Shown here piece after piece: positions 1-55,909 of a stretch of 55,909 nt of DNA (positions are counted from its first letter, which is position 1; every line of letters begins with the position of its first letter). The stretch comes from Thermoguttaceae bacterium (GTDB lineage Bacteria; Planctomycetota; Planctomycetia; Pirellulales; Thermoguttaceae). The stretch lies in contig JARKPK010000001.1 of assembly GCA_029975295.1 (NCBI GenBank), forward strand, positions 1 through 55,909, given 5' to 3'. The position numbers and the translations under genes are program-made. Under the pieces are notes generated by a model. The model saw only the letters and a list, made by a program, of their open reading frames with translations, had not been told where the DNA came from and searched no databases.

Positions 1-657
1 GCCCGGCGGCGGGGCAGGGTAGCGGCTGTAGAAGAAGCCTTTGCCGTCGGCGGTCCAAGCGGGAGTCGAGAACTTGGTCCAACGAAGCTCGTCGGCCAGG
101 GGCTTGCCGCCGGCCACCTCGATCACGTGGAAGGTGGACCAATCGGAGCCGGCCTCCGAGCGGGTGTAGGCCAGCAGTCGCCCATCGCGGCTGACGGCCC
201 ATTCGCCCAGGGCGATGGTGCCGTCGGGCGACCAGGTGTTCGGGTCGATCAGCACGCGCGGCTGACCGTCGAGCCCGTCGGCCACATACAGCACCGATTG
301 GTTCTGTAGGCCGTCGTTGCGCAGGTAGAAATACTTGCCGCCCTCTTTCACCGGCAGCGAGTAGCGGGGGAAGTTCCACAATTCGGTCAGGCGGCGGCGG
401 ATGGCGGGCCGCTGCGGGATCGATTCGAGGAAGGCGAAAGTGACTTTGTTTTGGGCCTCGACCCACGCGGCCACCTCGGGCGACTGGCGGATGTCGGCCT
501 CGAGCCAGCGATACGGATCGGCCACCTTCACCCCGTGCAATTCGTCCACCTGTTCGACCTGAGACGTTTTGGGATACTCGATTCGCTCGGCAGGCGAGGC
601 CGGCTGGATCCACACCGAACATCCGATCGCGAACAATACGAAAACCGTACGAGCCAT
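1..657 (-). CDS. Prolyl oligopeptidase family protein (S9A), N-terminal part, cut by window edge
   Basis: The minus-strand frame opens at an ATG at 657 and runs open to base 1, so only the first 219 residues are present. The start is supported by a GAGGAG about ten bases upstream and by a signal peptide (MARTVFVLFAIGCSVWIQ, then cleavage after PASPA). Just after it comes the family's opening signature, with YPKT, then DELHG and DPYRWLE around residues 28-53, followed by the first blades of a beta-propeller. This matches S9A prolyl oligopeptidases, serine peptidases that cut short peptides after proline. The catalytic alpha/beta-hydrolase domain with Ser, Asp and His would lie to the left of the window, so activity cannot be confirmed. 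The signal peptide suggests an exported enzyme. It lies downstream of the CBM9-like gene on the same strand but 429 bases away, so it probably has its own promoter. Confidence 0.85.
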   Translation of the reverse strand, partial: MARTVFVLFAIGCSVWIQPASPAERIEYPKTSQVEQVDELHGVKVADPYRWLEADIRQSPEVAAWVEAQNKVTFAFLESIPQRPAIRRRLTELWNFPRYSLPVKEGGKYFYLRNDGLQNQSVLYVADGLDGQPRVLIDPNTWSPDGTIALGEWAVSRDGRLLAYTRSEAGSDWSTFHVIEVAGGKPLADELRWTKFSTPAWTADGKGFFYSRYPAPPPG

Positions 658-1086
658 GAAAGGCGCTCCTCGGAACGGCGCAGCAGTCGCGCTGCCGCTG
701 AAAAGACCAACAACATCGAACGTCCGGACGCGGCGGCGGAGCAGAACGGGTTCGCATGGGCGGCAGTCCGCCTTCTCCGTCGCCTTCGTGAGTTGCGAAC
801 CCATCCAGATTCGCACGCGACGGGCCGTTTGCCAAGCCTCCGAGCCCCGACAAATCCGACGCACGAAAGGCTCGCCGCAATCGCCCCTCTTGCGCACCAG
901 CGACGCCGGCGCGCGATGATCGTGGCGGGCGGCCGAAAGCGGCGACCCACGGCCCGGCCAGGACGGAGCTGCTTTGCCCTTTCGATCGCCAAACAAGAGC
1001 GTTCAAAACCAAACGCGCTTCGCGCGGGCGAAACGAGCAATCTGCCGAGTCGTTGCCTTAGCGGCCGAGATCCGCTTTGTATGGGT
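658..1086. other. Intergenic region, no gene recognised
   Basis: This 429-base stretch separates two minus-strand genes. Open frames cross it on both strands, but their translations are Arg/Ala-rich low-complexity sequence without domain signatures, as expected by chance at this GC content. It should hold the promoter of the peptidase gene that starts at 657. No clear -10/-35 pair or hairpin was recognised. Confidence 0.4.
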
Positions 1087-1797
1087 TTATTTCGCCTGGG
1101 CGGGCTCCGGCGGCAGCAGATCGAGCGTGCCCCACAGGCTCGGGTCGGTTCGAAAAGGCAACGGCGAGCCGCTGGAAAACGTTTGTTCGCCCAAACCGCG
1201 GTAGCGCACAGAGTAGTTGAAGCCCAAGCGGGGATATTCGACCGGATCGAATCCCGTCAACGCCTTGGCGGGAATGAAACCGTCGATCCGCAACCGATCC
1301 GACTCGGCGACCAGCAGCCCGCGGAGCAACGCGTCGTCGATCGCCTTCGGCTTGCCGCGGGAATTGTGGATCGTCGCCATCAAAGCCGCGACATCCCGTT
1401 GATCCCACCAAAAAAAGAAGCGGTGGCAGTAGCGCGTTGCGCGATGCACATCGTGAACATCGCGGGTGTCAATCCACAAACTGACCCCGTCGGCGTCGTC
1501 GATGTCTCTGGCTCGAGAGGGCGGCGACGGCTTCGCACCGCGCATTCCCACCGAAAAAAGAAGCCCTTGCTCGTTCCAGGCCATGCGGAAGTCGGCCCAG
1601 CCGGGCTTACCCGTCTCGAGCGAATTTAGACACGGCAGCCGGTATTCCGGACCAAGATGGACGCCGCTTCGGGCCCACCGGGCGGCTGAATGGCGGCACG
1701 GCGCTGCGAAGCGAAAGAGCAACCGCGCAGGCAGCCTCAAGCCGCCCGCCATCGGCGATTCCACGGGTTCAGACGCGATTCTGGGTCGCATCGGCAT
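1087..1797 (-). CDS. CBM9-like (carbohydrate-binding/DOMON-type fold) hypothetical protein
   Basis: A 236-residue protein of a type common in planctomycetes. After an N-terminal segment with LPARLLFRF, the core contains WADFRMAWNEQGLLFSV, then DADGVSLWIDTRDVHDVHRA and a His/Phe-rich CHRFFFWW. This W-x-(D/N)-x-GL-x-(F/V) and DxVSLWIDTR arrangement resembles carbohydrate-binding module family 9-like beta-sandwich domains. No signal peptide or catalytic motif is visible. Its ATG at 1797 lies inside the 3' end of uvrA (29-base overlap), so the two genes are probably cotranscribed and may be translationally coupled. A later ATG at 1752 is possible. Sugar binding is inferred from fold resemblance only. 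Confidence 0.7.
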   Translation of the reverse strand: MPMRPRIASEPVESPMAGGLRLPARLLFRFAAPCRHSAARWARSGVHLGPEYRLPCLNSLETGKPGWADFRMAWNEQGLLFSVGMRGAKPSPPSRARDIDDADGVSLWIDTRDVHDVHRATRYCHRFFFWWDQRDVAALMATIHNSRGKPKAIDDALLRGLLVAESDRLRIDGFIPAKALTGFDPVEYPRLGFNYSVRYRGLGEQTFSSGSPLPFRTDPSLWGTLDLLPPEPAQAK

Positions 1798-4700
1798 GTC
1801 TCGTCATCAGGTGGACCAAACGCGGGTCTTTCAATTCTTCCGGTTTACGAAACGCCAGGCAGAGGGTGTCTCCGTCGGAATCTTGCTTCAGTTCGGCGTT
1901 GCACTTCAATTCGCGCAATTGGCCAAGCGTCACCAGGTTTTTCGGGCCTTTCAAATGAAGGTGAACCGCATCAACGCGTTTGGTGAAAACAACGGCCCAG
2001 GGCGCGTCGCGGCCGGGCAGGTGGACGGTGATCGACGCCTTGTTGTCCCACGTCGTTTGGCCGTCGCCCGCCGCAGTGGAAAGCAAATCGACCAGCTCTT
2101 CGAGCACCGCGGGCGGCCAGTCGACTCTCTTGCCCAGCGGGAACCCGCGCCGCGCCAGGTGCCATTTTCGGCCGAGCTGTTTCCAAGGCTCGACGGCCGC
2201 CGGCGTTTCCTCGCGGCGCTGACAAATCTGGCGGAACCTCTCGACAGCCTCGTCGAGGAATCGCCAGAACTCGGGCCGGTCGATCTCGGCGAAGCTGAAA
2301 ACCCGCAGTTCGACCTCTTGCCAAGTCCGCTGCGTGTTCCCCACCCGAGTCCGCTGCTCGATGCCGTAAATGGGCAGCTCGTCAATTTCGTTCAGGGGGC
2401 GCAGATTCAGGCGCCGCACCAGTTCTTCTCGACGGAACGTGTTGCGGGCGGTGCGGAATCTCAGTTTCAGCAGCCAGCGATCGCCCGTCAACGCCCGGCA
2501 AAACCACATGTCCGATCTCTGTGCGGAGCAAACCTCGATCGCGTGCGGCATCTCCCAATCGGGCGGCGCGAACAGGTCGGTGTGTTGGGCAAGTCGATCG
2601 ATCACGGCCTCCAAAGCGCGAGCATCCCAGGCGCAGGGCTGACCGTTTCGGCTCAGATGATCAACCAAGTGCCAGCGGCGGCCATCGACCTGCCAGGGCA
2701 TTTCGACGTTGCGGCCCACCTCTTCCGGTTCCAAGTCGTCGGGCCGCGGGGCATCGTAGCGATTCGGATCGAACGTCTTCCGCGGCGCATAGGGGCCTGC
2801 TTGAAGCACCGGCGCGAGCGCCTCGCCGGTGTACGAGCGCAGGCGGGGGCCCGCCGTTTCAGCTTGGGGCTGCGTTTCGGCTTGAGACTGCGATCCAATC
2901 GGGCGACGCGCTTCGTCGCCGACCACAGACTGCTCCGCCGAGGGCGCCGCTGTCGGCGATTCGGCAAGCGGCGACTGGGGGGCCGTTGCTGCTGCCGACC
3001 GCCGGCGAGGGCCCGATTTCCGCGTGGCGTCCGAGGGCGCGTCGTCGTCGGCCGCCCAAACGGCTCGGGCCACCGCCGGGGCCGCGACCGTTTCGGCCGA
3101 CCGCCCCGACTTGCGCGCCGCCCGCGTTGGCCGTTTCGCTTGCGGGGAACCGGCTGCCGTTGCTTGGCCATTGCGGGCCTGTTGGTCGATGGTCGAGATC
3201 GCGTAGGCGGCCAAGTCCTCGGGCGTGCCGGCGAAAACCACCCGGCCGCCGGCATCGCCGGCTTCCGGCCCCAGATCGATCACCCAGTCGGCCGACTTGA
3301 TCACATCGAGATTGTGTTCGACCACGATCACGGTGTTGCCCAAGTCCACCAGCCGCTGCAACACGTCGATCAGCTTCGCCAAGTCGTCGAAATGCAGGCC
3401 GGTGGTCGGTTCATCGAGCAAGTAGAGGGTGCGGCCGGTGTCGGGCCGGGCCAACTCGGCGGCCAGCTTGACGCGCTGAGCCTCGCCGCCGGAAAGCGTG
3501 GCGGCCGACTGGCCCAGCGGCAGATAGTCGAGCCCGACATCGCAAAGCATCTGAAGAATGCGGCGGATTTTCGGGATGTTCTCGAAATGGCGCAGCGCCT
3601 CGGCGCACGACATCTCCAGCACGTCGGCGATCGACTTTCCGCGATACTTGATGGCAAGCAATTCCGGCGTGTAACGATGCCCATGGCACTCGTCGCATTC
3701 GATCCACACGTCGGGCAAGAAGTGCATCTCGATGCAAAGCTGCCCGTTTCCCTCGCATTTTTCGCATCGCCCGCCGGGGGCGTTGAAACTGAACCGACGC
3801 GCCGAATAGCCGCGCAGCCGCGACTCGGGCAATTCGGCGTAGAGCGCGCGAATCAAATCGAAGACGCCGGTGAAGGTGGCGGCGTTGCTGGCCGGCGTTT
3901 GGCCCAACGGCTGTTGATCGACGCGGATCACCTTGTTGATCTGATTCCACCCGGCAATCGCGGCGTGCTTTCCCGGAAAGGTTTCGGCCCGGTGCAGGCG
4001 GCGCGCAGCGGCCGCGTAGAGCACGTCGTCAACCAGCGAGCTTTTGCCCGAACCGCTCGGGCCGGTAACCACGATCAGCCGTCCGAGCGGAAAGCGGACG
4101 TCGATCCGCTTGAGATTGTGATGCTCGGCCCCAAGCACCGAAAGCCAATGCAAGCCGCCGTTGACGCCGGACACGGGACGGCGGTTCGAGGGCACCGGAA
4201 TCGCCTTGCGACGATCGAGATACGGCCCGGTGACCGACTCGTCTTGGCCGCCCAAATCGTCGGGCTTCCCCCGGGCGACGATCCGGCCGCCCAATCGGCC
4301 CGCCCCAGGGCCGAAGTCGAGCACGTGGTCGGCCGCGGCGATCACCTCGCGGTCGTGCTCGACCAATAGAAGCGTGTTGCCCAAGTCGCGCAGTTTTCGC
4401 AGCGCGGCGATGAGCCGGGCGTTGTCGCGCGGATGCAGTCCGACCGTCGGCTCGTCGAGCACATAAAGCACGCCGCACAGGCCGCTGCCGATCTGCGCCG
4501 CCAGGCGGATTCGCTGCATCTCGCCGCCCGAAAGCGAGGGGGCGGGGCGAGCCAGCGACAGATACTCGAGGCCGACATCGACGAGGAACTGCGTCCGGTC
4601 GATAATCTCGCGCAGCGCTTCGCCGGCGATATGCCGCTGCCGATCGGTCGGCGCGAAGCTCCGCCAAACGTCGAGAAAACGGCTCAGCGGCATCCGCGTG

Positions 4701-7700
4701 TACTCATCGATCGTGCGCCCCTCGAAGCGGACCGACGCCGCTTCCGGCCGCAGCCTGCTGCCGGCGCACAGCGTGCATTCGGCTTCGGCCACGAGCGACC
4801 GCGTCGCAGCGCGGAGCGTTAGAGAAAGCCGCCCCGCCTCCTCCAACGCGGCATACACGCCCTTGTATTGGAATCGCAGCGGACCGGCTGCCGAGTCGTC
4901 CCAATCGCGAACCTCGAACCACCGATCGCCAGTGCCGTGAAAGATCAACCGCCGATGAATCGCGCCGAGCTGCTCGAAGGGGACATCCATCGGCACGCCC
5001 ACCGCTTGGCACCAGGCCGAAAGCATCTTCTGCGTCAGCGGCAGGGAGGGCGAGGGCCAGGCAATCAGCGCGCCTTCGGCCAGCGTGGCCTGAGGATTGC
5101 GCACCAGTTCTTTCGGGTCGGCGCCCCGCTGAACGCCCAAGCCTTCGCAGCCCGGACACCATCCGATGGGGCTGTTAAAGGAAAAATGGTGCGGCTGCAA
5201 CGGCTCGAAGCTGCGGCCGCACTGTGCGCAGGCGCAGTGCCGGCTATGCGTTTCCAGGGGCCAATGCTCCTCGGGCTCGTCCGGCCGAACCTCGGCCGCC
5301 ATCAGCACGCCCTTGCCCAACGAAAGCGCGGTTTCGACGCTGCCGGCGATTCGCGCCGCGGCGTCGGGCCGAATCGTGACCCGATCGACCACTACGGCGG
5401 CCTGATGGCGGCGGCGGCGATCGATCTCCGGCGGGGCGTCGAGCAAATAGGTCCGACCGTCGACGCGCACCCGCACGAAGCCCGAGGCCCGCAACTCGTC
5501 CCATTTCGACCGAAAGGTCTCGCCCGGGCCCAACGTAATCGGCGCCAGCAGGTGCAGCGACGTTCCCTCGGGGCGGGCCAGCAGCTTCGCCGCGATTTCG
5601 TCGGTTGTTTGCGCGCCGATCGGCACGTTGCAGTCGGGGCAGTAGGTTTGCCCGAGCCGTGCGAAAACGATGCGGAGGTAGTCGTACACCTCGGTGATCG
5701 TGCCCACGGTGCTCCGCGGCGAATGCCCCGAGTGCTTCTGCTCGATCGCCACGGCCGGCGACAAGCCCTCGATATGCTCGATCAACGGCTTGGGCATCTG
5801 GCCGACGAACTGGCGGGCATAGGCGCTCAGGCTTTCGACGTAACGCCGCTGCCCCTCGGCGTAAACCGTGTCCATCGCCAGCGAAGTTTTGCCCGAACCG
5901 CTCGGCCCGCAACACACCGTCATCCGATCGCGCGGGATCACCGCGTCGACGTGCTTGAGGTTGTGCTGATGCGCGCCGCGCACCACGATGGCGTCGGCCG
6001 CGGGACGGTCGTCGCCCGCCGGCTCGCTCGGCGTTGCGGGGGCCGCTCCGCCGCCGAGGCTGGGGCGATGATCGGGTTGCAGCAGCGGGCGCAGCGCGCG
6101 GCCCGTGTGCGATTGTTCGCAGCGGGCCACTTCTTCCGGCGTTCCGCACGCCACCAGCCGCCCGCCGCCGCGGCCGCCCTCGGGCCCCAAATCGATGATC
6201 CAATCGGCCGTTTTCACCACTTCAAGATTGTGTTCGACCACAACGACGGTGTTGCCCGCGTCGACAAAACCGTGCAACACCTTCAAAAGCATTTCGATGT
6301 CGGCAAAGTGCAGCCCTGTGGTCGGCTCGTCGAGCAGATACAGGGTTCGACCCGTGCTGCGTTTGACCAGTTCGCGGGCAAGTTTGATGCGTTGCGCTTC
6401 GCCGCCGGAGAGCGTGGGCGAGGGTTGCCCCAGTTTCAGGTAATCGAGGCCGACGTCGTGCAGCGTTTGCAGCATGCGCTCGACGCGAGGAATGTTCTCG
6501 AAATGATTCAGGGCCTCTTGCACGTCCATGTCGAGCACGTCGGCGATCGACTTGCCCTTGAACCGAACGTGCAGCGTTTCGTGGTTGAATCGCCGCCCGC
6601 CGCACACGGCGCAGTTCACCCAGATGTCGGCCAGAAAATCCATGTCGAGCTTCACGGCCCCGTGGCCTTCGCACGCCTCGCATCGTCCGCCGGCGACGTT
6701 GAAGCTGAATCGCCCCGGTTGGAACCCGCGGGCCTTCGCTTCGGGCAAGCTGCAATAGAGGGCGCGGATTTGGTCGAAGAGCTTGATATACGTGGCCGGA
6801 TTGCTGCGAGGGGTCCGGCCGATGGGCGACTGGTCGATGTCGATCATCTTGTCGAGGTGATCGAGCCCCTCGATCTTCCGATGAGCCCCGGGATGGCCCG
6901 CTCCGCCGTTCAGTTCGCGATTGAGCGACTCGGCCAGAATGTCGCGCACCAGCGAGCTCTTGCCCGAGCCGCTGACGCCGGTAACGCACACGAACAGCCC
7001 CAGCGGGAACTCCACGTCGATGCCGCGCAGGTTGTTGTGCGTGGCTTCGCGGACGATCAACCGCGCCTGGCCCGCCGGCCGCCGCTGCTTGGGCACTTCA
7101 ATCGTTCGCCGGCCGCTGAGATACTGCCCGGTAACGCTCTCGTTCTGTTGAACCACGTCGCACAATGGCCCGGCCGCCACGACTCGGCCCCCGCGCACGC
7201 CGGGCCCCGGGCCGAAATCGACGATGTGATCGGCCGCTCGCATCGTGTCTTCGTCGTGTTCAACCACGACCACGGTGTTGCCCTGGTCGCGCAGCCGCGT
7301 CAGCGTGGTGAGCAACCGCCCGTTGTCTCGCGGGTGCAGTCCGATCGACGGTTCGTCGAGAATGTAGAGCACCCCGCACAATCCGCAGCCCACCTGGCCG
7401 GCCAATCGGATGCGCTGCATTTCGCCGCCCGAAAGCGTCGGGGCCGCGCGGTCGAGCGAGAGATAGTCTAGCCCCACATCGGCCAGAAACCCCAAACGGC
7501 CGCGGACCTCCTTGAGCAGCTCGCCGGCAATCGTTTCCTTCAGCGGAGTGAGCTGCAAGCGGCGGAAGAACTCGACCGCGTCGAGCACCGGCAGCGCGCA
7601 GACTTCCGGCAGCGAAAGCGCGGGCTTGGCGGCGAACGCGGCCGACGCCGTCGTCAGCGTTACCGCCGACGCCTGCGGATTGAGCCGCTTCCCGCCGCAT

Positions 7701-8992
7701 TCCGCGCACGGCTGGAGCGACATGAACCGCTCCAGTCGGGCTTCCAGCGGCGTACCGTAATAATCTTGATACAGTTCGAGAAGCTCGGGGATGATCCCTA
7801 TGAAACGGCCGCCGAATTTCTTCCCCAGAGGCCCCGACCGCCAAGTGAACGTAATGTGCGCGTCGCCCGCACCGTAGAGCAATGTTTCTCGGCAACGCGG
7901 ATCGAGTTCTTCCCAAGCCGTTTCCAACACGCTGCCGGAGGGCAAGTCGTATCGTTTCTCCAAATAAGCGGCCACGCCCCGAAATCGGCATCGCGCCATC
8001 CGGCCGATTTCCCGCCAAGGGCGCATGGCCGCGACGCAGCCTTGCTGAATCGATCGCGTCGGATCGGGGATCAGAAGCTGCACGTCGAACTGGTTCAACT
8101 CGCCCAACCCCTGGCAAGCGCGGCACATGCCGCGGGGGCTGTTGAAGCTGAACAACTGAGGGCTGGGCGGGTCGAAGCTCACTTGGCAGTGCGTGCAACT
8201 GTAGTGGGCCGAGAACCGCATCTCGGCGGTTTTCGCCTCGCCCGGGGGCGTGGCGGCCGTCCGGCCCGACTCGTCGCCCAGGGCGACTATCACCTCGCCG
8301 TCGCCCAAACGCAGGGCCGTTTCTACGGCTTCGATCAGTCGGCCGCGTTGCTCGTCGCCGAGGGTCAGCCGATCGACAACGACTTCGACGTCGTGCCGCA
8401 TGTGCCGATCCAACGGCGTCTGCTCATCGGTCCGCACCACGCGTCCGTCGATTCGGGCGCGGGTGAAACCCTGCCGCGCCAAATCGGCCAAGAGATCGCG
8501 GAACTCGCCCCGCTGCCCGCGAGCCACCGGAGCCAAAATGGCGGCGTGCGTGCCCGCCGCCAGCGAGGCGATCTGCCCGACAATCTGTTCTCGGGTTTGC
8601 GAGGTGATCGGGCGGCCGCACGACGGGCAATGGCCGTCGCCCACCCGCGCATACAACACGCGAAGGAAGTCGTAGATTTCGGTGACCGTGCCCACGGTCG
8701 ATCGCGGGTTCTGGCCGCCGGTCTTCTGCGAGATCGAAATGGCCGGACTGAGCCCGGCAATCAGGTCCACGTCGGGCTTGGGCATTTGCCCGAGAAAATG
8801 CCGTGCATGGCTCGAAAGGCTTTCGACGTAGCGCCGTTGCCCTTCCGCGTAGAGAGTGTCGAACGCCAACGAGCTTTTGCCCGAACCGCTTACCCCGGTA
8901 AAGCAGATCAGCCGATTCCGTGGCAACTTCAAGTTGACGGCGCGGAGATTATGTTCGCGTGCGCCGCGAACAACGATTTCGCTCGTCGCCAT
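1769..8992 (-). CDS. uvrA: Tandem double-length UvrA excinuclease subunit A with duplicated C-terminal module
   Basis: UvrA is the ATP-dependent DNA-damage sensor of nucleotide excision repair. This 2407-residue chain holds two full UvrA units; a usual UvrA is about 950 residues. Unit 1 (about 1-970) has Walker A GVSGSGKSS near residue 33 and again near 677, zinc-binding Cys pairs, signatures LSGGEMQRIRLA and LSGGEAQRIKLA, and Walker B motifs ILDEPSIGLHPRD and LLDEPTTGLHF. Unit 2 (about 995-1925) repeats all of this, with GPSGSGKTS near 1029 and GPSGSGKSS near 1649. A Pro/Ala/Arg-rich linker (about 1930-2070) leads to a tail containing two related modules beginning GRRWHLVDHL (about 2100) and GRKWHLARRG (about 2270). 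The start is the ATG at 8992 (MATSEIVV); a TTG at 9052 is less likely because it would leave almost no leader behind the TATAAT at 9061. All four ATPase sites look intact. Confidence 0.95.
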   Translation of the reverse strand: MATSEIVVRGAREHNLRAVNLKLPRNRLICFTGVSGSGKSSLAFDTLYAEGQRRYVESLSSHARHFLGQMPKPDVDLIAGLSPAISISQKTGGQNPRSTVGTVTEIYDFLRVLYARVGDGHCPSCGRPITSQTREQIVGQIASLAAGTHAAILAPVARGQRGEFRDLLADLARQGFTRARIDGRVVRTDEQTPLDRHMRHDVEVVVDRLTLGDEQRGRLIEAVETALRLGDGEVIVALGDESGRTAATPPGEAKTAEMRFSAHYSCTHCQVSFDPPSPQLFSFNSPRGMCRACQGLGELNQFDVQLLIPDPTRSIQQGCVAAMRPWREIGRMARCRFRGVAAYLEKRYDLPSGSVLETAWEELDPRCRETLLYGAGDAHITFTWRSGPLGKKFGGRFIGIIPELLELYQDYYGTPLEARLERFMSLQPCAECGGKRLNPQASAVTLTTASAAFAAKPALSLPEVCALPVLDAVEFFRRLQLTPLKETIAGELLKEVRGRLGFLADVGLDYLSLDRAAPTLSGGEMQRIRLAGQVGCGLCGVLYILDEPSIGLHPRDNGRLLTTLTRLRDQGNTVVVVEHDEDTMRAADHIVDFGPGPGVRGGRVVAAGPLCDVVQQNESVTGQYLSGRRTIEVPKQRRPAGQARLIVREATHNNLRGIDVEFPLGLFVCVTGVSGSGKSSLVRDILAESLNRELNGGAGHPGAHRKIEGLDHLDKMIDIDQSPIGRTPRSNPATYIKLFDQIRALYCSLPEAKARGFQPGRFSFNVAGGRCEACEGHGAVKLDMDFLADIWVNCAVCGGRRFNHETLHVRFKGKSIADVLDMDVQEALNHFENIPRVERMLQTLHDVGLDYLKLGQPSPTLSGGEAQRIKLARELVKRSTGRTLYLLDEPTTGLHFADIEMLLKVLHGFVDAGNTVVVVEHNLEVVKTADWIIDLGPEGGRGGGRLVACGTPEEVARCEQSHTGRALRPLLQPDHRPSLGGGAAPATPSEPAGDDRPAADAIVVRGAHQHNLKHVDAVIPRDRMTVCCGPSGSGKTSLAMDTVYAEGQRRYVESLSAYARQFVGQMPKPLIEHIEGLSPAVAIEQKHSGHSPRSTVGTITEVYDYLRIVFARLGQTYCPDCNVPIGAQTTDEIAAKLLARPEGTSLHLLAPITLGPGETFRSKWDELRASGFVRVRVDGRTYLLDAPPEIDRRRRHQAAVVVDRVTIRPDAAARIAGSVETALSLGKGVLMAAEVRPDEPEEHWPLETHSRHCACAQCGRSFEPLQPHHFSFNSPIGWCPGCEGLGVQRGADPKELVRNPQATLAEGALIAWPSPSLPLTQKMLSAWCQAVGVPMDVPFEQLGAIHRRLIFHGTGDRWFEVRDWDDSAAGPLRFQYKGVYAALEEAGRLSLTLRAATRSLVAEAECTLCAGSRLRPEAASVRFEGRTIDEYTRMPLSRFLDVWRSFAPTDRQRHIAGEALREIIDRTQFLVDVGLEYLSLARPAPSLSGGEMQRIRLAAQIGSGLCGVLYVLDEPTVGLHPRDNARLIAALRKLRDLGNTLLLVEHDREVIAAADHVLDFGPGAGRLGGRIVARGKPDDLGGQDESVTGPYLDRRKAIPVPSNRRPVSGVNGGLHWLSVLGAEHHNLKRIDVRFPLGRLIVVTGPSGSGKSSLVDDVLYAAAARRLHRAETFPGKHAAIAGWNQINKVIRVDQQPLGQTPASNAATFTGVFDLIRALYAELPESRLRGYSARRFSFNAPGGRCEKCEGNGQLCIEMHFLPDVWIECDECHGHRYTPELLAIKYRGKSIADVLEMSCAEALRHFENIPKIRRILQMLCDVGLDYLPLGQSAATLSGGEAQRVKLAAELARPDTGRTLYLLDEPTTGLHFDDLAKLIDVLQRLVDLGNTVIVVEHNLDVIKSADWVIDLGPEAGDAGGRVVFAGTPEDLAAYAISTIDQQARNGQATAAGSPQAKRPTRAARKSGRSAETVAAPAVARAVWAADDDAPSDATRKSGPRRRSAAATAPQSPLAESPTAAPSAEQSVVGDEARRPIGSQSQAETQPQAETAGPRLRSYTGEALAPVLQAGPYAPRKTFDPNRYDAPRPDDLEPEEVGRNVEMPWQVDGRRWHLVDHLSRNGQPCAWDARALEAVIDRLAQHTDLFAPPDWEMPHAIEVCSAQRSDMWFCRALTGDRWLLKLRFRTARNTFRREELVRRLNLRPLNEIDELPIYGIEQRTRVGNTQRTWQEVELRVFSFAEIDRPEFWRFLDEAVERFRQICQRREETPAAVEPWKQLGRKWHLARRGFPLGKRVDWPPAVLEELVDLLSTAAGDGQTTWDNKASITVHLPGRDAPWAVVFTKRVDAVHLHLKGPKNLVTLGQLRELKCNAELKQDSDGDTLCLAFRKPEELKDPRLVHLMTRHADATQNRV

Positions 8993-9060
8993 GTGGTCCA
9001 ACCGATTTCCCGAGAGAACGCGCGCCGCCCCAACATCCCGCGGCTTCCGCAAAGAGCGCT

Positions 9061-9066
9061 ATTATA
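9061..9066 (-). promoter_or_regulatory. Candidate -10 box for uvrA
   Basis: The minus strand reads TATAAT here, a perfect -10 consensus, giving a predicted transcript start near 9054 and a leader of about 60 bases before the uvrA ATG at 8992. No convincing -35 hexamer is found at 16-18 bases (best candidate TGTTCG), so this is a half-supported promoter. It argues against the TTG start at 9052. Confidence 0.4.
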
Positions 9067-9158
9067 GAGCGAAGCGGCCTTGCCGAACACTTGTTCGAAA
9101 ACTCCCGGTGTCGGGCGAACGAAAAGCTTGTCGCCGCGCGACTTACGCGATCGCGCTG

Positions 9159-9599
9159 TCAGCCCGCACCGCCTTGGGCCGAAGAACGGCGTCTTTTCAG
9201 ATGAACCGTCCTGCCCTGATCGCTGAAGCTCACGGAATCCATGAACGACCGCATCAAGGCCACGCCGCGACCGCCGGGGGCATCGAGTCGGTCGGGATGC
9301 GTGCAATCAGGCACCCGATGAGGGTCGAAGCCTGGCCCCTCGTCGCCAATCGCCACGGTTAGCTCATCGGGTTGCAACTCGCAGGCAACGGTCACTTTTT
9401 TTGCCGGGTTGCGACAATTGCCGTGGATGATTGCGTTGGTCAGCGCCTCGTGTACGGCCAAATGCACGGCAAAAAGGTCGGCGGCGGGCCAGTGGTGCAA
9501 TCGCAAGGCTGAGAGAATCTCATCGAGAACGGCCTTTGCGGCCGCCTCTTCGCTGGCAATCACGCGATCAAGACGCCAAACGTGTGGCTCGTCGTTCAT
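9159..9599 (-). CDS. RsbW-like anti-sigma factor / serine-protein kinase (HATPase_c_2)
   Basis: A 146-residue GHKL-fold ATPase of the SpoIIAB/RsbW type. The N box is EALTNAIIHGN (Glu51, Asn55), the G1 box DEGPGFDP (about 86-93), and the G2 box PGGRGVALMRSFMD (about 108-121). Such proteins bind a sigma factor and phosphorylate a STAS partner, releasing or capturing the sigma factor (partner switching). The ATG at 9599 has GGGAAG about nine bases upstream. A STAS gene lies upstream on the same strand (9910-10263), making it the natural partner. No sigma factor gene or PP2C/SpoIIE phosphatase is seen next to them, so the target is unknown. Confidence 0.85.
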   Translation of the reverse strand: MNDEPHVWRLDRVIASEEAAAKAVLDEILSALRLHHWPAADLFAVHLAVHEALTNAIIHGNCRNPAKKVTVACELQPDELTVAIGDEGPGFDPHRVPDCTHPDRLDAPGGRGVALMRSFMDSVSFSDQGRTVHLKRRRSSAQGGAG

Positions 9600-9909
9600 G
9601 CCGTTTGGTCTTCCCGCAACGCTTGCCGACGATATTGCACGAGGCGACGGCCGCAATTTCGGTGCAGATTGTCGCCCCGGGAAAAGGAACACGATGGCGG
9701 GACAAGGTTTTTCCCGACCAACGGCTTTTCGCCCGTCGGCCTCGTTGTACAACCTTTCTCAGGAAGAACGTTCGACTTAGGCGAATCCTTCGGCCGTTTG
9801 CCGCAGCCAGAAGCTCGTGTTTCCTCTGCCGGTGCGATCAGTTCGCAGCAGGAAATCCATGAGAGACCAGGGGGCTGTTGGTCTCGATCCCGAATATCGC
9901 CAACACCGG
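9600..9909. other. Spacer between the STAS and RsbW-like genes
   Basis: A 310-base gap between two same-strand regulatory genes, unusually long for partner-switch pairs, which are normally adjacent. No coding signature or convincing hairpin terminator was recognised. It may contain a separate promoter for the kinase. Confidence 0.35.
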
Positions 9910-10263
9910 TCAGAAAGCGGCCAGGGCGTCGGCCTCGTCGGGGTAGATCTCGAACACGCGATCAAAATTGGTGATTTTGAACACGTCGAAAATCGCCGGC
10001 CGAATGTTGCACAATTTGATCTTTGCGCCCGCGTTGCGCACCCGCTTCTCCAGCGTAATCAATTTGCCTAGCGTAGCGCTGCCGAGGAACTCGACGGCCG
10101 AGAAGTTCAGCAAGATCTTCTCGCGCTTATCGACATCAACCAATTGAAACAACTCTTGGCCGAGTTCCAAAATATCGATATCGTCCACGATCCGATGCCC
10201 GCGGAATCGCACCACGGTCACGTCGCCCACTTCGCTCACGTCGATATGCCGATAGCCGGGCAT
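9910..10263 (-). CDS. STAS-domain anti-anti-sigma factor (SpoIIAA/RsbV-like)
   Basis: A 117-residue single-domain STAS protein. VTVVRFRGHRIVDD opens the beta-sheet, and EFLGSATLGKLITLEKRV (about 59-76) is the phospho-acceptor helix, with Ser62 at the position phosphorylated by the RsbW/SpoIIAB kinase. Two in-frame ATGs lie at 10269 and 10263. The Shine-Dalgarno-like GAAGGGAG ends one base before the first and about seven before the second, so 10263 is the better start. Known role of the family: in unphosphorylated form it binds the anti-sigma kinase and frees the sigma factor. The downstream kinase at 9159-9599 is the likely partner. Confidence 0.87.
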   Translation of the reverse strand: MPGYRHIDVSEVGDVTVVRFRGHRIVDDIDILELGQELFQLVDVDKREKILLNFSAVEFLGSATLGKLITLEKRVRNAGAKIKLCNIRPAIFDVFKITNFDRVFEIYPDEADALAAF

Positions 10264-10550
10264 GAACATGCTCCCTTCAAAGATCGGACGCGCCGGTCGC
10301 CTGGCCGCCAAGCCGCCTTTCGACCATCTTATTGACAGGGATCAGCACGTCAAGAGCGCCGCGAAAATCGCCGCCTTTCTGCTTCTTTACGCCTGTTCGA
10401 CGATGGCATGGTCCATCGCGTTGCAACAGATCGCTGCGGAGCGATTCGAACGTGGAACCGCAACGAACCGGAATCATCGCTGTCGCGGTGTTGCCGCGAT
10501 GATTGGAGGATCACCTTGGTCGCGGCTGTTCCGTCGGCGGGCAAGCCGCT

Positions 10551-11204
10551 TCATTCGCTGCGCGGAACGCCGGTGGGGCCCAGCACAACGGCTCGCTGGA
10601 TGAGCAGATAGTTGGCTCCGCGATACTCGCTCACCACGCCGCGGATGCTCCATTGCAGTTCGACTGAGCTGCGATCGAGAGTTTGCAGCACCCGCTCCAA
10701 TGCCAGATTCTCCAGAACGATCATCCGATGCGGAACGCCGGAGACGAAGCACAACGTCCGATCGCCTGCCGGCTTGAACACCGCCAATCGATCTTTCAAT
10801 TCCGTTCCTTCGCGCAGTCGGACCGATTTGTCGGCCGCAAGATCGGGCAATGCCTCGCCGAGGCGCCCGCCGCCATCATTAGCTCTCGACGCGCGAGCCG
10901 AGGTCGAAGACGATGCGATGGGTGAGCCCGTTCCGGCCGCTGCCGGCGGCGGATCGATGTTGGTCCGCGATTTCTCGGCGGCAGACGCCGGCGCGGGCGG
11001 CAAAGCGGACGCGCCGGATAAACTGCTCGAAACCCAAGGGAAGTTGCGCGGACCCTCTGCTGTGGTCGAAGGCGCCGCTCGCCCTCGGTCATTGTCGGCC
11101 GATTGATCGGCCCGACAGACCCGCGGTGCGCCCCATGCCGCCACAGCGACCGCAAGAGCGGCAAGCAACAGCCGTAACGGCTTCAACGTTCTATTCCTAG
11201 TCAT
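10551..11204 (-). CDS. Secreted hypothetical protein
   Basis: A 217-residue protein with a clear signal peptide (basic MTRNRTLKPLR, then LLLAALAVAVAAWGA, cleavage near the CRA at about residue 31). Residues 35-125 are a Pro/Ser/Ala-rich disordered linker. The C-terminal third is compact and conserved-looking: LKDRLAVFKPAGDRTLCFV, then HRMIVLENLALERVLQTLDR and YRGANYLLIQRAVV, the pattern of a small beta-barrel (OB-like) domain found in planctomycete secreted proteins of unknown role. The ATG at 11204 has GAGAG about seven bases upstream. A TTG at 11210 is possible but not needed. I do not recognise a function. Confidence 0.65.
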   Translation of the reverse strand: MTRNRTLKPLRLLLAALAVAVAAWGAPRVCRADQSADNDRGRAAPSTTAEGPRNFPWVSSSLSGASALPPAPASAAEKSRTNIDPPPAAAGTGSPIASSSTSARASRANDGGGRLGEALPDLAADKSVRLREGTELKDRLAVFKPAGDRTLCFVSGVPHRMIVLENLALERVLQTLDRSSVELQWSIRGVVSEYRGANYLLIQRAVVLGPTGVPRSE

Positions 11205-11748
11205 CGTCAACTCTCACACATCACCATTGGGACGTTCGACCACCGGAAGCCCTCGGCGAGCCCGCAGGCGGCAGCCTGCCCGGCAGCCGACCAGAGGATC
11301 CCCTTCCCCGTTGTCGTTGCGTTTCGGGGCCTTGATCAACCATACGTCGCGTTCTCCCGCCCTCCAAGAGGTTTGCGGCGGCCAGTCGCCCGTCGCTTGC
11401 CGTTGCCTTCCACCAACACGCGCCGGCGTTGCCGTTGTGCCACGCACGCGTTGTTTTTTTGCTGCGCGCTACCCGTCGGCAGCGGCGGCACGACTGCCCA
11501 ACGGGCCTTGGCGCCTTGTGGCAACGGCGTGCCGAACCTTCTGCGGGCTTCGATGTTGCGGAAGCGAGCCGAGCGATCGACCGTTGCGCCGGCCGGGCCG
11601 CGGCATGGCCTTTGCGACTGCATGTTGTGCGCGGCCCGTCCGCCGAGAGCAAACCCCAAGCTTTGCGGTTTGTTTGCCGGCGAAGGCGGTAGCCCGATAA
11701 TGCGGCGGTTTCCACAGCGTTCGAGCAGAAACCGAGGATCGAGCAGTG
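11205..11748. other. Divergent intergenic region
   Basis: A 544-base region between divergently transcribed secreted-protein genes, so it should hold both promoters. A perfect 6-bp hairpin (GCAGGC, loop GGCA, GCCTGC) lies at 11264-11279, about 60 bases upstream of the leftward gene's start. Open frames across the region translate to low-complexity sequence and look spurious. No -10/-35 pair stands out. Confidence 0.35.
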
Positions 11749-12636
11749 ATGCGTTGGCCTGTGGTGTTGATCGCGTTCTCTGCGCTTTCGGCTGCACCCG
11801 CTTGCGGCGGCGATTCGACCGCTGCCCCAGAGGCGGCCGGCCAAATCGCGGTCGCAAGCGCCGACGGCGCCGTGCATCGCGGCGTCCTGTCGCCAACGAG
11901 CAACGCGCAAGCATTGCACCTATCGCAAAGCCGACCGGGCATGATGATCACGCGCGCCGTTGCCTGGGATCGGATCGCGCGGGTGGAGGTGGCCGGACAA
12001 ATCCTATCGGCGGACGAAGCCCGATCGATCATTCTGCGGGCGGTATCCGAAGGCCCGCCGCAACGCCGTCGGCCTGCGCCGGCTGATCCGGTTGGAGATG
12101 CAAAGAGCGATTCTGCGGCGCGTCGGCCCAACCATGTCGGCAGCGTCCCTCGCGACGAGTTGCGTGAGGAGCCGATTGCCTGGATCGCTGCCGAAGCCGT
12201 TGCCGCACAATGGGATTCGGACGTGGAGTTTGATGGAATTCGCCTGAGCATCACCGCCTACGATCGTTCGGGTCGCCCGAGGCCCGTGGACGGCACACTG
12301 CAAGCCGTACTGTGGGGCGAAGACGTGGGAACGCCGCATCGGGCCGAACGCATCGGACAAATCGCTTCGTGGCAGCAGCGGGTTCGGGCCGCCGATTTTC
12401 GGCCGGAATCGGCCGTTTACCGGCTTCCTTTCCAAGCGGTCCATCCCGAGTTCGAGCGGTCGCTTCGCCCGTACGGCACGCTTCATGTGCGGCTGAGCGT
12501 TCCCGGTCACGGCTCTTTCGAGAGTTCGGCCGAGATGATCCGCCTCCGCCCGTACAGCGCCGCACGCGACCGGCTGCAAATGTCGTCAGGCCGCCGGTTC
12601 TTCGACGGCGAAACGATCGACGACGGCCGGCGTTGA
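11749..12636 (+). CDS. Secreted hypothetical protein
   Basis: A 295-residue exported protein with an N-terminal signal peptide (MRWPVVLIAFSALSAAPA) and a following Cys. The body has two parts separated by a Pro/Arg-rich segment. The first part (residues 30-95) includes GAVHRGVLSP and WDRIARVEVAG. The second (about 140-285) includes AAQWDSDVEFDGIRLSITAYDRSGRPRPVDGTL and YGTLHVRLSVPGHGSFESSAE, consistent with a beta-sandwich. GAGGA lies ten bases before the ATG at 11749 and seven before a GTG at 11746, so either may be used. A 6-bp hairpin (CCGGCG/CGCCGG, 12627-12644) spans the stop codon. Family unknown; probably lineage-specific. Confidence 0.6.
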   Translation: MRWPVVLIAFSALSAAPACGGDSTAAPEAAGQIAVASADGAVHRGVLSPTSNAQALHLSQSRPGMMITRAVAWDRIARVEVAGQILSADEARSIILRAVSEGPPQRRRPAPADPVGDAKSDSAARRPNHVGSVPRDELREEPIAWIAAEAVAAQWDSDVEFDGIRLSITAYDRSGRPRPVDGTLQAVLWGEDVGTPHRAERIGQIASWQQRVRAADFRPESAVYRLPFQAVHPEFERSLRPYGTLHVRLSVPGHGSFESSAEMIRLRPYSAARDRLQMSSGRRFFDGETIDDGRR

Positions 12637-12937
12637 CGCGCCGGTGCAACGATTCGCCAAAGATCGACACGACTTAGCAACATCTCTGCTCGCCGTATTC
12701 GTGCCGCCGCCCGCGATACTGCCGCTCGCAGCGGCCGACGGCCTTACGACCGGCGGGCCCACTCCCGAACTTGCAGGCTCGATACGCCTTGAGCGAGGCA
12801 ACCGACGCACAGCGGCCCTGTTGCGTTCCGGTTTCGATTCCAAGCATCCTCTGGGCCGATAGAGCGAGATCCAATCCCAGACCGTTCGCTAATATCTCAA
12901 ACCGCTCCCTCAGACTTCGGGCCGCTCCGGCAATGCT
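12637..12937. other. Intergenic region between convergent genes
   Basis: About 300 bases between two converging genes. Apart from the 6-bp hairpin at the upstream stop codon (12627-12644, no T-run) nothing is recognised. Confidence 0.3.
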
Positions 12938-13915
12938 TCAACGCCGCTGGCGTGAATAGGGCGGTTTCGGCCGGGTGACGGCGCGGGGTTCGTCGGGCGG
13001 GCCCAGCGCGGCCAAGGTGCGCACAGGGTCGAACTGCCAGCCGGAGTCGCCCCGTCGCCAGAACTGGGTCTGCATTCGCTGGCCCTCGCCTTCGCCGCCC
13101 AGAAGGAGCCGCACGCGAAGGCAATCGCCGGCCGCTGTTGAAGGGCTGACAACTGAGTTATTCCGTTCGCCCACGTCGCCGGCGGCGCGCTCCGGATTCG
13201 TAACGATGTTGCGTTGGTGCTCCACCGCCGCTCCGGCGTCCGCGTGAGCGGGGGGTTCGTCGGGCGCGACTTCGATGATCGAAACAGTGGGGGCGACCGG
13301 CTTCGGGGCCATCGGGTCGGCGGCGTGCGGAAAGTTGATGGCCGCCCAAACGTCGAAACTCCGCAGTTCCTCGGCCGGCACGCGGGTCCGAGCATCCTCG
13401 AAGCGGCCGGCAAGGCACGCCCGCGTGAAATCGAGCACGGCCCCGCGCGGCGATTCAGCGCCCTTGCGCGACCATGCGGCCGCGCCCACGGTCAGTAGGA
13501 TGCCGACGATCAGAATCGGCGCTGCCCAGGGCCAGCGGCGGCTGCGGCCGGGGCGGGCTTCGTTCGAGGGCGGACGCCGGTCGGACGATCGTTCGGCCGT
13601 TCGGGGCGGCGGGTGCGGATGAAACTGCCCTTCTTCGTCCGGGTAGAAGCGGCCATCGCAGGTGCGGCAGTGCGCGCCGGCGGCCAGGAAATCGGCCGGC
13701 ATCCACTCCTTCTGGCTGCATCGCGGGCAAACGAAGCGAACCAGCCGAGCCTCGTCTTCCGACTTGACGTGCCCGTCGCGACCGATCCAAAACCGAACCG
13801 CGCACCGCGGACAACGAACCACGTGCGGCAGCAGGCTGAACCGCACGCGTCCGGCCGTGGCGCAGCGGGGGCAGGCCACCACGATGGCAGGGTCGTCGCA
13901 AAGCGGACCGTTCAT
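12938..13915 (-). CDS. Zinc-ribbon, single-pass membrane protein with NTF2-like C-terminal region
   Basis: A 325-residue protein. The N-terminal 90 residues contain several CxxC pairs (CPRCATAG, RCPRCAVRFW, CPRCSQKEW, CRTCDGRFYP), suggesting two or three zinc ribbons on the cytoplasmic side. A basic Pro/Arg linker leads to one transmembrane helix (WAAPILIVGILLTVGAAAW, about 129-147). The external part begins PRGAVLDFTRACLAGRFEDARTRVPAEE, the opening of an NTF2/SnoaL-like fold, and ends with QTQFWRRGDSGWQFDPVRTLAAL. The ATG at 13915 has a TGAGG five bases upstream. Zinc-ribbon membrane proteins of this layout are frequent in planctomycetes, but no function is known to me. Confidence 0.7.
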   Translation of the reverse strand: MNGPLCDDPAIVVACPRCATAGRVRFSLLPHVVRCPRCAVRFWIGRDGHVKSEDEARLVRFVCPRCSQKEWMPADFLAAGAHCRTCDGRFYPDEEGQFHPHPPPRTAERSSDRRPPSNEARPGRSRRWPWAAPILIVGILLTVGAAAWSRKGAESPRGAVLDFTRACLAGRFEDARTRVPAEELRSFDVWAAINFPHAADPMAPKPVAPTVSIIEVAPDEPPAHADAGAAVEHQRNIVTNPERAAGDVGERNNSVVSPSTAAGDCLRVRLLLGGEGEGQRMQTQFWRRGDSGWQFDPVRTLAALGPPDEPRAVTRPKPPYSRQRR

Positions 13916-14174
13916 GACGCCTCAGTGCGCCGCTCATTCGGCTTGTCGGGCCTTCCGAGAGCGGCAAGTCTATTGATGCGCGAAACAGCAATGCAACGCC
14001 GCCGAAGGGCGAGAGGCAAGCCTCGGCCGCCCGGCGGCGATTGCGCGGTTGCACTGCTTTTCTGATGATCAATCAGCGAAATTGCGGCAGAAGCCGAGCG
14101 GCTCGGTCGTTGGTACGCACGCAATCGGCCGAACCGCTTCGCTCTCCGCCGAGCCGTTTGTCGCGCGAACCGAC

Positions 14175-15170
14175 TCAGGGCCGATTCGGATCGCACGGGG
14201 CGGGTTGGGCGTCGAGGCCTGTGCCGCTGAAAAACTTGTTCGACACGCCGTTGCGGTTGAACGAACCGTCGTTGTTCAGCGAGTAGCCGAGTTCCTCGGG
14301 CGTCATCGAGGCCGTGTGCCCATCGAGAAACACCGCATTGACGCGCCCCCGATGCCGCGGTTCGACCGGGCACATGCGGGAGTTGGCCGTGCATTCATTG
14401 GGGCCGTAATGGGCGTTGGTGAACGTCACCCCGTCGCGGGTGTACGATCGCGGCGGGTCGAGCGTGTAGCCGTGATTGCCCACCGATTGGAGCAGCCGTT
14501 CGGCCCCGCTGTAAGGCAACCGTTCCAAGGTGGGCCATTCGCCGGCCGAACCGAGCGAATCGGCAAAGGCGACGGTCCGCGAGGTCATCGGAATGCCGCT
14601 AAGGCTGACGGGGAAACGGGCGTATTCGGCGCCGGGCAGCGTGCTGGGGCTGTCGAAGTACTTCGCCCGCGAATTGCCCAAGAACTGATAGTTGTAGCCG
14701 TAGCCCAAGTTGCGCACCGTGGTGCGCTCTGGCGCATTGGGGCACACAAACACTTTGTTGTCCACCGGAACGAATTCGTCGTCCGTCTTGCCCGTGGCTG
14801 CGCTCAGTTGCCGCCATCGGTCGAAGTCGAACGCTCCTTCGGTAAACGGCGAAAGCAGCGTAGGCCAGCGGGGCCGATGGACCACGATCCGATCGTTATT
14901 GTTGGCAAACGGGATCGCCACGGGCTCCTGTGCCCGCAACGGCGGCAGAACGCCGTCGCGGCTGTCGGCATATTGCAAAAGGGCCAATCCCAGTTGACGC
15001 AGATTGCCTTGGCACTGGGCCGAACGCGCCGATTCGCGCGAGGTGCTCAGCGCCGGAAGGAGCATCGTCATTAACAGGCCGATGATCCCAACGACCACCA
15101 ACAACTCAACCAAGGTGAAGCCGCGATACCGCCGCGGTTGCCGACTGCTGATGCTGTAGCTAACGCTCAT
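14175..15170 (-). CDS. DUF1559 prepilin-like protein (type II pseudopilin, H-X9-DG)
   Basis: A 331-residue protein with the class III prepilin signal: a basic leader ending RRYRG, cleavage before [16 protein letters not shown] (about residues 18-33). This is followed by the N-terminal helix and DUF1559 features such as [25 protein letters not shown]. Near the C-terminus [15 protein letters not shown] gives the H-X9-DG motif typical of the family. The DUF1559 family is heavily expanded in planctomycetes and is the best single lineage marker here. The ATG at 15170 has GGAGGG five bases upstream. Likely a surface or periplasmic pseudopilin processed by a prepilin peptidase; its assembly partners are not in the window. 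Confidence 0.92.
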
Positions 15171-15859
15171 AATTCCCTCCGTTCCCGCGAGAACCCCGAT
15201 CGAATCCGCACCGCCAACCGGCCTGCCTGATCGGCCCGGCCTGCCCGACCGCCGATCAGATCAGAACAGGCTCGGCCTGCTGGCCGAAAACCCGTGTTTG
15301 CAAAACACAACCACTTTGGGCATATTCCGTGCCGGGTGCAAGGATTTTCGCAAACGATTGGAGCACAATGTTTTATAGAGCAACCTTTGGCTGGCAAGAG
15401 ACGCCGAGCGTCGATCGATCCGACATGCGTGTCGATTCGCGCGACACGGGCATTATTCGCGCTCGCGGGCGGCCGGTTCTGCACGCCAGGACGCTGCCCG
15501 TGTCGCCGGGCTTGCCCGGGCAGCCGAATTCGCCGAATCAATGGGCGGAAAATCGCTTGGACCAAGTGCGGTGGATGCGGCCGTTCGGATGGAATATCGT
15601 GGCCGAATTGCATCGGTCCATCCGTTGCCGCGTTGTGCGCAAGCCACTGTGGGTCTGCCTACCGATGGGGCCGGCCTTGGGGTAGAATACTTGGTTTGCG
15701 GCATTGGGCCGGTCCGAACCGCTCTAGCATGCCCTCATGCAAGTTCGGTGGCTCGAACCCGGCCGGATCGCCCGTCGAACGGCCGTCCGGCGGGGCGGCC
15801 TATGCTTGGAGAGCCGTTGGAAGGCAGTTGTTTGAAGCTCGATTTGGGAGCGCGAGATC
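15171..15859. other. Divergent intergenic region upstream of fba
   Basis: A 689-base region between the leftward DUF1559 gene and the rightward aldolase gene. A 7-bp inverted repeat (CGTGTCG, 7-base loop, CGACACG) occupies 15428-15448. A -10-like TAGAAT lies at 15683-15688. A plus-strand open frame crosses most of it but translates to Cys/Arg/Gly-rich sequence without a domain and overlaps the fba start, so I read it as spurious. Confidence 0.35.
15683..15688 (+). promoter_or_regulatory. Candidate -10 box for fba
   Basis: TAGAAT matches five of six bases of the -10 consensus. It would give a leader of about 165 bases before the aldolase ATG. No clear -35 was found at 17 bases. Confidence 0.3.
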
Positions 15860-16840
15860 ATGATTGTTACGACGAAGGAGCTGTTTCAGCATGCGTACGG
15901 TCGCTATGCGATCGGTGCGTACAATATCAACAATTTGGAGCAAACCGTCGGTTTGTTCCGCGGCAACTTGGGCAAGTCGAAGTCGAACGGCGATCCGGTC
16001 GATGCCAACAAGAGCGCGCCGTTTATCATCCAGATCTCGCGCGGAGCGCGGAGCTACAGCGACAAGCGTTTTTTGGAGGCAATGATCCGCACGGCCGCCG
16101 AGGTTTTTCCCGAGGCGGTTTTCGCCGTGCATCTCGATCATGGCACGGAAGAGGTCTGCTACGACTGCATCGACAGCGGTTTCTACAGCTCGGTGATGAT
16201 TGACGCCTCGCACGAGCCGTTCGAGAAGAATATCGAAATCACCAAGCGAGTGGTCGATCGGGCGCACGCTAAGGGCGTGGTGGTCGAGGCCGAGTTGGGC
16301 CAGCTGGGCGGCGTAGAAGAGGACGTGGTGGGCAGCGTGTGCCTGACCGAGCCCGCCCAGGCTGCCGAGTTCGTCGCGCGCACCGGTTGCGATTCGCTGG
16401 CCGTGGCGATCGGCACTTCGCACGGGGCGTACAAGTTCAGCGGGGCGCAAGGCATCCGGCTCGATCGGCTGGCCGAGATTCAGCAAGCGGTTCCGAAGAA
16501 CTTCCCGCTGGTGATGCACGGATCGAGCAGCGTGCCGAAGGAGTGGGTCGATCGGATCAACAACGCCGGCGGCGCCCTGAAGAGCGCCAGCGGCGTGGAC
16601 GAGGCACAATACATTCAGGCGGCCCGCTTGGGCGTGTGCAAGGTGAACATTGACACCGATGGGCGGCTCGTATGGTGCGCCATCCACCGCGAATCGTTCC
16701 GCGACGACCCGGCCAATTTCGACCTTCGCCCGCCCGGGAAGGCCTTTATGGAAGCTTACGCCGCCTACATCATCCACAAGAACACCAAGTTGGGCTCGGC
16801 CGGTCAGTTGGAGTCGGTCCGTCAACTGGTGGCGAAGTAG
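15860..16840 (+). CDS. fba: Class II fructose-bisphosphate aldolase
   Basis: A 326-residue zinc-dependent aldolase that reversibly splits fructose-1,6-bisphosphate into dihydroxyacetone phosphate and glyceraldehyde-3-phosphate (glycolysis/gluconeogenesis, cytoplasm). The metal motif VHLDHGTEE places His91, Asp93 and His94 at the active site. Phosphate- and zinc-binding motifs follow in GTSHGAYKF and MHGSSSVP, and KVNIDTDGRL closes the barrel. Residues 38-50, a Lys/Asp/Asn-rich loop, lengthen the N-terminal part compared with short class II enzymes. GGAG lies about 13 bases before the ATG. The gene appears monocistronic. The stop codon lies inside the first copy of an 18-bp tandem repeat (16824-16859). 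Confidence 0.93.
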   Translation: MIVTTKELFQHAYGRYAIGAYNINNLEQTVGLFRGNLGKSKSNGDPVDANKSAPFIIQISRGARSYSDKRFLEAMIRTAAEVFPEAVFAVHLDHGTEEVCYDCIDSGFYSSVMIDASHEPFEKNIEITKRVVDRAHAKGVVVEAELGQLGGVEEDVVGSVCLTEPAQAAEFVARTGCDSLAVAIGTSHGAYKFSGAQGIRLDRLAEIQQAVPKNFPLVMHGSSSVPKEWVDRINNAGGALKSASGVDEAQYIQAARLGVCKVNIDTDGRLVWCAIHRESFRDDPANFDLRPPGKAFMEAYAAYIIHKNTKLGSAGQLESVRQLVAK

Positions 16841-16859
16841 GAACTGGTGGCGAAGCAGG
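16824..16859 (+). repeat. 18-bp tandem duplication across the fba stop codon
   Basis: Two adjacent 18-bp copies of AACTGGTGGCGAAG(T/C)AGG differ at one base. In the first copy that base makes the TAG stop of fba; in the second the codon is CAG. The simplest reading is a slippage duplication at the 3' end of the gene. Confidence 0.8.
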
Positions 16860-16952
16860 CCGGCGGCAACGCGACCGATGCGCGACCGCAGGCGGCTGCG
16901 CGATGGCAGACGGCAGACGCCGGTTCTGATGGGCCGAGGCCGCGGCGGACAG

Positions 16953-17852
16953 TCAATTTCGCTCGGCTTCGGCCGCGGGCGGCAGCGGATTGTATAAGCT
17001 GCTGTGCTGGGTTTGCACCAGCCGGAAGATCACGAGCTTTTGCACGGGCTGTTCGCCGCTTTCGCTAAAGAAGTTGTGCCCGAGGCTTCCCGGCCGGTCG
17101 GGCAGGCAGCCGAGGATCAGCATTTCGCCCGGGCTCAACGTGGCCGAGGCGGCCAATTCGTCGAACACTCGGCGGGGCCGGCCTGCTTCGAGCCGCAATA
17201 TGCCCTGATCGCCCACCCAGCGCTGCCGCGGTTGATCGTGGTGCAGCTCGGGAGCGACGTCGATCTTGACCCGGCCGTCAGCCAGCAGTGTGGGCGTAAC
17301 GGCTAAGACGGCTTGGGCCTGATAGTAGGTTTGGCCGCACACGCCGTCTTCGGTGCGGATCAGCACCGGCAGTTGATCGTAGGTGCCCGAGGTCACCACT
17401 TCGCCGCGCCGGCCCGAACGCAAGGGCATGTGGCGGTGTTCGTTGCGGATGGGTTGAGCCAAGTCGGCCAAAGCGATCGTGGTGCCCGATCCTTGTTCGG
17501 CCGGCTGCGATTGCAAGTCGAGCAACTTCGAAAGGTCGATCGGGAGCGTCGTGCCCACCAAGCCCGCCCGAAACCCATTCTGGGCCAAGCGGGTGCGCAG
17601 ATCGGCAGGCAAGTGCTGTTCGTCGATTTCTTCCCAGATTTTCTGAGCGGAGGCCTGCTCGGAGCAGGGGATTCGCACAATCACCACATCGAAGACCGCG
17701 CTGTCGGGCGAGAGTTGGGGCGCCACCAGCGGCGATTTGCCCGGAACGGTGATCGGCATCGTGCATCCAAGCGTGATCGCCCATAGGCAGCAAAGGCTGC
17801 CGACGCGGCCGGCCGCGCGAAGGTTTCGGGATGCAAGGGCGAAAGGCGTCAT
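16953..17852 (-). CDS. Secretin-like (GspD C-terminal-type) lipoprotein
   Basis: A 299-residue protein starting at ATG 17852. The N-terminus (MTPFALASRNLRAAGRVGS, then LCCLWAITLGC) has a lipobox-like LGC, suggesting a lipoprotein. The central region DVVIVRIPCSEQASAQKIWEEIDEQHLP is followed by the features of secretin C-terminal domains: AVLAVTPTLLADGRVKIDVAPELHH and ATLSPGEMLILGCLP, which resemble the VTP-DG-I-L-V and LxxGETLVIGGL motifs of GspD/PilQ. It is much too short for a full secretin and lacks N-domains, so a secretin-derived periplasmic or outer-membrane protein is more likely than a channel. An in-frame extension to 18179 would overlap trpB and lacks a plausible leader. No strong Shine-Dalgarno precedes 17852. 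Confidence 0.65.
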   Translation of the reverse strand: MTPFALASRNLRAAGRVGSLCCLWAITLGCTMPITVPGKSPLVAPQLSPDSAVFDVVIVRIPCSEQASAQKIWEEIDEQHLPADLRTRLAQNGFRAGLVGTTLPIDLSKLLDLQSQPAEQGSGTTIALADLAQPIRNEHRHMPLRSGRRGEVVTSGTYDQLPVLIRTEDGVCGQTYYQAQAVLAVTPTLLADGRVKIDVAPELHHDQPRQRWVGDQGILRLEAGRPRRVFDELAASATLSPGEMLILGCLPDRPGSLGHNFFSESGEQPVQKLVIFRLVQTQHSSLYNPLPPAAEAERN

Positions 17853-18123
17853 GCCGCTTGGAATTCGGGAGGCTTGCCCCAGGGGCTCGGCGGCTCGGCC
17901 CAAGTCGGCCGGCTTCCAGGGGGCCGAAAGATACTCGAACCCTCGGCAAGGGTCAAGAGAACAAGAGAACTCGACAGAACGGCCAAGCCCGATTAATCTA
18001 ATGGTTTCCCCCGGGTTGCCTCGGCGCCGCTGGGCGATGGCGAACCGGCGGGAGATCGCCGTTTGGGTTCCGAGGGGCGTGGATCGTTCAAAGGTTGCCA
18101 AAGTTGTTTGAGGGGAAACGGTT

Positions 18124-19482
18124 ATGCAGTGCAAACGGGTGTTGTTGACCGAGAACGATATTCCCACCGCCTGGTACAATCTTCAGGCCGACTTGCCCGA
18201 GCCGGTTCCGCCGCCGTTGCACCCGGCCACGCACGAGCCGGTAGGCCCCGAGTTGTTGACGCGGATTTTCGCCCGCGCTTTGATCGAGCAAGAGGTCAGC
18301 CGCGAGCGTTGGATCGAGATTCCCTCCGAAGTCCGCCGTCTCTACGCCATTTGGCGTCCCACGCCGCTGGTGCGCGCCTACGATTTGGAGAAGGCGTTGG
18401 GCACGCCGGCGCGCATCTATTTCAAAGATGAGAGCCACAGCCCGCCGGGAAGCCACAAACCCAACACTGCCTTGCCGCAAGCGTACTACAACAAGCAGGA
18501 AGGCATCTTGCGGCTCTCGACCGAAACGGGCGCCGGGCAGTGGGGCAGCTCGCTGGCTTTCGTTTGCTCGCTGCTGGGCATGCAATGCAAAGTGTACATG
18601 GTAAAGGTGAGCTACAACCACAAGCCCTATCGGCGCTCGATGATGCAGCTTTGGGGCGCGCAGGTCACCCCCAGCCCCTCGGACGAAACCGAAGCCGGCC
18701 GGCAAATTCTGGCGGCCGATCCGAACTGCCCCGGCAGCTTGGGCATTGCGATCAGCGAGGCCGTTGAAGTGGCGATGCATCGCGACGACACGAATTACAC
18801 CCTCGGCAGCGTGCTCAACCACGTGATGCTCCACCAATCGATCATCGGGCTCGAGGCCGAAAGGCAGTTCGAGATGATCGGCGATTGGCCCGACGTCGTC
18901 TTTGGCTGCGTTGGCGGGGGGAGCAACTTTGCCGGTTTGGTCTTTCCGCTGTTGCGGCACAAGATCGCCGGCAAACGCGAAACGCGGTTCGTGGCCTGCG
19001 AGCCGCATTCCTGCCCCTCGATGAGCCGCGGCCAATACCGTTACGACTACGGCGACACGACCAAGCTCACCCCGCTGGTGAAAATGCACACGCTGGGCCA
19101 TGGTTTTGTTCCGCCGGGCATCCATGCGGGCGGATTGCGCTATCACGGGATGGCGCCGATGGTCAGTTTGGCCGCCAAGTTGGGGTTGGTCGAGTCGGCC
19201 GCGTTTCATCAAACCGAGTGCTTCCAGGCAGCCCGGCTTTTCGCGGCCACCGAGGGCATTATTCCCGCTCCCGAGACCTCGCACGCAGTGCGCGGCGCGG
19301 TGGCCGAGGCCCTGCGCTGCCGTGAAACCGGCGAAGAAAAATGCATTCTCTTCAATCTTAGCGGTCACGGATTGTGCGACCTCGGCTCGTACGATCGTTA
19401 TCTTAGCGGCGACCTGGAAGACTACTCCTATCCGCAAGAAAAGATCGAAGAGTCGCTGGCCGAACTGCCGCAGATCGACTGA
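18124..19482 (+). CDS. trpB: TrpB2-type tryptophan synthase beta chain
   Basis: A 452-residue PLP enzyme of the TrpB2 branch, about 50 residues longer than classical TrpB1. It joins L-serine and indole to give tryptophan. The PLP-binding lysine is Lys112 in [27 protein letters not shown] follows, and the glycine-rich phosphate-binding loop is [10 protein letters not shown] near residue 261. [17 protein letters not shown] and [13 protein letters not shown] are typical of the TrpB2 group. GAGGGG lies eight bases before the ATG. No trpA or other trp gene is adjacent. In many genomes TrpB2 stands alone and acts as an indole-salvaging enzyme; that is an inference here. The two 22-bp repeats and the inverted-repeat element downstream separate it from the convergent dehydrogenase gene. 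Confidence 0.92.
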
Positions 19483-19544
19483 TCGGGTTCGCACTTGGCC
19501 ATCGCAGGTCGCGGCGTTTCGCCCGGCCGGCCCCCGCCCGCGCC

Positions 19545-19640
19545 GCAGCCGATTCCGCGTCGATCGCCTTTTTAATTGTCCCCTTGCGATGGGAAACGTT
19601 CTCCACGTTCACCGGGTTGCAGCCGATTCCGCGTCGATCG
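19545..19640. repeat. Pair of identical 22-bp direct repeats
   Basis: The 22-bp sequence beginning GCAGCCGATTCC and ending GTCGATCG occurs at 19545-19566 and again, identically, at 19619-19640, 74 bases apart, in the spacer between convergent genes. The second copy stops seven bases before the inverted-repeat element at 19648. This may be the trace of an insertion or recombination event. Confidence 0.75.
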
Positions 19641-19647
19641 TCCGTGA

Positions 19648-19749
19648 CAGCCCGTTGGAAAAGTCGATTTCGCCAGCGATGCTGGCTGCATATTTCCCGA
19701 GGAGTTCGATGCTAGCACGCACTACCTTTGGGCCTTTTTCAATAGGCTG
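19648..19749. mobile_element. Short inverted-repeat element, MITE-like
   Basis: The left arm CAGCCCGTTGGAAAAG (19648-19663) and the right arm CTTTTTCAATAGGCTG (19734-19749) are inverted repeats: the right arm reversed reads CAGCCTATTGAAAAAG, 13 of 16 bases identical. The 102-base element has no open frame of its own and ends exactly at the stop codon of the aldehyde dehydrogenase gene. A second element with closely related arms lies at 50323-50420. A related terminus at two sites suggests a non-autonomous transposable element or a mobile terminator; neither a transposase nor target duplications were identified. Confidence 0.5.
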
Positions 19750-21348
19750 TTAAGCCGGGGCGATCGCGTCGCGGGTCCACTGGTTGTCAACCAGTCGCCA
19801 AATGCCTAACGGATTGCCGTCGTGCAACTCCGGCGGCAGCAGGGCTTGCGGCACATTCTGATAGCAAACCGGACGGGCGAATCTCAAAATGGCGGCCGTG
19901 CCGACCGAGGTGAAATGGGCGTCGCTGCCGGCCGGGTAAGGCCCGCCGTGGTGCATGGCCGCGCACACTTCCACGCCCGTCGGAAACCCGCCAACCAACA
20001 CGCGGCCCGCCTTGCGCTGAAGGATCGACCACAACGGCGCCGCGCTGGTGAACTCGCCGGGCGCTGCATGAATCGTTGCGGTCAGTTGCCCGTGCAAGCC
20101 TTCGGCGGCTGCGAGCATTTGTTCCACCCGGTCGCACTCGACCAGCAACGCCGCCTGTCCAAAGACCTCTTGATGGAAGGAGGAATCGGCCAGGAAGGCG
20201 TCCACCGGCACAGCGAACACGGCCGCGCGGGCCTGCCACCGCGCCGGGTCGCCGGGCTGCTCCGCTTCGGCCACACAGGCGGTGCGGCCGTCGCTGCGCC
20301 AACGGGCCAAGCCTTCTTCGTAATCGCGGTGGATGGCCGGCAACAACATCGAGCCGGGCGGCGTGCCGCGGACCAACTCGGCCAACTTCGCCCTGAAACG
20401 ATCCCAGGCCGGGCCGCGAACCCCAAAAACCAACCCCGGATTGGTGCAGAACTGACCCACGCCCAGAGTGAGCGATTGGTGGTATCCCTCGGCTATCGAT
20501 TCCGCCGCTTGCTGCAAAGCCTCGGGCAAAAGGAACACCGGGTTGACGCTGCCCATCTCGGCATACACGGGGATCGGTTCCGGGCGGGCGGCCGCAGCCG
20601 CCATCAAAGCCCGGCCGCCAGAGAGCGAGCCGGTAAAGCCAACCGCCTTGATGGCCGGATGCTCGACCAACTGAAGGCCTAGCGAACGCCCCGGCCCATG
20701 CAACTGCGAGAACCATCCGCCGGGAAATCCCAGCTCGGACAAGGCGGCCGCGATGGCGTCGCCGATCAGCTCCGATGTGCCCGCATGCGACGGCCGCGCC
20801 TTGACGATCACCGGGCATCCGGCGGCCAGCGCCGAGGCAGTGTCGCCCCCGGCCGTCGAAAAGGCCAACGGAAAATTGCTCGCTGGAAAGACGGCGACCG
20901 GGCCCAGCGGCACAAGCATCCGCCGCAAGTCGGGTTTGGGCACAGGCCGGCGTCGCGGGTCGGCGCGATCAATCCGCGCTTCGACCCAAGAGCCCTCACG
21001 CACCAATGCGGCGAACATCCGCAACTGGCCGGTCGTTCGTCCCCGTTCCAGCTTGATTCGGCCCGGCGGCAACGCCGTTTCCGCGCAACAACGCTCGATC
21101 AGTGTGTCGCCCAAGTCGTCAATCTTTGCGGCAATCAGATCGAGCAAGTCGGCTGTGCGACGGGCGTCGGGCGGGCAGTTGCGAAACGCTTCGTCGGCTT
21201 GCGTCACAGCCTGCTGCAATTCGCCCTCGGTCGCCACGGCAAACTCGCCGGGCAAGAGCTCGCCGGTGGCCGGCGCCGTCACTTGGAATCGCTCGCGGCC
21301 CAACGCCGAGTGTTTTGAACCAACCAAGTTCTTGCCGTGCAATGCCAT
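19750..21348 (-). CDS. NADP-type aldehyde dehydrogenase (2,5-dioxovalerate dehydrogenase-like)
   Basis: A 532-residue aldehyde dehydrogenase. The catalytic Cys301 lies in GQFCTNPG and the general base Glu264 in AEMGSVNP. PLGPVAVFPASNFPLAFSTAGGD (about 148-169) and KARPSHAGTSELI shape the cofactor site, and GFTGSLSGGRAL is the turn after the Rossmann strands. Length and the EMGSVNP/GQFCTNPGL pair match alpha-ketoglutaric semialdehyde (2,5-dioxovalerate) dehydrogenases, which finish pentose or uronate breakdown to 2-oxoglutarate. Substrate is inferred by family resemblance; no other sugar-acid genes lie beside it. GGAAGGAG lies about six bases before the ATG at 21348. The stop codon abuts the inverted-repeat element. 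Confidence 0.85.
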   Translation of the reverse strand: MALHGKNLVGSKHSALGRERFQVTAPATGELLPGEFAVATEGELQQAVTQADEAFRNCPPDARRTADLLDLIAAKIDDLGDTLIERCCAETALPPGRIKLERGRTTGQLRMFAALVREGSWVEARIDRADPRRRPVPKPDLRRMLVPLGPVAVFPASNFPLAFSTAGGDTASALAAGCPVIVKARPSHAGTSELIGDAIAAALSELGFPGGWFSQLHGPGRSLGLQLVEHPAIKAVGFTGSLSGGRALMAAAAARPEPIPVYAEMGSVNPVFLLPEALQQAAESIAEGYHQSLTLGVGQFCTNPGLVFGVRGPAWDRFRAKLAELVRGTPPGSMLLPAIHRDYEEGLARWRSDGRTACVAEAEQPGDPARWQARAAVFAVPVDAFLADSSFHQEVFGQAALLVECDRVEQMLAAAEGLHGQLTATIHAAPGEFTSAAPLWSILQRKAGRVLVGGFPTGVEVCAAMHHGGPYPAGSDAHFTSVGTAAILRFARPVCYQNVPQALLPPELHDGNPLGIWRLVDNQWTRDAIAPA

Positions 21349-21737
21349 TGCCGCTCCTTCCAGGAGGCATCAAGCCTTGTTCGTCGATGATACGTCGCGC
21401 AACCGGTCTTGCAACCAGTTCGGCCCGAGCCAACCCGCACCGAGGCCCATCAACGCGCTGTCTTTGAACAAACGGACAATACAGCCCGGGCGGCCGGCTT
21501 CACCGGATCGCTCACCCGAACCCATTGGCCCCGCATAGTCCTGACGCACAATATACCCGAATCCGGCTCGCCCTTGGACGAGGACTCGTCGACTCGTCGG
21601 CTGCCCCCGGCCAAAGCCCGGGCCTTCGGCTGTTTCAGGGCAAATAGCGGCGCGAGGCGTTGTTCGGCCACGGTTGCATCGCCGTTGGTTCTCAGGCGGC
21701 TGGCCGATCGGTCTGTCCGGTTGGTACAATAGGGAAC
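21349..21737. other. Divergent intergenic region
   Basis: A 389-base region between the leftward dehydrogenase and the rightward glycosyltransferase. The only site recognised is a -10-like TACAAT at 21725-21730, listed separately. Open frames across it look spurious. Confidence 0.3.
21725..21730 (+). promoter_or_regulatory. Candidate -10 box immediately before the glycosyltransferase start
   Basis: TACAAT matches five of six -10 consensus bases and lies only seven bases before the ATG at 21738. If used, transcription would start at or next to the start codon, giving a leaderless mRNA. No Shine-Dalgarno could be transcribed in that case. No good -35 was found. Confidence 0.35.
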
Positions 21738-22493
21738 ATGACGATGCGGTTTTTGACAGCCCTGCCGGTTTATAACGAGGTGGATTACGTGGTCGCCGTG
21801 GTGGCTGGCGCACAAACGTACAGCCCGTCGGTGCTGGTGGTGGACGACGGATCGACCGACGGCACGGCCGACAAGCTCGTCGGGGTTCAAGGAATTCAAG
21901 TCGTCCGCCATCCGCGCAACCGCGGGTATGGGGCCGCCTTGCGATCGGCCTTTGCGTTGGCGATCGACCAGGGCTACGACGTGTTGGTGACGATCGACTG
22001 CGATGGCCAGCATCAGCCGCAGTTGATCCCCAAGTTCATCGAAGCGATTGAGGCGACCGGCGCCGACATCGTTTCCGGCAGCCGCTACCTACGCCGTTTC
22101 GAAGGCGACAACATGCCGCCGCCCGACCGGCAGCAGATCAACGCCGTGATCACGGCCGAGTTGAACGCCCTGTTGGGTCTGAATTTGACCGACGCTTTTT
22201 GCGGCTTCAAGGCCTATCGCACCTCGGCCCTGGCCCGAGCGCGATTGACGGAAACCGGCTATGCCATGCCGCTCGAGCTATGGGTGCAGGCAGCCGCCTT
22301 GCAACTGAAAATCGTCGAGTTGGCCGTGCCGATGATCTACCTCGACGAAAAGCGATCGTTCGGCGGCGCGCTCGACGACGCCGAACAACGGCTGGCGATT
22401 TATCGTGAGGTGATCGCGCGGGCAATTCGGGCCGCCGGGTTGCCTCGCTCGCCCGCAGTGCGAGAACCGTCGGCCCAAGAGCCGGCCGCGTAA
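21738..22493 (+). CDS. Family 2 glycosyltransferase (dolichol-phosphate mannosyltransferase-like)
   Basis: A 251-residue GT-A fold transferase that would move a sugar from a nucleotide donor to a lipid carrier or glycan. Motifs in order: FLTALPVYNE (about 5-14), VLVVDDGSTDGT (about 32-43), HPRNRGYGAALRSAF, then VTIDCDGQHQPQLIP with the metal-binding Asp residues, and VSGSRYL. The C-terminal part has FCGFKAYR and IVELAVPMIYLDEKRSFGG, as in polyprenyl-phosphate transferases. There are no transmembrane helices, so the enzyme is probably peripheral. The start at 21738 (MTMRFLTALP) fits the usual N-terminus of the family; the frame continues open upstream without homology. Confidence 0.85.
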   Translation: MTMRFLTALPVYNEVDYVVAVVAGAQTYSPSVLVVDDGSTDGTADKLVGVQGIQVVRHPRNRGYGAALRSAFALAIDQGYDVLVTIDCDGQHQPQLIPKFIEAIEATGADIVSGSRYLRRFEGDNMPPPDRQQINAVITAELNALLGLNLTDAFCGFKAYRTSALARARLTETGYAMPLELWVQAAALQLKIVELAVPMIYLDEKRSFGGALDDAEQRLAIYREVIARAIRAAGLPRSPAVREPSAQEPAA

Positions 22494-22566
22494 ACTCGCA
22501 CTGCCGAGCGCTAATGGTCGGGAATGATGAAGCGACAAGGCCGACCGGCCTCCGGCCGATTCTGCA

Positions 22567-25143
22567 ATGCGACGGCGAGTTCGAATCGGCGTTTCGTCGC
22601 GGCTCATTCCGGCCGGCGATGGAACGGCCGGCGGGAGAACCAACCCTTTGACGACGTTCGAGCGAAACCCTTCCGACGCGCCGCGGCCCGGCGGCTCCGC
22701 TTCGCCCGGCGCGACGACGACCATCGAACGCCGACGGGTGCGTGTGCGCGGCGTTGTTCAAGGCGTGGGCTTTCGCCCGTTCGTGTGGAATCTGGCCCAT
22801 CGATTGCGTCTGAGCGGTTGGGTATGCAACGAAACCCGGCAAGTGACCATCGAGGTGCAGGGCCCCACCGACGCTCTCGATCTGTTCCTGGTTCAGCTCG
22901 AAGGCCAAGCCCCGTCGGCCGCCCGGATTGACGAGTTGTTGGTCGATCAGCTTCCGGCTGAGGAAGACGAGGCCGAATTCAGGATGATCGCCAGCCTTCA
23001 ATCGGGCGCGCCGCTTCCGGTGTTGCCGGCCGACTTGGCGATGTGCGATCAATGTCGCGCCGAGATTCTCGACCCCGGCGAGCGGCGATACCGTTATCCG
23101 TTTACCAATTGCACTCAATGCGGCCCGCGATGGTCGATTGTGCGCGGCGCTCCATACGATCGGCCGCGGACTTCGATGCAGGCCTTCGCCATGTGCGCGG
23201 CCTGCCGCGCCGAGTATGAAAGCCCCGACGACCGGCGATATCACGCGCAGCCGATTGCCTGCCCGCAATGCGGTCCTCGGTTGTTCTTCGACCCGATCGA
23301 ACAAGCAAGCGGCGTTGCGATGGGAGCGAGGGAACACCCCGCCGCGGGCGTCGCGGCTGAGGCGGACGTTGCCCACGATTCGACCGACGTGCCCGAACGC
23401 GTTGGCGCCCTGCTGCGAAGTGGGAAGATCGTGGCCCTTCTTGGGCTGGGCGGGTTTCAGTTGTTGGTCGATGCGACAGACGAGGCGGCCGTAGCCGAGC
23501 TGCGGCGGCGGAAGCGACGGCCGGACAAGCCGTTCGCCGTGCTGGCGGCGAATTTGGATGAGGCGAAGCGGCTGTGCTTGGTTTCCGACGATGAAGCCCG
23601 CCTGCTTGCCGGCCCGGCGGCCCCAATCGTGTTGTTGCGCCGCCGCGGCGATGCGGCGGGGTGTCCGATTGCAACGGGGGTGGCGCCGGGGAATCCTTAC
23701 TTGGGAGTGATGCTGCCGTACACGCCGCTCCACGAGTTGGTGATTCAATCGGCCGGTCGGCCGTTGGTTTGCACCAGCGGCAACGCGGCCGAGGAGCCGA
23801 TGGCGATTTCGCTCGACGACGGGCGGCGGCGGCTTCGCGCTATTGCCGATCAGTTGGTGGCGCACAACCGTCCGATCGTTCGCCCGGTGGACGACTCTGT
23901 GGCTCGCTGCGGACCGGCCGGGCCGATGGTCCTTCGTCGTGCCCGCGGCTACGCTCCGCTGCCGACGCCGCTGCCGTTGCCCGACGGAGTCGAACCGCGT
24001 CCGTGGCTGGCCGTGGGAGGTCATTTGAAGAATGTCGTGGGCGTCACCGTGGGGCGGCAGGCGGTGCTGAGCGCTCACATCGGCGACTTGGACAACGCGG
24101 CGGCGCTCGATGTCTTTCGCCGCGCCATCGACGATTTGTTGAGCTTCTACCGCGTAGAGCCGGCCGGGGTGGTGTGCGACCGGCATCCCGACTACGCCTC
24201 GACGCGCTTCGCCGAGCAATGGGCGGGCCGGCACGGAACGGCCTTGCTCCGCGTGCAACATCATCACGCCCATGCGGCCGCGTGCATGGCCGAACACGGA
24301 CTGGCCGGCGATGCGCTGGCTTTTTGCTGGGACGGAATTGGCTACGGCGACGATGGGACGGCGTGGGGCGGCGAATCGCTGCTGTGCCAGGGGGCCGCCT
24401 ACCGCCGTTTCGCGCACCTCCGCCCATTCCCGTTGCCCGGCGGCGATCGGGCGGCCCGCGAGCCGTATCGCGCGGCCGTCGGGTTGCTGTTCGCTGCCCA
24501 AGAGTCGGCGGCCGACCATGCGGAAAAATATGCGCGACGCTGGCTCAATCCGGACGAATGGAAAACTCTGCTGCGCGCGATCGAGCGGGGCGTCAACACA
24601 CCGATCACCAGCAGCATCGGAAGGCTTTTCGACGCCGTTGCCGCGTTGTGCGGGCTGCTTCCGCGGGCAAGCTTCGAGGGGCAAGCGGCGATGGCCCTCG
24701 AGTTCATCGCCGATCCGGCCGAAACCGCGTCTTATCCCTTGCCGCTGCGTCGTTCACCCATGGGCCAACCGGCCGCAGCCCGCGCCGGGCCCGACGGCCC
24801 GGTGCAACAGCCGCCCCTTTGGCTCGATTGGCAACCGTTGGTCGAACACGTTCTGGCCGACTTGGCCGCCGGCGCGCCCGCCGGCGTCATCGCCGGGCGA
24901 TTTCACAATGCGCTGGTCGAAGCCGCCGTGGCTACTGCCGAGGCGGCGCGGGCGGTTTCGCCTCAGGCGACCGTGGCCCTTACCGGCGGGTGTTTTCAGA
25001 ATGCCCGGTTGACCGAAAAGCTCTATCTGCGATTATTAGAACGTGGGTTCCGCTGCGTGTTGCCGCGGCAGTTCCCGCCGGGCGACGGCGGCGTGGCGCT
25101 GGGGCAGTTGTACCTGGCCGCGCTAAGCGATGTGATGAGATGA
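22567..25143 (+). CDS. hypF: Carbamoyltransferase HypF, [NiFe]-hydrogenase maturation
   Basis: HypF uses carbamoyl phosphate and ATP to make the thiocarbamoyl group that HypE turns into the cyanide ligand of NiFe hydrogenases. Domains in order: an acylphosphatase-like domain (RVRGVVQGVGFRPFVWNLA, about 58-76), two zinc fingers of the form CxxC-x18-CxxC (CDQC to CTQC and CAAC to CPQC, about 160-240), a YrdC-like domain (RRPDKPFAVLAAN to CTSGNAAEEPM), and a Kae1-like domain with the HHHAHAAACMAEH metal motif near 566 and ALTGGCFQNARL near the end. At 858 residues it is longer than typical (about 750), partly from a Pro/Ser-rich N-terminus. The ATG at 22567 lacks a Shine-Dalgarno; a TTG at 22648 preceded by GGGAG may be the real start. 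First gene of hypFCDE. Confidence 0.95.
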   Translation: MRRRVRIGVSSRLIPAGDGTAGGRTNPLTTFERNPSDAPRPGGSASPGATTTIERRRVRVRGVVQGVGFRPFVWNLAHRLRLSGWVCNETRQVTIEVQGPTDALDLFLVQLEGQAPSAARIDELLVDQLPAEEDEAEFRMIASLQSGAPLPVLPADLAMCDQCRAEILDPGERRYRYPFTNCTQCGPRWSIVRGAPYDRPRTSMQAFAMCAACRAEYESPDDRRYHAQPIACPQCGPRLFFDPIEQASGVAMGAREHPAAGVAAEADVAHDSTDVPERVGALLRSGKIVALLGLGGFQLLVDATDEAAVAELRRRKRRPDKPFAVLAANLDEAKRLCLVSDDEARLLAGPAAPIVLLRRRGDAAGCPIATGVAPGNPYLGVMLPYTPLHELVIQSAGRPLVCTSGNAAEEPMAISLDDGRRRLRAIADQLVAHNRPIVRPVDDSVARCGPAGPMVLRRARGYAPLPTPLPLPDGVEPRPWLAVGGHLKNVVGVTVGRQAVLSAHIGDLDNAAALDVFRRAIDDLLSFYRVEPAGVVCDRHPDYASTRFAEQWAGRHGTALLRVQHHHAHAAACMAEHGLAGDALAFCWDGIGYGDDGTAWGGESLLCQGAAYRRFAHLRPFPLPGGDRAAREPYRAAVGLLFAAQESAADHAEKYARRWLNPDEWKTLLRAIERGVNTPITSSIGRLFDAVAALCGLLPRASFEGQAAMALEFIADPAETASYPLPLRRSPMGQPAAARAGPDGPVQQPPLWLDWQPLVEHVLADLAAGAPAGVIAGRFHNALVEAAVATAEAARAVSPQATVALTGGCFQNARLTEKLYLRLLERGFRCVLPRQFPPGDGGVALGQLYLAALSDVMR

Positions 25144-25194
25144 ACGCCCGCTGCGTGAAACCCATTCAATGCACTGACCCGACAGGCTGGCATT

Positions 25195-25482
25195 ATGTGC
25201 TTGGGAATTCCCGGACAACTGGTAGAACGATACACCCGCGATGAACTGCCGATGGGCAAGGTGGATTTCGGCGACGTGCGCAAAGAGGTGTGTTTGGCCT
25301 ACACGCCGGAAGTGGAGGTGGGGCAATACGTGCTGGTGCATGTGGGCTTCGCGCTGAGCGTGGTTGACGCCGAAGAAGCCGAGCAAATGCGGACGCTGGT
25401 GGAACAGATCGAGGCGGCGGCCGACGCCGAGCCGGGCAGCGCGCCGCCGCCATCCGACGCCGGCCCGAAGCCCGACGGCTGA
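25195..25482 (+). CDS. hypC: HypC/HybG-type hydrogenase assembly chaperone
   Basis: A 95-residue protein opening MCLGIPGQLVERY, with the invariant Cys2 of HypC, which becomes N-terminal after Met removal and binds iron and the hydrogenase large subunit precursor. The core DVRKEVCLAYTPEVEVGQYVLVHVGFALSVVDAEEAEQ fits the OB-fold of the family. The last 20 residues are a Pro/Asp-rich extension not needed for the fold. It starts 51 bases after hypF and is followed by hypD. HypC works as a complex with HypD to build the Fe(CN)2CO unit. Confidence 0.95.
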   Translation: MCLGIPGQLVERYTRDELPMGKVDFGDVRKEVCLAYTPEVEVGQYVLVHVGFALSVVDAEEAEQMRTLVEQIEAAADAEPGSAPPPSDAGPKPDG

Positions 25483-25584
25483 TGACGCGCCTTGGTCCAT
25501 CCACTGAGGAGCGAACGTCGCCGGCTCGCCCGCCGACGAACCGCAACAACGAATCACCAATCGCCTGCAAGAGCCAAATACTCT

Positions 25585-26688
25585 GTGAAGTACCTTTCCG
25601 AATATCGCGACGCCGATCAGGTGCGGCGAGCCGCCGAAGCGATTCGCGCCGCAGCCACGCGCCCCTGGTGCATCATGGAGGTTTGCGGCGGACAAACCCA
25701 CTCGATCTTGCGTTTTGCGTTGGATCGGATGTTGCCGGAGAGTCTGACGCTGATTCACGGGCCCGGCTGCCCGGTGTGCGTCACGCCGGTGGAAGTTCTC
25801 GATCGTGCGATGGCCCTGGCCGCCCGTCCGGAAGTGGTCTTCTGTTCGTTCGGCGACATGCTGCGGGTGCCCGGCTCGCATTGCGATCTGTTCGCGATGA
25901 AGTCGGCGGGCGGAGACGTGCGGGTGGTTTATTCGCCGATGGACGCGGTGGAACTGGCCCGACGCAACACCGATCGGCATGTGGTGTTTTTCGCCGTCGG
26001 CTTTGAAACAACCGCGCCGACCAACGCCCTGGCTGTGCTTCACGCCGCCCGACTCGGTTTGAAGAACTTTTCGCTTTTGACGGCCCATGTGCTTGTGCCG
26101 CCGGCGATTCGCGCCGTGCTGGCTTCGCCCCGCTGCCGCGTGCAAGCCTTTTTGGCGGCCGGGCATGTATGCACAATCACCGGCACGAGCGAGTACGCGC
26201 CGATCGCCGCCGAGCATCGCGTGCCGATCGTGGCAACCGGCTTCGAGCCGCTTGATATCCTCCAGGGCATTCTCATGTGCGTCCGGCAACTCGAGTCGGG
26301 CCGCAGCGAGGTCGAAATCCAATACACCCGTTCCGTGCGCCCCGAAGGAAACCCGGCGGCCCTCCGGGCGATGGCCGAGGTGTTCGAGCCGGTGTCGCGC
26401 CCCTGGCGCGGAATAGGCGTGATTCCCGACAGCGGGCTGGCCCTGCGCCCGGCGTTTGCGGAGTTCGACGCCGAGCGTCGCTTCGATCTAAGCGGCATTA
26501 CCGCAAATGAATCGCCCGAGTGCCGCGCCGGCGAAGTGTTGCAGGGCCTGATTCGGCCCCACCAATGCCCGGCCTTCGCCCAGCGCTGCACGCCGCAACA
26601 CCCGTTGGGCGCTCCGATGGTTTCGGCTGAAGGGGCGTGCGCCGCGTACTATCGTTATCGCAGGCCGTCGCAGGCCTCGACGGATTGA
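25585..26688 (+). CDS. hypD: HypD, [NiFe]-hydrogenase Fe(CN)2CO assembly scaffold
   Basis: A 367-residue iron-sulfur protein that, with HypC, assembles the Fe(CN)2CO group. Conserved cysteine motifs are visible: [14 protein letters not shown] near residue 30, [12 protein letters not shown] near 56-67, the [10 protein letters not shown] segment, [10 protein letters not shown], and the C-terminal Cys-rich segment ([38 protein letters not shown]) that holds a 4Fe-4S cluster. The start is taken as the GTG at 25585, giving VKYLSEYRD, the usual HypD N-terminus. The frame extends upstream to 25492 through sequence without homology. The gene lies 102 bases after hypC. Confidence 0.94.
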
Positions 26689-26835
26689 TCTTCGGGAAAG
26701 AACAGCGAATTGCGTTGAAGGTTTCTCCGCGAAATCGGCCGCCCGAATCGCAAGGTTTGTTGCATTCGTCGCCGGAGCGGAAACAGCGTTCGTTCGCGCC
26801 CTTTCCAACTTGCCCGACACGGAATCGCCACTGCC

Positions 26836-27924
26836 ATGGACTTCTCGATGCAATGCCCTGTACCGTTCTCGCAGCACTCAACCGTGCAATTGGCCCACGG
26901 CGGCGGCGGACGATTGATGCGCGAACTGATCGAGGGGCTTTTCCGCGCCGCCTTTGCAGGCCCTGACGATCGGTCGCCCCGCGGCGGCCGCCTCGCGGCG
27001 CCGGCCCGCACCGCCGCCCACGACAGCACAGTGATCGAACCGTCCGCCGGGCCGTTGGCGTTCACCACCGACTCGTTCGTTGTCAGCCCGCTGTTCTTTC
27101 CCGGCGGCGACATCGGCCGCTTGGCCGTCTTCGGCACGGTAAACGACTTGGCGATGGCCGGCGCCGAACCGCTGGCCCTCAGTGCCGCCTTTATCATCGA
27201 GGAAGGGTTCGCCTTCGAATCGTTGCGTCGAGTCGTGGACTCGATGGCCCGGGCCGCCTCCGAGGCGGGGGTGCGGATTGTCACCGGCGACACGAAGGTG
27301 GTCGATCGCGGCAAGGGCGATGGGTTGTTCATCACGACCTCGGGCGTGGGCCGAGTTCCGCCGGGCGTTGACATTCGCCCCGGCCGTGTCGCTCCTGGCG
27401 ATCAGGTGATCGTCAGCGGCGACTTGGGCCGGCACGGATTGGCGATTATGAGCGTTCGCCAGGGACTGGAGTTCGAAACCGGTCTGCAAAGCGATTGCGC
27501 CGCGTTGAATGGATTGGTGGCGGCGATGCTCGCGGCCGCCGAGCCCGACGATGTCCATTGCCTGCGCGATCTGACGCGGGGCGGGCTGGCCGCCGCCGCC
27601 AACGAGATCGCTCAAGATGCTGCGGTCGGCATGGCGCTGCGCGAAACGGAAATTCCGGTTTGCACGGCCGTCCAAGCGGCCTGCGAACTGCTCGGCCTCG
27701 ACCCGCTTTACGCCGCCAACGAAGGCCGACTGATGGCGCTGGTGGCGCAGCGATCGGCCCAGGCGGTTTTTCAAGCGATGAAATCGCACCCGCTCGGCCG
27801 CGATGCCGCGATCATCGGCGAGGTTTCCGTCGAACAACCCGGCGTGGTCGAACTGCTCGGGCCCTACGGCCCGGGCCGCATCCTCGACCTGCTTAGCGGC
27901 GAACAGATGCCGCGAATTTGCTGA
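26836..27924 (+). CDS. hypE: HypE, carbamoyl dehydratase of [NiFe]-hydrogenase maturation
   Basis: HypE receives the carbamoyl group from HypF on its C-terminal cysteine and dehydrates it with ATP to thiocyanate, which supplies CN to HypCD. This 362-residue protein ends in the essential PRIC motif. Other family features are LAHGGGGRLMRELIEGLF near residue 19, DSTVI, TTDSFVVSPLFFPGGDIGRLAVFGTVNDLAMAGA, the ATP-binding GDTKVVDRGKGDG, and LRDLTRGGLAAAANEIA. All expected residues are present, so the protein looks functional. It closes the hypFCDE run. hypA and hypB, needed for nickel insertion, are not in the window. Confidence 0.95.
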   Translation: MDFSMQCPVPFSQHSTVQLAHGGGGRLMRELIEGLFRAAFAGPDDRSPRGGRLAAPARTAAHDSTVIEPSAGPLAFTTDSFVVSPLFFPGGDIGRLAVFGTVNDLAMAGAEPLALSAAFIIEEGFAFESLRRVVDSMARAASEAGVRIVTGDTKVVDRGKGDGLFITTSGVGRVPPGVDIRPGRVAPGDQVIVSGDLGRHGLAIMSVRQGLEFETGLQSDCAALNGLVAAMLAAAEPDDVHCLRDLTRGGLAAAANEIAQDAAVGMALRETEIPVCTAVQAACELLGLDPLYAANEGRLMALVAQRSAQAVFQAMKSHPLGRDAAIIGEVSVEQPGVVELLGPYGPGRILDLLSGEQMPRIC

Positions 27925-27944
27925 GCGGTGCGCGCCGCGGGCGG

Positions 27945-28805
27945 TCAATCGACCAGCGGCGTGATCCGCAGGTTGTTGATGACTACCGGCCCGTGATCGC
28001 CTTGCAAGAGCACCGGGCCTTCGGGCTTTTCGGCGTTGTGCCAAGCGTGGCCGGTGGGATAGGCCACTTCTTGGTTCTCATGAATCACCTTGCCGTTGAG
28101 CTTCACCAGCTCGAAGCGGGCGTTGGCCGTCTTCTTGCCCGCGGCGTCGAAACGCGGGGCGCGAAAAACGATCACCAGGCTTTGCCATTGGCCGGGCTCG
28201 CGGCAGGCGTTCACCCGAGGCGGAACCCCATCGTCGATGGTTCGATAGCGGGGTTTCAACTCGGCCCGCGGATAGATGCCGCCGCAGTCGCTGCCGGTGA
28301 GCTTCGTCTTCCCGAACGAATCGAGAATTTGGATTTCGTAGCAGCCGGAGAGTTTGACGCCGGCGTTGGACCCCTTGGGAATCATGAAATCGAGTTCCAC
28401 GCGGCAATCGCGGAAGTTCTGCTTGGTCGAAAGGTCTTTGCCTTCGCCCAGGCTCAGCAACAGCCCCTTGCCCGGCTCGAAAACGAGCTTCTTCGGGTTG
28501 TTCGGGTCGAGTGCAACGTCGCTGCACGTGAGCCAGCCGTCTTTCGGATCGCGGAAGGCGTCGAGCGAATCGGCCAGATCGGCGGCGCTGCCGGCCGTCG
28601 CCGCCGTTGCGGCGGGCGCCGCTTGCTCGGATGCGCCGAGCAATGGGCAGAATACAAAGCCGTCGGCAATCATCACGACGGCGCACGCGCCCGAGATGCA
28701 AAGGCGGCGCATCAAGAGAGACCAACGTGGGCCGTTCGAACCGCGCGCAGCCGCTGAATTCAAGGCGAGAGAATACGAGCCGCAATCATCGTGAGTGAAG
28801 CACAT
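27945..28805 (-). CDS. Secreted DUF1080 (3-keto-disaccharide hydrolase-like) protein
   Basis: A 286-residue frame with the DUF1080 beta-jellyroll fold common in planctomycetes. Motifs: DPKDGWLTCSDVALDP, NFRDCRVELDFMIPKGSNAGVKLSGCYEIQILDSFG, CGGIYP, then PGQWQSLVIVFRAPRFD and GPVLLQGDHGPVVINNLRITPL at the end. Some family members hydrolyse 3-keto-glycosides; for this one that is inference. Two starts compete. The ATG at 28805 has a clear GGAGG nine bases upstream. The internal ATG at 28712 lacks one but begins a textbook signal peptide (MRRLCISGACAVVMIADGF). Export is likely either way. It converges on hypE with a 20-base gap. Confidence 0.85.
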   Translation of the reverse strand: MCFTHDDCGSYSLALNSAAARGSNGPRWSLLMRRLCISGACAVVMIADGFVFCPLLGASEQAAPAATAATAGSAADLADSLDAFRDPKDGWLTCSDVALDPNNPKKLVFEPGKGLLLSLGEGKDLSTKQNFRDCRVELDFMIPKGSNAGVKLSGCYEIQILDSFGKTKLTGSDCGGIYPRAELKPRYRTIDDGVPPRVNACREPGQWQSLVIVFRAPRFDAAGKKTANARFELVKLNGKVIHENQEVAYPTGHAWHNAEKPEGPVLLQGDHGPVVINNLRITPLVD

Positions 28806-28914
28806 GCGCGAGAGCCTCCAAAAGTCGGTCGATGAAAAAGGTCAGCAACTGTCTTACTCGGCCCGGTTCGCGACGCAACACTCGGGCGGACTGCGGGCAT
28901 CGCCGTCGGGCGGA

Positions 28915-29691
28915 CTAGGCCGCCGTGAGCAATTCGGCGAACTTGTCCGGTTCCGTCCAGCGGGCCACCGTCGATAGCTTATCAAGCAGGCGAAAATCCT
29001 CGTCGTTCCAAACATCGACCGTATCATCGAACAGAGAGACAAAACGAACGGATTCCGGACCGACGGCAAGATGGCTCAGATCGTACCAGGCGGCCAGAAC
29101 ATGCTCCGCAACACCCTTGGCTGCCGAACGACTGCCGGTGCTCAACACATAAACCAAGGAACTGCGCGCAGGAGCGCGCACGTGGAAATCAACGGTCCAC
29201 GTTCGCCCGGAGCGACCGACGTTCTTGACTGCCCGATCGAACGGCAATTGGCGCTCGGCAAGGAGATCGGCCACTTCATCGGAGAACGATTCGACCGAAC
29301 GATTGCGAAACGTGAACCAGAGATCGGCTACTCGCAGCACGGCCTGCGCCAATCGCATGACTACCGGGGCGAGCGGCTCGCCGCGCCGACAGCGCGCCAG
29401 CAACATCCCTTTGAAGAATTCGACATTGTGTGTCAAACGGACGTCTTCGATCAGCGCGTTCTGCTTGGCGGTGCGTCTGGCCGAAAGGGATTGCATGCGA
29501 AGCCATCGCGTCGTTTCGCCCAAATCGGAAATCGTCAGAACGTCGTCCCTCGTCTCGCAGAAAAGGTCGATCACGTCGCCGTCCGGATAAAGATAGGGCG
29601 TCCGGATTCGCTGATAACCGTTTTGCTCCGAGCACACAAACAGCTCGCCGATGCCATTGTGCAGTTGTTCGCACAGCGAAGGATCCGCCAT
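28915..29691 (-). CDS. DUF1828/DUF1829 domain protein of accessory cassette
   Basis: A 258-residue protein. The N-terminal half matches the DUF1828 pattern: YQRIRTPYLYPDGDVIDLFCET, then DDVLTISDLGETTRWLRMQ (about 31-68). The C-terminal half, with VDFHVRAPARSSLVYVLSTGSRSAAKGVAEHVLAAWYDL and FVSLFDDTVDVWNDEDFRLL, resembles DUF1829. The ATG at 29691 has GGGAG about eight bases upstream. It shares one base with the stop codon of the preceding gene (TGATG), so the two are translationally coupled. Base composition is visibly lower in GC than the flanking genes, which suggests acquisition. DUF1828 proteins occur in phage and accessory regions; their biochemical role is unknown to me. The upstream partner at 29691-30146 always has to be considered with it. 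Confidence 0.75.
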   Translation of the reverse strand: MADPSLCEQLHNGIGELFVCSEQNGYQRIRTPYLYPDGDVIDLFCETRDDVLTISDLGETTRWLRMQSLSARRTAKQNALIEDVRLTHNVEFFKGMLLARCRRGEPLAPVVMRLAQAVLRVADLWFTFRNRSVESFSDEVADLLAERQLPFDRAVKNVGRSGRTWTVDFHVRAPARSSLVYVLSTGSRSAAKGVAEHVLAAWYDLSHLAVGPESVRFVSLFDDTVDVWNDEDFRLLDKLSTVARWTEPDKFAELLTAA

Positions 29692-30146
29692 CAGAAAAGC
29701 TCCCTTTGCGCGTCGGGAACGGCATGCAACACGCCCCGATGACTGATGCGCGCCTCCTCGCAGAACTGCCTCCAAACCTCTGTCGGATTCGCAGGATCGG
29801 CCGTGATGTCCTGCGGGCAATACGCCTCTTTGTCCCGAAAACGCTCGGTCCACCGGTGTTTGTGGCAGTCACCGACGAAGTCGCACTGCGGATTGTGATG
29901 GTCTTTCCCTAAATCAAGCGCATAGATACGACCGACTGTCTTCAAAATCAGAACGAACGATACTGCACCAATCAATCGATTCAGACTTCCGCGGACGAAA
30001 AGCGGCCAACCTGGCGACGATGTCACCTCAGCCCGAAAATCGACGCAAGGAGAATGGTCTTCGTCCAGTTGCCAGGAAATATCCCCCTCGATGCACTTTG
30101 ACGTGTCCGTCAAGATGTTCTCGAATTCGGCGTTGCTCAGGCCCAT
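29691..30146 (-). CDS. DUF6978-like hypothetical protein, partner of the DUF1828 gene
   Basis: A 151-residue soluble protein. Residues 1-45 (MGLSNAEFENILTDTSK, then ISWQLDEDHSPCVDFRAEV) lead into a beta-rich segment (LFVRGSLNRLIGAVSFVLIL) and then LDLGKDHHNPQCDFVGDCHKHRWTERFRDKEAYCPQDI. The KDHHNP and CHKHRWT motifs give a cluster of His and Cys that could bind metal. The pattern resembles proteins I associate with the DUF6978 family, but that name is from memory and needs checking. The stop overlaps the DUF1828 start by one base. GC is low compared with the neighbours. Together the two genes look like a small mobile cassette. Confidence 0.65.
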   Translation of the reverse strand: MGLSNAEFENILTDTSKCIEGDISWQLDEDHSPCVDFRAEVTSSPGWPLFVRGSLNRLIGAVSFVLILKTVGRIYALDLGKDHHNPQCDFVGDCHKHRWTERFRDKEAYCPQDITADPANPTEVWRQFCEEARISHRGVLHAVPDAQRELF

Positions 30147-30262
30147 GGCGCAGCTTTCACTGTGTCCGTTTCAACCAAAAGAGCTCCAATGCAACTCAAG
30201 GGCGCGAGAAAGACCGAGGCGACAAACAAACCTTCTCGGGAAAGCCGGAGCCCGATGCTCAT
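30137..30262 (-). CDS. Possible 41-residue hydrophobic small ORF leading the DUF1828 cassette
   Basis: An ATG at 30262 opens MSIGLRLSREGLFVASVFLAP, continuing with a hydrophobic stretch (SCIGALL) and ending at 30137, overlapping the start of the DUF6978-like gene by ten bases. It has the look of a single membrane-spanning peptide or a leader peptide coupled to the next gene. No good Shine-Dalgarno is visible, and the same frame runs further upstream antisense to the BtuF-like gene, so chance is a real alternative. Confidence 0.2.
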   Translation of the reverse strand: MSIGLRLSREGLFVASVFLAPLSCIGALLVETDTVKAAPWA

Positions 30263-30381
30263 ACCACAGACCACATTCAGTCTAATCACTTGTTGCGAGA
30301 CACGCCAGCGGCCCAAGACAAGGCCGGCGTTCGCCCCATTGCGGCCGTCGAGAGCTTTTCGAAAACGGTTTGCTGTGAAGC

Positions 30382-31383
30382 TCAGTTGTCTCCCGACGGC
30401 CGGAAAACCGGCCGCAGTTCGGCATCGTCCGCACGGATTAGCGACGCAATCGCCTCGATCGTTTCGATGACCCGCGGCCCGGGGCGGAAGGCGAAGTCGC
30501 AGCGGAGGGCGTACACTCGGCCTTGACGAACGGCCGGCAGCCTCGGCAGCGAGCGCCAGGCGGCCAGGCCGCCTTCGGCCTGTGCCGGGGTTTTCGCCGC
30601 GATCGATTGGGCCGCCGCGGCGCGCAGGTCGGACGGGGCCTTTTCGCTCGGACCGGCGGCAGGCGACATATCGACGATCACCTCGGGCGCCATGGCCAGC
30701 AGCCCTTCGACCGAAACCATCGGGTAGCGGACCCACGCTTCGCGGCAGGCGTTCACCCCTCCGGCGTACTCGATCATGCGATCGAAATAGCCCTCGCGGC
30801 CGACGACGCGGCAGGCTGAGACTCGCTGCGGCGACCCCTCGCGTTCGAGCACCAGCAGCACGCGGGGGCGGTTGCGGCCTGCCGACCGCTGCCGCAGTTG
30901 ATCGAGCCGGCGGCGAATCTCTTTGGCCAAGCGGCGCCCGCGACCATCGGCGCCGCAAACGTCGTCGAGCGTTTCCAACGACTCCCACACGCCTTCAAGC
31001 GATTGGTGATCGACCAGCAGCGTCGGGATCCCCAGCTTGAAGAGATTGCGTTGGTGGAAGCGGTGTTCCGTAAGCCCGACGACCAGATCGGGCCGGGCGG
31101 CGAGAACGGCCTCGTAGTTCAGATCCACATAGCCGCCGACCACCGCCCGCGAGGCCGCTTCGGGCGGATAATCGCAAAACCGCGACACGCCCACCACGCG
31201 ATCGCCCAGCCCGAGGGCGAACAAGGTTTCGGTAACGCTCGGGGCGAGCGAGACGATGCGGCCGCAGTGCTCGGGCGGCGGGAGTCTCACATCCGACGCA
31301 CGCGAAAACCACGGCGCGGCCGCGCCCAAACCGAGCAGGCCGAAGCCAAGGGCGAACAACGTCGTATGAATCCCATTCCGCAT
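30382..31383 (-). CDS. BtuF-like periplasmic binding protein of a cobalamin/metal-chelate ABC transporter
   Basis: A 333-residue exported protein. The signal peptide is MRNGIHTTLFALGFGLLGLGAAA. The helical-backbone binding-protein fold follows: CGRIVSLAPSVTETLFALGLGDRVVGVSRFCDYPPEA (about 40-76), GGYVDLNYEAVLAARPDLVVGL, LLVDHQSLEGVWESL, and in lobe two YFDRMIEYAGGVNACREAWVRYPMVSVEGLLAMAPEVIVDMSP. This is the class III (BtuF/FhuD/HemT) family; the motif FCDYP and the overall match favour cobalamin or a similar corrinoid. No permease or ATPase gene is adjacent, so the transporter must be encoded elsewhere. The frame extends to 31437 but the signal peptide decides for 31383. Confidence 0.85.
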   Translation of the reverse strand: MRNGIHTTLFALGFGLLGLGAAAPWFSRASDVRLPPPEHCGRIVSLAPSVTETLFALGLGDRVVGVSRFCDYPPEAASRAVVGGYVDLNYEAVLAARPDLVVGLTEHRFHQRNLFKLGIPTLLVDHQSLEGVWESLETLDDVCGADGRGRRLAKEIRRRLDQLRQRSAGRNRPRVLLVLEREGSPQRVSACRVVGREGYFDRMIEYAGGVNACREAWVRYPMVSVEGLLAMAPEVIVDMSPAAGPSEKAPSDLRAAAAQSIAAKTPAQAEGGLAAWRSLPRLPAVRQGRVYALRCDFAFRPGPRVIETIEAIASLIRADDAELRPVFRPSGDN

Positions 31384-31752
31384 CGTTGCCGCGAAACCGC
31401 CAAGAACAAAAAAGGGAAACCCGGGCGGCGCCATCACCTGTCGCCGCGCGCATTTCTTGCCCAGTCAGCAACGGTTCATTGACCGATCGGCCTGCGGCCG
31501 TCGCACGCGTCGGCTCGCGTTTTCGCACCTTCTGGATACTTTATCGCGGTCGTTGTCCGAGCGATAGGCTGGTCAAGCCGAAGCCGCGGACTTATATTGG
31601 TTCCATCATCGGGGCGAACCATCGACATCGGCGCGGCATGCCGTGTCCGTGGGTGGGCTCGCTTGTTTTCGCTTTCGTCGAAGCGAAGGCGTTTTCTCGG
31701 CAGTCCGAAGCGATGCTCGGCCGTGGGCGCCGGAGGTCGAATTGAACAATCT
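31384..31752. other. Divergent regulatory region between the BtuF-like gene and lutA
   Basis: A 369-base region that must contain promoters for both directions. A -35/-10 candidate for lutA is listed separately at 31570-31598. Open frames running through are continuations of the flanking frames without homology. Confidence 0.35.
31570..31598 (+). promoter_or_regulatory. Candidate promoter of lutABC
   Basis: TGGTCA (31570-31575, four of six bases of the -35 consensus) and TATATT (31593-31598, five of six bases of the -10 consensus) are separated by exactly 17 bases. The predicted transcript would have a leader of about 150 bases before lutA. No operator was recognised. Confidence 0.35.
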
Positions 31753-32547
31753 ATGAACGAGTCTTCTTCCGCACACGTCGCGCCGGGCGTTCACCGGGCC
31801 CCGCGACAAGACGACCCGCCTTATCAGCGCGGCGAACCGGTGGCGCTGTTCATTCCCTGCTACGTCGATCAGTTCTTTCCGACGATCGGACAGGCGTGCG
31901 CCAAGCTGCTTGAGAAGTTCGGCGTTCCGGTCGTGTTTCCCGATCGGCAGACCTGTTGCGGGCAGCCGGCGTTCAACTCGGGCTACTGGGACGAGGCCCG
32001 GCCGGTGATCCAGCACTTTTGCGAGGTGTTTGCCGACCAGCGGTGGATCGTTTCGCCCTCGGGGTCGTGTACGGCGATGGCCCGAGTGTTTTTCGGCCAT
32101 GTCGATCCTTCGCCGCAGGTGGTCGAAGTGGGCCGCCGGGTGTTCGAGCTGACAGAGTTCCTCGTCGATATTCTCGGCATCGAAGACACCGGAGCGACGT
32201 TCGCCGAAAAGGTGACGCTGCACAGCGGTTGCCACGGACGGCGCGAGCTGGGGCTGGTGGAAACGCCCCTGCGCCTGCTGCGGAACGTGAAACAACTGGA
32301 GTATTGCGAACTGCCCAACATCGAAGAATGCTGCGGGTTCGGCGGCACGTTCAGCGTGAAGATGCCGGGCACGTCGCTGGCGATGGGCGCGACGAAGGTC
32401 GATTGCATCCTTCGCAGCGGAGCGAACGTCGTCACCAGCGTCGATGTGAGCTGCCTGATGCACATCGGCGGCATCCTCAAACGCAACGAACAGGCGCAAC
32501 ACATTCGGGCGATGCATATCGCCGAGATCTTGGCCGCGGGAGTGTGA
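31753..32547 (+). CDS. lutA: Lactate utilization protein LutA (CCG-domain Fe-S subunit)
   Basis: A 264-residue protein with two cysteine-rich CCG domains: CYVDQFFP to CCGQPAFNSGYWDEA in the first half and HSGCHGRRELGL to CCGFGGTFSVKMP in the second. These domains bind iron-sulfur centres in LutA, GlpC and heterodisulfide reductase subunits. With LutB and LutC it forms the LutABC complex that oxidises L-lactate to pyruvate. The ATG at 31753 (MNESSSAHVAP) was chosen because the upstream frame is Arg-rich and without homology; a GGAGG lies about 18 bases upstream. Three bases separate its stop from lutB, indicating one operon. Confidence 0.92.
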   Translation: MNESSSAHVAPGVHRAPRQDDPPYQRGEPVALFIPCYVDQFFPTIGQACAKLLEKFGVPVVFPDRQTCCGQPAFNSGYWDEARPVIQHFCEVFADQRWIVSPSGSCTAMARVFFGHVDPSPQVVEVGRRVFELTEFLVDILGIEDTGATFAEKVTLHSGCHGRRELGLVETPLRLLRNVKQLEYCELPNIEECCGFGGTFSVKMPGTSLAMGATKVDCILRSGANVVTSVDVSCLMHIGGILKRNEQAQHIRAMHIAEILAAGV

Positions 32548-32550
32548 GCG

Positions 32551-33957
32551 GTGAACGACGACAAGGCAAAGCATCTTTCGGGCGCCGAGTTCTGGACCGA
32601 CCAAACGCACGGCCTTTGCGAGCCGCACGGGTCGCCCTCGCTGGCGGCCTCGGCCGAACGCTCCAGTAAACACAACCGGCAGATCGCGGCCGAGATTCCC
32701 TATTTCGAATCGTGGCGCGAACAGGCCAACGCCATCAAGCGCTACGCGCTGATGAACCTCGACAAGCTGTTGGTCGAGTTCGAGCGGAACATGGCGGCCA
32801 AGGGGGCCGAGGTCCTCTGGGCCGCCGATGCCGAAGAGGCCAACCGCCATGTGCTGCGCATCGCCCGCGAGCACCAAGTGCGGAGCGTGGTCAAATCGAA
32901 GTCGATGGTGACCGAGGAGATGGAATTGAACCATGTCCTCGAACAGGAAGGCATCCGCCCGATCGAAACCGACCTGGGCGAGTACATCGTGCAACTAGCC
33001 GGGCAACGGCCGGTGCATATCGTCACGCCCGCGCTGCACATGTCGGCCGAGGATGTGGGCAAGCTATTCGCCGAGAAGTTGGGCGAGCCGTTCAGCGCCG
33101 AACATCAGCGGCTGACCGATATCGCCCGGCGTCACCTGCGCGAAGAGTACTTGCGGGCCGGCATGGGCGTTTCGGGCTGCAATTTCGCCGTGGCCGACAC
33201 GGGCACGATGGTTGTTGTGGAAAACGAGGGCAACGCCGGGCTATCGACTTCGGTTCCGCCGGTGCATGTGGCGCTGATGGGCGTGGAGAAGGTGATCCCC
33301 TCGATCCGGCATCTGCCGGTGTTTCTCAACTTGTTGGCCCGAAGCGGCACCGGCCAAAAGCTGACCACCTACACGCATTTGATCCACGGTCCGCTGCCGG
33401 GCAAGAAGCTTTATGTGATCATCATCGACAACGGGCGCACGAACATCCTGAAAGACCCGGCCGCTTGGCAGTCGCTGTTCTGCATTCGCTGCGGCGCCTG
33501 CCTGAACGCCTGCCCGGTGTATCGGCGCACGGGCGGGTGGGCCTACGGTTGGGTGTACCCGGGGCCGATCGGCGCGATCATCACACCGCATTACCTGGGC
33601 TTCGAGAGGGCGGGCGAACTGCCTTTCGCCTCGTCGTTGTGCGGGGCCTGCGGCGAGGTGTGCCCGGTGAAGATCGACATTCCGCACCAGTTGGTGCATT
33701 TGCGTCATCGGGCGGTCAACGAGCCGTCGCCGATGCGGTCGCCGCTGGAGCGGCTGATGTGGCGCAGTTGGGCCTGGATGATGAAAGGCCCGCGACGCTA
33801 CGCGCTGACCATGTGGGCTGTGAAGATCGGCATCCGCATGGCGAAGTTCCTTCCGTGGCACCCGGGCAAACTCGGGGCGTGGACCCGCGGACGCGAACTG
33901 CCGCAACCCCCGGCCGCAGGCAGTTTCCGCGGTTGGTGGCGCAAAAAGAACAAGTAG
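32551..33957 (+). CDS. lutB: Lactate utilization iron-sulfur protein LutB
   Basis: A 468-residue protein starting at GTG 32551. The N-terminal LUD-type domain (about 60-290) contains VKSKSMVTEEMELNHVLEQEGI and GCNFAVADTGTMVVVENEGNAGLS. Two 4Fe-4S motifs follow: CIRCGACLNACPVY (about 311-324) and CGACGEVCPVKIDIP (about 364-378). A basic C-terminal tail ends the protein. This is the electron-transfer subunit of the LutABC lactate oxidation complex. It follows lutA by three bases; lutC comes 167 bases later. Confidence 0.94.
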   Translation: MNDDKAKHLSGAEFWTDQTHGLCEPHGSPSLAASAERSSKHNRQIAAEIPYFESWREQANAIKRYALMNLDKLLVEFERNMAAKGAEVLWAADAEEANRHVLRIAREHQVRSVVKSKSMVTEEMELNHVLEQEGIRPIETDLGEYIVQLAGQRPVHIVTPALHMSAEDVGKLFAEKLGEPFSAEHQRLTDIARRHLREEYLRAGMGVSGCNFAVADTGTMVVVENEGNAGLSTSVPPVHVALMGVEKVIPSIRHLPVFLNLLARSGTGQKLTTYTHLIHGPLPGKKLYVIIIDNGRTNILKDPAAWQSLFCIRCGACLNACPVYRRTGGWAYGWVYPGPIGAIITPHYLGFERAGELPFASSLCGACGEVCPVKIDIPHQLVHLRHRAVNEPSPMRSPLERLMWRSWAWMMKGPRRYALTMWAVKIGIRMAKFLPWHPGKLGAWTRGRELPQPPAAGSFRGWWRKKNK

Positions 33958-34124
33958 GTTCGGCGCAAAGGCCGAGCGAGAGCGATTCGGTCGGGATGGG
34001 TCCGCCGACAGGGGCCGAGATCGCATCGGCTGGGCAGTGCGGCCGATGATTGTCGGAAAGTGCCGATTGCAGGACAATACCGCGACGAGACGACAGGAAC
34101 CGGCCGGAACGGCTCGGGCGAGCG

Positions 34125-34799
34125 ATGAATAGCCGTCAAGAGATCTTGCAGCGCATCCACCAGCGTTTGGCGGCCGCCGGGCCGATCCGCGACCAGTTCG
34201 CGCCTGCCGCAATGCCGCCGGAACCGAAGGTTTGGCCGATCACTAACCCCGACCGCGGCACGATGGCCGAGCGATTCGCAAGCGAGCTGTCGGCCGTTCA
34301 CGGCGAAGTGCTGCGGCTTCGCAATTTCGACGAGGCGGCCCGGCAGTTCGCCTCGCTGGTCGAGCAAGAGCATTGGGGAACGTTGGCCGCGGCCGATGCC
34401 CCGATCGTTCGCCAGTTGGTTGCGCGCGTACCGGCCGGCGTGGTTGGCTGGATCGACGACACAAGCACCTCTGGGGAGATGGCCGCTGTTTCAGCCGGGG
34501 TGGTTGCGGCCGATGTGCTGTTGGCCGACACCGGAAGCTGCGTGATTGCCTGCCCAACGGTTCAGCATCGTTGGTTGTGCTACTTGCCGCCTGTTTGTGT
34601 GGTGGTGGCTCGGGCGGAGCAATTGGTGGAACACATGCCCGCGGCCTGGCCGCTGTTGAGTGGTCAGGCGGGCGACGCTCAGCGGCGCGGCGAAACGGTG
34701 ATCGTAACCGGCCCGAGCCGCACGGCCGACATCGAGAAGATTCTGATCCTTGGCGTCCACGGCCCGAAGCGGCTGATCGTGGTGCTTGTGGACGAGTGA
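34125..34799 (+). CDS. lutC: Lactate utilization protein LutC (LUD domain)
   Basis: A 224-residue LUD-domain protein. After an N-terminal helical segment (MNSRQEILQRIHQRLAA) it has VVGWIDDTSTSGEMAAVSAGVVAADVLLADTGSCVIACP, the core of the LUD fold, then LPPVCVVVARAEQLVEHM and VTGPSRTADIEKILILGVHGPKRLIVVLVDE, which is the typical ending. It completes the lactate oxidation set with LutA and LutB. The ATG at 34125 was preferred over the frame opening at 34050 because only from there does the sequence match the family. The 167-base gap after lutB is longer than usual for lut operons. Confidence 0.9.
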   Translation: MNSRQEILQRIHQRLAAAGPIRDQFAPAAMPPEPKVWPITNPDRGTMAERFASELSAVHGEVLRLRNFDEAARQFASLVEQEHWGTLAAADAPIVRQLVARVPAGVVGWIDDTSTSGEMAAVSAGVVAADVLLADTGSCVIACPTVQHRWLCYLPPVCVVVARAEQLVEHMPAAWPLLSGQAGDAQRRGETVIVTGPSRTADIEKILILGVHGPKRLIVVLVDE

Positions 34800-35237
34800 T
34801 TTGCTCGATTCGCTCGGTGGAACACCGCGGGCCGGCACATCCTTCCTTCTTACCCCATGCGTGTTAATGTGGGGTTCTTTTCGGTCTTGTAGCGGTTGTG
34901 TAGAGTTTGCGGGTTCGGCACGGCCCGAAAGAAACTTGAAGAAATTTCCCGCGTCGCAACATGCTGTGCTGCAAGACGTTGCACATGCTCGCCTCCGGCA
35001 AGGTTCAGGACATGCATTTGCCACGACGCCATTTGTCGGCAAGATTGCATGGAGGGGACGGACTCGTCGCTGAGTTTCGTCCCATGCGCAGTCATTCTGC
35101 GTAGTAGTGTTCAGGGGATGCCTGCGACGCACGGCCGTTCGGCCGCTGCGCCGAGCTTGGGGCGAACCGACGTGAGCTGGATGGCGTAGCGGCCCGAAGG
35201 GGTTGCGGTCGATGCGCCGTGATGGGGGAGCATGAAC
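34800..35237. other. Intergenic region between lutC and the YTV protein gene
   Basis: A 438-base region with somewhat lower GC in its middle. It carries a possible terminator of the lut operon (34852-34881) and should hold the promoter of the YTV protein. A very long minus-strand open frame crosses it but is antisense to the YTV gene and looks spurious. Confidence 0.35.
34852..34881 (+). terminator. Candidate terminator of lutABC
   Basis: A 6-bp stem ACCCCA/TGGGGT (34852-34857 with 34870-34875) with a 12-base loop is followed by TCTTTT, about 50 bases after the lutC stop. The loop is long and the stem short, so efficiency is doubtful. Confidence 0.35.
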
Positions 35238-36941
35238 ATGAGAATCACTCGTTGCTGGATGACTGCGTGTATTGCCGCCCTTGCCGGATGGTGCCTGCTG
35301 GGGTCGTTCGGCGCCGGCAGCGCCGCGGCCGACATCTGTTGCCCGACCGTGGTGTGCAGCGGGCCGGAGTACAAACTCGTTCATCAATGGGTGTACGACC
35401 AGCGCGAGGTGACGGCCTACCGTGTGGAGTACGAGACCGTCTATGAAGAGCGGCCCGTAACCACGTACAAGCCGGTATGGGAAACGCAGACGCGCGAGTT
35501 GCGTTACACGGTGGCTCGCCCGGTGGTGGAAACGAGCACCCGCGAAGAGCGCTACACGGTAACGCGACCCGTTTACGAGACCCAGATTCGCGACTACAGC
35601 TACAATGTCGTCCGCTATGTAACCGAAACGGCGGAGCGAGAAGAAACCTACAAGGTGCTTCGGCCGATCATCGAGACGGCCGAGCGCGAAGAGGTGTACA
35701 CGGTGCTTCGCCCGGTGGTGGAAACAGCCGAGCGCGAAGAGGTTTATACCGTAATGCGTCCGGTGTGCGAAACGGTGTATCAGCCGCGGTACCACACGGT
35801 GATGCAGCCGGTGGTGACCTGCCGCACGCAACTGGTCGATCAAGGGGGCTTCGCCGAGCAGATGGTGCTCAGGCCGGGACTGCCGGCCAACCGTTTGCGT
35901 TGGCAGCCGGCGCATACGGCGGTCGATCCGATGACGGGCCTGCCCGTGTATCAACGGGGAGGGTTGTATTGGGAGCAAACCCAGCGCGGCCGCTACGAAG
36001 TGCAGCGGGTTTGGCAGCCGAACGTGGTCGCTCAGCAGGTGGAACAGGTGCAATACGTGCCGCAGACGGTGGCCGAGCAGGTTCCGGTGCAGGTCACCCG
36101 GTACCAGCCGGAGCAAGTGGTTCGCCGCGTCCCGTACACGGTGCAACGGATGGTCGAAGAGCGTCAAGTGCGCCGCGTTCCCTATACCGTTCAGCGGATG
36201 GTCGAAGAGGTTCAGGTGCGCCGCGTTCCCTACACGGTCAGCCGGCCGGTGGTCGAGCGGGTCGAGAACAAGGTGCCGGTGCAGGTTTGCCGCATGGTGA
36301 CGGAAGAACACGTCCGCCCGGTGGAAGTGCGGTCGATGAAGATGGTGTATGAGGAGCGGGTGGATCAGCAGCCCGTCCATGTTTGCCGCATGGTGGCCGT
36401 GGAAGAAACCGTTCGCGTTCCTCGCGTGGTGCAAAAGGTGACGCCGGTGACCTACACGCAGTACACGCCGCGATTGGTGTGCGCCCGGATTCCGTTGGAC
36501 GCCTGCGGCAACCCGATCGCGGACCCGATGCCGGCGTCCGATTCGCTTTTGCAGCCCGTATTGCAGCCCGAACTGAGCAACCCGGCGCCCCGCAACGCGC
36601 CTACGCCGGCCAAAAAGGCGGCGGAGACAGACCTGCCCGCCCCGCCGACGCCGGGCGCCGATTCGGGCGCACGTTCGGCCTTCTCGGTGCCGCGCACAGG
36701 AACAGCGGCAGGCTCCGAATCGGCCGCTGCTTCGGCGGAGAAGCCCCAAACGGGCGCGCCCGCTTCGGCCGGCGCCGCCGAAACCCCGGCATCGGCCGGG
36801 GCCGGCAATGCGACCGCTCCGGCGCCCAGTCCGCCTGCCGGCATGAGCCCGGCGCCCTCGCCCGCGGCGCCTTCGGCAACGGCAAAGCCATTCAGCCTGA
36901 AGGATCCCTATCCCGCTCTGCTTGTGCCGCCGAAGCCGTAG
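35238..36941 (+). CDS. Secreted YTV-repeat protein (planctomycete cell-surface type)
   Basis: A 567-residue exported protein. The signal peptide is MRITRCWMTACIAALAGWCLL followed by GSFGAGSAAA. Residues 40-190 are tandem repeats of about 16 residues, such as ETAEREEVYTVLRPVV, in at least five copies. Residues 270-390 hold a second repeat block of about 14-16 residues with RRVPYTVQRMVEE. The repeated YTV tripeptide is the hallmark of the planctomycete YTV family, known from cell-wall proteins of Rhodopirellula. Cys residues occur near the N-terminus (DICCPTVVCSG) and as VCRM. A Pro/Ala-rich tail ends the chain. GGGGGAG lies seven bases before the ATG at 35238 but only one before the ATG at 35232, so 35238 is preferred. 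Confidence 0.88.
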   Translation: MRITRCWMTACIAALAGWCLLGSFGAGSAAADICCPTVVCSGPEYKLVHQWVYDQREVTAYRVEYETVYEERPVTTYKPVWETQTRELRYTVARPVVETSTREERYTVTRPVYETQIRDYSYNVVRYVTETAEREETYKVLRPIIETAEREEVYTVLRPVVETAEREEVYTVMRPVCETVYQPRYHTVMQPVVTCRTQLVDQGGFAEQMVLRPGLPANRLRWQPAHTAVDPMTGLPVYQRGGLYWEQTQRGRYEVQRVWQPNVVAQQVEQVQYVPQTVAEQVPVQVTRYQPEQVVRRVPYTVQRMVEERQVRRVPYTVQRMVEEVQVRRVPYTVSRPVVERVENKVPVQVCRMVTEEHVRPVEVRSMKMVYEERVDQQPVHVCRMVAVEETVRVPRVVQKVTPVTYTQYTPRLVCARIPLDACGNPIADPMPASDSLLQPVLQPELSNPAPRNAPTPAKKAAETDLPAPPTPGADSGARSAFSVPRTGTAAGSESAAASAEKPQTGAPASAGAAETPASAGAGNATAPAPSPPAGMSPAPSPAAPSATAKPFSLKDPYPALLVPPKP

Positions 36942-37072
36942 CGTTCCACAGTTCGACGCTGCCGCAAATTCAGCCGATCTCAGGCTCGGGACGCGGCGCT
37001 TGTCACTCGTCAATCGCGTGTCTTCGGCAAGAGGCCGCGTTCGGGCGCAATGCGTCGGGCATCGGCGCCGGG

Positions 37073-38821
37073 TCACTTCGTTTGCAGCGGAATCACGCCG
37101 TCCCAGCCGGGCGGCGGAGTGCGGTTGTGCTGGACGATGGCCGCGGTCAGGAAGTCTTTGGCTTGATCGGCGGCCGGAATCCGTTGCAGTTTGTCGAGCG
37201 CTTCCGACCATCGTGACGCAAGGAACGCGTCGAGAGCCGACTCGTAGATGGCGAGGTGCTCGTCGGCAAGGGGCGATTCCGGGCCGGCAGGCGGAAGCAG
37301 CTCGCTGACTTCCATCGCCGTCTCCACGCCGTAGGGCCGAACGACGGCCAAACGCCGCACGCGGGCAACCTCGACCGGAACGTCGCGCCGCACTTCGGCC
37401 GCCGTGGCCCGATCGATGAGAATCGGCGCCCGCAGCAGCTTGGTCATCCCTTCCAATCTCGATGCGAGATTGACGACCGGACCGAAGACGGTGACCTTCA
37501 CCTGATCGACCGTGCCGATCTTGCCGGCCACGGCGCGGCCCGCCGCGATCCCGATGCCTGCCCGAAAGCCGGCCGTGGCGTCGAACTGGCGTCGGATGGC
37601 CAGCGCGGCCACAGTGGCGCGGACGGCCATGTCGGGCTGCGGCAACGGCCATCCCCAGAAGCCCATCGCCGCATCGCCCTGAAAATCGCCGACAACGCCG
37701 CCCTGTTCGCGGATTTGCCGAGTGGCCACCCCCAACGCATTGCTCACCCGATGGAGCAAGCCCATCAGGTCGCGCGCCTGGCGTTCCGACTCGCGCGAGA
37801 ATCCCCGCAGGTCGCAGAACATCACGCACACATCGGTTTCCCGCGGCGCGAGCACTTCGTCGGGATCTTGGCTCATCAGCGTGTCGAGAACCACGGGCGA
37901 GAAGAACGGGCTGAGCGTGGCGTGGCGGTGTTCGAGCAGCCGCATTTGCCGAAGCGCGCCGAGCATGGCGGCCGCCAACTCGGTGAACTTCACGTCCTCG
38001 CGCAAGTCAGTCGGATCGGTCGAGTGGCGCGATGCCGTTTCGGCTGCGAACCGGCCGGCCACATACAGCGCCCACGGCGCGCCGGCGCCGCCCACCGGAG
38101 TGCAGAACGCCCAATCGTACTGCTCGCTGGCCGTGAAGCTTTGCGCCGCTGGCGACGCCGGGCCGCGCCACACGTGCAGAACGCTTTGGCCGCGCGCAAT
38201 CGCCTCGCGGATCAAGCCGACGCTGGGCCGAAAGTCGTCGGCCACGGCCAAACGCTGATCCCACTGCAACACCTTGGGAGCGGCAGGCGTTTGCCGGTCG
38301 GCCGCCACCACGGCCGCGGCGTCGGCCCGCGGCACGCCGGCCAACAACATGCTTACCAGCCGCACGCACAGTTCGCTTTCGCCCGCCGCGCCGCTAATCA
38401 CCTCGGGCAACCGCGACAGAACTTCGAGCCGGTGGTCGGGATGCCGGAAGGGGATTTGCTTGAGGTACTGGGCGCTGAAGGCCTGCTCGCGCAAGGGCGC
38501 GGGCAAATCGGCCGAAACGTCGGCACGCTGATCGGCCAGCGTGAAGGTCGTTTCGCCGACGACGAAATGCTCGCCCGGACCGATGGCGAACCGATCCGCC
38601 TCGCGGCCCGAATAGAAAACCGGATTGCGCGCCTCGGGCAAGCGAACAACTTCCAAACGCCGCCCATTCCATTGCATCATCACATGCCGCCGCGAAACGG
38701 CTGCGTCCCACGGGACGGCCCAGTTGCCCGCGGTTCGGCCGAGAACCACGGCATGGTCGGCGGGCAAGCTCCGCCGCCAACGCTGCTGCAACTCGGGGCC
38801 TTGAGCGATCAGATCGGGCAT
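37073..38821 (-). CDS. FHA-GAF-like-class III nucleotide cyclase
   Basis: A 582-residue cytoplasmic signalling protein. An N-terminal FHA domain (about 20-100) has Gly-Arg at 28-29 and SRRH at 43-46, the phosphothreonine-binding signature. A GAF-like region (about 130-290) follows. The class III adenylate/guanylate cyclase domain starts with VCVMFCDLRGFSRESE (metal-binding Asp337), continues with GDFQGDAAMGFWG (Asp383) and TVFGPVVNLASRLEG with transition-state Asn451 and Arg455. The residue that usually sets purine specificity (Asp or Thr) is Pro448. A short helical C-terminus follows. The ATG at 38821 begins the FHA region; the open frame upstream overlaps the kinase gene in another frame. 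It lies 95 bases after the kinase gene on the same strand, so both are probably one operon. Confidence 0.88.
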   Translation of the reverse strand: MPDLIAQGPELQQRWRRSLPADHAVVLGRTAGNWAVPWDAAVSRRHVMMQWNGRRLEVVRLPEARNPVFYSGREADRFAIGPGEHFVVGETTFTLADQRADVSADLPAPLREQAFSAQYLKQIPFRHPDHRLEVLSRLPEVISGAAGESELCVRLVSMLLAGVPRADAAAVVAADRQTPAAPKVLQWDQRLAVADDFRPSVGLIREAIARGQSVLHVWRGPASPAAQSFTASEQYDWAFCTPVGGAGAPWALYVAGRFAAETASRHSTDPTDLREDVKFTELAAAMLGALRQMRLLEHRHATLSPFFSPVVLDTLMSQDPDEVLAPRETDVCVMFCDLRGFSRESERQARDLMGLLHRVSNALGVATRQIREQGGVVGDFQGDAAMGFWGWPLPQPDMAVRATVAALAIRRQFDATAGFRAGIGIAAGRAVAGKIGTVDQVKVTVFGPVVNLASRLEGMTKLLRAPILIDRATAAEVRRDVPVEVARVRRLAVVRPYGVETAMEVSELLPPAGPESPLADEHLAIYESALDAFLASRWSEALDKLQRIPAADQAKDFLTAAIVQHNRTPPPGWDGVIPLQTK

Positions 38822-38916
38822 GGCTGGGCGACTCACGGGGAATCGGAAAACGGGCAGAACTCGGGCCGCCGGCCGGCATGGGCGACGGCGCGGCGGCGGC
38901 GGACGGCCGCAGCCGG

Positions 38917-41031
38917 TCACGGCGGTTTCGGCAACCGCGAGGCGGGCTTGGTCAACCGCACGGCCAGCGCCCAAAGCCCCCACAGCAGCGTAATCACCAA
39001 CACAAAGGCCGCGATGCCGTGGACGATCAATTGCCTCCGCAGGCGGGAAATCGTTTCTCCGATCGCCGCCTGATGATCCTCTTGCACTACGACCATCCAA
39101 CCCGACGGCTCGCCGCGAACCAAAATCGGGGCGGCCTGCGCGATCCAATGACGATCGAAATCCTCGCCGTCCGGGTCGTCGGCCAGCGGGTCGTGATAAT
39201 GGGCGGCCGAGGGGGCCGACGGTTCCAGCGGAAGCTGCTCCACCTCGACGCAACGGCCGCGAAAGCGGTCGGGCACTCGGCCCTCGTTGGCCAACAGACG
39301 GTCGTACAACGGGTGTTGCAGCACCAGCCCTTGGTGATCGCCCGCCCGTCCGTCGATCAACGCGGCGAACTGCCGTTCGCCCTGGCGAAGCGCGAGCAAG
39401 CGGCCCACTTCAACCGTCATCGCCACCACGCCGAGAAAGTTCGTTCCCTCGCGGTCTTCGAAGATCGGCGCGGAAATCGCCACAATCCAGCGGCCGGTGG
39501 CTTGCGACCGAAACACCGCCGATAGATGCGGCTTGCCGAGCTGATGCCCCGGCGGCGGCCGCCACGTCGGCGCTTCGTCGCGCAGCCCGCCGTGGAAGTA
39601 GCTTCGCCAGCCGAACGCCCGGCCGATGGTCGAGCCCTCGGGCACCCGCGCCGTGGAAATGCCGCGGGCGTCGCAGACGAACCAGCTCGACGCCTCTTCG
39701 CCGTCGGGACGCATCGCGTCGGGAATGATTTCGTCGAACAGTTCCTGAATCGCCTTGCGCTCGGGTTGATTGCGGAACTCCTCGGCAAGCTGCTCCGCCT
39801 CGGCCGCCGGAAGATCCGGCGCATTGAGCCGTTGGGCCAACGACTCGAACCGTTCTTGCGCCCGGGCCGCCAACAACAACTCGCGGAGCGAACGCGATCG
39901 CGAAACCCGCTCGACGGCCTCGAACCGCCGCTCCAGCTCGTTGGCGGCCGTACGCGCCACATACTGCGCGGCAAAGGCGTTGCTCTGCACGGCGCGGGCC
40001 GTCAAAGCCGCGTCGGACTGCCTCAGCGTTGTGCGGAAACCGACCCAAGCGAACCAAAGCACCACGGCCAGAAGCAACGCCGGGCCGATCGCCCCCAGCA
40101 CGATCAGCGGGCGCAAGGCGCGGCGGGCCGCGCGGGCCCGAAGGGCCTCGAGCACGGCCTGCACGTTGGGAAACCGCCGGTCGGGCGACTTGGCCAAGCA
40201 GCGGTCGATGATGTCGGCCAAGGGGCGATCCACTCCGGGAACCCGCCGGTGGTCCGAAGGCGGCGGCGTCTCGGCAATCATCGCCCGGTACGCAGCCAGC
40301 CGCTCGCGCAATTCGCCCGTGTCCGAAAACTGCTCCTCGCGTTCGGGCGAGCAATAGGGCGGGCGGCCGGTCAGCATCGAATAGAGCAAGGCCCCCAAAG
40401 CGTAAACATCCCAGCGGGCATCGGGAACGGCGTCGAGGTCGGCCTGCTCCGGCGCCATGTAGAACAGCGTGCCCAAGGCCGGCGCCTGCTCGTGCGACAA
40501 TCGCGACTGCCCGAAATCGGCCAACCGTGGTTTGTCGTCTTGATCCAACAGAATGTTGGCCGGCTTCAAGTCGCAGTGCAACACGCCTTTGTTATGCGCG
40601 TGAACCAAACCGATCGCGGTCTCTTCAAACAATCGCACCGCCTGATCAACCGGCAACGGACCGTCGGCCAGCCGCTGAGCCAGCGAACCGCGCTCGACGT
40701 ACTCCATGATGTAGTACGGAGGCTCGGCATCCCAACCCACGCCCACGAGTTGCACCACATAACGGTCGGCGTAAAGAAACGCCAGCTTCTCCACCTCGCG
40801 GCTCAACAGCGACCAATCGAGCCCGCCGCGATGGGCATAGAACTTGATCGCCACGCGGCGGCCGGTGTTTCGCTCGACGGCCACCCACACTTCGCCGTAG
40901 GCGCCGCCGCCGAGAAAATGTTCGACGTCGTAGCCGGGCACCGAAGTCGGCGGTTGCCCGCGCTTCAGGCTCAACTCGCGCGCTCGCTGACGCTGTGGCT
41001 GATCTTGAGCTTCGGTCAGATCACTGCTCAT
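38917..41031 (-). CDS. Transmembrane Ser/Thr protein kinase with external Cache-like sensor domain
   Basis: A 704-residue Hanks-type kinase. Kinase motifs: GGGAYGEVWVA (about 41-51), Lys63 in VAIKFY, the catalytic loop HCDLKPANI (Asp154), DFGQSRL (172-178) and MAPEQ. The Arg before the catalytic Asp is Cys, so it is a non-RD kinase. A first transmembrane helix (about 308-332) leads to a large extracytoplasmic region (about 335-665) with the layout of a double Cache domain: SWFVCDARGISTARVPEGSTIGRAFGWRSYFHGG, then AVFRSQATGRWIVAISAPIFEDREGTNFLGVVAMTVEV. A second helix (about 668-691) returns inside. It would sense a small external ligand and phosphorylate internal targets; the adjacent FHA-cyclase is the obvious candidate. 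The ATG at 41031 precedes the conserved N-terminus. Confidence 0.9.
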   Translation of the reverse strand: MSSDLTEAQDQPQRQRARELSLKRGQPPTSVPGYDVEHFLGGGAYGEVWVAVERNTGRRVAIKFYAHRGGLDWSLLSREVEKLAFLYADRYVVQLVGVGWDAEPPYYIMEYVERGSLAQRLADGPLPVDQAVRLFEETAIGLVHAHNKGVLHCDLKPANILLDQDDKPRLADFGQSRLSHEQAPALGTLFYMAPEQADLDAVPDARWDVYALGALLYSMLTGRPPYCSPEREEQFSDTGELRERLAAYRAMIAETPPPSDHRRVPGVDRPLADIIDRCLAKSPDRRFPNVQAVLEALRARAARRALRPLIVLGAIGPALLLAVVLWFAWVGFRTTLRQSDAALTARAVQSNAFAAQYVARTAANELERRFEAVERVSRSRSLRELLLAARAQERFESLAQRLNAPDLPAAEAEQLAEEFRNQPERKAIQELFDEIIPDAMRPDGEEASSWFVCDARGISTARVPEGSTIGRAFGWRSYFHGGLRDEAPTWRPPPGHQLGKPHLSAVFRSQATGRWIVAISAPIFEDREGTNFLGVVAMTVEVGRLLALRQGERQFAALIDGRAGDHQGLVLQHPLYDRLLANEGRVPDRFRGRCVEVEQLPLEPSAPSAAHYHDPLADDPDGEDFDRHWIAQAAPILVRGEPSGWMVVVQEDHQAAIGETISRLRRQLIVHGIAAFVLVITLLWGLWALAVRLTKPASRLPKPP

Positions 41032-41432
41032 CCGAAAGACCCTGCCGATCGAAATCGTCTGGCCCGTGGAGGCGCCCAATCGCGGCTCGCAAGGCGTCAT
41101 CGCCGCGGTAAGGGCGGGGCGACGAGCTTTCTGCTTTTCCCCCGGCCGAAGCGATCCCTCGGCGCATATCGTACACCAAATCACCCGCCGCGCGACCCGA
41201 CCCGGACGACGCAACTGCCGGCAGGCAAAGTTCGCGCCGGCGCCAAGCTTTTCGCGCTGCACCGCACTTCCTTGTGCCGCCGAAGAATCGATTGCGGATG
41301 GCGGACCCCAACTGTCTTTCTCGCAGCCTGTCCTTTAGGATATGCTATAGATCGCTCGGTGGCCGCATCGGCGGCGCCGGAAAACAGTGAGAGAGTTGCC
41401 GCCTCGCTCGTTCTCACCCCGATTGATAAACC
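41032..41432. other. Divergent intergenic region, kinase gene and nfeD-like gene
   Basis: A 401-base region that must drive the kinase/cyclase operon leftward and the NfeD-like gene rightward. A -10-like TATGCT lies at 41341-41346, with TTCTCG (three of six) at the -35 position, for the rightward gene. No operator or terminator was recognised. Confidence 0.3.
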
Positions 41433-42032
41433 ATGATGTGGGCTTGGGCAGTACTGTTGCTGATTCTCGGCCTCGGATTGGCCGTCATGGAAGTCTTCTT
41501 TGCTTCCGCGGGCATCCTCGGCTTTTTGGCGGCCGCGTCAATCATCGGCGCAGTCGTGCTGGGGTTTCAGTATGCTCCCGAGTTCGGCATTGGCCTAATG
41601 GTGGCCACGCTGGTCGGCCTGCCCGGTGTGGTGGTCGCCGCCTTCCGCTATTGGCCGCGGACCCGGCTGGGGCGCCGCGTGCTGCTGTCGGCCCCGCGCG
41701 AACAAGACGTGCTGCCCGACGAAGACGAGCGGCTTTGGCTGCGCAGCGTGGTGGGCAAACGCGGTCGGGCGAAGTGCAAGATGCTGCCCGGCGGCTTGGT
41801 CGTTGTCGAAGGCCGGACGGTCGAGGCCGTCAGCGAAGGCCAGCCGATCGAGGCGGGCGAGCCGGTCGTCGTCGTGCAGGTGCGCGGCAAGCGATTGGTC
41901 GTGCGGCCCGACACCGAACCGAACCCCCAGGCTGAAGACCCGCTCCGTCGCCCGATCGAAACGATTTTGGGCGAACCATTCCTTGCCGACGATGCGCCCG
42001 GCGAACCCGACGGCCCGCGCGGCGCGCACTAA
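41433..42032 (+). CDS. NfeD-like membrane protein
   Basis: A 199-residue protein with two or three N-terminal membrane helices (AVLLLILGLGLAVMEVFFASAGILGFLAAASIIGAVVLGF, then GLMVATLVGLPGVVVAAF). A cytoplasmic C-terminal OB-fold follows: VVGKRGRAKCKMLPGGLVVVEGRTVEAVSEGQPIEAGEPVVVVQVRGKRLVVRP, the typical NfeD C-terminal pattern. The final 35 residues are Pro/Glu/Asp-rich. NfeD proteins usually work with a stomatin/flotillin-like protein or a membrane serine protease; neither is adjacent here. Two ATGs in a row (41433, 41436) are equivalent; no Shine-Dalgarno is evident. Confidence 0.8.
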   Translation: MMWAWAVLLLILGLGLAVMEVFFASAGILGFLAAASIIGAVVLGFQYAPEFGIGLMVATLVGLPGVVVAAFRYWPRTRLGRRVLLSAPREQDVLPDEDERLWLRSVVGKRGRAKCKMLPGGLVVVEGRTVEAVSEGQPIEAGEPVVVVQVRGKRLVVRPDTEPNPQAEDPLRRPIETILGEPFLADDAPGEPDGPRGAH

Positions 42033-42227
42033 CGTCGCCGCCGTCGATGAGGATTCAAGCGTTGGCGGTCGGCCGCCCACCTTGGCGCAATCGCCAAGGC
42101 AAGCGAATCGCCCCGGCAAACGTTTTTGCCGCAGGCCAGAGCGGCGGCCGGTGCGAGCTGCCGCCGACTGCTCCGTCTTCCTTCCCATCATGCACTTCAT
42201 CGAACACAACAAAGAAAGGCCCGGCCG

Positions 42228-43226
42228 ATGACGCGAACGGCACTGTTGCTCGGCGTGGCTCTGTTTCTTTCCGCGGTGGGGTTTGCGAATCGGTTAGCGC
42301 CGGTTTCGGCGGCCGATGCCGGGGCAAACGTGCCGGACGTTGCAACAAACAAGCCGGCCGACACCGGCCCAACTGCCGATGCCGACACGGCCGCGGCCTC
42401 CGCGAGCGACCGCCCCATTGCCGCCGGCAAGAATGCGGAGGAGCCAACTCGGCCCGAACCGAATGCGGAAGCCGCCGCACAGAAGCCCGCCGCAGGAGAG
42501 CCGAAATCCGATTCGAAATCGCCCAAGCCGGCGGATTCGGCCGAGCCGCCAGCTTCGGACAAGCCAGCCGAGCCGCCGAAACCGGCCTATCATCCGACCG
42601 AGGCCTATCGGACGATCGAGCTGCGCGGCTGGAAGCTGCTGGTGCTCGACGAGCTGATGGAAAAACACCCACGCACCTGGGAGCAAACGCGAGAGGTGGT
42701 CGATGCTCAACTGCTGGGCATTGTGCGGATGGCGCCGCGCAAGGCCCTGGTGAAATTGCGGCAGATTCCCATCTGGATCGAGTACGCCAATCCCAAAGTG
42801 GCGTGCATGTGCTACCATCCATCGCGCCAGTGGCTGAGCAACAATGGGTTCAATCCAGAGAAGGCCGGGGCGGTCGAGTTGGGCAACTGCCGCGCGTTTC
42901 TCTCTTGGACCAAGGTTCAGCCGTGGATGGTGTTGCACGAATTGGCCCACGGCTATCATCACCGTTTTCTGCCCGGCGGCTACGAGAACAAAGAGATCGC
43001 CGCCGCGTACCGCCGCGCGATGGATGCCAAGCGTTACGAGGCCGTGCTCTACTACCACGGCGAGACAAAACGCGCCTACGCGGCCAACAACCCGCAAGAG
43101 TATTTCGCCGAGCTGACCGAGGCCTGGTTCGGCACGAACGACTTCTTCCCGTTCGTTCGGCCCGAGGTTCGCCGCCACGATCCCGAGGCCGCCGAACTGT
43201 TGGAACGCCTCTGGTCGGGCGAATAG
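42228..43226 (+). CDS. Secreted zinc metallopeptidase-like protein
   Basis: A 332-residue exported protein. The signal peptide is MTRTALLLGVALFLSAVGFA. Residues 30-125 are a Pro/Ala/Lys-rich linker. The folded domain (about 125-332) contains the zincin motif VLHELAHGYHH near residue 239, with His, Glu and His of HExxH, and about 60 residues on NPQEYFAELTEAWFG, where a Glu could be the third zinc ligand of a gluzincin. RQIPIWIEYANPKVACMCYHPS precedes it. The layout resembles the catalytic domain of anthrax lethal factor-like peptidases, though family assignment is tentative. GAAAGG lies about nine bases before the ATG at 42228. A strong terminator follows at 43291-43310. Confidence 0.8.
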   Translation: MTRTALLLGVALFLSAVGFANRLAPVSAADAGANVPDVATNKPADTGPTADADTAAASASDRPIAAGKNAEEPTRPEPNAEAAAQKPAAGEPKSDSKSPKPADSAEPPASDKPAEPPKPAYHPTEAYRTIELRGWKLLVLDELMEKHPRTWEQTREVVDAQLLGIVRMAPRKALVKLRQIPIWIEYANPKVACMCYHPSRQWLSNNGFNPEKAGAVELGNCRAFLSWTKVQPWMVLHELAHGYHHRFLPGGYENKEIAAAYRRAMDAKRYEAVLYYHGETKRAYAANNPQEYFAELTEAWFGTNDFFPFVRPEVRRHDPEAAELLERLWSGE

Positions 43227-43290
43227 GGGTGATCGCCGGGCAACGGTTGTTCTGCGACAATCGTTGTTCGCATCGAACCGATAAGTCGCT

Positions 43291-43310
43291 CCACGAAACG
43301 TGGCTTTTTT
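43291..43310 (+). terminator. Rho-independent terminator after the metallopeptidase gene
   Basis: A perfect 5-bp stem CCACG/CGTGG with an AAA loop (43291-43303) is followed by C and six T residues (43305-43310), 65 bases after the stop codon. It insulates the downstream DUF3800 gene from readthrough. Confidence 0.6.
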
Positions 43311-43387
43311 CACGAAATGATCGTGCAGTGTCGCGGTTTTTCCGATCGGGGCGACTGAAAAGACAAATGCTTTAGGACGACCGCCCG

Positions 43388-44275
43388 ATGGCATGGCTCC
43401 TGTTTCTCGACGAAAGCGGGCACGACCATAAACAAATGCCCTACGAGGTCCGCGGCGGGGTTGCCATCGAAGATCGGCGATTGTGGGCGTTCACCAGGCA
43501 AATGCAAGATCTCGAGCAGATCAGCTTTGGCTGCCGCCCTCGAGAGTTCCGAAAGGAACTCAAAGGCAGCTCGCTTCTTGATCGAAAACGATTCAGATTC
43601 GCTCGGCAATCCGAAACGATGCCGGCGGAGGAACGTCGAAGGAATGCGCGGGCATTCTTGATGAAGGGATTGCAAGGGCATCGGCCCACGAAGACCGAGT
43701 TTTCCGCTTACGGTCAAGCGTGTATCGAGATGGCCCGCGGCGTTTTTCAGCTTCTTCGCGAGCACGGGGGCGTGGTGTTTGCCACCGCAACTCCCGCTCG
43801 ACTCGCGCGGCCCACGGGAATTGCAGAAGACTATCTGCGAAAAGACGTCGTGTTCTTGCTCGAGCGATTCTTTTACTTCTTGGAAGGACGAAAGGAACAC
43901 GGCTTGTTGGTCATGGACGGCTCGGAGAAGAACCAGGATCGCAAATTCGTGCGTCAACTCGAAAACTACTTCACTAAGACAAAGACCGGACGATTTCGGA
44001 CGCAGTGGATCGTTCCGACTCCGTTCTTTGTAGCTTCAGACATGGCCTATCCGATCCAGGTCGCCGATCTGTGCATCTACTGCATCAACTGGTCGTTTCG
44101 GTTGCCGAGTCGAGGAATGGACAAACCTGTGCGCGAAGAAATCCGCAACGAGTTTCTCGAATGGCTGCAACAGCTTCAATTCCACGGCGAGGGCTATCGA
44201 GACGGGCAGGTGTTCGAAACGTGGGGCATCTGCTACGTTTCAAATCCGCGCGGCGCCGATGATGAAAGCGCATAA
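43388..44275 (+). CDS. DUF3800 domain protein
   Basis: A 295-residue protein with the DUF3800 hallmarks: FLDESGHDH at the very N-terminus and AYPIQVADLCIYCINW in the C-terminal part, with GLLVMDGSEKNQDRKF between them. These conserved acidic residues (Asp8, Glu9, the central Asp, and the Asp of VADL) fit an RNase H-like fold with a possible metal-dependent nuclease site; activity is inference. Base composition is lower in GC than the flanks, and the gene stands alone between a terminator and an unrelated glycosidase gene. DUF3800 genes are often found in phage and defence islands. The ATG at 43388 follows a short Pro-rich spacer without a strong Shine-Dalgarno. Confidence 0.85.
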   Translation: MAWLLFLDESGHDHKQMPYEVRGGVAIEDRRLWAFTRQMQDLEQISFGCRPREFRKELKGSSLLDRKRFRFARQSETMPAEERRRNARAFLMKGLQGHRPTKTEFSAYGQACIEMARGVFQLLREHGGVVFATATPARLARPTGIAEDYLRKDVVFLLERFFYFLEGRKEHGLLVMDGSEKNQDRKFVRQLENYFTKTKTGRFRTQWIVPTPFFVASDMAYPIQVADLCIYCINWSFRLPSRGMDKPVREEIRNEFLEWLQQLQFHGEGYRDGQVFETWGICYVSNPRGADDESA

Positions 44276-44473
44276 AAAAAGAGACAACGCCTTCAGGGCC
44301 AGCCTGCAAAGGCTCTCCCTTCGGCCGAGTCTCCATAAGAATTATCGGGCCTCTTAGAAAGGCAGTCAAGTGAAATCTCCCTTCGGTCGGCGTTTTGCCG
44401 CACTCAGGCCGTGATTGCGGTCTTCAAAGGAACAACACTCGAAATGTCTTGGGAATAGAAAGATAGCATTACG

Positions 44474-46693
44474 ATGAAAGCCCGTGCTTTTTACGACGAA
44501 TTCGTACCACCGGTTCATCATTCGAACCCCGAGGCCGACCCGATTCGCTGTCCTTCTGGGCAACGCAAGACATACGCCGACGGAACGGCGCTGGAGCCAC
44601 CGCACGCCGCAATAGGCGCCTGGGTGGTTATCTCGACCTCATTCGCTCTGATGTTTACTATGATCATGCCGCTCACGCGAAAAGGACTGTGTGCCGAGAC
44701 TGCCGACGGATCGCTCGTCCCCCGTGAAACGCAGCGGTTTTTCATCACGCCGGGGCAGCCGGCCGAGCTGCGGTTTCACCGAACCGTTGCCGGCAGGCCG
44801 GCCGGGGCCGAAACGCTGCCGAAGTTCTCCATTTTCGACTACTGGGGCAATCCGGCGGCCGAGGGCGAGACGCAATCGGCCGGCGACGGCGTCGTAACGG
44901 CTGCGGTCAAGCTGCCGCAGGGTTACTACGAAATCGCCTTGGCCGGCGACGGTCGGCGCTACGGCATCGTTTGTCTGCCGGCCGTCGAGGCGGCTAAGGC
45001 CGATCCTTTCTTCGCCATCGACTGCGCGGCAAGCTGGCTGGTGCGCAGCGATGCCCTTCGCCACAGCTACGCCCGCGTGCTCGGCCGCAGCGGCATCCTC
45101 ATGGCCCGCGAACGGCTCACCTGGGGCGCTATTCATCCATCGGCCGACCGCTGGGAATGGGAGTCGGGCGCGCGGTTCGAATCGCTGCGCCGGACCTATG
45201 CGGCCGAGTCGGTGGCCGTGCTCGAAATGTTCCACGATTCGCCGGCCTGGATGGGCCGCGTGGGAAAATATCCCGATGATCTGATCGCTGCCGCCCGATC
45301 GTGGCGGAGCATCGCCGCCCGTTGGGGCGAACTGTGGGGCGGGCTCGAGGTGTGGAACGAACCCGACATCTTCTTCGGCGGCGACATGCCGGCCGATCAG
45401 TACGTCGCGCTGGTGAAAACCTTGGCCTACGTGTGGCGCGACATGCCGCGGCAGAAGCCGCTGGTCGGCGGCGCGCTGGCCCACGCCCATCCGCGGTTTC
45501 TCGATGCGGCCGCGCGCAACGGACTGCTGGAAGTGTGCGATGCCTTCAGCTTTCACAGCTACGAGAAGGCCCCGCAAATGGAATCGCTGGTGGCCGGCTA
45601 TCGCCGATGGCAGCATCGCTTCGGCCGACCGCAGATGCCGCTGTGGATCACCGAATGCGGTCGCCCGTGGCCCAAGGGTACGGATCGCCCGGCCCGCGAA
45701 CCCGACGCGATCAGCGCGCTGGACATCACCATGAAGGCCGTCGAGGCCAAGGCCCTGGGCGTGGAACGCTACTTCGCCTTTGTGCACCCGTTCTACGAAG
45801 AGAACCAACACAACTTCGGCATGATGGGCCGCGAGGGCACGCCGTTGCGGTCGATGGCCGCCTACGCCTTTGCCGCTCTCGCACTGGCCGGAAAGAAGCC
45901 GATGGGCGATTTGCCCCCGGGCGAGGCAAGAGTCGTCCGCGCGCGTGTGTTCGGCAATGAAAACGAGGCCGAATGCATCGTCGTCGTTTACACCGGCAAG
46001 CCCGAAGCCGGGGCGGCCGTGCCCTTTGAACTGCCCGTGCTTCGCGCCGCGGGCATCGACGGCCGGGCGATTCAGCCCGAAGCAAACCGCCTGCCCGTGC
46101 CCGATGGTTTGACCTACGCCTGGGTCGATCGCGCTGCGGTGCAACCGCGATTGATTCGGCCCAAGCCCGAAGCGCCGGGCGACGGCCGGCCCGAGGCTGC
46201 ATCGAGCAGAAGCGAACCGGCGCCCTCAAACGCGACTGGAATTGCGGACGCCGCAGCGCGGCTTCGCGGACCGATCGTGTTGCGGTTCCAGTATTCGCCC
46301 GAGCAACTGAAGCCATCGGCCGAGGGCTACCGTTGGCAGGGCGCCTTGCCCGGCGAGCTGCGGCTGACGGTGCGGGTGTTCAACCTTTCCGAGCAGCCGC
46401 ATCGCGTTTGGTTGCGGGCCGAGGGGGCGGGCGATGGCGCCGGGCTGTCGATCGCCGAGCCGACCGAGCAACAGGTCGAGGTTCCCAGCGGCGCGTGGCG
46501 CGATCTGACTTGGACGTGTCGCTGCGAGCCGGCCACCGAACAGTTCTCCGTGCGCAGCGTGCGCGTCGGCGGCAGGGTTCGACAGGCGATCCCGGCCGAA
46601 TCGCCCCCGCCCCAAGCCGACCGCGAGGGGAATTCGCCGAATGACGAACCGATTCTGCCGTTGGCCGTCGATTTCATCTTCGCGCGTTCGTGA
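44474..46693 (+). CDS. GH-A clan glycoside hydrolase-like protein
   Basis: A 739-residue protein. One hydrophobic segment lies near residues 47-68 (AIGAWVVISTSFALMFTMIMP), a membrane anchor or late signal sequence. A beta-rich domain (about 80-175) precedes a TIM barrel (about 175-500). LEVWNEPDIFFGGDMP near 293-307 supplies the acid/base Glu, and WITECGRPW near 391-399 the nucleophile Glu, as in clan GH-A families such as GH39 and GH5. FHDSPAWMGRVGKYPDDL is also typical. The C-terminal 130 residues form another beta-sandwich (LRFQYSPEQLKPSAEGYRW). Substrate is unknown. The long N-terminus before the hydrophobic segment is odd; an internal ATG near residue 60 is an alternative start. Ends directly before a -10-like TAGAAT. 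Confidence 0.82.
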   Translation: MKARAFYDEFVPPVHHSNPEADPIRCPSGQRKTYADGTALEPPHAAIGAWVVISTSFALMFTMIMPLTRKGLCAETADGSLVPRETQRFFITPGQPAELRFHRTVAGRPAGAETLPKFSIFDYWGNPAAEGETQSAGDGVVTAAVKLPQGYYEIALAGDGRRYGIVCLPAVEAAKADPFFAIDCAASWLVRSDALRHSYARVLGRSGILMARERLTWGAIHPSADRWEWESGARFESLRRTYAAESVAVLEMFHDSPAWMGRVGKYPDDLIAAARSWRSIAARWGELWGGLEVWNEPDIFFGGDMPADQYVALVKTLAYVWRDMPRQKPLVGGALAHAHPRFLDAAARNGLLEVCDAFSFHSYEKAPQMESLVAGYRRWQHRFGRPQMPLWITECGRPWPKGTDRPAREPDAISALDITMKAVEAKALGVERYFAFVHPFYEENQHNFGMMGREGTPLRSMAAYAFAALALAGKKPMGDLPPGEARVVRARVFGNENEAECIVVVYTGKPEAGAAVPFELPVLRAAGIDGRAIQPEANRLPVPDGLTYAWVDRAAVQPRLIRPKPEAPGDGRPEAASSRSEPAPSNATGIADAAARLRGPIVLRFQYSPEQLKPSAEGYRWQGALPGELRLTVRVFNLSEQPHRVWLRAEGAGDGAGLSIAEPTEQQVEVPSGAWRDLTWTCRCEPATEQFSVRSVRVGGRVRQAIPAESPPPQADREGNSPNDEPILPLAVDFIFARS

Positions 46694-46699
46694 TAGAAT
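46694..46699 (+). promoter_or_regulatory. Candidate -10 box for the exchanger gene
   Basis: TAGAAT directly follows the TGA stop of the glycosidase gene and lies 103 bases before the exchanger ATG. No -35 with 16-18 base spacing was found, so support is limited to the hexamer and its position. Confidence 0.3.
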
Positions 46700-46802
46700 G
46701 GGTGCTCGCGCAATCGCGATCAGATCGCCGCTTGCGCGGCCGGCGGCGAGACCGATTCGAGCCGGCATCTCTGGGGCGATCAATCGAGGAGTGCTTGCGA
46801 AA

Positions 46803-47900
46803 ATGGTTTGGGCGGTGTTGCTCGAATGCGCCGGGCTGGTGCTGCTGGTCGTCGGCGGCGAATTGTCCGTCCGCGGCGCATCGCGATTGGCGGCCTGGGC
46901 GCAGATATCGCCGCTAGTGATCGGGCTGACCGTGGTGGCTTTCGGCACCAGCGCGCCCGAGCTGGCCATTGCCCTGAAGTCGGCGCATGCCGGGCAGGCC
47001 GACTTGGCTCTGGGCAGCGCCGTGGGCAGCAACATTTTCAATGTGCTGCTGATCTTGGGCATTTCCGCGCTGATTGCACCGACGGCTGTTTCCAGCCGGT
47101 TGCTTTGGGTCGATGTGCCGGTGATGATCGGCGTTTCTGCGGCGCTGTTCGTTGCCGGCATCGGAGGCTCGATCAGTCGGCTGGAAGGCGCCATCTTCTT
47201 CCTCGCGCTGATTGGCTACGGCGTTTGGACCATCCGCGCCGGGCGCCGTGAGCCGCCCGAAGTGCTCGAAGAATACCAAAACGAGTTCGCTTCCGCCAAA
47301 CCCCGCACCCGATGGGGCCTGATGCTCCACATGGGGCAAATCGTGGCTGGGTTGGCGCTGCTTTCGGTGGGCGCCGACTGGATGGTCGATGGCGCGGTGA
47401 CCATCGCACGGTTCTTCGGCGTCAGCGAGTTGATGATCGGGCTGACTGTCGTCGCGGTCGGAACGTCGCTTCCCGAGGTGGCCGCAACGGTGGTCGCCAG
47501 CATTCGCGGCGAACACAACATCGCCGTGGGAAACATCGTCGGCAGCAACATCTTCAACATCCTCTGCGTGCTTGGGTTGGCGGCGGCCGTTTCGCCCGAA
47601 GGCCTGAAGATTTCGCCCGAGGCGTTGGCGTTCGACATCCCGTTGATGATCGTCGTGGCGGCCGCGTGCCTGCCGATCTTCTTTACCGGGCATCGCATCG
47701 CCCGATGGGAAGGCGCCGCCTTTCTGGCGTACTATGCCGCCTACATCGCCTACTTGATCCTCGAAGCCACCAACGAGCAGATGGGCCGCACCCTGGCTGT
47801 CTTCGTTGTCGGATTCGCCTTTCCCCTAACGGCCATCACCATGGCCGTCGGAACGGTCCGGTATTGCCGCGAACTTTGGCGGCGAAAAGCGGCGGGCTGA
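46803..47900 (+). CDS. Ca2+/Na+ (or K+) antiporter of the CaCA family
   Basis: A 365-residue inner-membrane exchanger with about ten hydrophobic helices. The two alpha-repeats are clear: GTSAPELAIALKSA with LGSAVGSNIFNVLLILG in the first half, and GTSLPEVAATVVAS with VGNIVGSNIFNILCVLG in the second. The Glu residues of the SAPEL and SLPEV motifs are the ion-binding pair in NCX-type exchangers. A cytoplasmic loop (REPPEVLEEYQNEFASAKPRTRWG) joins the halves. Likely role: export of Ca2+ in exchange for Na+ or H+. GAGGAG lies 11 bases before the ATG at 46803; the frame is open upstream but without hydrophobic or family-like sequence. Confidence 0.92.
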   Translation: MVWAVLLECAGLVLLVVGGELSVRGASRLAAWAQISPLVIGLTVVAFGTSAPELAIALKSAHAGQADLALGSAVGSNIFNVLLILGISALIAPTAVSSRLLWVDVPVMIGVSAALFVAGIGGSISRLEGAIFFLALIGYGVWTIRAGRREPPEVLEEYQNEFASAKPRTRWGLMLHMGQIVAGLALLSVGADWMVDGAVTIARFFGVSELMIGLTVVAVGTSLPEVAATVVASIRGEHNIAVGNIVGSNIFNILCVLGLAAAVSPEGLKISPEALAFDIPLMIVVAAACLPIFFTGHRIARWEGAAFLAYYAAYIAYLILEATNEQMGRTLAVFVVGFAFPLTAITMAVGTVRYCRELWRRKAAG

Positions 47901-48023
47901 AGCGTCGCGGCAGCCATGCGCCCCGAGCGCGCAGCAACCGCGATTGCCTCGGCCGCCGGCCGAACAACCTCGAACGCGTTCGATGCGGCAACCCGCCGCA
48001 AGCCGTTCTCAGGCGATGGGGCG

Positions 48024-48440
48024 TTAGAAAAGCAGCACCTTCAGTTCGGGGTGATCGTTCGGATCGACCATTTGCAGGAGCTTCACGCCCATCTGAAAGA
48101 ACCCGCCGCCCATCGGGTGGATATGTTTCACCTTGCCGCGAACGAACACTAGGTCGCCTTCCCAGCGAAACGCCACGACCAATTCATCAAGCGGCCTGGG
48201 ACCGTCGAGCACGATTGCCACGCCCGAGCTCGAGAACTCCTTCGTCACCGCCGTAAACGCCTTGGGCACCTGCGCGCGGTTCCGTTCGAACGGCACGACC
48301 AACACCACCAGCGTCAGGTTGACACGCCGATCGAGCCGCGGGCCATCAAGCCGCGCTTTCAGTTCCGGGCAATTGTTGTTCGCCACGCGCAACAGAAAAC
48401 CTTGCACTTCTTGCTCTTTGTGGCGAGTGAATAGCGGCAT
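48024..48440 (-). CDS. PilZ-like domain protein
   Basis: A 138-residue soluble protein. RLDRRVNLTLVVLVV (about 35-49) gives an R-x3-R element (Arg35, Arg39), and KEFSSSGVAIVL (about 67-78) stands where PilZ proteins have D/N-x-S-x-x-G. The ending FRWEGDLVFVRGKVKHIHPMGGGFFQMGVKLLQM has the closing strands of the PilZ barrel. PilZ domains bind cyclic di-GMP; replacement of the Asp/Asn by Glu means binding is not assured. The start at 48440 has a strong GAGGAGG six bases upstream, which overrides the longer open frame to 48701. Confidence 0.65.
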   Translation of the reverse strand: MPLFTRHKEQEVQGFLLRVANNNCPELKARLDGPRLDRRVNLTLVVLVVPFERNRAQVPKAFTAVTKEFSSSGVAIVLDGPRPLDELVVAFRWEGDLVFVRGKVKHIHPMGGGFFQMGVKLLQMVDPNDHPELKVLLF

Positions 48441-48920
48441 GACAACTCCTCCTCGCAAACCCGCGTAAGCCTTTGGGAGAGCACGGGCCGATCGTCCGAC
48501 TCGCTCTCCCTTCAAATCTAGTGCGCCCCCGGCAACCATGATGGCCCCGAAACCGCGGTTTTGTCGGCCGCAAACCGGCGCCGCGGCGATCGGCCGGGCA
48601 AGGCCCAACGGGGCCTGCGGGCCAAGAGACGCCTGTGCCGGGCGGCCGTCGCCCCGTCCGCGCATACGGGGGACGGCACGCGCAGTGTTGGCCCCAGGCA
48701 AGCAGACGACGAGAGACTTTACAATCGGCGGTCGCTGCGGCTACTATAGTGGCTCGCGCCTCCGAACCGGTCGCTGCATCGCTTCGCCGCAAGGCAGCCG
48801 CCGCTGATTCGCCAAGGGCCGAACCGCTTCGCTGTTGCGACCGGCACGATCGGCCGATTCGCTACGATGCGCACAACTAATCCTACTGCCGCGTTTGTCT
48901 CCCTGGGTTGCAGCCGCACG
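48441..48920. other. Divergent intergenic region
   Basis: A 480-base region between the leftward PilZ-like gene and the rightward decarboxylase-family gene. -10-like hexamers occur at 48720-48725 (TACAAT) and in the palindromic ACTATAGT at 48743-48750, which could serve either strand. No matching -35 was found. Confidence 0.3.
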
Positions 48921-50036
48921 ATGACATCCCGTGATCTGGTTTTGCAGACGCTCAATCAATCTCCGGTCCCCCGCGTGCCGCGGGATATTTGGTATTCGCC
49001 CGACGCGCAAGAGCAACGCCCCGACGAGGTGCGCGAGCTTGCTCTTCGTTTCCCCTCGGATATCGTGTGGGTGCAGGCCAAAGCGGCCGGCGGTCGGCGC
49101 ACCGCGGGCCGCTTGGGCACGGAGGCCGCGCCCGACGCCTGGGGTTGCGTTTGGGGGCCCGGGCCGCGGGCGCCGTTCGTTGAACCCTCGCCCGCCCCGC
49201 TTGCCGACGCCAAGAAGGCCGCCGAGTTTCGGCCTCCGCGCGATTTGCTCGACGAAAAACGGTTCGAGCATCTGCCCGCGCTCGTCGAACGGGAAACGTG
49301 TTTTGTTCTGGCCCAAAGCGAAGTGCGGCCGTTCGAGCGGCTCCGCGCGCTGCGCGGCTCGAAAAGCGTGCTCGCCGAAATGGCCAAGGAGAAGCGCTCG
49401 CCGACGTCGCCGCTGCGGAGCTTGCTGGCTATGATCCACGAGGCCGCCTGCCGCGAAATCGAGCTTTGGAGCCGGCTGCCTGTCGATGGCGTGGTGTTCT
49501 GCGACGTTTGGGGCGGGCCCGAGCGCCTGCTCGTCGAGCCCCAGGCATGGCGCGAGCTGTTCAAACCGCTCTATCAAGAGTACTGCCGAATCCTGCACGA
49601 GAACGACAAGTTCGCCTTCTTCCTCACCGGCGGCAACGTGTACGACATCGTCAACGATCTGGTGAAGATCGGCGTCGATGCCGTTTATACGGAATGGGGG
49701 TGTTCCAGCTTCCCCCGTCTGGTCAAGCGATTCGCCGGGCAAATCACGTTCTGGGGTGGGCTCGATCGGCCCGAAACTTTGCGAACCGGCAGCCCGGCCG
49801 AGGTACGGCAGGCCGTGCGGCGGATTCTCCATCCCTACGACGACGCGCGGCACGCGCCCTCGCTTCGCGACGCCCACGATCTTCGCTCGGGCAAACCGGC
49901 GGCCCGCCCGTCCGCCGAAGAGATTCGCCCGTTCAGCGTCATCGCCCAATGCTGCTTCGATGCCGCCACGCCGACCGCTTCGTTGGTCGCCTTTTGCGAA
50001 CAATGGCATTCGGCCCTGCCGGCGTCGCGATCGTAA
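48921..50036 (+). CDS. Uroporphyrinogen decarboxylase family protein
   Basis: A 371-residue protein of the URO-D/methyltransferase superfamily. The N-terminus MTSRDLVLQTLNQSPVPRVPRDIWYSP matches the family opening (T-x-R-x-x-V-L-x-x-L), which is why the ATG at 48921 is preferred over 48867. Later motifs include LPVDGVVFCDVWGGPERLLVEPQAWRELFKPLYQEYC, FFLTGGNVYDIVNDLVKIGVDAVYTEW and ITFWGGLDRPETLRTGSPAEVRQAVR. True HemE has other catalytic residues and a nearly invariant RQAGR segment near the N-terminus, which is missing here. A corrinoid- or methyl-transfer role (MtaA/CmuA-like) is more likely than heme synthesis; no corrinoid partner lies beside it. Confidence 0.8.
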   Translation: MTSRDLVLQTLNQSPVPRVPRDIWYSPDAQEQRPDEVRELALRFPSDIVWVQAKAAGGRRTAGRLGTEAAPDAWGCVWGPGPRAPFVEPSPAPLADAKKAAEFRPPRDLLDEKRFEHLPALVERETCFVLAQSEVRPFERLRALRGSKSVLAEMAKEKRSPTSPLRSLLAMIHEAACREIELWSRLPVDGVVFCDVWGGPERLLVEPQAWRELFKPLYQEYCRILHENDKFAFFLTGGNVYDIVNDLVKIGVDAVYTEWGCSSFPRLVKRFAGQITFWGGLDRPETLRTGSPAEVRQAVRRILHPYDDARHAPSLRDAHDLRSGKPAARPSAEEIRPFSVIAQCCFDAATPTASLVAFCEQWHSALPASRS

Positions 50037-50322
50037 GGCCCGCGATCAACAAGACGGCAACCGCCGGAGCCGTTCCCTCTGCCGCGGCCCCTTTCCATGC
50101 CGAACCATGCGACGGCCCGGGACGGGCGGATTCCGAAAAACGCCTTCTACACGCCGCTGCGGCCGACGGTTGGGCCGTTCCCCCCGGGGCGATGCCCACG
50201 GACGTCGTCCGGCCGCGATCGGCACGTCCGCCCCCCAATAGTCAATCGGGCCATCGTCTGTCGGTCTTGTCGGCGTGGGCGGCAAACGGTATCTTTCCGC
50301 AGGCTCGACGGCGGCCGGTTGG

Positions 50323-50420
50323 CAGCCCGTTGAAAGACAAAATGCTTGCACAAGCCCTTGTGGGCAAAATAGTTTGCAACCGCTGCCAAGTGTGCTTGCA
50401 AATACTATTTCAACGGGCTG
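50323..50420. mobile_element. Short inverted-repeat element related to the one at 19648
   Basis: The arms CAGCCCGTTGAAA (50323-50335) and TTTCAACGGGCTG (50408-50420) are perfect 13-bp inverted repeats enclosing 72 bases that are AT-richer than the surroundings. Inner flanks show weaker symmetry (TGCTTGCACA against TGTGCTTGCA). The arms match the left arm of the element at 19648-19663 in 12 of 13 positions. It could be a MITE, an insertion-sequence remnant or a mobile hairpin terminator. Confidence 0.55.
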
Positions 50421-50573
50421 TTCGGGTGCGGGCGGAAGAATCGGCCTTGTTTCGGTGAGTTGCGGCCGCGTTTGCGCGAAGTGCGGGCACGGCTTGGGCC
50501 GGCGGATCGAAGGCGATTCGGGCCGGGCGTTTCGGGCATCCGGGCGAAACACACTCGGGCGGCCGATGCACAG

Positions 50574-50678
50574 CGAACACAATCGTATTCTGTTTGACGG
50601 AAACCGGACGGCTCGCGGTCAGTTCGGCCGTCGGCCCGGCCTCATCGAACACAATCGTGTTCTGTTTGAGGAAAACCG
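50574..50678. repeat. Two copies of a 33-bp dyad-containing repeat
   Basis: Copies at 50574-50606 and 50646-50678 (72-base period) differ at three of 33 positions. Each contains the dyad GAACAC-AATC-GTGTTC (perfect at 50647-50662, one mismatch at 50575-50590) followed by TGTTTGA and AAACCG. Such a pair of palindromes upstream of a gene looks like operator sites for a dimeric regulator. Confidence 0.6.
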
Positions 50679-50780
50679 TGCTGATGGGCCGACCAACGGC
50701 CGGGCGGGTTCCGCAGGCGGCGGCGTCTGTCGCGCTTAGCATCGGACTTCTGAGGCTCGGGGAACGATTGACGGCAGGTG

Positions 50781-52730
50781 ATGCGGATGGAACAACGCGA
50801 CGAGCAGGCCGAGGACCAGCGCGGCCATGGGGTGAGACAGCCGCGGCACGTTGCCGACGGCGACACTGCGGCCGCGGGCCGCGGAAGCGAGGGTCTGTTT
50901 TCGCGGAGCTTCATCGGACTGTTGATCACGCAGTTCCTCGGCGCGATGAACGACAACATGTTCCGCTGGCTGATCGTGCCGATCGGCAAAGAGCGCTGGG
51001 GGGAGGATTCGGCCGCGCTGGTGCTTTCGCTTGGCGCGGTGATGTTGGTGCTGCCCTTTCTGCTGTGGGCGGCGCCGGCCGGTTGGTTGGCCGATCGGTT
51101 TGCAAAGCACCGCGTGATCTTCGGCTGCAAAGCGCTCGAGATTATTTGCATGGCGGCCGGCGTCGGGGCGATCCTTTCCGGCAACGTTTACATTATGCTC
51201 GCCGTGTTGTTCTGCATGGGATCGCAGAGCGCGCTGTTCGGCCCGTCGAAGTACGGTTCCATCCCCGAGATCGTGCGCGCCGATCGGATTGCGGCCGCCA
51301 ACGGTTTGGTGGGCATGACGACCATCGCGGCGATTGTCGCCGGCACGGTGTTGGGCGGGCTGCTTTACGACTGGACCAAGCCGTTGGGCCAATCGCATTG
51401 GTGGCTTTCGGCAGCGGCGTTGGTGGGCACGGCCGCCGCGGGCACGGCCACGGCGTTGTTGATCCGTCCGCTGCGGGCGGCCAACGAGCATCGAGCGTTC
51501 GTTTGGAACTTCGCCCGCGAAACGTGGCGCGATCTGCGCGGCCTGTTCCGCCTTCGCCCGCTGTTCTGGGCGGCGGTGGGCAGCGCGATGTTCTGGTCGG
51601 TGGCCGGGCTGTTTCAATTGAACGCTGATCGGTTTGCCGCCGATCCGTTGCAGTTGAAAGAGCGGGCCGACGTGGGCTGGGTGCTGGCCGCGCCGGTGGT
51701 GGGCTTAGGGTTGGGCAACTTGCTGGCCGGGTTGGTGTCGCGGCGGCGGATCGAAATGGGAATTGTGCCGCTGGCCGCCTTGGGCATGGCCTTCAACTGC
51801 GCGGCGTTGTATTTCGTGCCCGCGGGCGACGGGACGCTTTCGAGCACGGCCTTTCGGCTGAGCGCCGTTTGGCTGTTTTTGTTGGGACTCAGCGCGGGGG
51901 CCTACGACGTGCCGCTTCTGGCCTTCCTGCAATACCGCAGCCCGATCCGGTTGCGGGGCGGCATCTTGGCTGTCACCTCGATGCTGGCGTTTACGGGCAC
52001 GATCGCCGCCTCGGGCGTGTTTTGGCTGCTCAATGGGGTGCTGGCGTTGTCGGCCGCGGCGATCTTTCTTCTTTCGGCGGTGGGCACAGCGGCGGTGGCT
52101 GCGGCATCGTGCCGCTGGCTGCTGCGTGAATTGGTGCGGTTCCTGTTTCAATGCCTGTGCGTATTGATTTATCGCGTTCGGGTCGAGGGGCTGGAACACT
52201 TGCCCGCCCGAGGGGGCGTGCTGCTGGTTTCGAATCATGTTACGTGGATCGACGGACCGATGTTGGTTTTGCACGTTCCGCGACGGATTCGGATGGTGGC
52301 CTACGCCGACTACTTCGACCGTTGGTGGCTGCGGTGGCTGGGCTACCTGGCCGAAATCATCCCGATTCGGCCGGGCCGGCGGCAGATCGTCGAGGCGATT
52401 CGCCTGGCCCGCGAAACCTTGCGGCAAGGCTGTGCGGTGGGCGTGTTCGCCGAGGGCGGCATTACGCGCGACGGGCAATTGCAGCCGTTTCAGCCCGGTT
52501 TTTTGGCGATGGTGGGCGACAGCGGCGCGCCGATCGTGCCGGTGTATCTCGACGGGCTATGGGGGAGCATTTTCAGCAACGAGGGCGGCCGGTTCTTCTG
52601 GAAACTGCCGCGCCGTTGGCGGTATCCGGTGACGGTGCGGTTCGGCCCGGCGATCGTCGGCCCGACCGATCCGGAGCAGGTGCGCGCGGCCGTATTGGCA
52701 TTGGCCGGCGGGTCGGCGCGCGTAGAATGA
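50781..52730 (+). CDS. Lysophospholipid transporter (LplT-like MFS) fused to 1-acyl-glycerophosphate-type acyltransferase
   Basis: A 649-residue membrane protein. Residues about 40-435 are a major-facilitator transporter: FIGLLITQFLGAMNDNMFRWLIV is the LplT-type opening, followed by AAPAGWLADRFAKHR, GPSKYGSIPEIV and further helices, about twelve in all. Residues about 450-649 are a PlsC-type acyltransferase with block I NHVTWIDGP (catalytic His and Asp), GVFAEGGITRDG and VPVYLDGLWGS. The fusion would bring lysophospholipids across the inner membrane and reacylate them. The adjacent ligase at 52927 supplies the acyl-activating activity. ATG at 50781 directly follows a GTG at 50778; either may start translation. 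Two dyad repeats lie about 100-200 bases upstream. Confidence 0.9.
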   Translation: MRMEQRDEQAEDQRGHGVRQPRHVADGDTAAAGRGSEGLFSRSFIGLLITQFLGAMNDNMFRWLIVPIGKERWGEDSAALVLSLGAVMLVLPFLLWAAPAGWLADRFAKHRVIFGCKALEIICMAAGVGAILSGNVYIMLAVLFCMGSQSALFGPSKYGSIPEIVRADRIAAANGLVGMTTIAAIVAGTVLGGLLYDWTKPLGQSHWWLSAAALVGTAAAGTATALLIRPLRAANEHRAFVWNFARETWRDLRGLFRLRPLFWAAVGSAMFWSVAGLFQLNADRFAADPLQLKERADVGWVLAAPVVGLGLGNLLAGLVSRRRIEMGIVPLAALGMAFNCAALYFVPAGDGTLSSTAFRLSAVWLFLLGLSAGAYDVPLLAFLQYRSPIRLRGGILAVTSMLAFTGTIAASGVFWLLNGVLALSAAAIFLLSAVGTAAVAAASCRWLLRELVRFLFQCLCVLIYRVRVEGLEHLPARGGVLLVSNHVTWIDGPMLVLHVPRRIRMVAYADYFDRWWLRWLGYLAEIIPIRPGRRQIVEAIRLARETLRQGCAVGVFAEGGITRDGQLQPFQPGFLAMVGDSGAPIVPVYLDGLWGSIFSNEGGRFFWKLPRRWRYPVTVRFGPAIVGPTDPEQVRAAVLALAGGSARVE

Positions 52731-52926
52731 CCGGGAAGCGGCCGAAACGATTGGCGGGAAGGGAAGGGCGGTCGGGGCGCCTGCTGCGTGGTGTTTGGAA
52801 CGTGGATGGGGTGGATGCTATTACAACGGGAGACCTACGGCGAACAAAGGCCGGCGCGGTTTTCGGCTTTGCCGGCAAGGCGTAGGCGAAGTACGGCCAT
52901 CGACTGGCAATGAAGGAGCCCGGCGG

Positions 52927-54555
52927 ATGAATGCGGCGGAATCGATGTTGAACTTGCCGCGGCAGTTCATCGCGGCATGCCGCGCGGCAGGCGGCCGGAA
53001 GAAACTGGCCGACAGCACGGGCATGGAGATGACCGGCAGCGAGTTGCTGCTGCGCACGTTGGTGTTGCGGCGCTTGTTGCGCCGCAAGCTGGCGGCGGAC
53101 GAGCGAATGGTGGGCTTGCTGCTGCCGCCTTCGGTGGCGGGCGTGCTGGCCAACGCGGCAGTCTCAATCGATCGCCGCGTGGCTGTCAATCTGAACTACA
53201 CGCTCAGCTCCGACGTGCTCAACGACTGCGTGGCTCAGGCGGGCCTGAAGCATGTGATCACCAGCCGTCGAGTGCTCGACAAGCTGCGCGAGCGATTCCC
53301 GATCGAACTTTCGGTCGAGCCGATCTTCTTGGAAGATCTGAAAGACCGCGTCCGCCTGACCGACAAACTGCTCAGTGCGGCCGAGGCCTTTCTGCTGCCG
53401 CAATCGCTTCTGGCCCGTCGGCTGAAGCTGCACCAGGTTCGGCCCGACGATCTGCTCACGGTGATTTTCACCTCGGGAGCGACGGGGCGGCCCAAGGGAG
53501 TGATGCTCAGCCACCGCAATGTGGGCTCGAACGTTGCCGCCATCGACGCGATCATCCATCTGCGCGACGACGACGTGCTGGTCGGGGTGCTGCCGCTGTT
53601 CCATTCGTTCGGCTATACCGTCACCCTTTGGACGGTGCTCACTTTGGGCCCGATGGGCGTTTATCACTACTCGCCGCTGGAGGCGCGCGAGGTGGGCAAG
53701 CTGGCCAAGCGTCACGGGGCGACGATTCTGATCGCCACGCCGACGTTCCTTCGATCGTACCTGCGGCGCTGCGAGCCCGCGGAATTCGCCAAGTTGGACG
53801 TGGTGGTGGTTGGGGCCGAGAAGATGCCGATCGAATTGGCCGAGGCGTTCGAGCGCACGTTCGGCGTCCGGCCGATCGAGGGCTACGGGGCGACGGAGCT
53901 TTCGCCGGTGGTGTCGGCCAACATTCCGCCGAAACGGGCACGGCCCGATCAACCGCAAGGATTGCGCGAAGGCACCGTGGGCCGGCCGTTGCCGGGCGTG
54001 AAAGCCAAGGTGGTCGATCTTGATACGAACACCGAACTGGGGCCCGACCGATCGGGCATGTTGCTGGTGGGCGGCTCGGGCGTGATGCAGGGTTACTTGG
54101 GTCGCCCCGATCTGACCGCCGAGGCGATTCGCGACGGGTGGTATGTCACCGGCGACGTGGCGACGATCGATGCCGACGGATTCATCAGCATCACGGGCCG
54201 CTTGGCGCGGTTCTCGAAATTGGGCGGCGAGATGGTGCCGCACCTGCGGATCGAAGAAGCGATCAACGAAGTGCTGCGCGTGCCCGAAGACGATATTCGG
54301 GCGGTCGTCACGGCCGTGCCCGACCCGCGCAAAGGCGAACGCTTGGTGGTGCTGCACACCGGATTGGAGCAGCCGCCCGAGGAAGTGTGCCGTGCGCTGG
54401 CGGCCCGGGGCCTGCCGCCGCTGTGGATTCCCGGCGCCGACAGCTTCATTCAAGTGGAATCGATCCCGGTGCTCGGCACGGGCAAGCTCGACCTGAAACG
54501 AGTGCGCGACTTGGCCGCTGAACGCACCGGGGCAACGGCCGCCAACGGCTCGTAA
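52927..54555 (+). CDS. AMP-dependent acyl-ACP synthetase-like ligase
   Basis: A 542-residue adenylate-forming enzyme that would activate fatty acids as acyl-AMP and load them on ACP. Motifs: TVIFTSGATGRPKGVMLSHRN (the ATP/AMP signature, about 180-200), YGATELSPV, GWYVTGDVATIDADGF and the catalytic lysine segment VLGTGKLDLKRVRD near the end. The sequence resembles the ligase half of Aas-type proteins. AGGAG lies about nine bases before the ATG at 52927; the frame upstream is not conserved. It follows the LplT-acyltransferase gene by 196 bases, and a -10-like TAGAAT overlaps that gene's stop (52723-52728). Working model: both proteins form one lysophospholipid recycling system. Confidence 0.9.
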   Translation: MNAAESMLNLPRQFIAACRAAGGRKKLADSTGMEMTGSELLLRTLVLRRLLRRKLAADERMVGLLLPPSVAGVLANAAVSIDRRVAVNLNYTLSSDVLNDCVAQAGLKHVITSRRVLDKLRERFPIELSVEPIFLEDLKDRVRLTDKLLSAAEAFLLPQSLLARRLKLHQVRPDDLLTVIFTSGATGRPKGVMLSHRNVGSNVAAIDAIIHLRDDDVLVGVLPLFHSFGYTVTLWTVLTLGPMGVYHYSPLEAREVGKLAKRHGATILIATPTFLRSYLRRCEPAEFAKLDVVVVGAEKMPIELAEAFERTFGVRPIEGYGATELSPVVSANIPPKRARPDQPQGLREGTVGRPLPGVKAKVVDLDTNTELGPDRSGMLLVGGSGVMQGYLGRPDLTAEAIRDGWYVTGDVATIDADGFISITGRLARFSKLGGEMVPHLRIEEAINEVLRVPEDDIRAVVTAVPDPRKGERLVVLHTGLEQPPEEVCRALAARGLPPLWIPGADSFIQVESIPVLGTGKLDLKRVRDLAAERTGATAANGS

Positions 54556-54673
54556 GCTGCTAAGCTGCAACGAACTGTCGCAGCGTCCTTTGCCGGGCAG
54601 GGCGGGCCGAGCAAAGGCTTTTCCGACGAAAGGGCGACGCGCAACCGCACAGCGCATCGCTCTTCGCTCCTTT

Positions 54674-54702
54674 GACGGTGGGCGCGCCGTCCATGCATTT
54701 TT
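54674..54702. terminator. Weak hairpin between convergent genes
   Basis: GACGG (54674-54678) and CCGTC (54687-54691) form a 5-bp stem with an 8-base loop, followed after six bases by five T residues. It could end transcription from the ligase gene, but the distance to the T-run is unfavourable. Confidence 0.25.
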
Positions 54703-54715
54703 GCCGGCGGGGCGC

Positions 54716-55909
54716 TTAGTCGGCCTTCTTCGCTTCGCCGGCCGGCGCGGGGCCGACGGGCTCGCGCGGGGCGATCGCCGGCGCGGGAGTGGCCGAACCC
54801 GCGTTTTTCGCATCGGCGTTGGAAACGGGCGTATCGGGCGAAGGAGACGGCTCAGTCGCGCCGGGCGCCGCAGGCGCCGTCGGCGCCGGCACTGCGTCGG
54901 GCGGCATTGCAGGCGTCAGGGCCGGTACGGGCGGCGAATCGGCGCCGTTGGGCGCGGCATCGCTCGCCGGAGCCTCTTTCGGATCCTTGATCGCCGGCGA
55001 ATCGCTCTTGGCAGTGAGCTTCGGCGTCAAGATCAGCGTCACCGGCGTGCCTCGCGGAGGAATCCGGTCGGTGAAAGCCTCGAAGATCAGGTCGGCGTTG
55101 TCTTGCGGGCTGGCCACCGGCAGATCGAGCATGGCCGATGGGAAATTCGACACGCAAATGAAGTCGCCGCCCTCGGCCATGTAGATCTTCTGCTTGGTCA
55201 CCTCGTCTTCAAAGAAACGGCTGCCGGCGAACACCCACGCATGCTCCATCGCCTTGCCCGACTTCTGGTCGCGAATCCAGTCTTGCGCGCGGGCCGTGTG
55301 TTGCTGGCCCTTGTCGTCTTTCCAAACGACGGTGACTTCGACCTCGGGGCCGGTGGCGGGCTTGTACTCGGGATGAAACACAACCGACGTACCCGGCGTT
55401 GCGCCCAAGGCCAACAAGGCCGCGTGAACCGCGAACGCCTTAACATCGACGGTAACCACCGACTCATGCTCTTTGGTGCCGGCAAGGCAGGCGAACATCT
55501 CCAACGGCACGTTGGTCTGGCACACTTGGCCAACCATCACCACGCGCTTGTTCTCTTTGTCGATCCACAGCGGACGCTCGGGATCGAGACGAGTGAGTTT
55601 CTCCGGGTGGTCCACCAGCGGGACGGGCGATTCCTTCTTCACCGTCGGCGGAGCCGCCGATTCGCCGGGAGGGGTGTCGCCGGGCAGGGCCGGTTGGTCG
55701 GGCATCGGCCCACCGGGGACGAGGGCCGGCCCCGGCGCGGCGGGTTGGTCGGGTTTGGGCGGCTCGACGGTCGGCGTTTCGTCGGGTTTGGGCGGCATCT
55801 GATCGCCGCCGCCCGGCGTCAACGGGGTCGCAATGCCGCTTGGCGAGGAAGGCTCGACCGGTTGCTGCGCCGATTGATCGTTCGGCTTCGCGGCATCGGG
55901 GGCGGTCGG
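54716..55909 (-). CDS. YdjY-domain protein with Pro-rich arms, N-terminus beyond window edge
   Basis: The minus-strand frame is open through base 55909, so the start and any signal peptide lie outside the window; 397 residues are present. The first 110 or so are Pro/Ala/Asp-rich. The central domain (about 110-280) reads LDPERPLWIDKENKRVVMVGQVCQTN, LEMFACLAGTKEHESVVTVDVKAFAVHAALLALGATPGT, AQDWIRDQKSGKAMEHAWVFAGSRFFED and MAEGGDFICVSNFPSAMLDLP, which is the YdjY pattern widespread in planctomycetes. The C-terminal 110 residues are again Pro/Ala-rich. A TTG at 55822 could serve as a start but the frame continues without a break. Function unknown; probably exported. Confidence 0.85.
   Translation of the reverse strand, partial: PTAPDAAKPNDQSAQQPVEPSSPSGIATPLTPGGGDQMPPKPDETPTVEPPKPDQPAAPGPALVPGGPMPDQPALPGDTPPGESAAPPTVKKESPVPLVDHPEKLTRLDPERPLWIDKENKRVVMVGQVCQTNVPLEMFACLAGTKEHESVVTVDVKAFAVHAALLALGATPGTSVVFHPEYKPATGPEVEVTVVWKDDKGQQHTARAQDWIRDQKSGKAMEHAWVFAGSRFFEDEVTKQKIYMAEGGDFICVSNFPSAMLDLPVASPQDNADLIFEAFTDRIPPRGTPVTLILTPKLTAKSDSPAIKDPKEAPASDAAPNGADSPPVPALTPAMPPDAVPAPTAPAAPGATEPSPSPDTPVSNADAKNAGSATPAPAIAPREPVGPAPAGEAKKAD

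What the first reader, a model, noticed from the sequence alone, without database searches (positions are those of the whole stretch)
37073..41031. Kinase with external Cache sensor coupled to an FHA-GAF-cyclase
A transmembrane Ser/Thr kinase with a large external Cache-like domain is followed 95 bases later by a cyclase with an N-terminal FHA domain. FHA domains bind phosphothreonine, so a complete pathway can be read: external ligand, kinase activation, phospho-dependent FHA engagement, cyclic nucleotide synthesis. I do not know of a described system with this exact pairing.
Basis: partly seen in the sequence, partly recalled or inferred. Interest (0 to 1): 0.8.

Follow-up and report, generated by a model that had tools for sequence, protein, structure and literature searches.

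The report
Sensor kinase paired with FHA-gated cyclase
Planctomycete bacteria carry a membrane sensor kinase and a partner cyclic-nucleotide synthase that have been kept together through evolution, and the kinase has an invariant threonine in its tail that looks like the phospho-switch the synthase reads.

Summary
The gene pair is real: kinase 38917-41031(-), 704 aa, 95 bp, cyclase 37073-38821(-), 582 aa. In an even draw of 392 phylum genomes the same 38 hold both proteins; beyond them are five weak FHA-only matches and one distant kinase match. The genes are neighbours in 25 of 38, unlinked in 13. The new finding is a tail before the kinase domain, [D/E]-x-T-x-x-Q: Thr in 79 of 79 kinases examined, TxxQ in 74 of 79, against one of 44 other planctomycete kinases at that register. 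Eight kinases of one genus without any class III cyclase lack it but keep the kinase active site. FHA phospho-binding residues are conserved (Arg29, Ser43 77 of 77, Asn66 76 of 77). Best reading: the Cache kinase phosphorylates its own Thr6, the FHA domain docks there in trans, and the cyclase is switched on, like Bdellovibrio DgcB but with the phospho-tail on the kinase. The adenine-selecting Lys is Asp (75) or Glu (2) in 77 cyclase rows, hinting at cGMP. Phosphorylation, binding and product are untested; the Cache call is weak by score, the GAF call structural only.

The parts
38917..41031 (-). Transmembrane Ser/Thr kinase, 704 aa (stop included)
   Evidence: ORF; Pkinase 6e-43; model with PknB-like fold Z 26.2
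41005..41016 (-). Thr6-Glu-Ala-Gln9 of the N-terminal tail, the TxxQ motif proposed as FHA docking site
   Evidence: Thr in 79 of 79 and TxxQ in 74 of 79 kinases; TxxQ in 0 of 8 kinases of genomes without a cyclase; residues 1-10 have mean pLDDT 34, i.e. probably flexible
40969..40971 (-). Ser21, second invariant residue of the tail
   Evidence: 79 of 79 in the cyclase-bearing lineages, 0 of 8 in genus g31
40165..40932 (-). Protein kinase domain, residues 34-289; catalytic loop HCD (non-RD)
   Evidence: K63, E79, C153, D154, D172 invariant across 87 kinases
40039..40107 (-). First transmembrane helix, residues 309-331
   Evidence: hydropathy; helix in model
39052..40038 (-). Predicted extracytoplasmic Cache-like sensor region, residues 332-660, with WRSYF motif (Arg476)
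   Evidence: dCache_1 in 23 of 26 orthologues; 3by9 E=0.009; Arg476 79 of 79
38962..39033 (-). Second transmembrane helix, residues 667-690
38822..38916 (-). 95-base intergenic gap; no terminator-like site found in it
37073..38821 (-). FHA - GAF-like - class III nucleotide cyclase, 582 aa (stop included)
38522..38821 (-). FHA domain, residues 1-100; Arg29, Ser43, His46, Asn66
38042..38494 (-). GAF-like alpha/beta domain, residues 110-260 (identity not proven)
   Evidence: secondary structure of model; no sequence match
37913..38014 (-). Long helix, residues 270-303
   Evidence: model
37286..37846 (-). Class III cyclase domain, residues 326-512: D337, D383, N451, R455 invariant; D379 at the adenine-Lys position; T444

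Best explanation
The two genes form one receptor pathway of planctomycetes. The Cache-like domain between the two membrane helices senses a small external ligand and controls the inner kinase domain. The active kinase phosphorylates Thr6 in its own flexible N-terminal tail ([D/E]-x-pT-x-x-Q). The FHA domain of the cyclase, which starts at the protein's first residues and so has no tail of its own, docks on that pThr in trans. Docking at the receptor, probably through dimerisation and the long helix 270-303, switches the class III cyclase on (or places it at the membrane). Shown here: the pair, its co-inheritance, intact kinase, FHA and cyclase key residues, and the invariant tail Thr whose motif is absent in a lineage that lacks the cyclase. 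Inferred: ligand sensing, Thr6 phosphorylation, FHA-Thr6 binding, direction of regulation (activation) and product.
For: Co-inheritance: in an even draw of 392 phylum genomes the FHA-GAF half profile and the Cache half profile ring in the same 38 genomes; outside them are five weak matches confined to the FHA part and one distant kinase match (G500). In the family (119 genomes), 36 have the cyclase orthologue and 34 of these the kinase; the other two (G010, G040) are incomplete genomes whose cyclase sits at a contig end. Neighbourhood: adjacent, same strand, kinase first in 19 of 34 (family) and 25 of 38 (phylum draw); of 16 loci measured, 11 have gaps of 120 bp or less; none of six other window proteins was found in the 39 usable loci compared, some of them short. 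Tail: Thr in 79 of 79 kinases, Gln at +3 in 74; in the 71 in exact register D/E at -2 in 62 and Ser at +15 in 71, while most other tail positions vary. The tail is kept where the genes are unlinked. Control: of 44 other STPK loci (14 of this genome, 30 of the 102 matches in three relatives) one has TxxQ at that register. Natural loss: eight genomes of genus g31 kept a kinase but have no PF00211 match; TxxQ 0 of 8 and Ser21 0 of 8, while K63, E79, D154, D172 stay 8 of 8. FHA: R29 and S43 77 of 77, N66 76 of 77; the one exception, G333, is also one of the five kinases without Gln at +3. An acid at -2 of the Thr also occurs in DgcB (Glu12, Thr14; PMC6733907 section 9).
Against: No biochemical evidence exists here. 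The g31 loss is one genus, so in effect one event, and its kinases also changed their Cache domain (Arg476 0 of 8) and the whole tail, so the tail loss could be general divergence; two of the eight have a Thr at the aligned column, without Gln at +3. Gln at +3 is not a preference I know for FHA domains (recalled: D, I, L or V are usual). The Thr could serve another FHA protein or another purpose. The genes are unlinked in 13 of 38 and 15 of 34 genomes, and only 24 of the 69 loci show the kinase in the stretch fetched (many are short). Docking could not be modelled: the folding tool takes single window proteins only. No cyclic-nucleotide receptor could be tied to the pair: PF00027 proteins are in 32 of 36 cyclase genomes of the family but also in 28 of 83 others (table), and the Crp-like one of this genome has Pro where the phosphate-binding Arg is expected (motif recalled).
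Confidence: 0.63

Rival explanations
1. The pathway is real but the link is direct phosphorylation of the cyclase, or binding of FHA to another phosphosite (kinase activation or juxtamembrane region, or a third protein); the Thr6 tail serves a different purpose such as kinase regulation.
For: Ser21 in the tail is as invariant as Thr6, so the tail may be a larger docking or autoinhibitory element; Thr188 and Ser176 (26 kinases) of the activation segment are invariant too. Recruitment of GarA to phosphorylated PknB is a precedent (recalled; the entry 6i2p appears, its paper was not read).
Against: Thr188 is the general P+1 Thr (recalled) and is equally invariant in the cyclase-free g31 kinases, 8 of 8, so it does not track the cyclase; TxxQ and Ser21 do.
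Confidence: 0.22
2. The genes are merely co-inherited members of a larger planctomycete signalling core, without direct contact; adjacency is ancestral gene order.
For: 13 of 38 and 15 of 34 pairs are unlinked; in the draw of 392 both proteins are confined to one class, so vertical descent explains part of the co-occurrence.
Against: Adjacency survives in the window's order, in another order of the class and in two Singulisphaera records, order Isosphaerales, while other window neighbours were not found beside the pair; within one patchy family cyclase and kinase are mostly kept or missing together; FHA plus invariant Thr tail is the complementary pair expected of direct contact.
Confidence: 0.12
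3. The cyclase domain is degenerate and acts as a regulated scaffold, not an enzyme.
For: The Lys that selects adenine is replaced by Asp in 75 of 77 rows and Glu in 2, and the Pfam score of the window protein is modest (33 bits).
Against: Both metal Asp, the transition-state Asn and Arg are present in 77 of 77 rows; an acid at the Lys position with T/G/S at the second position resembles guanylyl cyclases, which have Glu there (PMC4215837, passages read).
Confidence: 0.1

Closest known systems
Bdellovibrio bacteriovorus DgcB (FHA-GGDEF), PMC6733907: abstract, passages, section 9 and part 2 of section 13 read
   Same: N-terminal FHA gates a C-terminal nucleotide cyclase; the ligand is a flexible tail with a conserved Thr and an acidic residue at -2; its authors propose an upstream sensory kinase.
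   Different: GGDEF (c-di-GMP) and not class III; the phospho-tail is on the cyclase itself and its kinase is unidentified. Here the candidate tail is on a Cache-like kinase, often the adjacent gene, and the cyclase has no tail.
Sorangium cellulosum kinase-tail-FHA-GGDEF fusion (BE21_29150), as described in PMC6733907
   Same: Kinase, Thr tail, FHA and cyclase in one system.
   Different: One fused protein with GGDEF output; the paper names no Cache receptor and calls it putative.
GarA / OdhI with PknB / PknG
   Same: FHA protein with a Thr in an N-terminal tail that is phosphorylated (PMC6733907 section 9; kinases partly recalled); their solved structures are found by the FHA profile.
   Different: Tail binds its own FHA and occludes partner binding; no cyclase.
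Myxococcus xanthus Pkn2 (kinase + cyclase-like domain, one protein), PMC1262709, passages read
   Same: Ser/Thr kinase joined to a class III cyclase-like domain and a membrane segment.
   Different: Covalent fusion; the passages name no FHA or Cache, and call the role of the cyclase-like part unclear.
Trichodesmium Tery_2857, STK with GAF and CYCc domains, PMC2176072, passages read
   Same: Kinase, GAF and cyclase in one system.
   Different: One fused protein listed by domain only; no FHA named for it.
TOMM system kinase/cyclase fusion (TIGR03903)
   Same: Kinase linked with a cyclase.
   Different: Single fused model of 1267 positions; the window kinase scores 56 bits against a cut-off of 706, over kinase residues 56-223 only.

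Membership tests
Hanks-type Ser/Thr protein kinase | Pkinase domain with Lys, catalytic Asp, DFG Asp | tested here: met
   PF00069 147.6 bits, cut-off 31.7; K63, D154, D172 in 87 of 87; catalytic loop is HCD, i.e. non-RD, in 87 of 87
dCache_1 sensor | Pfam dCache_1 above its cut-off | tested here: inconclusive
   25.4 bits against 45 in the window protein; 23 of 26 orthologues match at E<=0.01; the fold list was filled by kinases
FHA domain | Pfam FHA match and pThr residues (Arg, Ser, Asn; SxxH) | tested here: met
   PF00498 in 18 of 27 orthologues, not in the window protein itself; R29 77/77, S43 77/77, H46 75/77, N66 76/77
GAF domain | GAF fold or profile match | tested here: inconclusive
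   no Pfam GAF in 27 members or in 12 cut-out domains, no PDB sequence match; order of helices and strands fits
Class III nucleotide cyclase | Guanylate_cyc domain, two metal Asp, Asn and Arg | tested here: met
   33.2 bits, cut-off 21.9; D337, D383, N451, R455 77/77 rows; CyaB 3r5g Z 19.8, rmsd 2.3 over 180 residues
Adenylyl cyclase (substrate signature) | Lys at first purine position | tested here: not met
   Asp 75, Glu 2, Lys 0 of 77 rows; position fixed by the alignment to OaPAC
Guanylyl cyclase (substrate signature) | Glu at first purine position | tested here: not met
   Asp in the window protein; Glu only in G205 and G223; second position T/G/S is of the GC type per PMC4215837
DgcB-type self-gated FHA cyclase | Thr tail in front of FHA on the cyclase itself | tested here: not met
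   Model starts with strand 3-7. Start codons of orthologues were chosen near the window's start, but in 17 of 28 rows it is the first start codon of the open frame and in two more there are five extra residues
TOMM kinase/cyclase fusion | TIGR03903 above cut-off | tested here: not met
   56.3 against 705.75 bits

The most novel reading that the evidence does not exclude
A receptor-kinase pathway for bacterial cGMP: an external small molecule (a carboxylate, if the WRxYF stretch shared with 3by9 means the same ligand type) activates a Cache kinase that autophosphorylates a D/E-x-T-x-x-Q tail, and an FHA-gated class III cyclase with an unusual Asp-Thr purine pair docks there and makes cGMP. This would be a two-protein, phospho-docked bacterial counterpart of eukaryotic receptor guanylyl cyclases, conserved through much of a class of bacteria.
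Probability: 0.33. Interest if true: 0.82.

Novelty: new variant of a known kind. Interest (0 to 1): 0.63.

Why it matters
Planctomycetes encode many Ser/Thr kinases (102 Pkinase matches in three genomes), and my ten searches found no paper that describes this pair. Here a kinase, its likely phosphosite, its reader domain and an enzymatic output can be named from sequence and tested with purified proteins. If right, it links STPK signalling directly to cyclic-nucleotide synthesis by phospho-docking in trans, and could add a bacterial cGMP route.

Tried and rejected
Neighbours as parts of the system: YTV protein, NfeD, LutB, LutC, the M90-like protein and DUF3800 were not found next to the pair in the loci compared (40 loci, one of them a 101-base stretch without use, several short), so they were left out. 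Crp/PF00027 receptor: all eight g31 genomes lack PF00027, which looked like loss of a whole limb, but 28 of 83 cyclase-free family genomes have PF00027 and 4 of 36 cyclase genomes do not, the own Crp-like protein lacks the expected Arg (motif recalled), and the other PF00027 protein of this genome was not linked to the pair (a script to pick such proteins out failed); not claimed. GAF by sequence: no match. NCBIfam gave no cyclase family at E<=0.01. VIA-align rows for the cyclase model lie mainly at residues 295-518, so FHA and GAF were barely tested by fold (Foldseek list one search likewise headed by cyclases); the kinase rows lie at 29-305, so Cache was barely tested. Plasmid search: 146 records, all under 60 percent identity and none covering 80 percent of the query. 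Literature: ten searches; searches returned none; some searches returned papers; I read passages of PMC1262709, PMC2176072 and PMC4215837 and parts of PMC6733907, saw the others as listings only, and none describes this pair in what I saw; the library holds open-licence PMC papers only.

Rows dropped before counts: from the 79 kinases (36 family, 36 phylum draw, 7 other named records) I left out fragments (G044, G019, G043), paralogues at 25-29 percent identity (L148, L149, L159, L170) and records that repeat genomes already counted. The 79 include three genomes (G002, G009, G027) whose assembly shows no cyclase but whose kinase runs to a contig end. The 77 cyclase rows include four second copies (G012, G333, G166, G416) and one gene entered twice (L016 and L046, both G023). 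Only 30 of the 102 matches served as controls, because loci were given for those; the pair's own kinases are among the 102 but not the 30. In three of the 44 controls (L087, L088, L090) the glycine loop was misplaced by the script, so their register is unreliable. A looser control window (22-46 residues) gave TxxQ in 12 of 45 including the pair's own kinase; nine of these are a T-x-(W/Y/F/L)-Q at 25-26 residues, apparently of another domain, so the register matters. One g31 kinase has TPPQ 14 residues before the loop, outside the register.
Full report
WHAT IS THERE. The minus strand carries a kinase gene (38917-41031, 704 aa) and, 95 bases downstream, a cyclase gene (37073-38821, 582 aa). No terminator-like site was found between them. 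The genome has a single PF00211 cyclase match and 15 Pkinase matches. The kinase has a kinase domain (34-289), two hydrophobic stretches (309-331 and 667-690) and a region between them that matches dCache_1 below the curated cut-off. The cyclase has an N-terminal FHA domain, a GAF-like domain seen only in the model, a long helix and a class III catalytic domain. Mean pLDDT is 83.6 and 81.7; the first ten residues of the kinase have 34.

IS THE PAIR MORE THAN CHANCE. In the family (119 genomes) the cyclase search matches 42 genomes; by my reading of scores and coverage 36 of these are orthologues and six are weak partial matches. The kinase's C-terminal half matches 47. Of the 36, 34 have the kinase; the two others, G010 and G040, are 81 and 73 percent complete and their cyclase lies at a contig end. 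Of the 13 kinase-only genomes, eight are one genus (g31), three (G002, G009, G027) have the kinase cut at a contig end on the side where the cyclase would be, and two (G019, G043) show only fragments. In an even draw of 392 genomes from the phylum, profiles of the FHA-GAF half and the Cache half ring in the same 38 genomes, all in the window's class. The miss list shows two further same-class genomes with neither (G374, G490) and then only more distant ones; it is cut, but sorted by kinship, so I take it as 38 of 40. Fisher p is 4e-52, which ignores shared descent and is description only. Outside the 38 there are five weak matches to the FHA part alone and one distant kinase match (G500).

NEIGHBOURHOOD. 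Kinase then cyclase on one strand is found in 19 of 34 family genomes with both and 25 of 38 of the phylum draw; counted by me from the coordinates, many checked in fetched loci. G016 has them 3.7 kb apart. The rest are unlinked. Six other window proteins were not found beside them. Among 69 loci, 24 show the kinase in the stretch fetched; many of the others are short or end early. Records with the pair bear titles such as Pirellulales and Thermogutta MAGs and Singulisphaera acidiphila DSM 18658, order Isosphaerales.

THE TAIL. All 26 aligned family kinases share Thr6 in a short tail whose other residues mostly vary. I then collected 79 kinases: 36 family, 36 of the phylum draw, 7 other named records. 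Thr is present in 79 of 79 and Gln at +3 in 74 of 79. In 71 the TxxQ Thr lies exactly 34 residues before the glycine loop, where D or E stands at -2 in 62 and Ser at +15 in 71. The five without Gln are G015 (Leu), G333 (Tyr), G474 (Pro) and the two Singulisphaera (Leu, Ile). As control, 45 Pkinase loci (15 of this genome, 30 from three relatives) were checked: TxxQ at register 32-36 is in two, the pair's own kinase and one other, so 1 of 44; three of the 44 were not reliably registered.

A NATURAL LOSS. Genus g31 (G045-G052) keeps a kinase matched by the Cache-half query over most of its length but has no PF00211 match in any of eight genomes, 85 to 93 percent complete. None of the eight kinases has TxxQ in register and none has Ser21, while catalytic residues are intact. 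Two have a Thr at the aligned column without Gln at +3. The Cache Arg476 is lost or unaligned as well, so these kinases changed more than the tail, and the genus counts as one event.

In 77 cyclase rows the FHA residues Arg29 and Ser43 are invariant and Asn66 is kept in 76; the exception, G333, is one of the five with a changed +3 residue. The cyclase starts directly with the FHA domain: in 17 of 28 rows the start is the first start codon of the open frame, so a DgcB-like tail of its own is missing. Both metal Asp, Asn451 and Arg455 are invariant. The position of the Lys that reads adenine holds Asp in 75 and Glu in 2; the second position is Thr 69, Gly 5, Ser 3. Guanylyl cyclases have Glu and C/S/T/H/A/G at these places (PMC4215837, passages), so GTP is a plausible substrate, but Asp is not the textbook residue and the product is open.

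HOW IT PROBABLY WORKS. An external ligand acts on the Cache-like domain. The profile's one PDB match is the sensor protein 3by9 (DctB, recalled), sharing an N-F-A-W-R-x-Y-F stretch (E=0.009); that a carboxylate is the ligand is a guess from this. The kinase domain, a non-RD kinase with invariant Cys in HCD, phosphorylates Thr6; FHA docks; the cyclase dimer is activated or concentrated at the receptor. DgcB of Bdellovibrio shows that FHA occupancy by a phospho-tail can switch a cyclase (PMC6733907). The step from a tail in cis to a tail on the kinase in trans is the new element.

LIMITS. Nothing here shows phosphorylation, binding or catalysis. Conservation of a tail Thr fits FHA docking but does not prove it. 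No receptor for the nucleotide was found. Six of ten literature searches returned nothing and none of the papers returned described the pair in what I saw; the library is limited to open-licence papers, so 'undescribed' is provisional.

Noticed in passing
L161, L162, L163, L164, L167 (genus g31), upstream of the kinase on the same strand: A gene of about 170-220 aa containing Y-x-I-P-C-x-C-G and a second C-x-C pair, zinc-ribbon-like, sits just before the kinase in five of eight g31 loci that lack the cyclase; a possible replacement partner.
   Followed up: no
L262, L263 (G166, G416), L264 (G333): Second copies of the FHA-GAF-like cyclase with Gly in place of Thr444; no kinase of this family was found in the fetched stretch beside them.
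   Followed up: partly
L269:3307-4605(+) (G432): One ORF joins an FHA-like stretch (NPIKFG...FQIGRTTF) to a stretch matching the kinase at 23 percent identity, perhaps a cis version of the pair's logic.
   Followed up: no
window 35232-36941 (+): Protein with seven Pfam YTV repeat stretches.
   Followed up: no
window 32551-34799 (+): LutB-like and LUD-domain (LutC-like) genes next to each other, lactate utilisation by name.
   Followed up: no
window 41433-42032 (+): NfeD-like gene divergent from the kinase; not found beside it in the loci compared.
   Followed up: partly
L307:1384-2097(+) (own genome, contig C145): Crp/Fnr-like regulator with Pro at the place where the cyclic-phosphate Arg is expected (recalled motif), followed by an ApbE-like ORF by my reading.
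   Followed up: partly
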